32,077 nucleotides of DNA from Deltaproteobacteria bacterium (GTDB lineage Bacteria > Desulfobacterota > Desulfarculia > Adiutricales > Adiutricaceae), in the NCBI GenBank assembly GCA_031264015.1, contig JAISET010000234.1:1-32077 (forward strand), written 5' to 3'. The notes below the pieces were generated by a model that saw nothing but the letters and a program-made list of their open reading frames with translations, had not been told where the DNA came from and searched no databases. Shown piece after piece: positions 1 through 32,077 of this stretch. Within the stretch, counting starts at the first letter, position 1; the number at the start of each line of letters is the position of its first letter. Made by a program: the position numbers and the translations under genes.

Positions 1-96
1 GTGTCTCCCTGGGAGCCGAGCCGGGCCTCGGTTTGTGACGAGCCGGCCTTGAAAGGCCCCGCGGCTCCCGCAAATTTGCGGCGCGGGGGCGGTTAA
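1..96 (+). CDS. Possible 3' tail of a gene cut by the left edge
   Basis: The frame beginning at base 1 is open to a TAA at 94-96, giving 31 residues ending in an Arg/Gly-rich stretch. No domain can be recognised. Open frames arise easily by chance in DNA this GC-rich, so this may be nothing. Confidence 0.12.
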   Translation: MSPWEPSRASVCDEPALKGPAAPANLRRGGG

Positions 97-637
97 TGGG
101 TGGTTTGTCCCCTAAGGCCGGGGCGGGCAAGTCGTTAAACATGCCGAATAGGCGCCCGGCCTATGACGGCCGGCGGCGCCCGGCAGGCCGCATGCTGATT
201 TTTTAGAGCCGGACCCTGTCGCCCGGGCCCGGCGACGGATTGGGCCGACGAGTAAAACGGGCCCCGGAACCTCGCGGGCCGCCCCCGTGAACGCTTACTC
301 GGCGCCGACCAGCCCGGGGCGCCTGTCGGCATAGGCGGAGCGGGCGGACATGTGGCGGGCGGACATGTGGCGGGCGGACATGGGCGGGGTGACTTGGGCG
401 GGCGCGGGGAGGCGGGACAGGCCCCGCGACCGACCGGGAAAAAGACTAGTAGAATCTCATTATTGAAACGTAAGCTTCACAAATATCAGGAAATGTCAAG
501 AAAAACTAACGTCCCCTCCTCCGGCGACCGCGGGCGGAGGGCGCCCCGGTCCCCTCCCCCGGCCTTTTTCCCGGGATCGGCGGGTTTCCGAGACCTCTTT
601 CTCCCCGCCGGGAGCCGGGGCCTCCCCGACAAATCGA
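97..637. other. Gene-free leader region upstream of glgA
   Basis: No frame here looks like a protein; open frames are Arg/Pro/Gly-rich artefacts of GC content. The stretch holds a 15-bp tandem repeat at 344-388, a short AT-rich patch at about 445-510, and a polypyrimidine/GC-rich segment that runs up to the glgA promoter. Confidence 0.5.
344..388. repeat. 15-bp tandem repeat, 3 copies
   Basis: The unit GCGGACATGTGGCGG occurs twice exactly and a third time with changes, head to tail. It is one of a series of short intergenic repeats in this window, each with its own sequence. Confidence 0.85.
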
Positions 638-666
638 TTGATTTTTCGGCGAAAATTCTCTAAAAT
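638..666 (+). promoter_or_regulatory. Candidate sigma70 promoter for glgA
   Basis: TTGATT at 638-643 and TAAAAT at 661-666 are separated by exactly 17 bases (4/6 and 5/6 matches to consensus) within a local AT-rich patch. The predicted leader to the glgA start is about 235 bases and very GC-rich. Confidence 0.5.
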
Positions 667-909
667 CAGGACCTGAAAGGGACTTGGAATCTCGACGATT
701 CGTCGGCCGGATTTCCCACCCCCGGGCCGCGTCCCTTTCCCGCCCGGCGGGCCCGCTTTCTAGCCGGCTTTTTAGCGCGGCCGGGCCGTCTTCGGCCGGA
801 CGGGCGCCGGGCCTCCCGGAAGCCTCCCTCTCCCCGGGGCGGGACCCCGGCCTCCCGCCCCCATTTGCCGCCTGTCCGCGGGCCAGCCCCCAAGTCAAAC
901 GGAGCCCTC

Positions 910-2361
910 ATGCCCAAAAAGATACGTATCCTCCTGGCCGCCTCCGAAGTCTCCCCCCTGGCCCAGACCGGGGGGCTGGCCGAGGTGGCCGGCAGCCTGC
1001 CCAAGGCTTTCCAGGCCATGGGGCACCCGACGACGGTGGTCATGCCCGCCTATCGCCAGACCCTCCGGCTCCGCGCCTTCAGCGAGACGGTCTCGTCGCT
1101 GACGGTCATGATGGGGGGCCAGGAGGTCGCCTTCTCCGTCTTGTCCGGGACCCTGGCCGACGGGGTGCCGGTCCTGCTGATCCGCTGCGACGAGTATTTC
1201 GACCGCCCGGGGATCTACGAGGACGACGGCCTGGCCTACGGCGACAACCACGACCGCTACGCCTTCTTCTGCAAGGCCGTCATGGCCGTCATGGCCCGCC
1301 AGCCCGACCCCTTCGACATCGTCGTCGCCAACGACTGGCAGACGGGCCTTCTGATGCCCTATCTGGACTGTCTGGGGCCCGAGGCTCCGGCCGGGGTCTT
1401 CGTCATCCACAACCAGGGGTTTTTAGGCCTGGCGCCGGCCTCCATGCAGACCAGGATCGGCCTCCCCGACGAGTACTTCGGCCTCGAGGGCATGGAGTAC
1501 TTCGGGCAGCTGAGCTACCTCAAGGCCGGCATCGTCTACTCCAAGGCGGTGCTGACGGTCTCGCCCAGCTACGCGAGGGAGATCCAGTTCCCCGAGGGCG
1601 GCAACGGCCTCGACGGGGTCATGCAGCTCTACTCCGGCAAGCTCCGGGGCATCGTCAACGGGGTGGACTGCCAGGCCTGGGACCCGGCCTCGGACCAGTT
1701 CCTCCCCGCCCGCTACTCCGCCTCCGACCCGGCCGGCAAAAAGAAGTGCAAGCTGGCCCTCAAGGAGGAGGTGAGTCTGCCGCCCGGCGACCGGCCTCTC
1801 TTTTCCATGGTCAGCCGCCTGACCGCCCAGAAGGGCATCTCGCTTCTGATCGAGGGGGCGGCCGACATCTTCAAGCTCGGCCTCGACCTCATCGTCCTGG
1901 GCACCGGGGAGTCCTGGTTCGAAAACCAGCTGTCCGCCTTGGTCGAACGCTTCCCCCTGAACATGCGCCTGATCCTGGGCTACGACAACGAGCTGGCCCA
2001 CCGCATCATCGCCGGCAGCGACTTCGTCCTGGTCCCCTCGGCCTACGAGCCCTGCGGCCTGGTGCAGCTCTACGCCCTGCGCTACGGGACCATCCCGGTG
2101 GTCAGGGCCGTGGGCGGCCTCAACGACACCGTCCGCGACTACGCCGGCCAGAATCCCGAGGGCCTCTGGGACAACGGCTTCAAGTTCACCCAGTTCCAGG
2201 CACCCGCCCTGGCCAGGGCCATCAGGCGGGCCGCCGAGCTCTACCGCACCGAGGACTTCGCCGCCATGAGCCAGAGGAACATGCTCGAGGACCACAGCTG
2301 GGCCAGGTCGGCCGGCGAGTACGTCGAGGTCTTCCGAAAAATCCTGGGCCCGAGCGACTAG
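910..2361 (+). CDS. glgA: Glycogen synthase, GT5 family (GlgA)
   Basis: Transfers glucose from a nucleotide sugar (usually ADP-glucose) to the non-reducing end of a growing alpha-1,4-glucan in the cytoplasm. The protein has 483 residues, a normal length. An N-terminal GT-B half carries the GGL motif (QTGGLAEV, residues 19-26), DWQTGL near 142 and NGVD at 250-253. The C-terminal half has VSRLTAQKG (301-309) and the acidic-loop signature YEPCGLVQLYALRYG (379-393), with E380 as the conserved glutamate. The ATG at 910 is chosen because GGAG lies 5 bases upstream and the protein begins with the expected beta strand (KKIRILLAASE); an in-frame ATG at 865 would only add unconserved residues. The usual Lys of the KxGGL motif, which contacts the sugar nucleotide in characterised enzymes, is Gln19 here. 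A GH57 enzyme follows on the same strand. Confidence 0.95.
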   Translation: MPKKIRILLAASEVSPLAQTGGLAEVAGSLPKAFQAMGHPTTVVMPAYRQTLRLRAFSETVSSLTVMMGGQEVAFSVLSGTLADGVPVLLIRCDEYFDRPGIYEDDGLAYGDNHDRYAFFCKAVMAVMARQPDPFDIVVANDWQTGLLMPYLDCLGPEAPAGVFVIHNQGFLGLAPASMQTRIGLPDEYFGLEGMEYFGQLSYLKAGIVYSKAVLTVSPSYAREIQFPEGGNGLDGVMQLYSGKLRGIVNGVDCQAWDPASDQFLPARYSASDPAGKKKCKLALKEEVSLPPGDRPLFSMVSRLTAQKGISLLIEGAADIFKLGLDLIVLGTGESWFENQLSALVERFPLNMRLILGYDNELAHRIIAGSDFVLVPSAYEPCGLVQLYALRYGTIPVVRAVGGLNDTVRDYAGQNPEGLWDNGFKFTQFQAPALARAIRRAAELYRTEDFAAMSQRNMLEDHSWARSAGEYVEVFRKILGPSD

Positions 2362-2845
2362 CCGGGACGGCCCGGACGGGGCCCGCCCGGCCCTTGTCCG
2401 TCCGCCCCGCATGAAAGGCGGCGGCGGCTTTCAGGCGCGCGAGACGAAAAACCCCCCTTTTTTTTCACCGACTTTTCCCGCCGTCGGACTCCCCTCGGGC
2501 CTCGGCCGCCCGGCGGGGAAGCTTTGTCGCGGCGCCGGCCGGCTCCCCCGTCGTCGGGGGGGCGTCCGATTGTCAGTCTTTTCCGTCATAACCTGTCGCG
2601 TTCTAATAATATTTTATTCTATTGATTTGCATTGCGCTTTACGCACTATTATTGTCTCTAAAATTTCATTTAAATACTATTTCAAACATATATAAATATT
2701 TTATATAGATTTATTAATTTTTTTTAACATCATATTATTAATTTTATTCTGTCAACATGCCATCCACAATCCACCAAAGCGCCTTTCATCTTTCAACAAA
2801 TTGACCAACTGTCAAATTCCCTTTCTCCATCCGCTAAAATTTCGC

Positions 2846-2851
2846 TATAAT
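2846..2851 (+). promoter_or_regulatory. Candidate -10 box for the GH57 gene
   Basis: A perfect TATAAT sits at the end of the AT-rich block, with a second TAAAAT at 2835-2840. No good -35 box is found 16-18 bases upstream, so the exact promoter is uncertain. The leader would be about 150 bases. Confidence 0.4.
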
Positions 2852-2885
2852 AGCCCCCGAGCGTATTTTTTTAGCCGGGCGGACG

Positions 2886-2933
2886 CCGCCGGCCGCCAAA
2901 ACCGTCGGCCGCCAAAACCGCCGGCCGCCAAAA
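2886..2933. repeat. 16-bp tandem repeat, 3 copies
   Basis: The unit CCGCCGGCCGCCAAAA occurs three times head to tail, with one base changed in the middle copy. It falls in the presumed untranslated leader of the GH57 gene. Confidence 0.85.
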
Positions 2934-3008
2934 ACTCCCGCCCGCGCCGCCCGAGGCGCCTTTCAGACTCGTCGGGCAAAAAAATAGTAATTAGAACAGG
3001 TCCCCAGC

Positions 3009-5510
3009 ATGTCCAGCCCCCGCTATCTTGTCGTCCACGGTCATTTCTACCAGCCGCCCAGGGAGAACCCCTTCAGCGGGTCGGTCGGCGACCAGCCCTC
3101 GGCGGCCCCCTTCGCCAACTGGAACGTCCGGGTGGCCAGGGAGTGCTACACCCCCAACGCCATGGCCCGGGTGCTGGGGGACGACGGCCTGATCCGCCGC
3201 ATCGTCAACAACTACTCCCACATGTCGTTCAACATGGGGCCGACGCTTTTGTCCTGGATGGAGACGGAGCTCCCCGGGACCAGGGAGCTGATCGTCGAGG
3301 CGGACAGGGCGGGGGCCGGGGACCACGAGGGCCACGGTCCGGCCCTGGCCCAGGTCTTCAACCACGTGATCATGCCCCTGGCCAACTTCCGGGACAAGCT
3401 GACCCAGGTGGTCTGGGGGCGCGACCATTTCGTCAGGACCTTCGGGCGGGCCCCGGAGGGCATGTGGCTGGCCGAGACGGCGGCCGACACCGAGTCGCTG
3501 GCCCTGCTCGCCAAGGCCGGGGTCAAGTTCACGGTGCTGGCCCAGTCGCAGGTCGACGCCACGAGGCCCCTGACCCCGGACCGCTCGGCGCCCTGGGAGC
3601 CCGACCGCCACCCCGACCCCCGGGAGCCCTACAGAATTTTCTGGGGCCGGGGGCCGGACGACTATCTGGACGTCTTCGTCTACGACGGGCCCGTCTCCAG
3701 GGCCGTGGCCTTCGAGAGCCTGCTGCGGGACGGGCGCAGCTTTCTCAACAGGATCGCCCAGGCCTTCGGGGACCCGGACCCGGACGGCGGGCCCAGGCTG
3801 GTCAACCTGGCCACCGACGGGGAGTCCTACGGGCACCATTTCCAGTTCGGCGAGATGGCCCTCTCCTGGCTGGTGGACGAGCTGCAGGGCCGGCCCGCCG
3901 ACGACCCCGGCCGCATCGTTCTGACCAACTACGGCCACTATCTGGCCATGAACCCGCCCAGGCGGGAGGCCAGGCTGGTGGAGAACTCGTCGTGGAGCTG
4001 CGCCCACGGGGTGGAGCGCTGGCGCTCGGACTGCGGCTGCAGCGCCGGCGGCGGGCCCGGCTGGAACCAGAGGTGGCGGACGCCGCTCAGAGACGGGCTC
4101 AACTACTTGAGAGACAAGCTGGCGGCCGTCTTTGAAAGGACTCTCGCCGGACTCGTCGGCGACCCCTGGGCCGCCAGAAACGACTACCTGAGAGTCCCGG
4201 CCAGCCAATACGACCCCGGCGAGCAGGACGACTTTCTGGCGGCGCACCGGGCCCGGCCCCTCTCCGAAAACGAGGAGCGGGTCGTTCTGACCCAGATGGA
4301 GGCCCAGCTGATGAGCCTCTACATGTTCACCAGCTGCGGCTGGTTCTTCGACGACCTGACCGGCCTCGAGCCCGTCCAGAACCTGCGCTACGCCCACCGG
4401 GCCATCGCCCTGGCCGGGGACTCCTGCGACCAGGACCTGACGGCGGGTCTTTTGGCCCATTTGCGGCAGGCCGTCCCCAACCGCCGGGAGTTCCCCACCG
4501 GCGAGGACGTCTGGCGGGAGATGGTCGAGCCCCAGGGTCTCCCGGCCGCCCTCTCGGCCGCCCACTGGTCCGCGGCCCGGCTGATGGGCGTCTCGGAGTC
4601 GCTGGGCGAGTTCCGTTATCAGAAGTTCGCCGGGCGCGGCGTCCTGGAGGACGACCTGGGCGACGGCCGGGTCCTGGCCGGGCTGGTCGAGATAACCGAC
4701 CCCCGGGACCGCTCCAGACACTCGGAGTTCTGCCTGGCCGCCAGCGCGGCGGGCGGCGGGAGCCTCTCCGTCGCGGTCCTCCCCGCGGGCGGGGACGGCC
4801 CGGCCCCCGACGCGGCGAGGCTTTTGGCGGCCGTCAAAAACAACCCCGGCCTCCTGAAAACCCCCGCCGCCCTCCTCCCGGAGAGCGGCCCCGACGTCGC
4901 AAAGGGGCCCGCCGGGGGCGCCGCGGCCTACGCCCTGGACGACCTCTGGACCAGCGTGCGCCACTCCATCCTGAGCGACCTGGTCGGCGACTTTTTCAAC
5001 GACCTCAGGGACTACGCGGAAAAATCCTTCTCCCGCCGGGGCGACATGCTGGTCAAGTTCGCCCGCTCCCGGAGCTCCCCCGACTGGCTGCAGCGCTTCG
5101 TCTTCCGGGTGGTCGTCGAGTCCAGGATCGGGTCCTTTCTGGAGGTCATGAGGAGGGGGGGGCGCGTCGACCTGCCCAAGCTCGCCGAGCTGGCGGCCGA
5201 CGAGGACGCGGCCGGGTCCTTCCAGACCGAGCCCGCGCTCGTCCGGGCCGGCCAGGAATACCTCGCCGCCCTGATCGCCTCGGCCCGCTCGCCCGAGGCC
5301 CGGCCGACCGTCCTCAGCGAGGCCCTGGACTTCGCGGCGTTTTTAAAGGAGAACAAGACCCTGGCCGACTGCTGGGAAAGCCAGAACAATTGGCACGCCC
5401 TGGCCGGGGACCGGGACTTCCGCCGGAGCCTGGACCCCGAGGGCCGGAAGAACTTCCTGGCCCTGGGCTCGGCCCTGGGCTTCGAGAGCGGCTTCGACCC
5501 GGACGCCTGA
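3009..5510 (+). CDS. Glycoside hydrolase family 57 protein with DUF3536
   Basis: The 833-residue protein has an N-terminal GH57 (beta/alpha)7-type catalytic domain (about 1-330) and a C-terminal DUF3536 region. Conserved region 1 is HGHFYQPP (10-17). GMWLAETAADTE (151-162) carries E156, the likely nucleophile, and NLATDGESYGHH (266-277) carries D270, the likely acid/base; these roles are assigned by analogy to the GH57 family. GH57 enzymes act on alpha-glucans (amylase, 4-alpha-glucanotransferase, branching enzyme), but the DUF3536 group is poorly characterised, so the exact reaction cannot be stated. There is no signal peptide, which implies a cytoplasmic enzyme. The position behind glgA suggests a role in glycogen or maltodextrin metabolism. 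The ATG at 3009 has an AGG 8 bases upstream and is followed directly by the conserved strand. Confidence 0.9.
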   Translation: MSSPRYLVVHGHFYQPPRENPFSGSVGDQPSAAPFANWNVRVARECYTPNAMARVLGDDGLIRRIVNNYSHMSFNMGPTLLSWMETELPGTRELIVEADRAGAGDHEGHGPALAQVFNHVIMPLANFRDKLTQVVWGRDHFVRTFGRAPEGMWLAETAADTESLALLAKAGVKFTVLAQSQVDATRPLTPDRSAPWEPDRHPDPREPYRIFWGRGPDDYLDVFVYDGPVSRAVAFESLLRDGRSFLNRIAQAFGDPDPDGGPRLVNLATDGESYGHHFQFGEMALSWLVDELQGRPADDPGRIVLTNYGHYLAMNPPRREARLVENSSWSCAHGVERWRSDCGCSAGGGPGWNQRWRTPLRDGLNYLRDKLAAVFERTLAGLVGDPWAARNDYLRVPASQYDPGEQDDFLAAHRARPLSENEERVVLTQMEAQLMSLYMFTSCGWFFDDLTGLEPVQNLRYAHRAIALAGDSCDQDLTAGLLAHLRQAVPNRREFPTGEDVWREMVEPQGLPAALSAAHWSAARLMGVSESLGEFRYQKFAGRGVLEDDLGDGRVLAGLVEITDPRDRSRHSEFCLAASAAGGGSLSVAVLPAGGDGPAPDAARLLAAVKNNPGLLKTPAALLPESGPDVAKGPAGGAAAYALDDLWTSVRHSILSDLVGDFFNDLRDYAEKSFSRRGDMLVKFARSRSSPDWLQRFVFRVVVESRIGSFLEVMRRGGRVDLPKLAELAADEDAAGSFQTEPALVRAGQEYLAALIASARSPEARPTVLSEALDFAAFLKENKTLADCWESQNNWHALAGDRDFRRSLDPEGRKNFLALGSALGFESGFDPDA

Positions 5511-6036
5511 GCCCGGGACCGCGGGGGCCCGGGCGGCCGGGCGGCCGGCCGGGGGCGCGGGAAGGGGGCCCGGGGGAGCCGCGGGCCGGGGCCCGGCGTC
5601 CGCGGCCGGGAGCGGACCGTTATAATTTTTGTAAAATCTTTCTCTTAGTGACTCGGCGGGCCCGTATTGGCAGTTCATGGTCCCGACATTAATCTTCTTT
5701 TCCCATAATTTTTTATTTTCCATTTGACGCGGTTTATTTTTTGCTGACATCCGGCGATTTTTGTGCTAACATTCCCCTCGTTTGAGAACCGCAAGCAGCT
5801 ACCAGGCAAAGTGTCCGATGGCGGACAACGGGTCCGGGCGGTCGGCGGACCGTCCGGCCTGGCTCCCCCCGCCGCCCCCCCGGCTTTTTTCCGACGACGC
5901 GGCCAGCATCGCCAGCCCCCCGCCCGACCGCGCTCCAAACATTGGCGGGGCTGGAGGAGAGCTGGCGGCAATATATTTGCGCCCGGAAGTTAAACTAACT
6001 GTCGCTTGTTCAGCTAAATTTAAAAATTGATAACAA
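5511..6036. other. Gene-free gap downstream of the GH57 gene
   Basis: A GC-rich segment begins right after the stop, with an inverted repeat (GCCCGGG/CCCGGGC) that lacks a T-run. An AT-rich patch (5620-5770) follows, then a GC-rich block with small hairpins (for example GTCCG/CGGAC near 5812). No protein-like frame is seen. Confidence 0.5.
5744..5772 (+). promoter_or_regulatory. Weak candidate promoter in the GH57-mcp gap
   Basis: CTGACA at 5744-5749 and TAACAT at 5767-5772 are 17 bases apart (5/6 and 4/6 matches). No gene follows for about 680 bases, so this could start a long mcp leader or a non-coding transcript, or be fortuitous in AT-rich DNA. Confidence 0.25.
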
Positions 6037-6121
6037 AATGCACGCCTTAACATAATGCACGCCTTAACATAATGCACACCTTAACATAATGCACACCTTA
6101 ACATAATACACACCTTAACAT
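6037..6121. repeat. 17-bp tandem repeat, 5 copies
   Basis: The unit AATGCACGCCTTAACAT is repeated five times without spacers. Copies 1 and 2 are identical, 3 and 4 differ by one base (GCC to ACC), and copy 5 has a further change (ATAC). The array lies about 330 bases upstream of the mcp start in AT-rich DNA. It resembles an iteron-like or operator array in form, but no replication gene is nearby. Confidence 0.95.
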
Positions 6122-6223
6122 AGTTTAAGATTTTAAAAATTTTATAACAGTGGCAAAAATCATCAACGACACTAATAAATATCATTTTTTTATTAATGCA
6201 AGCTCTATTTATTAATTTTAGAC

Positions 6224-6229
6224 TATAAT
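6224..6229 (+). promoter_or_regulatory. Candidate -10 box for mcp
   Basis: A perfect TATAAT lies about 220 bases upstream of the mcp ATG, but no recognisable -35 box is positioned correctly. The transcript leader would be GC-rich. The 17-bp repeat array sits about 100 bases further upstream. Confidence 0.35.
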
Positions 6230-6452
6230 TTACTATCCCCCGCTCTTTTAGCATGTTTTGTCCGGGATGTCGACAACGTTTGTCTTGTCTTATTCAGTTT
6301 TTTCTCAAACCAGACGTCCGGACTCCAACCGCCCGGCGGGCCCGGCACCCCGCGGCGGCCGCCCCGGAGAAGCCCGGAGAGGCCCCGGGACCGACTTTCA
6401 AAAAAACGAGGGCGTTCCTCGTCGAAAATTTAGGCGCTCAACGGAGACGATC

Positions 6453-8489
6453 ATGTCCATCAAAACCAAGCTATACCTCATTGTCCTTTTTCTGGTCGCC
6501 GTGACCCTGGGCATCAGCTTCGTCGCCTTTCGCACCATCAAAGGCCAGTACGCCCTGATGATCGCCGGCTACGAATCCTCCCTGCACGTCATAGACCTGG
6601 TGTCCATCAATGCCGGTATAGGGGAGGAGGCCATCTCCATACGCGACGTCATCCTGGTCGACGACACGACCTCCAAGCAGAAGGCCTGGGACAGGATGAC
6701 CGCCACCACCAAGGAAATAATCGCCCCCCTGATCGCCTCCATGAAGGTCGAGGGGGCGGAGATCCCGTTGTGGAACGAGCTGACCCAGAGCTGGGAGAAA
6801 CACGTGGCCCTGATGGAGGAGGTCTACAACGACTCCCTGGCCAACTCCGCCAACATCGCCAGGCAGATGAGCGTCCGCTACAGCCTGGAGTACTGGCTGA
6901 GCTACGAGCCCAGCCTGCGCACCCTGTTCGAGGCCGCCTCCAAGTACCACACCGCCGTCGGCGACTCCCTGGGCATCACCGCCCTGGACACCATCCAGTA
7001 CATCCGGGGGCTCCAGCTCTGGGAGAAGATGGCGCTGCTGGCCCAGACCACCGCCGACCGCGACCTCTACATCCAGAAGGCCCGCGACGACATGGCCCAG
7101 GTGACCAGGAACCTCAACGCGATGGAGAGGACCCTGACCAACCCGGTCGTGAGCGACGAGCAGCTGGCCTCCTTCAACGAGGACTTCCGGCAGGCGGGCG
7201 TCGGCAAGATCAAGTTCGCCGACGACGGGACCCTCAGCTACGGGCCCACCAAGTTCACCCTGCCCCCCAACTACGTCAACCCCTTCATGCCGGAGGCCGC
7301 CCGGGTCTACTGGGAGACCATCAAGCCCATGCGGGGCGGCGGCACGGAGATACTGAACCGCATCATGGACCTGGCCACCAAGGACACCAACCTGCGGGCC
7401 TACACCAAGCTCATGGACCAGGGCCAGGCCATGAGGAACCTCGAGCGCAAGAGCATCAACGACCTCATCAGCCTCAGCCAGGAGTACATGGCCTCGGTGG
7501 TCGCGGACTCCATCAAAACCTACGACAACAACATGCTCTTCCTGACCGTCTTCATCGTCGCCGGGCTCCTTTTGGGCGCCACCCTGTCGATCGTCTTCAT
7601 CCAGGCGCTGGTCAAGTCGTTAAAGAAGCTTGACGCCGACCTGATGGCCCGCTCCGACGAGGTCCAGAGGCTGGCCGACCAGCTGGCCTCCAACGCCAAG
7701 GCCCTCTCCGAGGGCGCCTACGAGAGCTCGACGAGCCTCGAGCAGACCAGCTCGGCCCTGGAGGAGCTGGCCTCCATGACCAAGCGCAACGCCGGCAACT
7801 CCGCCGAGGCCGACAAGCTCATGCAGCTGGCCTCGGAGTCGGTCGTCCGGGCCCAGTCGTCCATGGACAACGTCATCGAGGCCATGGCCGAGATCTCCAC
7901 CTCCGGCAACGAGATCGGCAAGATCATCAAGTCGATCGACGACATAGCCTTCCAGACCAACCTCCTGGCCCTGAACGCGGCCGTGGAGGCGGCCAGGGCG
8001 GGCGAGGCCGGGGCGGGCTTCGCCGTGGTGGCCGAGGAGGTGCGCAACCTGGCCAGCCGCTCGGCGGACGCCGCCAAGAACACGGCCAGCCTGATCGAGA
8101 ACACCACCAGGAACATCAACTCCGGCTCCCAGATGGTCAACTTCACCGCCGAGAACTTCAAGGTGGTCACCGACCACTCCAACAAGGTGGCCCAGCTGAT
8201 CGGGGAGGTGGCCGAGGCCTCCAAGGAGCAGTCCCAGGGCATCGGCCAGATCTCCAAGGCCGTCAACGACCTCGACCGCATCACCCAGGCCAACGCCGCC
8301 TCCGCCAAGGAGTCCTCCGGCATCGCCGAGACCCTGGAGGACCAGGAGTCGAAGCTCCTGGACACCGTCAACGAGATCAGCGTCCTGGTCAAGGGCGAGA
8401 AGGCGGCCGGCGACGAGGCCCTCGAACACCGGGGCGGCGCCGAGTCGGCCGACTCCCGCAGGCAGCAGTACCAGGCCCTGCCGGAGTAG
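6453..8489 (+). CDS. Methyl-accepting chemotaxis protein (transmembrane)
   Basis: A 678-residue receptor that would signal ligand state to CheA/CheW. Membrane helix 1 spans about 7-27 and helix 2 about 361-384, enclosing a roughly 330-residue, mostly helical periplasmic domain. This resembles helical-bundle sensor domains in general character, but its ligand is unknown. The cytoplasmic part contains the highly conserved hairpin tip around 487-535 ([20 protein letters not shown], then [21 protein letters not shown]). No clear HAMP linker follows helix 2, and the C-terminus lacks an obvious CheR/CheB-binding pentapeptide. The ATG at 6453 has GGAG 6 bases upstream and directly precedes a typical charged start plus membrane helix. 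The frame stays open upstream to 6258, but that part is Arg/Pro/Gly-rich and non-protein-like. No che genes are in the window. Confidence 0.93.
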
Positions 8490-8530
8490 ACGCGGCGAGC
8501 GGATAAAAACCGGCCGAAGCAAACGACCAG

Positions 8531-8567
8531 GGGGCCGGAGGACGTCAAAATCCTCCGGCCCCTTTTT
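8531..8567 (+). terminator. Intrinsic terminator of mcp
   Basis: A perfect 12-bp stem (GGGGCCGGAGGA paired with TCCTCCGGCCCC), an 8-base loop and five T's, 41 bases after the mcp stop. This is the cleanest terminator in the window. Confidence 0.92.
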
Positions 8568-8778
8568 CTATTCGAGCCCAAACTTTGCGGACGCGACATT
8601 TTGAACCGAAGTTTTGGAGACGCGCTTTCGGCGCCGGGCCCCCGGCCTGAAACAACCGCCTTTTGACCCGCCGCCCGGCGCGACGGTCCTCCCCGCCGGC
8701 AGGCCCGCCATGGCGGAGGAGAGCGGGACCCGCCCGGCAAAGTCGGCTCCCGTCGCCATAAAAAAGGCGGCGGCTGTC

Positions 8779-8826
8779 TTCGTCCGAATCGAGCCGGTTG
8801 TTTTCGTCCGAATCGAGCCGGTTGTT
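8779..8826. repeat. 24-bp tandem duplication
   Basis: A 24-base unit starting TTCGTCCGAATCGAGCCGGT occurs twice exactly, followed by a partial degenerate third copy (TTTATCGG). Confidence 0.85.
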
Positions 8827-8930
8827 TTTATCGGAGCCAAAAACCCGCCGCCATTTCGCGCCGGTCATTGAGTTTCCCAAGCGCGTCGCGTCGTCGCCAG
8901 ATTACCGCCCCCGGTCCTCCCTGGCGGGCG

Positions 8931-9050
8931 CCGTCGCCGTCATAGACATCGTCGCCGTCATCGACATAGACATCGTCACCGTCGTCGTCGTCGACATCGA
9001 CATCGTCACCGTCATCGTCGCCTTCGTCGTCGTCCCCGCCGTCATTCCCG
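8931..9050. repeat. Trinucleotide-like GTC/ATC low-complexity tract
   Basis: About 120 bases made almost only of GTC, ATC, GAC and GCC triplets, with a higher-order repeat of 'gacatcgtcaccgtc' type. The minus strand would read as a run of Asp, Gly and Val. It lies beyond the degQ terminator and so is probably untranslated. Confidence 0.75.
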
Positions 9051-9071
9051 CCGCGCCTCCGAACGCGGGAC

Positions 9072-9113
9072 AAAAAAAGGCCGGGAGGAAAAGCATGCTC
9101 TCCGCTCCCGGCC
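9072..9113 (-). terminator. Intrinsic terminator of degQ
   Basis: Read on the minus strand, GGCCGGGAG pairs with CTCCCGGCC around a 17-base loop and is followed by seven T's. It begins about 35 bases after the protease stop codon. Confidence 0.85.
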
Positions 9114-9148
9114 GACGTCTCAGAATCGGACTAAAGTCCGGCCGAACC

Positions 9149-10624
9149 TCACTTGAGCGCGAGGGTGAAATACAGCGACTGCTGGCCGCGCCTGACCCAC
9201 AAAAGAAGCGGCAGGTCGGCGGAGTGCTGCCTCAGGACCGAGTTGTACTCGGCGATGGTGGTGACGCTCTTGCGGTCGACCTCCTGGATGACGTCCTGGG
9301 GCTGGATGCCGACCTCGGCCGCGGGGGAGTCGGAGTTGACGCCCTCGACCAAAAGGCCGGTCACCTCGCCCAGGCTCAGGCGGGCGCGGATCTCGGGGGT
9401 GATCTCGCGCAGGGTCAGGCCCATGTCGAAGCCCGAGGCGCCGGGGCCGGCGCCGAAGCCGGAGTCGGCCGCGTCGTCCTCGAGGCGGCCCACGGTCAGC
9501 TTGAAGTTGGTCTCCTTCCCGTTGCGGATGACGGTGACCACGACCTCCTTGCCGATGGGCGTGTCGGCCACGATGGAGCTCAGGTCGGTATAGGCACCGA
9601 CCTCCTTGCCGTCGAAGGTCTTGATGATGTCGCCGTGCTGGATCCCTCCCTGCTGGGCGGGGCTGCCCTCCTGGACGTCGCCGACCAGGGCGCCCGTGGC
9701 GCCCTCGGGCAGGTTGAAGGAGGCGATGACATCCGGGTTGACCAGCTGGATGACCACGCCGATCCAGCCGCGGTCGACCCGGCCCTTGTTTTTCAGCTGG
9801 TCGATGATCTTGGCGGCGGAGTTGCTGGGGATGGCGAAGCCGATGCCGATGCTGCCCCCGGTGCCGCTGCTGTAAATGACCGTGTTGATGCCCACCACCT
9901 CGCCGTAGAGGTTTAAAAGCGGCCCCCCGGAGTTGCCGGGGTTGATGGAGGCGTCGGTCTGCAGGTAGTCGTCGTAGGGGCCGCCCGTCGAGCGTCCCTT
10001 GGCCGAGAGGATGCCCGCGGTCACGGTGTGGTTGAGGCCGAAGGGGTTGCCGATGGCCACCATCCAGTCGCCGATCTCAAGCAAGTCGGAGTCGCCCATG
10101 TTGACGAAGGGATAGGGGCCGGGCTCGGAGAGCTTCAACAGCGCCAGGTCGGTCTTGGGGTCGCGGCCGACGATGGCGGCCTGGATCTCCTTGCCGTCCT
10201 GGAACTTGACCTTGATGTCGCTGGCCCCCTCGACCACGTGGTTGTTGGTGATGACCAGGCCGTCGGGGTCGAAGATGAAGCCGGAGCCCAGGGACTTTTC
10301 CTTGTGCTCCCGGCCGGGCCCGGGCTGCCCCTGGAAGCCGTAAAACTCCTCCAAAAGCTCGTCGAAGTTCCTGAAGGAACGAGGGTCGCGGCGGTTGGGG
10401 CGCAGGCCGAAGGGGCCGCCGGAACGGACGACCCTGACGGTGAAAATGTTGACCACGGCCGGGCTGGCCTTCTTGACAACCGGGGAGACCGAGGGCAGGG
10501 CCACCAGAGGCTCGCCCCGGGGGGCGGCGGGCGGGGCCGCGTCCGTCTGCGCGGGGGCCGGCGAGGCGAGACCCAGGCAGAGGACCAGGGAGGCGAGAAG
10601 AAAAACTGACAGACGCTTTGACAT
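9149..10624 (-). CDS. degQ: Periplasmic serine protease, HtrA/DegQ family
   Basis: A 491-residue trypsin-fold protease/chaperone for misfolded envelope proteins. The signal peptide is about residues 1-25, with likely cleavage after SPAPA. The catalytic triad is visible: H129 in ITNNHVVE, D159 in DPKTDLALLK and S232 in NPGNSGGPL. PDZ1 spans about 286-380 and PDZ2 about 400-491. The linker 68-110 corresponds to the LA-loop region. The order protease-PDZ-PDZ and the length match DegP/DegQ/MucD; the symbol is assigned to the family, not to a proven orthologue. An AAAGGA sequence lies 7 bases before the ATG. The DUF1844 gene lies 234 bases upstream on the same strand, with no clear terminator or promoter between them, so they may share a transcript. 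A strong terminator follows. Confidence 0.93.
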   Translation of the reverse strand: MSKRLSVFLLASLVLCLGLASPAPAQTDAAPPAAPRGEPLVALPSVSPVVKKASPAVVNIFTVRVVRSGGPFGLRPNRRDPRSFRNFDELLEEFYGFQGQPGPGREHKEKSLGSGFIFDPDGLVITNNHVVEGASDIKVKFQDGKEIQAAIVGRDPKTDLALLKLSEPGPYPFVNMGDSDLLEIGDWMVAIGNPFGLNHTVTAGILSAKGRSTGGPYDDYLQTDASINPGNSGGPLLNLYGEVVGINTVIYSSGTGGSIGIGFAIPSNSAAKIIDQLKNKGRVDRGWIGVVIQLVNPDVIASFNLPEGATGALVGDVQEGSPAQQGGIQHGDIIKTFDGKEVGAYTDLSSIVADTPIGKEVVVTVIRNGKETNFKLTVGRLEDDAADSGFGAGPGASGFDMGLTLREITPEIRARLSLGEVTGLLVEGVNSDSPAAEVGIQPQDVIQEVDRKSVTTIAEYNSVLRQHSADLPLLLWVRRGQQSLYFTLALK

Positions 10625-10858
10625 ATTGATGTCCTTTCAATTTGGACCAGCCCCGGCGGCGCGGCGCCCGGGGCCCCCCGAAAGGCCCGGCCGCCGCCCG
10701 CTTCTGCGGACGGGGGACTGGATGATCGCGGCATGGGAAAAGAACGGCGGCCGGCGCCTTTGTCCGGCCGGCCTTGAGGGCGGTCTTTGGTCGGTCCCAG
10801 GTCTCGGGCCGCGGTCAGGGCTTTTCAACTCCGGGAGGTCAGGCGAGTGGGCGCCGGC

Positions 10859-11329
10859 CTAGTTCAGGCGGACGTAGTGCATGCGCAGATCGTATAAGAT
10901 GGCCTTGAGGAGCTGGTCCTCGCTCTCGTCGAGGTTGCCCTTGGTCTTCTCCTGCAGGACCCCCAAAAGGTCGATGACGTACTTGGCCTGGGGCATGTCC
11001 GGCGGCAGGGGCTCGCTGGCTCCCTCCGGGGGCTGCTCGCCCAGATGGATCTTGGCCGAGGTGGCCAGGCCGAGGATCATGGTGACCAGGTTGGCCGGGG
11101 GATGATGATGGTGATGCTGGCGCCGGCCGGACTTGTCCCCGCCCCCGGACTTGTCCCCGCCCCCGGTCTCGGGCGCGCTTTTGGCCTCGGGCCCGGCCTT
11201 GGTCCCGGGCTCGGGAGCGGCCAGGGTTTCGGACTCTTTTTGGGGGTCCGCGCCCCCCCCCCCGGCGGGGTCTTCCGGCTCCCCGTCCTTTCTGAATATC
11301 CGACGGTCGTTCACGGTTATCTCTGACAT
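10859..11329 (-). CDS. DUF1844 family protein with His-rich linker
   Basis: A 156-residue protein of unknown function. The C-terminal half (about 78-155) matches the DUF1844 pattern: a helix LVTMILGLATSAKIHLGE, then AKYVIDLLGVLQEKTKGNL and the signature LLKAILYDLRMHYV. The N-terminal half is low-complexity and charged, with two GGGDKS copies and a run of five histidines (72-76) just before the conserved domain. The start at 11329 is preferred because a GGAGAGG sequence lies 4 bases upstream; the open frame further upstream is Arg/Pro-rich. The degQ gene follows on the same strand. The His run might bind metal, but this is speculative. Confidence 0.85.
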   Translation of the reverse strand: MSEITVNDRRIFRKDGEPEDPAGGGGADPQKESETLAAPEPGTKAGPEAKSAPETGGGDKSGGGDKSGRRQHHHHHPPANLVTMILGLATSAKIHLGEQPPEGASEPLPPDMPQAKYVIDLLGVLQEKTKGNLDESEDQLLKAILYDLRMHYVRLN

Positions 11330-11412
11330 TTTTCCTCTCCCGCCCCGGCGGTTCGGCGCCGCGCCCCCCGGGAGGGGGCGGACATGAGCGTTCCGGGCGC
11401 CGGGGCGATTAG

Positions 11413-11442
11413 ATTTTACCCGACGGAGCAAATCAAAGTCAA
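11413..11442 (-). promoter_or_regulatory. Sigma70 promoter for the DUF1844-degQ unit
   Basis: On the minus strand, TTGACT (11442-11437) and TAAAAT (11418-11413) are separated by 18 bases, both 5/6 matches. The predicted leader to the DUF1844 start is about 75 bases. Confidence 0.6.
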
Positions 11443-11670
11443 CTGGCCCCGGGGCGGCGGAAACCGGTCCCGCCCGCCTCCCGGGCGCCTGAAAGAAGAA
11501 AAAAGGGGGGCGGGACGGCCGGACGGGAGGGGGAAAATATTTTTGAAATAAACGGGGCGGGCGCCGCTCAATAACAATAAATTATAACTAAAATTGATCG
11601 AAAGTCTAGACAAAATATTAGCAAAGCACTTAAAAGTCCGGCCAAAAACTTGCAAGCGTTCGCGGGGGCG

Positions 11671-11715
11671 GCCCGCCTTGGTTCCGGGGCCCGCCTTGGT
11701 TCCGGGGCCCGCCTT
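11671..11715. repeat. 18-bp tandem repeat, 2.5 copies
   Basis: The unit GCCCGCCTTGGTTCCGGG occurs twice exactly, plus the first 9 bases of a third copy. Confidence 0.85.
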
Positions 11716-11809
11716 AATCGTCGGCCCAATCCGTCGCCAGGCCCGGGCGGCGGGGGCCGCTCAAAAAAATCGCCTGGGGCCCGCCGGACGGACCGGCCCC
11801 GCCGAAAGA

Positions 11810-11818
11810 TGATATAAT
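11810..11818 (+). promoter_or_regulatory. Extended -10 motif upstream of gntR (distal)
   Basis: TGATATAAT is a perfect -10 hexamer preceded by a TGn extension. No -35 box is recognisable in the GC-rich DNA upstream, which is acceptable for extended -10 promoters. It would give a leader of about 370 bases. Confidence 0.35.
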
Positions 11819-11908
11819 GCGGCGGCCGGAGACCGGCGGCGAACTGGCGGCGGGGGGGGGAAGATTTCAGGCTCCCGCCCATGGTTTACGCGGTCTTGGC
11901 GACTCTTT

Positions 11909-11936
11909 TTGCTTTCCACCCCTTTTTTGATACAAT
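11909..11936 (+). promoter_or_regulatory. Extended -10 promoter upstream of gntR (proximal)
   Basis: TGATACAAT (11928-11936) combines a TGn extension with a 5/6 -10 box, and a weak TTGCTT lies 16 bases upstream. It faces gntR, with a predicted leader of about 250 bases. Confidence 0.45.
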
Positions 11937-12042
11937 AACCCGAAATTTGACCCCTTTTTAGGTTAATTTTTCTTGTCGACCGCCCGTCCCCGCGGCCGGG
12001 GGGGCAAAAAAAACGAGACATGAACCAGGGGAGGCGCCCCCC

Positions 12043-12074
12043 TCTCCGGCCGGACAAATCTCCGGCCGGACAAA
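12043..12074. repeat. 16-bp tandem duplication
   Basis: TCTCCGGCCGGACAAA occurs twice, back to back and identical. Each copy contains the palindrome TCCGGCCGGA, so the pair could form cruciforms or bind a dimeric protein. It lies about 120 bases upstream of the gntR start. Confidence 0.85.
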
Positions 12075-12195
12075 CGGCCAGTCGACCGGCGCCCTTTTCC
12101 GATCCCACGCGTCCCTTTTCCGAACCGGGGAAAAGACGGTGACCACCCCCCGCCCGCGGCGGGGAGACCAGACGGCAGCAGGAAGCGGCAGACAG

Positions 12196-12963
12196 ATGAA
12201 TCTTAAATCAGTCTTCTCCAAAGGGTACGCCATCGACAAGGACAACGACAAGACCCCCGCCTACCTGCAGCTGTCGCAGATTATCAAAAAAATAATCGCC
12301 AGCGGCGACTTTCCGCCGGGGGCCAAGCTCCCCTCGGAGGCCGCCATCGGCAGGCACTACGGCCTGTCGACCATGACGGTCAGACAGGCCATCGGCCTGG
12401 TGGCCGAGCAGGGCCTTTTGCGCCGCATCCAGGGCAGCGGGACCTACGTGGCCACCCCGGCCTGGACCCAGGCGAGCTTCACCTGGGACGGCCTGATGGA
12501 GCTTTTGGCCGACCGCAAAAACAGCTCGCTGACCATCATCAAGGCGGGCATCATGGACGCCAGCCCCAAGGTGGCGGAGAGCCTCTGCCTGCACAAGGGC
12601 GGCAAGATCATCCACCTCATCCGCCTGGTCAGCCACCGCGACAAGCCCTTTTTGTTGAACGAGGCGCTCTTAAAGTTCGACCCCCAGGCGCCGATCGTCG
12701 AGGCGGAGCTGGAGCTCTCGTCCCTGTCCGGGCTCTTCACCGGGGAGGGCAGCCACTACATTAAAAAAACGTTTCTGAGGGTCGAGCCCGCCACCCTCAA
12801 CCAGTCCGAGTCCTTCCAGCTGCGCACCGGCGAGGGCGAGACGGCCTTCAAGATCAACTACGTCTTCTACGACTACAAGGACCAGCCCCTGGGCTCCGGG
12901 TGGTTTCTGACGCCCAAGAAATACATCACGCTGACCACCAAGATCGGCCTTTGGGACCAATAA
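12196..12963 (+). CDS. GntR-family transcriptional regulator, HutC/UTRA type
   Basis: A 255-residue DNA-binding regulator. The winged helix-turn-helix spans about 20-88: the pattern PAYLQLSQIIKKIIASGDFPPG, then KLPSEAAIGRHYGLSTMTVRQAI, then the wing QGLLRRIQGSGTYV is classic GntR. Residues 95-252 form a UTRA-like effector domain ending in SGWFLTPKKYITLTTKIG. The effector cannot be read from sequence. The start at 12196 (MNLKSVF) is preferred on protein content; AGGA lies 12 bases upstream, rather far, and a GTG at 12139 preceded by GGGGAAAAG is an alternative adding 19 residues. The corrinoid-protein gene follows 156 bases downstream on the same strand, so it is the obvious candidate target, together with autoregulation. 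Confidence 0.9.
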   Translation: MNLKSVFSKGYAIDKDNDKTPAYLQLSQIIKKIIASGDFPPGAKLPSEAAIGRHYGLSTMTVRQAIGLVAEQGLLRRIQGSGTYVATPAWTQASFTWDGLMELLADRKNSSLTIIKAGIMDASPKVAESLCLHKGGKIIHLIRLVSHRDKPFLLNEALLKFDPQAPIVEAELELSSLSGLFTGEGSHYIKKTFLRVEPATLNQSESFQLRTGEGETAFKINYVFYDYKDQPLGSGWFLTPKKYITLTTKIGLWDQ

Positions 12964-13019
12964 AAAGTTTTTTTCGCCCGCCCTTTCTTTTTCAGCCGCC
13001 GCCGACGCCCGGGGTCCGC

Positions 13020-13070
13020 GTCCGGGACGTCGAGTCCGGGACGTCGCTTCCCGGACGCCGGCGTCCCGGA
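13020..13070. promoter_or_regulatory. Repeat and palindrome cluster between gntR and the corrinoid gene
   Basis: GTCCGGGACGTCG occurs twice with a 14-base period (13020 and 13034). It is followed by the perfect 14-bp palindrome GGACGCCGGCGTCC (13053-13066) and the inverted copy CGTCCCGGA. The element could fold into a long RNA hairpin or act as an operator for the adjacent GntR regulator. Function is inferred from position only. Confidence 0.4.
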
Positions 13071-13119
13071 TGTCCGCGCCGCGCGCCGGCGCCCCCGCCC
13101 CGGGCGGAGTTCTTAAACT

Positions 13120-13800
13120 ATGACCAACTACAAGCCATCGCTGGAGCGCCTCGCCCAGCTGATCACCCTGCTCAAGGACTCGGCCTGCAGGCGGATGACC
13201 AAGCAGCTTCTGGGCATGGGGACCGACCCCACCCAGATCATGGAGGTCTGCCAGAAGTCCCTCATCGACATCGGCCGCAAGTACGAGACGGGGGAATATT
13301 TCATCGCCGGGCTCATCATGGCGGGCGACATCATGAAGCAGATCATCGACATGGTCCTGCCCCACGTCAAGACCCCCCACAAACCCTACGGCCGGGGCCG
13401 GATTTTGATCGGCACGGTGGCGGGCGACATCCACGACCTGGGCAAGAACATGGCCGGGGCCATGCTGACCACCTACGGCTACGAGGTCAGGGACCTGGGC
13501 GTGGACGTGCGCCCGGAGAACTTCCTGGAGGAGGCGGCCGGCTTCAAGCCCCACCTGGTGGGCCTGTCCTCCCTGATGACCTCCGGGCACAGCGCCCTGA
13601 CCCAGACCATCAGCCTGATCAGACAAAACGTCCGGCCGGCCGACCGGCCCGTCATCTTCATCTCCGGGGCCATGATCATCGAGAGCGTCAAAAAGCGCTC
13701 CGGGGCCGACTTCATCGTCAACAACGTGGCCGAGACGGTCTTTCTCTGCGAGCGCGTCATGATGGAGATCCAGTCCAAAGAAATCAAGCCCGACGAGTAG
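13120..13800 (+). CDS. Corrinoid (cobalamin)-binding protein, MtbC/MtaC-like
   Basis: A 226-residue two-domain protein. A helical cap domain spans about 5-90, with the typical GRKYETGEYFIAGLIMAGDIM. A Rossmann-like B12-binding domain spans about 92-215 with the D-x-H-x-x-G motif in GDIHDLGKN (D103, H105 as the lower cobalt ligand, G108) and SSLMTS (150-155). Such proteins shuttle a methyl group from methanol, methylamine or methoxy compounds to a folate or thiol acceptor, with two partner methyltransferases. No methyltransferase or reactivase is in the window, so the substrate is unknown. The usual late GG motif is altered to SGAM (182-185), and the following segment reads ADFIVNNVAETV, which deviates from typical corrinoid shuttles. 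GGAG lies about 10 bases before the ATG. Confidence 0.88.
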   Translation: MTNYKPSLERLAQLITLLKDSACRRMTKQLLGMGTDPTQIMEVCQKSLIDIGRKYETGEYFIAGLIMAGDIMKQIIDMVLPHVKTPHKPYGRGRILIGTVAGDIHDLGKNMAGAMLTTYGYEVRDLGVDVRPENFLEEAAGFKPHLVGLSSLMTSGHSALTQTISLIRQNVRPADRPVIFISGAMIIESVKKRSGADFIVNNVAETVFLCERVMMEIQSKEIKPDE

Positions 13801-14076
13801 TCTCGCCCGCGGGCCGCCTCCCCCGCCCCGCCGACGGAAAACCCCGCCCGAAAACAAGACGCGCCCGTCCCTCCGGGGGGCCCGCCCTCCCGGAACCGCC
13901 GGTTAATCATCGGACATGGCCAGCCGGCATGACGGCCGGTCTTGCCGCCGTTTAGGAAAAAATTAACGCCGGCAGTCTTTTCACGCGTCTGCGGCCGGAT
14001 TCCGGCGGGGTCGACGCCGACAAAAGTTTCTGGAAATCAAAGACATGACGGAGGAAAACGAAAGACGGAGAACGGA

Positions 14077-14108
14077 GGAAGAAGAAGGAAGAAGGAAGAA
14101 GGAAGAAG
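14077..14108. repeat. 7-bp GGAAGAA purine tandem repeat
   Basis: GGAAGAA is repeated three times exactly (14087-14107), preceded by an imperfect copy. Homopurine strand, directly before the terminator. Confidence 0.8.
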
Positions 14109-14116
14109 ACGGGAAA

Positions 14117-14149
14117 ACGGCGGGGACATGCCCCGCCGTCTGTTTTTTT
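14117..14149 (+). terminator. Intrinsic terminator downstream of the corrinoid gene
   Basis: A 9-bp stem ACGGCGGGG/CCCCGCCGT with a 5-base loop, followed by CTG and seven T's. It lies about 315 bases after the corrinoid stop, so that transcript would have a long 3' tail. Confidence 0.8.
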
Positions 14150-14294
14150 GTCGTCTGTTTTGTCGTCAGTCCGTAAGCCGGAACTCGGAACCATGAGCCC
14201 GGAGACCGGAAGCCTAAAGCTGAAAGCTGAAAGCCGCGGGCCTGGCGGGCGGATAAAAAATTAACGAGACGCCGCCTCCCCCGCTCCGTCTCGG

Positions 14295-16262
14295 TCAGTC
14301 GGTCAGGAGCCTCCTCAGGGTGGCCACGTCCGGGGGGGTGTCCCCGCTGTAGAAGCGCACCACCATCAGGCCCGCTTTCTTGAGGATGTAGTCCCTGGCC
14401 CTGTCCTTGTTGGTGGGGGTCTGGGACTCGTCCACCACCTCGACCACGGCCTTGATGTTCAGCTTGACGTCGCAGATGACGAAGCTCAGCGTCGTGTTGG
14501 TCAGGACGTTCTCGGCGACCTTGAGGTGGTCGGCGTTGCGGGAGATGGCCGTCACCGCCGCCCGGCTGGTCACCTTGGGGAAGATGAGAAACTGGGTGAA
14601 GGCGGCCCTCAGAAGCTTGTAGTAGGTGATCTCCAGCGAGTTTAAGAAAATGTTGCGCTGGTAGGTGACGTCGAGCTCCTGGACCGTGATGGCGGCGGCG
14701 CCCTGGGTCTGCCCGGGGGCCGGGGTCTCCACGGCGGCCTGCTTCATGACCCTGGGCAGCTGGGTCTGGTCGATCTGGATGGGCGTGCTCATCTGGGTCT
14801 GGCTGGCCTTGAGGACCCCGCCCCGGCCCTCGAGGATGGACATGGGCCTGGCCTGGGGGAGCGTCAGGGCGGCGGCCAAAGGCGCGGCGACCGGCGCGGC
14901 GACGGGGGCCTCCGGGGGCGGGAGCTCGTCCTCCGACTCCCCGGCGTCGGGCGCGCGGGAGCCGCCCGAGGGGGACGGCTGCACCAGGGTCTGCCTGGGG
15001 TGCTCGGGGGGCCTGGGCGCCTCGAACTCGGAGGCGGCCTCCACGTCCAGAACGGGCTCCAGACCGTCCTCCTCGAAGTCGGCGCCCCGGCCGTCGCCGT
15101 TGCCGCGCGCCTCCGGGGAGGGGGCGTCCTCGAGGCCGCCCACGGCCACGGCGGTGGAGTACGGGCCCGCCTCCTCGACCACGGCGGTCAGGGTGTGGAT
15201 CTCGACGGCCGGCTCGACGGCCGGCAGTTCGGCCGGCTCGACGGACTCGACGGTCTCGTTAAAATAGCGGGCCCCCTCCGGGGGGTCGGGAGCCTCGCAC
15301 ATCTGCGACTGCCCGAAGGGCGGGTCCTCCCCGATGACCCGGGACTGCCCGTAGGAGGGGTCCCGGTCGTAGTCGGGCCCGGGGGCCGGGACGGGCATCT
15401 GGGTCCCGCTGGCGATGCGCACGCCCGCGGAGGCGGCCGGCTGCTCGACGGCCTCCAAAACCTGGGGGGCGACGGGGGTGGAGCTGGGCCCGGTCTCGGG
15501 GGCGAGGAGGCCGACGGAGGGCTCCTGACGAACGAGCTCGTCACGGGGGGACGCCTGCCCCGGGCGCTCGAAGACGGGCGTCTCGGGCTCCCTGCGGGCG
15601 GGGGGGGCGGGGACGGGCGAGACGACAAGCCCGGCGGCCTTGGCCAGATCGGCTGCCGTTGGCTCGGGCCGGACCGTCTCGACAGTCTCGACGGACGCCG
15701 GCCGGGGCTGGACGGGCGGGGGGACGGCGACGGCGGGCTGGGGCGGGGCGGGGCGGGGCGCCTCCTGGCCCGGGGCCAGAATGAGGTTGTTCTGGGCGGC
15801 CTTGAGGGTGACGGCCCTGAAGGCGCCGGAGGCCGGGGCGGGCGCCGGGTCCGGGGCGGGCGCCGGGTCCGGGAACGCCGGGGGCGGGACGGGGGCGGGC
15901 TCGAAGGCCGCCGGTCCCTGGTCCTGCCCGGCCTGAGTCTCCGGCGCGGGCGTGGGCAGCTTGCCCTTGTGCTTGGCGGCCAGCCTGGCCGCCGCCCCGG
16001 CCTTCTTCTGGGCCTCCTTGGCCGCCTTGGCCGCCAGCTTGGCCATCTTCTTGTCGACCGCGGCCTCGGCGGCCTCCGCCTTGTCGGGCTTGGGCGCCTT
16101 GGGCTGCTTCGGGGGCTTGGGCTCCTTCTTTTTGGAGGGCCCGCCCTTGACGCGACTGAAAACCAGATAGATAAAAACAAGCAGAAAGGCCGCGCCGCCC
16201 AGATAATAACTGCTGGAGGGGTTGCCGAACATCTCGCTGAACATGTTTAAAATGCCGTCCAT
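14295..16262 (-). CDS. Membrane-anchored DUF2726 protein with long disordered linker
   Basis: A 655-residue protein in three parts. One membrane helix (about 20-37) is followed by a Lys/Ala-rich, probably helical charged stretch (40-100). Residues 105-520 are a Pro/Ala/Glu-rich linker, expected to be disordered. The C-terminal 130 residues (525-655) match DUF2726, a restriction-endonuclease-like fold: conserved NIFLNSLEITYYKLLRAA, then SFVICDVKLNIKAVVEVVDES and RDYILKKAGLMVVRF. The first acidic residue usual before 'FV' is Ser here (LSFVICD), so catalytic activity is doubtful. The linker carries a recurring x-Q-[ST]-[QRL]-[MLV] motif (305-309, 317-321, 423-427, 487-491, 498-502). The start at 16262 is chosen because it opens directly into the membrane helix; the ribosome site is weak, and the frame upstream is Arg/Gly-rich. 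Function is unknown. Confidence 0.8.
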   Translation of the reverse strand: MDGILNMFSEMFGNPSSSYYLGGAAFLLVFIYLVFSRVKGGPSKKKEPKPPKQPKAPKPDKAEAAEAAVDKKMAKLAAKAAKEAQKKAGAAARLAAKHKGKLPTPAPETQAGQDQGPAAFEPAPVPPPAFPDPAPAPDPAPAPASGAFRAVTLKAAQNNLILAPGQEAPRPAPPQPAVAVPPPVQPRPASVETVETVRPEPTAADLAKAAGLVVSPVPAPPARREPETPVFERPGQASPRDELVRQEPSVGLLAPETGPSSTPVAPQVLEAVEQPAASAGVRIASGTQMPVPAPGPDYDRDPSYGQSRVIGEDPPFGQSQMCEAPDPPEGARYFNETVESVEPAELPAVEPAVEIHTLTAVVEEAGPYSTAVAVGGLEDAPSPEARGNGDGRGADFEEDGLEPVLDVEAASEFEAPRPPEHPRQTLVQPSPSGGSRAPDAGESEDELPPPEAPVAAPVAAPLAAALTLPQARPMSILEGRGGVLKASQTQMSTPIQIDQTQLPRVMKQAAVETPAPGQTQGAAAITVQELDVTYQRNIFLNSLEITYYKLLRAAFTQFLIFPKVTSRAAVTAISRNADHLKVAENVLTNTTLSFVICDVKLNIKAVVEVVDESQTPTNKDRARDYILKKAGLMVVRFYSGDTPPDVATLRRLLTD

Positions 16263-16656
16263 GGAACACCCGTCGCCCAAATAATCACCGGCGAAAGCGG
16301 CCTTATTTTTTTCAGCAAAACAAACAGGAGGATAAAATGACCCGGAGGCCGCGGCGAGAAAAAAAAATCGCCCGGCCGCCGCCCGAATAATCGCCCGGCC
16401 GCCGCCTGTGACGTCACCCGGGACGCCGTCCCGAAGGGAGCCGGCGCGCCAGGGACGAGCCCGACCGACCGGCCGGCCGTTCGCCGTTCGGCCCGATCGG
16501 TCGCGCCGGGCGCGCCCGCTAAAAAAAACCCCGGGATCGGGAGGCCGCCGGACCGGACAAAAATTCAACGGGACGCCGCCGGCCGACAAAGGCGGCGGGC
16601 CGGTCGGAGGAAGCTTTTTGTCTTTTTTCCGAGCGCGCCCGCGGCCTGGCCGCGCC
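16263..16656. other. Gap between DUF2726 and zinc-ribbon genes
   Basis: GC-rich DNA with A-runs at 16359-16367 and 16520-16528. It contains a direct repeat of AATCGCCCGGCCGCCGCC. No gene and no confident promoter for DUF2726 were found. Confidence 0.45.
16366..16406. repeat. 23-bp period direct repeat, 2 copies
   Basis: AATCGCCCGGCCGCCGCC occurs at 16366 and 16389, with the 5-base filler CGAAT between. Confidence 0.8.
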
Positions 16657-16899
16657 TCACTTGATGGTGACGTCCAGGATTTTCGGGACGGCCAGATGGG
16701 GGGTCCCGGCCTCGTTGACGGCCACCACCGGCTGCCCGTCGGTGCTGATGCCCACCTGGGTCAGGCAGCCGCATTTTTTGCACCAGCGGTGCTCGAGTTT
16801 GACGATGTCCCCGTTCTGCACGGCGTCCTCGGCAACAACCATCCAGGAGTGCTGCTTGCCGTCGATGCAGGTGCTTATCAATGGTTTCTGCAGGGCCAT
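16657..16899 (-). CDS. Small zinc-ribbon-like protein (80 aa)
   Basis: An 80-residue protein of unknown function. Candidate metal ligands are C11 and H17 in the N-terminal part and H37, C40, C43 and C45 in HRWCKKCGCLTQV, a knuckle typical of single zinc ribbons. The rest is beta-rich and ends LAVPKILDVTIK. It has no membrane helix or signal peptide. Unlike neighbouring GC-rich open frames, its composition is protein-like and balanced. AAGGA lies 7 bases before the ATG. A perfect consensus promoter 220-245 bases upstream points at it, and the leader contains a hairpin. I do not recognise the family. Confidence 0.75.
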   Translation of the reverse strand: MALQKPLISTCIDGKQHSWMVVAEDAVQNGDIVKLEHRWCKKCGCLTQVGISTDGQPVVAVNEAGTPHLAVPKILDVTIK

Positions 16900-17021
16900 A
16901 AAAAGATCCTTGCGTCGCGTGGATTGAGGCGGCCAGGCCCAAAAGACCCCGGGGCCGGCCCAACCAGCGCCTTGGCGGGCGCCGCTGTTAAATGTGAGGA
17001 TGAGGGCGCGACATGGCGGCC

Positions 17022-17052
17022 GGAACTTAAAAAGGCCGGGCCTTTTAAGTCC
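17022..17052 (-). promoter_or_regulatory. Hairpin in the leader of the zinc-ribbon gene
   Basis: On the minus strand, GGACTTAAAAGG pairs with CCTTTTTAAGTTCC around a 5-base CCCGG loop. The 3' arm contains five T's, so it could act as a leader structure or weak attenuator between the promoter (17118-17146) and the start codon (16899). Confidence 0.45.
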
Positions 17053-17117
17053 GCCAGCTGACTATGTCTGGTCAAAGAAAATGAATTGGTCGCTAAGAAC
17101 AAAAAAAACGACTTTAT

Positions 17118-17146
17118 ATTATATAAATATTTGACCATGCTGTCAA
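17118..17146 (-). promoter_or_regulatory. Perfect consensus sigma70 promoter with overlapping palindrome
   Basis: Minus strand: TTGACA (17146-17141), a 17-base spacer and TATAAT (17123-17118), matching consensus at all 12 positions. The inverted repeat TTGAC-catgct-GTCAA (17131-17146) covers the -35 box and the upstream half of the spacer, the usual place for a repressor operator. It reads toward the zinc-ribbon gene. Confidence 0.8.
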
Positions 17147-17755
17147 CGGCCGAAAATTTAAAATATGGCGAAAGCGTCAAAATTTTACAAAGACTTCGTC
17201 TAAAACCTCCATTTTTGGCAGGATAGTTGCTTTCAAGCGGCAGGCTGGCGTCAAGTCGTCTCTCGACCACAATATATAGCATGTTAAGTAAATAAGTTAA
17301 AATATTTAGATTTCAGCAGTTTAAAAGATTTTTTCAGACAGTTTCTTAGAATACTCAAGTTGGTCACAGGCTGCGAGGATACTTGTCAGACTAAATCAAT
17401 GAGACATTCGGCGCGGAGCCCCCCGGCCGGGGGGGCGGGCCGACAGGAACGGGCCTGTCGAGCCGGCCGGAGGCTCGAACGATGAAAACCATCCGATTCA
17501 CAACGCCCGGCCTTCGCATGCGGCCCTCGCCGTCATGAACGGACAGGGGCGTTGACGGTTCCGCTTCCGAGCCCTGGCCCGAAAACCACAATGACGCTTT
17601 CGCCCTAATTTAAAACAGCCGGCATGGGTCCCCTCAAAAACGACCGGCCGCGGCCATTGGCGGGACTATTCCGACAAGATCACCAAACTTATTGGCTTTC
17701 AAGGCATCTTTGACTCTACCATAATCAATAAAACTAATCAATGTCCATAATTATA

Positions 17756-17785
17756 GTGACATATTTCAGGCCAATTAATTATAAT
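17756..17785 (+). promoter_or_regulatory. Strong rightward promoter candidate
   Basis: GTGACA (17756-17761) and TATAAT (17780-17785) with an 18-base spacer match 11 of 12 consensus positions. It could drive trmFO through a 400-base leader, or a separate non-coding RNA. A back-to-back TATAAT on the minus strand (17755-17750) suggests divergent transcription. Confidence 0.5.
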
Positions 17786-17955
17786 CGCACACAATTAGCT
17801 TATTGGCGACATAACTACGTTTGTTTATTTCTTAATTTATCGCTTGTCTAGAAAAATTATTACCCCCAGCAGGCTATGTCCCGGACGAATCGCCGGGAAA
17901 AGAGGCGTTTTTTTTCGGCGGGGAGACGTTTTTTCGCCTCTTTTTTCCTCCCCCG

Positions 17956-18015
17956 CCCCTCTTCCTTTTCCCCATCCCCTCTTCCTTCTCCCAATCCCCT
18001 CTTCCTTTTCCCCAT
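17956..18015. repeat. 20-bp pyrimidine tandem repeat, 3 copies
   Basis: CCCCTCTTCCTTTTCCCCAT is repeated three times; the middle copy has two changes. The strand is almost pure C and T, so triplex-type structures are possible. Confidence 0.9.
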
Positions 18016-18140
18016 CCCCCCGCTTTTTCCCCGCCGTCGCCGCCGCCGCCCCAGGGGACTCCCCGCGGCCGCGAGCCGGGGGCGGGGGCGGGTTTGCGGC
18101 CGGCGGCCGATAATTTCAACCGGGCGGGGGATTTTTATTG

Positions 18141-18146
18141 TATAAT
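18141..18146 (+). promoter_or_regulatory. -10 box of the trmFO promoter
   Basis: A perfect TATAAT lies 44 bases upstream of the trmFO ATG, giving a leader of about 38 bases. No good -35 match is visible at the expected spacing. Confidence 0.45.
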
Positions 18147-18190
18147 TCCCTTTCCCCTGGTCGGGGCGCCAGACAAGCACGGAGGAATAG

Positions 18191-19579
18191 ATGGACGCGG
18201 ACGGAGCGGCTCGGGCCGGCCATATCGGGGGGGGCGACAGACCGCGGGCGACCGTCATAGGCGGCGGCCTGGCGGGCTGCGAGGCGGCCGCCAGACTCTC
18301 GTCGCGCGGGGTCCCGGTCAGGCTCATGGAAATGAAGCCCCGGGTCTACTCCCCGGCCCACGCCAGCCCCGGCCTCGCCGAGCTGGTCTGCTCCAACTCC
18401 CTGCGCTCCGACTCGCCCGACTCGGCCGTGGGGCTTTTAAAGGAGGAGGCGCGCCTGCTGGGCTCCCTGGTCATGGAGGCGGCGGACAAGACCCGGGTGC
18501 CCGCCGGGCGGGCCCTGGCCGTGGACCGGACGGCCTTCAGCGCCCATGTGACCGAAAAAATCAAAAGCGACCCCGGGATCGAGCTCGTCCTGGGGGAGGA
18601 AGTCGCCGACCTGGCGCCTTTCGTCAGCTCCGGGGAGGTCGTGGTGGTGGCGGCGGGCCCGCTGGCCGGGGCGGGGCTGGCGGCGAGCCTGGCCCGGCTG
18701 GCCGGGGCCGGCAACCTGCACTTCTACGACGCCTTGGCGCCGATAGTGACGGCCGACTCCCTGGACATGGACGTTGTCTTTCGGGCCGACAGGTACGGGG
18801 AGGAGGGCTCGGGCGACTATCTCAACTGCCCCCTGGACGAGAGGCAGTACGAGGATTTTGTCAAAGCTCTCCTGGAGGCCGACAAGGTGGCCGCCAGGGA
18901 CTTCGAGGAGGCCCGCTTCTTCGAGGGCTGCCTGCCCGTCGAGGTCATGGCCCAAAGAAACCCCCGCACCCTGGCCTTCGGGCCCATGAAGCCGGTGGGC
19001 CTCAGGGACCCCCGGGGCGGCGGCAAACTGGCGGCGGCGGTGCAGCTCAGGGCCGAGAACGAGGCCGGCACCCACTACAACATGGTGGGCTTCCAGACCA
19101 GGCTGACCGTCCCCGGCCAGGAGGCCGTCTTCAGAATGATCCCGGGCCTGGCCGGGGCCGTCTTCGCCCGCTTCGGGGCCGTCCACCGCAACACCTACCT
19201 GGACGCCCCCAGGGTGCTGGACGAGTGGCAGAGGCTTCTCCCGGCCCCGCGGGTCTTTCTGGCCGGTCAGATCTCCGGGGTGGAGGGCTACGTGGAGAGC
19301 GCCGCCCAGGGGCTCCTGGCCGGGGAGAACGCCGCCAGGACGGCCCTGGGCCTGGATCTTTTAATCCCGCCCCCGGAGTCGGCCCTGGGCTCCCTGGTCC
19401 GCTATCTGAGGACCGGCCCGCCCGGCCGCCCCTTCGAGCCCTCCAACGTCAATTTTGGGCTCTTCCCGCCCCCTCCGGAGTCGGCCCCCAAAAGACAAAG
19501 GGCGGCGCTCAGGCTGGAGAGGGCCCGGCAAAGTTTTCAGGCCTTTCTGACGGAGGTCGGCCATGTCCGCCGCTCGTGA
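18191..19579 (+). CDS. trmFO: Folate-dependent tRNA(m5U54) methyltransferase TrmFO
   Basis: FAD- and methylenetetrahydrofolate-dependent enzyme that forms 5-methyluridine at tRNA position 54. The 462-residue protein has an FAD Rossmann motif VIGGGLAGCEAA (22-33) and KPRVYSPAH (49-57). C67 in LVCSNSLRSD and C247 in FFEGCLPVEVMA correspond to the two conserved cysteines of the family. Further TrmFO-typical blocks are GDYLNCPLDERQYEDF (208-223), TLAFGPMKPVGL, and the C-terminal GQISGVEGYVESAAQGL. GGAGG lies 5 bases before the ATG. The N-terminal 18 residues precede the usual start of the fold and are variable. The stop overlaps the following lipoprotein gene by 17 bases, indicating translational coupling. 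Confidence 0.95.
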   Translation: MDADGAARAGHIGGGDRPRATVIGGGLAGCEAAARLSSRGVPVRLMEMKPRVYSPAHASPGLAELVCSNSLRSDSPDSAVGLLKEEARLLGSLVMEAADKTRVPAGRALAVDRTAFSAHVTEKIKSDPGIELVLGEEVADLAPFVSSGEVVVVAAGPLAGAGLAASLARLAGAGNLHFYDALAPIVTADSLDMDVVFRADRYGEEGSGDYLNCPLDERQYEDFVKALLEADKVAARDFEEARFFEGCLPVEVMAQRNPRTLAFGPMKPVGLRDPRGGGKLAAAVQLRAENEAGTHYNMVGFQTRLTVPGQEAVFRMIPGLAGAVFARFGAVHRNTYLDAPRVLDEWQRLLPAPRVFLAGQISGVEGYVESAAQGLLAGENAARTALGLDLLIPPPESALGSLVRYLRTGPPGRPFEPSNVNFGLFPPPPESAPKRQRAALRLERARQSFQAFLTEVGHVRRS

Positions 19580-20570
19580 ACTCCCCCGGCTCGCGCGTCT
19601 CCTTTTCCCGCCCCCCCGCCTCCCGCGGCGCGGACGCGGGCCGGGGACGACGGCCGCCCTCCCGACGATGCCGCCGCTGACGATGCTGCCGCCGCTTCTG
19701 CTCGCGCTGCTCCTGCTGCTGCCGGCCGCGCTGCTGCCCTCCTGCGCCCGGGCGCCCAGGCGGGTCCTGCCCCCGGGCCTGACCCTGGGGGAGTTCCGGG
19801 GGCCCGGAGGGGAGGCCGTCAGGGACGAGCTGCGGCGCCTGGACGCCGGCGGCCCGTCCGAGGGCGGGCCGGTTCTCTCCGGCGAGACGGGCTTCAGGAT
19901 GGAGGTGGAGGAGTCGACCGAGCGTGTCGTCCTCAACCAGGAGGGCGTCCCCTGGCCGGAGGGCCTCCCCGGCCGGGAAAACGAGACCCCGGCCGACCCC
20001 GGGCCCTGGGAGACGGGGGAGTACCCCCTGTCCCAGGTCGCGGCCTCCCTGACGCTCCGCTGGACGCTAACGGACCCGGCCAGCGGGGCCGCGGTCGACT
20101 CGGGCGTCTGCGAGGACAATTTAAGAAGGTCCTTCGGGGGCTTTTTGGGGAGCCTGGGCCGGGCCGGCCAAAACCTCCCCACCCAGGAGAACGTCCTGGC
20201 CCTGATGGTCCCGGGGCTGGCCGAGCAGCTGGTCGAGGCCCTGGGGCCCGCCTACTCGGCCGCGGACCTGGCCCAGGCCTTCGACGCGGACTCGAGGCAG
20301 GCGGCGGCCCTGGCCGGACAGGGCGACTGGGACGGGGCCTCCAGGATCTGGCTGGAACTCCTGGCCCGGAACCCCGACTACTCCCCCGCCCTCTACAACA
20401 TGGGCCTGCACCACGAGAGGCTCGGGGACCCGGACACCGCCTGGGCCTACTACCGCCTGGCCTACGTCTCCTCCAACACCCGGGCCAACCGCCTGGCCCT
20501 GACCAGGCTGGCCGACAGCCTGGAGAGGCTGGGCCGCCCCCCGAGGGCCGCCCCGCCGCGGCCGTTTTAA
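19563..20570 (+). CDS. Putative TPR lipoprotein
   Basis: A 335-residue protein, or about 300 if an internal ATG at 19668 is used. A long hydrophobic segment (about 42-58) ends in LLPSC, a plausible lipobox with C61 as the lipidated cysteine. The mature part has a domain I do not recognise (65-235, with TLRWTLTDPASGAAV and VPGLAEQLVEAL). It is followed by TPR-like helices (about 245-322: GDWDGASRIWLELLARNPDYSPALYNMG, then AWAYYRLAYVSSN). It may be an envelope assembly or scaffolding factor; substrate unknown. The ATG at 19563 has GGAGG 6 bases upstream, inside the end of trmFO, but gives an unusually long Arg-rich n-region. The DNA at 19580-19667 reads poorly as protein, so the downstream start is a real alternative. 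Confidence 0.75.
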   Translation: MSAARELPRLARLLFPPPRLPRRGRGPGTTAALPTMPPLTMLPPLLLALLLLLPAALLPSCARAPRRVLPPGLTLGEFRGPGGEAVRDELRRLDAGGPSEGGPVLSGETGFRMEVEESTERVVLNQEGVPWPEGLPGRENETPADPGPWETGEYPLSQVAASLTLRWTLTDPASGAAVDSGVCEDNLRRSFGGFLGSLGRAGQNLPTQENVLALMVPGLAEQLVEALGPAYSAADLAQAFDADSRQAAALAGQGDWDGASRIWLELLARNPDYSPALYNMGLHHERLGDPDTAWAYYRLAYVSSNTRANRLALTRLADSLERLGRPPRAAPPRPF

Positions 20571-20953
20571 GACGCGGACGGGCCGGGGCGGAGGATCCGA
20601 CGTTTCAAGCGGCGCGTCCGGCGGTCCGACAATCGGCCCCCGGCTGTTCCGGGCCGTAGTTTTTCATGTTTTTTACTCATGTTTTCAGCCTCATGTTTTC
20701 TTTGACTCATGTTTTCTTTGACTCATGTTTTCCATGACTCATGTTTTCTATGACTCATGTTCCCGGACCTGGCCCGGCGGACGGCCGCGTCGACGCTCGC
20801 AGTCGGAATTGAATTTTCGACTGCGACATTTTTTTGCGTCTCATATTTTTTCCACCACCCCCGCGGGCGGGTCTTCCGGCCTGGCGCGGGCGTCGGGACG
20901 GACAACGACCGCCGCGCCGGAAAGGCGGACGGTCCGGATAGAGAGGATCCCCC
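20571..20953. other. Gap between the lipoprotein gene and tex
   Basis: Contains the 16-bp ACTCATG repeat array and an AT-rich stretch (about 20805-20855) that probably holds the tex promoter, although no clear -35/-10 pair was found. No terminator was seen after the lipoprotein gene. Confidence 0.5.
20675..20760. repeat. 16-bp tandem repeat, about 5 copies
   Basis: ACTCATGTTTTCTTTG-type units at 20675, 20691 (lacking the first two bases), 20705, 20721 and 20737, then a partial copy at 20753. The last three bases before each ATG are constant while positions 12-16 vary. The array starts about 105 bases after the lipoprotein stop. Confidence 0.93.
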
Positions 20954-23275
<2,322 letters not shown>

Positions 23276-23442
23276 AAAGCGCCCCGGCAAAACGCGCCCC
23301 GACGAGCGGAAAAACGGCGGGCGCTCCGGGACGAGGGGAAAAACGGCGGGCTCGCCGGGAGAGGAGGAAAAAAGTCCGCGCCCCCCAAACCCATGCCGCC
23401 CGACGGCCCGTCGCCAAATCATCGTCCCCGCAGGACTCCCGT
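23276..23442. other. 3' region of tex with an imperfect 29-bp repeat
   Basis: GGAAAAACGGCGGGC occurs at about 23309 and 23338, within an imperfect repeat of about 29 bases. It lies between the tex stop and its terminator. Confidence 0.5.
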
Positions 23443-23474
23443 AAAAACCCGGCCGCCGGCCGGCCGGGTTTTTT
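23443..23474 (+). terminator. Intrinsic terminator of tex
   Basis: CCCGGCC/GGCCGGG with a 7-base loop, flanked by five A's on the left and six T's on the right; it could work in both directions. It lies about 170 bases after the tex stop. Confidence 0.8.
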
Positions 23475-24388
23475 CGCGCGGGGAAAAGAAACCGTCTTTT
23501 TGTTTTCAGAAACCGGGGACTAGAAAGCCGGGCTGAAAAAAAACTAGTCCTTTTCGGCCCCGGACGGACGGCCCGAAACGGCCGGCCCGGAGCGGGCGGA
23601 ACCGGAAGCCCGGACGACGGCAAAATCATGTCGTTTGGCGCGCATGTCAAGGTCGCCGGAGGCCGCGGTCCGGCCGGAAACAATAAATTGTCGTCAGGGA
23701 AAACCGACGAGACCAAAACCGCGACCCTGCCGTCTGACATCCCGTCTCAAAAAACGACCGGAATTAAAAATCCGCCCCCGGCCGGTTGGAGAAGGCGGGA
23801 CGGCGGGGGCGAGTTTATTGGAAGTCGCGGGAAAAAAAAAATAAAAATTTGGCGTCGAAGCCCCCGTCCTCGCGGCCGGATAAAACAACCCGGCCGGTCA
23901 AAACAATTGGAAAAAGAAAAAAATACCGACCAAGGCCCTGAAATATAACCGGGGCAAATTTCCCAGGGGAGAGCCAGCCGACGGGAGGGCAAATATTTCC
24001 TCAAAATGCCGGACGAAAAAAATATGCCGACGGTCGACGGCAATTAGGCGAACAAAGACAACGGAGGATTATTTTGGGGATGTTTTGGCGAAAAATTAAG
24101 CCGAAACAACCGTCAAGACATGACGGAGCCCGGCGAATCCGGCCTAATTGGCGTCGTCACTAGGTTTTAACTATTTTGGCGCCCGGAAAAAAATATTTGG
24201 GAAAGGCAAAAAAAAAATTTTATTTTCTTTCAAAATCACCGGGCACAAGGTCATGGGGCGACTGGAAAAAAACCACCAGATGGTGTGAAAAGACGCCCGC
24301 GGACAGTCTTGACAGGCTCGAAAAAAAGACGCCGGAAGGCGCTTGAAACGGCGCAAACCAGCCCCGCGTAAGGCTTGTAAAAAAAGTC

Positions 24389-24417
24389 TTGCCAAGCGAA
24401 AATTCTTGTTGTATTCT
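24389..24417 (+). promoter_or_regulatory. Orphan sigma70 promoter candidate
   Basis: TTGCCA (24389-24394) and TATTCT (24412-24417) with a 17-base spacer (5/6 and 4/6). The next supported gene starts 900 bases away, but a large hairpin lies about 120 bases downstream, so it may start a small RNA. Confidence 0.35.
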
Positions 24418-24423
24418 CAACCT

Positions 24424-24590
24424 CGCTATTGCCGAGCACCACATTTTTTTCCTTCCCCATGTTTCACGCCGCGCCCTTGACCACGGGGCCCGTTCGCGAG
24501 ACGCCTTTGGGATGCCGTTCCGGGCCGAGAGGTTTCGGACGCTCCGGCCATGTCCTGACCCCCTGGCCGGAGGGAGCGTCCCAGTTTTCC
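24424..24590 (+). ncRNA. Possible small RNA ending in a long hairpin
   Basis: Inferred from a promoter-like sequence at 24389-24417 and a stem GGACGCTC-CGGCCA (24537-24550) pairing with TGGCCG-GAGG-GAGCGTCC (24564-24581) with a 4-base bulge, followed by CAGTTTTCCC. The T-run is short. No known RNA family was recognised. Confidence 0.22.
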
Positions 24591-24618
24591 CAAATCCTTA
24601 GTTTCCCAAGTCCTTAGT
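24587..24618. repeat. 16-bp tandem duplication
   Basis: TTCCCAAATCCTTAGT is followed directly by a copy with one change (A to G). Confidence 0.85.
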
Positions 24619-25325
24619 TTCGTCCGACATCTTAAAAATATTTACGCGCCGACGCGCGCGTCCGGCCGGCTCTTCTTTTAACGCCGACTCGTCCGACGTC
24701 CCCAGTCCGTCCCCCGGCCGGCGTCCCGTCCCGACCGGACGGATCGGCGGTTTTTACGGCCCCCTCCCGCCGCCTCCCGGGGCGACGGCCCGGGGGGTCG
24801 CCAAACCGTCGTCTATCCCGGCCTCCATGGATTTTCGCCAGTCCGTGAAAACCCGGGGACGGCCGGGGTTTCGACCCCGGGGACAAGTTTTCAGTTTTCA
24901 GCACGGCCGGCCCCCCTGTTTCCAGAGCCCGAAACAGAGGGGAGACGACAGGCTTGCCGCGACGCCAGCGAAGCGGACGCGGAAGAACCGTCTCCAAAAC
25001 CGGGGCGGACCCCGGGCGGGACGGCCGCCGGCGTCCGACGCCCGGGAGCGGCCCCCGGCGACGTCAGATTTGAGGGGGGGCCGGGCGTCCGCATCAGGCC
25101 GGGCCCGCCTCCCCCCCCTCCGGGCGGACCCGGGGATATTTTTATCGACCAGGGAGATCTTTCGCGGTCTTTTATTTTCCGGGTGCCTCCCGCTTTATTT
25201 GTCGCCAATGTTCGAATTTTGACACCCTTGTTATTTATGGTCCCGCCGCGCGCCGGACCACCCGCGGCCACGCGGGCCGGCTTTTTGGCGGACGCCAAAA
25301 AAAATTAGTCTCGGAGTAATCGGTC

Positions 25326-27890
25326 ATGACCGGCAACAGCGCCTCATATATCAAGAAAGTGGCCAGAGCGTTAAAGATCTCCGTCGACCAGCTGCTGGCC
25401 GCGGCCTTCCTCTTAAAGCAGGGGCTCACCTCCCACTTCGTCGCCAGGTACCGCAAGGAGGAGACCAAGTCCCTCGACGAGGTTAAAATCCAGCAGATCG
25501 AGGCCGCCCTCCTGGCCATGGACGACTTCAACAACCGGGCCGGCTCGCTGATGGCCTACCTCGAGCACAACCGCCTGCTGACCGCGGAGCTGGAGCGGCG
25601 CTTCCTGACGGCCGACAACCTGGCCGATCTCAACGACGCCTTCCTGCCGCTGGCGCCCCGCAAGTCCTGCCTGAGCAAAAGGGCCCGGGAGCGCGGCCTG
25701 GGGGACCTGGCCCTGAAGATCGCCGTCATGAGCCCCGACTTCGAGGCGGAGGAGCTCGCCAGGGAGGCCGTCGGCCTCGGGGCGGACGTCGCCACGGTCG
25801 AGGAGGCCCTGGAGGGGGCCAGGCACATCATCTCGGAGATGGTCTTCTTCGAGGAGGACGTCCTCTTCACCCTCCGGCCCATGTTCTTCTCGGCCCCCAT
25901 CTTCAGCACCCACAAGCCCCGGGTCGGGCGGGCCCGGGAGGAGGCCGCCGCCATGGCCCCGGTCGCGCCCGGCCGGGGCAACCTGAGCATGTTCAAGCCC
26001 CACCCCGACCTGGCCGACAAGTACAAGCTCTTCAAGGACTTCTCCGTCAGGCTCAACGACGTCGGGGTCATGCAGATGCTCAAGATCAACGAGGGCCTCG
26101 AGGAGGGCTGCCTGGACGTCGAGATCAAGGTCCCGGCCGCGGAGGCCCTGGCCGCCCTGGACGAGCTGATCCTGAAGAAAAAGGAGTGCTCCTGCGTCGA
26201 ACAGGTCAGGCTGGCCATCCGGGACGCCTACGAGTTTCTCATCCTCCCCTTCCTCGAGCGCGAGGCCTACCGGAGGGCCCTGCTGCGGGCCCGGCGCCAG
26301 CAGATGAGGATGCTCGGCCGGTATCTCAGGGAGATCGTCATGAAACCCCCGGCCGGCGCCCGCAAGATCATCGCCGTCAACCCCAACCTGGTCAGCGGCT
26401 CCAAGTTCGCCGTTTTGGACGGGTCGGGGAGGGTACTGGAGGTGGCGACCATCGACACCAAGGCGCCCCGGACGGGCTGGCGGGACCCCGGCAAGGAGCT
26501 TAGGAGCCTGGTCGACGAGCACGGGGCCGACATGATCGTCATCGGCACGGCCTCGGGCACCAGGGAGGTCCTCGGTTTCGTCAACTCCGTCCCCGGGCTG
26601 GACAAGAAGGCCGTCTCGGTGGTCGTCGCCAACACCAAGGGGGTGGTGGCCTACTCCGTCAGCGAGACCGGGATCGCCGAGTTCCCCAACCTCGACCCCT
26701 GCTCCCGGGGGGCCGTCAGCATCGGCCGGCGAACCCTCGACCCCCTCTCGGAGCTGACCAAGGTCAGCCTCACGAGCATCCCCCTGGGCAACTACCAGTC
26801 CAGCCTCGACAAGGACGAGCTGGCCGCGGAGCTGGGCAACGCCATGCGCAACTGCGTCAACATCCTCGGCGAGGACGTCAACGAGGCCAGCGAGCACGTC
26901 CTGCAGTACGTCTCCGGCCTCGACTTCCGGCTGGCCAAAAACATCGTCGCCCACCGGAGGCGCTTCGGCCCGTTTAAAAACAGGCTGGAGCTTCTGACCG
27001 TCGAGGGCATGAGCGAGATGGCCTTCGACAACTGCGCGGGCTTTCTGTTTGTCGGCGACGGCGACAACCCCCTGGACCGCACGACCATCCACCCGGAGTC
27101 CTACCCCCTGGCGGGCCTGATGGCCGCCGACCTCGGGGTGACCGTCCCGGAGCTCATGAGCGACAAAAGCCTGCCGCCGGCCATCCCGGCCAGGGCCTAC
27201 GTCACCGAGACCACCGGGCTGGAGACCGTCCACGACATCGTCTACCAGCTGATCAACCCCGGCCATGACGTCAAGGCCCGCGCCAGGCCCCTGACCGTCG
27301 GCCGCGGCTTCGAGAAGTTCGAGGACCTGGCCGAGGGCATGTGCGTGACGGGCGAGGTGGCCGGCATGAACGCCCGCGGGGCCTTAGTCGACCTCGGCCT
27401 GCCCGTCTTCGGTCTTCTGCACTTGAGCGAGATGAGCGAGGGATTCGTCTCCTCCCCCGGCGACCTGCTCTCCGTCGGCCAGAAGGTGGTCGTCTGGATC
27501 CTGCGGCTGCGGCCGGAGAAGAAGAACGTCGACCTGACCATGAAGCCCCCGGCGGTCGACCTCGAGCGCGCCAAGTTCATGGAGACCCGCCGGCCCGAGG
27601 CCGACGAGCTCCACGAGCAGTTCGGCCCCACGCGCCACATAAGGCCCGCCCCCTCCCTGGCCGCCGAGACGGCGATATCCGGCGCCGGGGACGAGACCGC
27701 GCGGGAGGACGGCCGGAGCGTCAGCCCCGGGTCCGTCGTCGTCGGCCGCTTCGTCACCAACCCCGACTGGGTCTGCGCGATGGCCAAAAACAGCAAGCAC
27801 CTCAAGCTCAAGCCCTCCCAGAGGCGCGATGCCGCCCCCAAGCCCGGGCCGGACGAGCGCGGGGAGGCCCCCGGGCGCCCCCGGGCCTGA
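25326..27890 (+). CDS. Diverged Tex paralogue with degenerate YqgF motif
   Basis: An 854-residue Tex-like protein aligned end to end with the tex product at 20954-23275. It shares the N-terminal VARYRKEETKSLDEV, the segment RGAVSIGRRTLDPLSELTKV (461-480), the HhH region with FGPFKNRLELL and CAGFLFVGDGDNPLD, and an S1 domain (668-740). The RNase H-like domain is changed at its hallmark positions: LDPGFRTGCK becomes VNPNLVSGSK (351-360), and GNGTAGRE becomes GTASGTRE (407-414). An insertion occurs around 190-225, and the C-terminal 115 residues are a different, charged extension rather than an RG tail. It probably retains nucleic-acid binding but not any activity depending on that motif. GGAG lies 9 bases before the ATG. 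Confidence 0.9.
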   Translation: MTGNSASYIKKVARALKISVDQLLAAAFLLKQGLTSHFVARYRKEETKSLDEVKIQQIEAALLAMDDFNNRAGSLMAYLEHNRLLTAELERRFLTADNLADLNDAFLPLAPRKSCLSKRARERGLGDLALKIAVMSPDFEAEELAREAVGLGADVATVEEALEGARHIISEMVFFEEDVLFTLRPMFFSAPIFSTHKPRVGRAREEAAAMAPVAPGRGNLSMFKPHPDLADKYKLFKDFSVRLNDVGVMQMLKINEGLEEGCLDVEIKVPAAEALAALDELILKKKECSCVEQVRLAIRDAYEFLILPFLEREAYRRALLRARRQQMRMLGRYLREIVMKPPAGARKIIAVNPNLVSGSKFAVLDGSGRVLEVATIDTKAPRTGWRDPGKELRSLVDEHGADMIVIGTASGTREVLGFVNSVPGLDKKAVSVVVANTKGVVAYSVSETGIAEFPNLDPCSRGAVSIGRRTLDPLSELTKVSLTSIPLGNYQSSLDKDELAAELGNAMRNCVNILGEDVNEASEHVLQYVSGLDFRLAKNIVAHRRRFGPFKNRLELLTVEGMSEMAFDNCAGFLFVGDGDNPLDRTTIHPESYPLAGLMAADLGVTVPELMSDKSLPPAIPARAYVTETTGLETVHDIVYQLINPGHDVKARARPLTVGRGFEKFEDLAEGMCVTGEVAGMNARGALVDLGLPVFGLLHLSEMSEGFVSSPGDLLSVGQKVVVWILRLRPEKKNVDLTMKPPAVDLERAKFMETRRPEADELHEQFGPTRHIRPAPSLAAETAISGAGDETAREDGRSVSPGSVVVGRFVTNPDWVCAMAKNSKHLKLKPSQRRDAAPKPGPDERGEAPGRPRA

Positions 27891-28039
27891 CAGACCGAGT
27901 GACAACCCGGGCCGGGCGTCGCCGGGGAGCGGCGCCGGGCCTCGCCGGACACCCGGCAAGCCGCCTGCCCGGCTTGTCCGGCCAGTCCGGTTTCTCGAGT
28001 TGTCCGGAGGGGCCCGAGGCCCGCTTCGGACGCCCGGAC

Positions 28040-28084
28040 CCGGACAGGCCGCCCCCCCGGCCTGACCGGCGTCCGGTTTTTTTT
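28040..28084 (+). terminator. Intrinsic terminator of the tex paralogue
   Basis: ACCGG/CCGGT with a 3-base loop, directly followed by a run of T's (28077-28084). The same sequence can form a larger hairpin CCGGAC-AGGCC / GGCCT...GTCCGG. It lies about 170 bases after the stop. Confidence 0.7.
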
Positions 28085-28264
28085 CCAGCCCCCGGCCGGG
28101 GGATATCGTCCCTGAAGACGGGGGGGATCGTCCCCGAAGACACGGGGGGGACCGCCGCCGGACAAGACCGCCTGTCGGCCGCCGTCGTCGTCATCATCAT
28201 TCGCCTTGGGCGGGCCGACGGCGTCCGCGTCCGGGCCAAAGTTATTCGCGGGGACGCCGATTAT

Positions 28265-28312
28265 AAAAAAAAGCCGTTTTGGAAGGCGTCGTCCGCCTCC
28301 AAAATGGCTTTT
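28265..28312. terminator. Bidirectional terminator hairpin
   Basis: GCCGTTTTGGAAGGCG (28273-28288) pairs almost perfectly with CGCCTCCAAAATGGC (28294-28308). Eight A's precede it and four T's follow. Read on the minus strand it has an eight-T tail, so it should mainly stop leftward transcription. Confidence 0.8.
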
Positions 28313-28868
28313 CAACACAAATAATCAACGAGTCAGCCGACGGTCCCCGCCCCCGTCACCATCGTCGCCTCTTATCCCTCGACTCCGACTTCCTGTCGAA
28401 CGCCAACTTTTAATCTTCCGTCGGAGCGCCGAACAACTCTTTATGGCAGGCGGTTTCATTGTCGGGCCCGGCGTTTTTTTTCATCCTGGGGCCGGGGAAT
28501 GAAAGGCCTGATTTACGAACAACATTCCTTACTTTGGAGTGAAATTCCTCGCCGGGAAATATTTTCAAACTCAAAAAGGCCGGCGGAGGCGAGACCGGGG
28601 ATGTTTTCGTCGTCCCGGCCGGGCTTGAGGGAGTCGGCGCGCATCCTGCTCGCGCGGCAAAAGGCGCGCCGACGAAAACTCCCCCTCTCGAGATCCTGAG
28701 CCGCCAAATTGACCGGCGTCCCGCCGCCGCCAAGACAAAAACCCGGAACGCCGGTTTTGGCGCCGTCGCCGGCGTCAAGCTCGGGACTCGACATTTGATA
28801 ATTTTGAAATTCTTTCTTGGGCGACGGGACAATTGTCGCTAAAAAATCAGGAGTCTTCAGTTTTTTTC

Positions 28869-28900
28869 ATAGACTCATAAACTTATAGACTCATATTATA
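28869..28900. repeat. 16-bp tandem duplication
   Basis: ATAGACTCATAAACTT is followed by ATAGACTCATATTATA; the first 11 bases are identical. The ACTCAT core also recurs in the array at 20675-20760. Confidence 0.7.
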
Positions 28901-28903
28901 ACA
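28895..28903 (-). promoter_or_regulatory. Leftward extended -10 promoter candidate
   Basis: On the minus strand, TGTTATAAT is a perfect -10 with a TGn extension, and GTGATT lies 17 bases upstream of the hexamer. It would produce a transcript of about 600 bases ending at the 28265-28312 terminator. Confidence 0.4.
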
Positions 28904-29096
28904 TCAGATTATTGATAATCACATCTTTTTTTCCAGATTGTCAAATCCGGGACTCAAAAAAAATCATCCCTCCCGCGACCTGGCGAAACTGTCGGACTTG
29001 CCGCCGGGGACTCCGGGACGCCGGAACGCCGGAACACTGGAACCCCGCGGCCGGGCGAACCGGCGGGCGAAGCGTCCCCGTCCCCGGCCGCGGCCC

Positions 29097-31526
29097 CTAG
29101 AGGACCACCCTGGGCCTGGCCCCGTCGGCCGGGCCCACTATGCCGTCGCGCTCCATGTCCTCGATGATGCGGGCGGCCCGGTTGTAGCCGATGCGCAGGT
29201 GGCGCTGGACGATGGAGACGGAGGCCCGGCCCTGCCTGCGGACCAGATCGACGGCCTCCTGGTACTTCTCGTCGCGGGGGCCGCCCCCGCCGTCCTCGTC
29301 GGCGTCCGGGGGGACCAGGCTCTCGACGTAGTCCGGGGGGCCCCAGCGGCGGACGTAGTCGGTGACCCGCCTCTTCTCCTCGTCGCTGACGTAGGCCCCG
29401 TGGAGGCGCAGGAGCTTGGCCGTGCCCGGGGGCATGAAGAGCATGTCGCCCTTGCCCAGGAGCTGCTCGGCGCCCATGCGGTCCAGGATGGTCTTGGAGT
29501 CCACCTTGCTGGTCACCTGGAAGGAGAGCCTGGTGGGCAGGTTGGCCTTGATGACCCCGGTCAGGACGTCGACGGAGGGCCTCTGGGTGGCCAGGATGAG
29601 GTGGATGCCGGCGGCCCGGGCCTTGGCGGCCAGCCTGGTGATGGCCACCTCCACGTCCTTGGGGGCCGTCAGCATCAGGTCGCTCAACTCGTCGATGATG
29701 ATGACCAGATAGGGCATGGGCTGGAGGTCGGGCGCCTCGGGGTCGGGGGCCCCGGCGGCCGCCTTTTTAACGAGCTCGTTGAAGCCCGCGATGTTGCGGA
29801 CGCCTTTCTCGGCCATCAGCTTGTAGCGGACGTCCATCTCGCAGACGGCCCACTTCAAGGCCGTGGTGGCCTCGGCGGGGTCGGTCAGCACCGGGTGCAG
29901 CAGATGCGGCAGGTCCTGGTACATGGCCATCTCCACGCACTTGGGGTCGATGAGCAGGAATCTGACCTGCTCCGGGCCCGCCTTGTAGAGGATGCTCATG
30001 ACCATGCAGTCCAGGCCCACGGACTTGCCGCTGCCGGTGGCCCCGGCGATCAGCAGATGCGGCATGCGGGCCAGGTCGGCCACCTGGGGGACCCCGGTGA
30101 TGTCCACGCCCAGGACCAGGCCCAGGGGCGACTTGATGTCCTGGAAGGCCTGGCCCTCGACGACCTCCCGCAGGGTCACCGTGGCGCGGTCCCGGTTGGG
30201 CAGCTCGAAGCCCAGGGCGGCCTTGCCGGGGATGGGGGCCACCACCCTGACCGAGGCCACCCGCATGGCCATGGCCAGGTCGTCGGCCAGGTTGACGATC
30301 TTGGCGATCTTGATGCCCGGGGCCGGCTGGAACTCGTACATGGTGATGACGGGGCCCGCGGAAACCTCGATGACCCGTCCCTCCACCCCGAACTCGGCCA
30401 GCTTGGTCTCCAGATGCCTGGCGTTCTCGAGCAGAGCCTCCCGGCCAAGGCCGGCGGCCCCCCCGGCCCGCAGCCTCTCGTCCGGCGGGTCCAAAAGGTC
30501 CGTCGACGGCAGCTCGTAGGGCGCCCCGTTGTAGGACTTGGGGTGCTCCTGCCGGCGTCCGAGCCCCGCCCCCGGCCGCCTCTTCTCGACGATGATGGGC
30601 TCCGAGACCGAGCCCAGGTCCAGGATGGGGTCGGAGTCGTCCTCGTAGTCGTAGTCCCGGGACTCGGGGGCCCCCCGGCCCCGCCCGCGCTTTTTCGGGC
30701 GCCGGACCGGCTCGTCCAGAAACAAAACGTCGTCGTCGTCCTCCTCCGCCCTCCGGCCCGCGGCCCGCCGGGAGCCGCCGCCGCCCGCCCGGCCGCCCCG
30801 CCCGGGGAACTCCCGGCCGTCGGACCGGCCGGGGGCGGGCTTGTTTTTACGGCCGGAGGCGTCGTAGGAAGACGACGACGAGGAAAAAATCCTGCCCGGC
30901 AGACGCGCCAGCGACGCCGGGGAGACCCCGGTGCCCGCGGCCAGGCCGGCCAGCATGACCACCGGCAGACAGATGTAGGAGCCCACCCTCCCGATGGCCG
31001 ACTCCAGCCCCCCGGCCAGAAAGGCGCCCACCAGGCCGCCCCCGGAGACGGACTCCCCGGGCCAGTAGACGTCCAAAGCGGGCCCGGGCCAGACGAGGGC
31101 GGCCAGGGAGAAGCAGGCGAACAAAGCCAGGAGCCAGCCCAGGGCCAGCCGGACGCCCCCCAGGCCGTCGGGACGACCCCGCAGGCAGACGCCGGCCAGG
31201 AAGACCAAAAAGGGCACGGGCCAGAAGGAGGCCAGCCCGAAGAGCCTGATCATGCGGTCGGAGAGATAGGCGCCCAGAAGACCGATGAGGTTTTGCGGCT
31301 CGGCCCCGTCCGGCAGCCCCAGGTCCCCCCCGCGGTGCGAGACCAGGGAGAGGAAGACCACCACCGAGAGGATCACCGCCAGCATGGCCGGCACCTCCGG
31401 AGGAAACATGGGCGCCGTCCGGGGCGCCGTCCGGGCCGCCGCCCGTCCCGGGGATTTGGACGTCCTGGACGACTTGGCCCGCCCCGACGTCTTGGCGGAA
31501 GTTTTTTTGTGTTTGGCTGGGGACAT
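29097..31526 (-). CDS. ftsK: DNA translocase FtsK/SpoIIIE
   Basis: A septal, hexameric ATP-driven DNA pump that clears chromosome termini during division. The protein is 809 residues from the ATG at 31526. Membrane helices lie near 46-63, 95-115, 126-146 and 181-200. The linker (205-345) is low-complexity, with a run of six Ser, Gly/Arg clusters and an Asp run. The motor has GATGSGKS (Walker A, 495-502), LVIIIDEL (Walker B, 607-614) and [10 protein letters not shown] (645-654). The winged-helix gamma domain (752-809) with [26 protein letters not shown] recognises KOPS-type DNA. The frame is open upstream to 31643, but that extension is Arg-rich with no ribosome site. MSPAKHKK is a typical FtsK start, with AGG just upstream. 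No other division genes are nearby. Confidence 0.95.
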
Positions 31527-31691
31527 GGACCTGCGGGGGAGCGGGCGTCGACCCGCCTCCCGGCCGGGACGACCGGGCGCCCGGGCGCGCGTGAAGAAAA
31601 AAAGGCGCCGGGGCGAAAAATATGAAAAAAAACGAGCGACCATTCAGGTCACTATTTTATAGGACCCCTGCTCCAAATCCGGGGCGCCCGG

Positions 31692-31720
31692 ATTATACCA
31701 GGTCCCGGGTCAGCTGGCCA
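31692..31720 (-). promoter_or_regulatory. ftsK promoter
   Basis: Minus strand: TGGTATAAT is a perfect extended -10 (hexamer 31697-31692), with TGGCCA (31720-31715, 4/6) 17 bases upstream. The leader to the chosen ftsK start is about 160 bases. A second, weaker -10-like TATAAAA lies at 31661-31655. Confidence 0.6.
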
Positions 31721-31874
31721 TATTGGAGGCTAGTAGTTCAGAGCCAAATTTTCAAAATTATCACCCTATGAGCGGCAAATTTGATCCATATGGCATATTA
31801 AGGACTAAAAATTAACATGCATTCCATCTGTAACATTCAATATATCCCAACACCTAGTCTTGGAAAAATAGTTG

Positions 31875-31903
31875 TTGACAAAATCTTACCAATGGTTTAT
31901 TTT
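31875..31903 (+). promoter_or_regulatory. Promoter candidate for the right-edge gene
   Basis: A perfect TTGACA (31875-31880) is followed after 17 bases by TATTTT (31898-31903, 4/6). It lies about 95 bases upstream of the partial gene at 31999. Confidence 0.45.
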
Positions 31904-31998
31904 ACATCTGAGAGTCATGGCTAGCTATGGACTATACCATGATCTTAGGAGCTTGCGACTTGACTTTTATCAAGACTTCATAATTTTTGGGAAGGTAC

Positions 31999-32077
31999 AT
32001 GAGGAAAAAAACCTCACAAATAAAGGCTAAGGACTATAAAGAAGCCGTCAATAAGATAGAATTCTTAGCTCGCTTCT
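31999..32077 (+). CDS. 5' fragment of an unidentified AT-rich gene
   Basis: An open frame of 26 codons from ATG 31999 to the window edge, starting MRKKTSQIKAKDYKEAVNKI and then EFLARF. GGGAAGG lies 3 bases upstream. The basic start and 'KEAV' segment vaguely recall transposase N-termini, but too little is present to assign it. Codon use is AT-rich and unlike every other gene in the window. Confidence 0.45.
   Translation, partial: MRKKTSQIKAKDYKEAVNKIEFLARF

Follow-up and report, generated by a model that had tools for sequence, protein, structure and literature searches.

This locus raises the question of what a nuclease-like domain does when it is held to a membrane at the end of a long disordered linker, and whether it still cuts. 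In the window (the whole stretch of DNA that was analysed, 32,077 nucleotides from a Deltaproteobacteria bacterium), an uninterrupted 655-residue frame at 14295-16262 on the minus strand, with its ATG at 16262, encodes such a protein (Table 1). The gene is real, and each part that a first-pass annotation of the sequence had named, that is, a membrane helix, a charged helix, a long disordered linker and a DUF2726 domain, was recovered when reading frame, Pfam, hydropathy and AlphaFold2 were considered together.

Architecture and distribution of the protein

Table 1. Features of the gene and its product, with positions in the window.
Feature	Position	Strand	Basis or occurrence
Whole gene, 655 residues, stop included	14295..16262	-	23 long-form relatives
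N-terminal transmembrane helix, residues 15-39	16146..16220	-	AlphaFold2; hydropathy and flanking charge, 22 proteins with N-terminus
Basic K/A-rich helix, residues 65-97	15972..16070	-	AlphaFold2
Disordered Pro/Ala-rich linker, residues 98-525	14688..15971	-	Mostly low pLDDT
Floating conserved motif FRAVTLKAA, residues 148-156	15795..15821	-	23/23 proteins having the region
GQSRV, residues 305-309 (first-pass motif)	15336..15350	-	Private to the window protein
GQSQM, residues 317-321 (first-pass motif)	15300..15314	-	Private to the window protein
RQTLV, residues 423-427 (first-pass motif)	14982..14996	-	Genus-only; QTLV in L031, L033, L035
Conserved tandem TQ motif SQTQMSTPIQIDQTQLP, residues 487-503	14754..14804	-	Alignment, 24 members
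DUF2726 domain, residues 526-655 (Pfam match 540-637)	14298..14687	-	Pfam, AlphaFold2
S593, replaces Asp of ordinary DUF2726	14484..14486	-	Alignment
E608 to V610	14433..14441	-	Alignment

The full-length AlphaFold2 model consists of helices at residues 2-12, 15-39 and 65-97, a mostly low-confidence linker and then the domain. Proline makes up 19.5% and alanine 16.4% of residues 101-484. In all 22 proteins that retain the N-terminus, the membrane helix is preceded by 0-1 lysine or arginine residues and followed by 2-8 of them in the next 15 residues; by the positive-inside rule, these charge flanks predict an N-out, C-in topology, which would place the domain in the cytoplasm. The first-pass annotation had regarded a membrane helix as unexpected on a DUF2726 protein. 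This view was not borne out: a membrane helix precedes the domain in 6 of the 13 ordinary members of the DUF2726 sequence family that were examined.

The long form has a narrow distribution. Among 60 related genomes, that of the window included, 26 had a match. Twenty-four long-form proteins, again counting the window's, all come from one taxonomic family of bacterial metagenome-assembled genomes (f1), and the remaining two matching genomes have short, ordinary DUF2726 proteins. By profile search, 24 of the 37 f1 genomes carry the long form and one more (G032) a short form; this count treats G001, G030 and G013 as lacking the gene although their sequence stops 29, 565 and 956 bases beyond typA. 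Genus g6 has the long form in none of its seven genomes. When 395 genomes sampled from the phylum were searched, five matched, all five from f1, and none outside f1 had the long form. Across the genomes searched, a single bacterial family accounts for every long form. The 23 loci returned by a contig scan (Deltaproteobacteria MAGs) are the same 23 relatives and add no further evidence. DUF2726 itself was found in at least 10 of 297 genomes, which is a lower bound because a PF10881 search of the window's own genome gave no match despite its containing a 30.7-bit protein. At L055, from a g6 genome, two sequence-identical short ordinary DUF2726 copies (7530-8051 and 17536-18057) lie about 10 kb apart. 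We take f1 to be the Adiutricaceae, a family of termite-gut bacteria. The available portion of one study places Adiutricaceae in termite guts and does not name these records there (PMC9137090).

Loss of signature residues in the DUF2726 head

Pfam matches DUF2726 (PF10881) with an E-value of 3e-7 and a score of 30.7 bits, above the cut-off of 24.7, and all 24 long-form members match the profile at E 0.01 or better. When residues 467-655 were modelled separately with AlphaFold2, the domain was folded, with blocks mostly at pLDDT 80-94, a weaker first helix (pLDDT 51-57) and low confidence in the tandem motif. A VIA-align search ranked I-Bth0305I first, through its catalytic domain (Z 5.8, rmsd 2.8, 76 aligned), and NGO0050 next (Z 5.3, rmsd 2.6, 74 aligned). 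Both scores lie in the range that the tool calls common and below the level that it treats as meaningful (Z under 8). The best rows contain many nucleases, but two chains of mitoribosomes also appear among them, with Z values of 5.2 and 5.1. Foldseek searches of the PDB and of viral structures produced no match at E 0.001; DUF2726 and VRR-NUC proteins are among the rows from BFVD, none of them at that level, and phmmer against the sequences of solved structures gave nothing meaningful. With VIA-align scores in the common range, the fold assignment draws mainly on the Pfam match.

The 24 long-form members were aligned with 13 DUF2726 domains of the ordinary kind, of which 11 come from the survey of 297 genomes and two from L054 and L055. 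The aspartate that stands before F/Y in ordinary members is absent from the long form: column 593 is S in 24/24 long-form proteins and D in 13/13 ordinary ones. Column 610 is V, I or L in all 24 as against D or N in all 13, and the histidine at column 614, present in 12 of the 13 (Y in the other), is found in only one of the 24, leaving the long-form family without the E-x-[DN] and following His of ordinary members. Other acidic positions are kept. Column 608 is E in 23 of 24 (M in L049) and in every ordinary domain; column 544 is E in all 24, compared with 12 E and one Q; column 620 is D or E in all 24 and D in 12 of 13; and D598 is invariant in the long form. In ordinary DUF2726 proteins the D, E, D/N, H/Y signature is intact and the linker is short, whereas the long form has lost the signature and has a long linker with conserved peptides.

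In PD-(D/E)XK enzymes, the metal is held by an Asp and a Glu. Loss of the Asp from the head would take away a metal-holding residue, and no or weak cleavage is predicted as a result. With E544, E608 and D620 kept and D598 invariant, a rearranged metal site is conceivable, in which D598 might substitute. The first-pass annotation had pointed to a serine at the first acidic position before FV and suggested that the domain may bind rather than cut. The serine is S593, and the alignment with the 13 ordinary domains lends support to the suggestion: the catalytic signature is incomplete, three signature residues are replaced family-wide, and the domain is highly conserved. Judged from its sequence, the head is probably a catalytically dead-looking pseudonuclease that binds rather than cuts.

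What such a head might bind is suggested by three lines of argument. The first is the ancestry of the domain. The second concerns its twelve near-invariant basic columns, several of which are rarely basic in ordinary DUF2726 (K549 in 1/13, K600 in 1/13, K604 in 0/13, K628 in 4/13 and K629 in 3/13), although this sets 24 proteins of one family against 13 diverse ones and shared ancestry may explain the pattern. The third is a precedent: the available portion of a report on FASTKD4 describes a Vsr-like RAP domain with a Vsr/I-Bth0305I-like fold that binds RNA without cleavage (PMC11879112), and I-Bth0305I is the structure that heads the VIA-align rows here, at the same sub-meaningful Z of 5.8. 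FASTKD4 differs, as far as that portion describes it, in being mitochondrial, in having FAST domains and no membrane arm, and in keeping D523, where the long form, whose RNA binding is putative, has Ser. These points favour a nucleic acid ligand, but the idea is weakened by an equal number of conserved acidic columns (12) and by a net charge of only +2 to +4 for the domain in the four proteins checked.

Conserved peptides in the linker

The first-pass annotation had read the linker as a series of repeated Q-[ST]-Q motifs (residues 305-309, 317-321, 423-427, 487-491 and 498-502, with related GTQM at 286-289 and GQTQ at 517-520) that look like docking sites for one partner. The motifs are all present at these positions, and five of them in one linker exceeds what composition predicts (shuffle mean 0.07, reached in 0 of 10,000 shuffles; three against a mean of 0.04 with the tandem excluded), an excess that must be read in light of the pattern having been defined after the sequence had been seen. 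Conservation in orthologues separates them. The motifs at 487-491 and 498-502 form a tandem that is conserved family-wide, with T489, I495, T500 and Q501 invariant in 24/24 members and the T489-T500 spacing fixed at 11 residues. The other three fail this comparison: those at 305-309 and 317-321 have no counterpart in any relative, and that at 423-427 does not extend beyond the genus. Outside the tandem, the pattern occurs six times in 22 proteins, three times in the window protein and once each in L033, L035 and L048, a count that omits L031 and L044 (both cut by contig ends) and hence the QTLV of L031; the QSLV of L048 sits elsewhere in the protein. GTQM at 286 belongs to a stretch of the GVRIASG type, which was recovered by regular expression from 6 of the 24 proteins. 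A family-wide series of five or more equivalent docking sites is therefore not what the linker contains.

The tandem is conserved to nearly the same degree as the domain. Mean pairwise identity, taken over the 22 proteins other than the contig-truncated L031 and L044, is 0.68 for the domain and 0.67 for residues 485-503, compared with 0.30 for residues 101-470, 0.31 for the membrane helix region and 0.33 for the basic helix region. The tandem pattern occurs once in the window's own genome, and none of its 17 matches in viral contigs codes for a relative. A better motif, FRAVxLKA, went unnoticed in the first pass. In a relaxed form it is present in all 23 proteins that have the region (L031 lacks it, being cut by a contig end), against 0.0025 expected by shuffling, although the relaxed pattern was also set after the proteins had been viewed and a stricter one caught 19 of 24. 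Its distance ahead of the domain varies from 82 to 428 residues.

Of the docking sites first listed, then, only the tandem TQ motif is retained, and it and FRAVxLKA are putative docking or self-docking sites. No docking of these arm motifs on the domain was seen in the full-length AlphaFold2 model, because most of the linker, FRAV included, is low-confidence coil (pLDDT under 50 at residues 144-168, and at or just above 50 at residues 494-512).

Gene neighbourhood and possible roles of a tethered head

The genomic context of the gene is conserved. In 19 of 23 relatives a typA/bipA gene, whole or partial, precedes it in the same orientation. In the remaining four, the upstream sequence amounts to 0 bases in L031, 13 in L037, 0 in L044 and 1,500 in L048, where it contains no typA; the genome of L048 (G019) has typA near the end of another contig. 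Five g6 genomes have typA, followed by 2.5 to 8.8 kb without a match to the DUF2726 domain of the gene. An 80-residue gene is found upstream in 17 of 24 loci. On the downstream side, a DegP-like protease gene recurs in 11 of 24 loci and a DUF1844 gene in 12 of 24; in five of the twelve loci without the DUF1844 gene, the downstream sequence is shorter than 5 kb. The window is included in each count. Terminator-like stems, one just 3' of the gene and more in the interval that separates it from the 80-residue gene, mean that a transcript shared by the two is not indicated in the window.

The window also has features of its own. typA, which in relatives stands between the 80-residue gene and the DUF2726 gene, is missing (16262-16899), and a close copy was not found in the 87%-complete assembly, where the best match has 33% identity. 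The 80-residue protein (16657-16899, minus strand) has a WCKKCGC cluster, is conserved near typA in most relatives and gave no hit to Pfam at E 0.01. The interval between the DUF2726 gene and the DUF1844/DegP pair holds a GntR/UTRA regulator and a corrinoid-binding protein (12139-13800, plus strand).

Several roles can be envisaged for a protein of this kind. It could still be an active nuclease, with a metal site rebuilt around E544, E608, D598 and D620, that acts on incoming or membrane-bound nucleic acid. The near-complete conservation of these four positions is consistent with this possibility, which we nonetheless consider unlikely given the Ser at 593 and the V/I/L at 610 in every member, and given that L049 is without E608 too. 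Alternatively, Ser/Thr kinases that bear FHA domains could phosphorylate the two threonines of the tandem, with an FHA domain as the reader, in line with the phosphopeptide or adaptor partner that the first-pass annotation had proposed. T489 and T500 are invariant and their spacing is fixed, and the window's own genome has four FHA matches, two of them in kinase-like frames. However, FHA domains occur in 34 of 37 f1 genomes regardless of the gene, including five of the seven from gene-less g6, whereas G009 (61% complete) has the gene and no FHA match; nor is the QTQ[MLI]P pattern enriched in DNA (134 matches versus 128 for the control). Neither co-occurrence nor pattern supports an FHA partner, and we regard phospho-regulation as rather improbable. 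The FHA domains of the window's genome lie at L061 246-2138 and 7610-9304, L062 4987-6513 and L060 6736-8670, and by eye their partner domains are Ser/Thr kinase-like (two), HD-type and a sigma-54-type activator.

The order of parts also resembles that of ZipA, for which the available portion of one paper gives a helix at 7-28, a charged stretch at 29-85, a P/Q-rich region at 86-185 and a head at 186-328 (PMC6904479); an N-out helix, a charged stretch, a Pro-rich disordered linker and a cytoplasmic head follow one another in both. A division or cytoskeleton tether whose head catches a polymer is nevertheless very unlikely. The head here is of another family, the Pfam scan of the window protein returned DUF2726 and a sub-threshold DUF559 with no ZipA domain, the identified neighbours (typA, DUF1844 and DegP) include no division genes, and nothing was found to link the protein to FtsZ. 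We give least credence to a phage-defence or conflict nuclease, a role brought to mind by the fusion of DUF2726 to an AbiJ N-terminal domain (reported in the available portion of PMC3710099). The whole protein has no PADLOC match and its last 174 residues no PHROG match, its place beside housekeeping genes is conserved, and the signature residues are lost. An NCBIfam scan gave nothing for the window protein.

On balance, and with modest confidence, we favour a membrane-tethered pseudonuclease scaffold, in which a ligand is bound without being cut and the arm carries two docking peptides. The architecture, the loss of signature residues, the conservation of the motifs and, among the genomes searched, the confinement to one family are established by computation. 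In the model, the N-terminal helix would anchor the protein in the inner membrane and lead the chain into the cytoplasm, and the basic helix would follow at the membrane surface. A long arm of about 430 disordered residues would then end in a C-terminal DUF2726 domain that would have kept its fold and lost the metal Asp and two further signature residues; because these residues are lost, we propose that the ligand is held, not cleaved. FRAVxLKA, together with the tandem TQ motif just ahead of the domain, would serve for docking or self-docking. We infer the absence of cutting, and the ligand near the membrane may be a nucleic acid (DNA or RNA). A more specific version, in which an inactivated Vsr-like fold tethers RNA, ribosomes or the chromosome near the inner membrane and the arm peptides set when and with whom, is speculative and doubtful; the hint of ribosomes comes from the position of the gene after that of the ribosomal GTPase TypA.

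In summary, the protein belongs to a known domain family, of which it is a variant specific to one lineage. Among the publications retrieved for DUF2726, judged by title, none points to an architecture of membrane helix, long linker and DUF2726. If the scaffold model is correct, it would show a nuclease fold converted into a binding head in bacteria, on a tether that carries recognisable docking peptides and is specific to one family of presumed termite-gut bacteria. Two short conserved peptides amid a drifting linker make the search for a partner directly testable.
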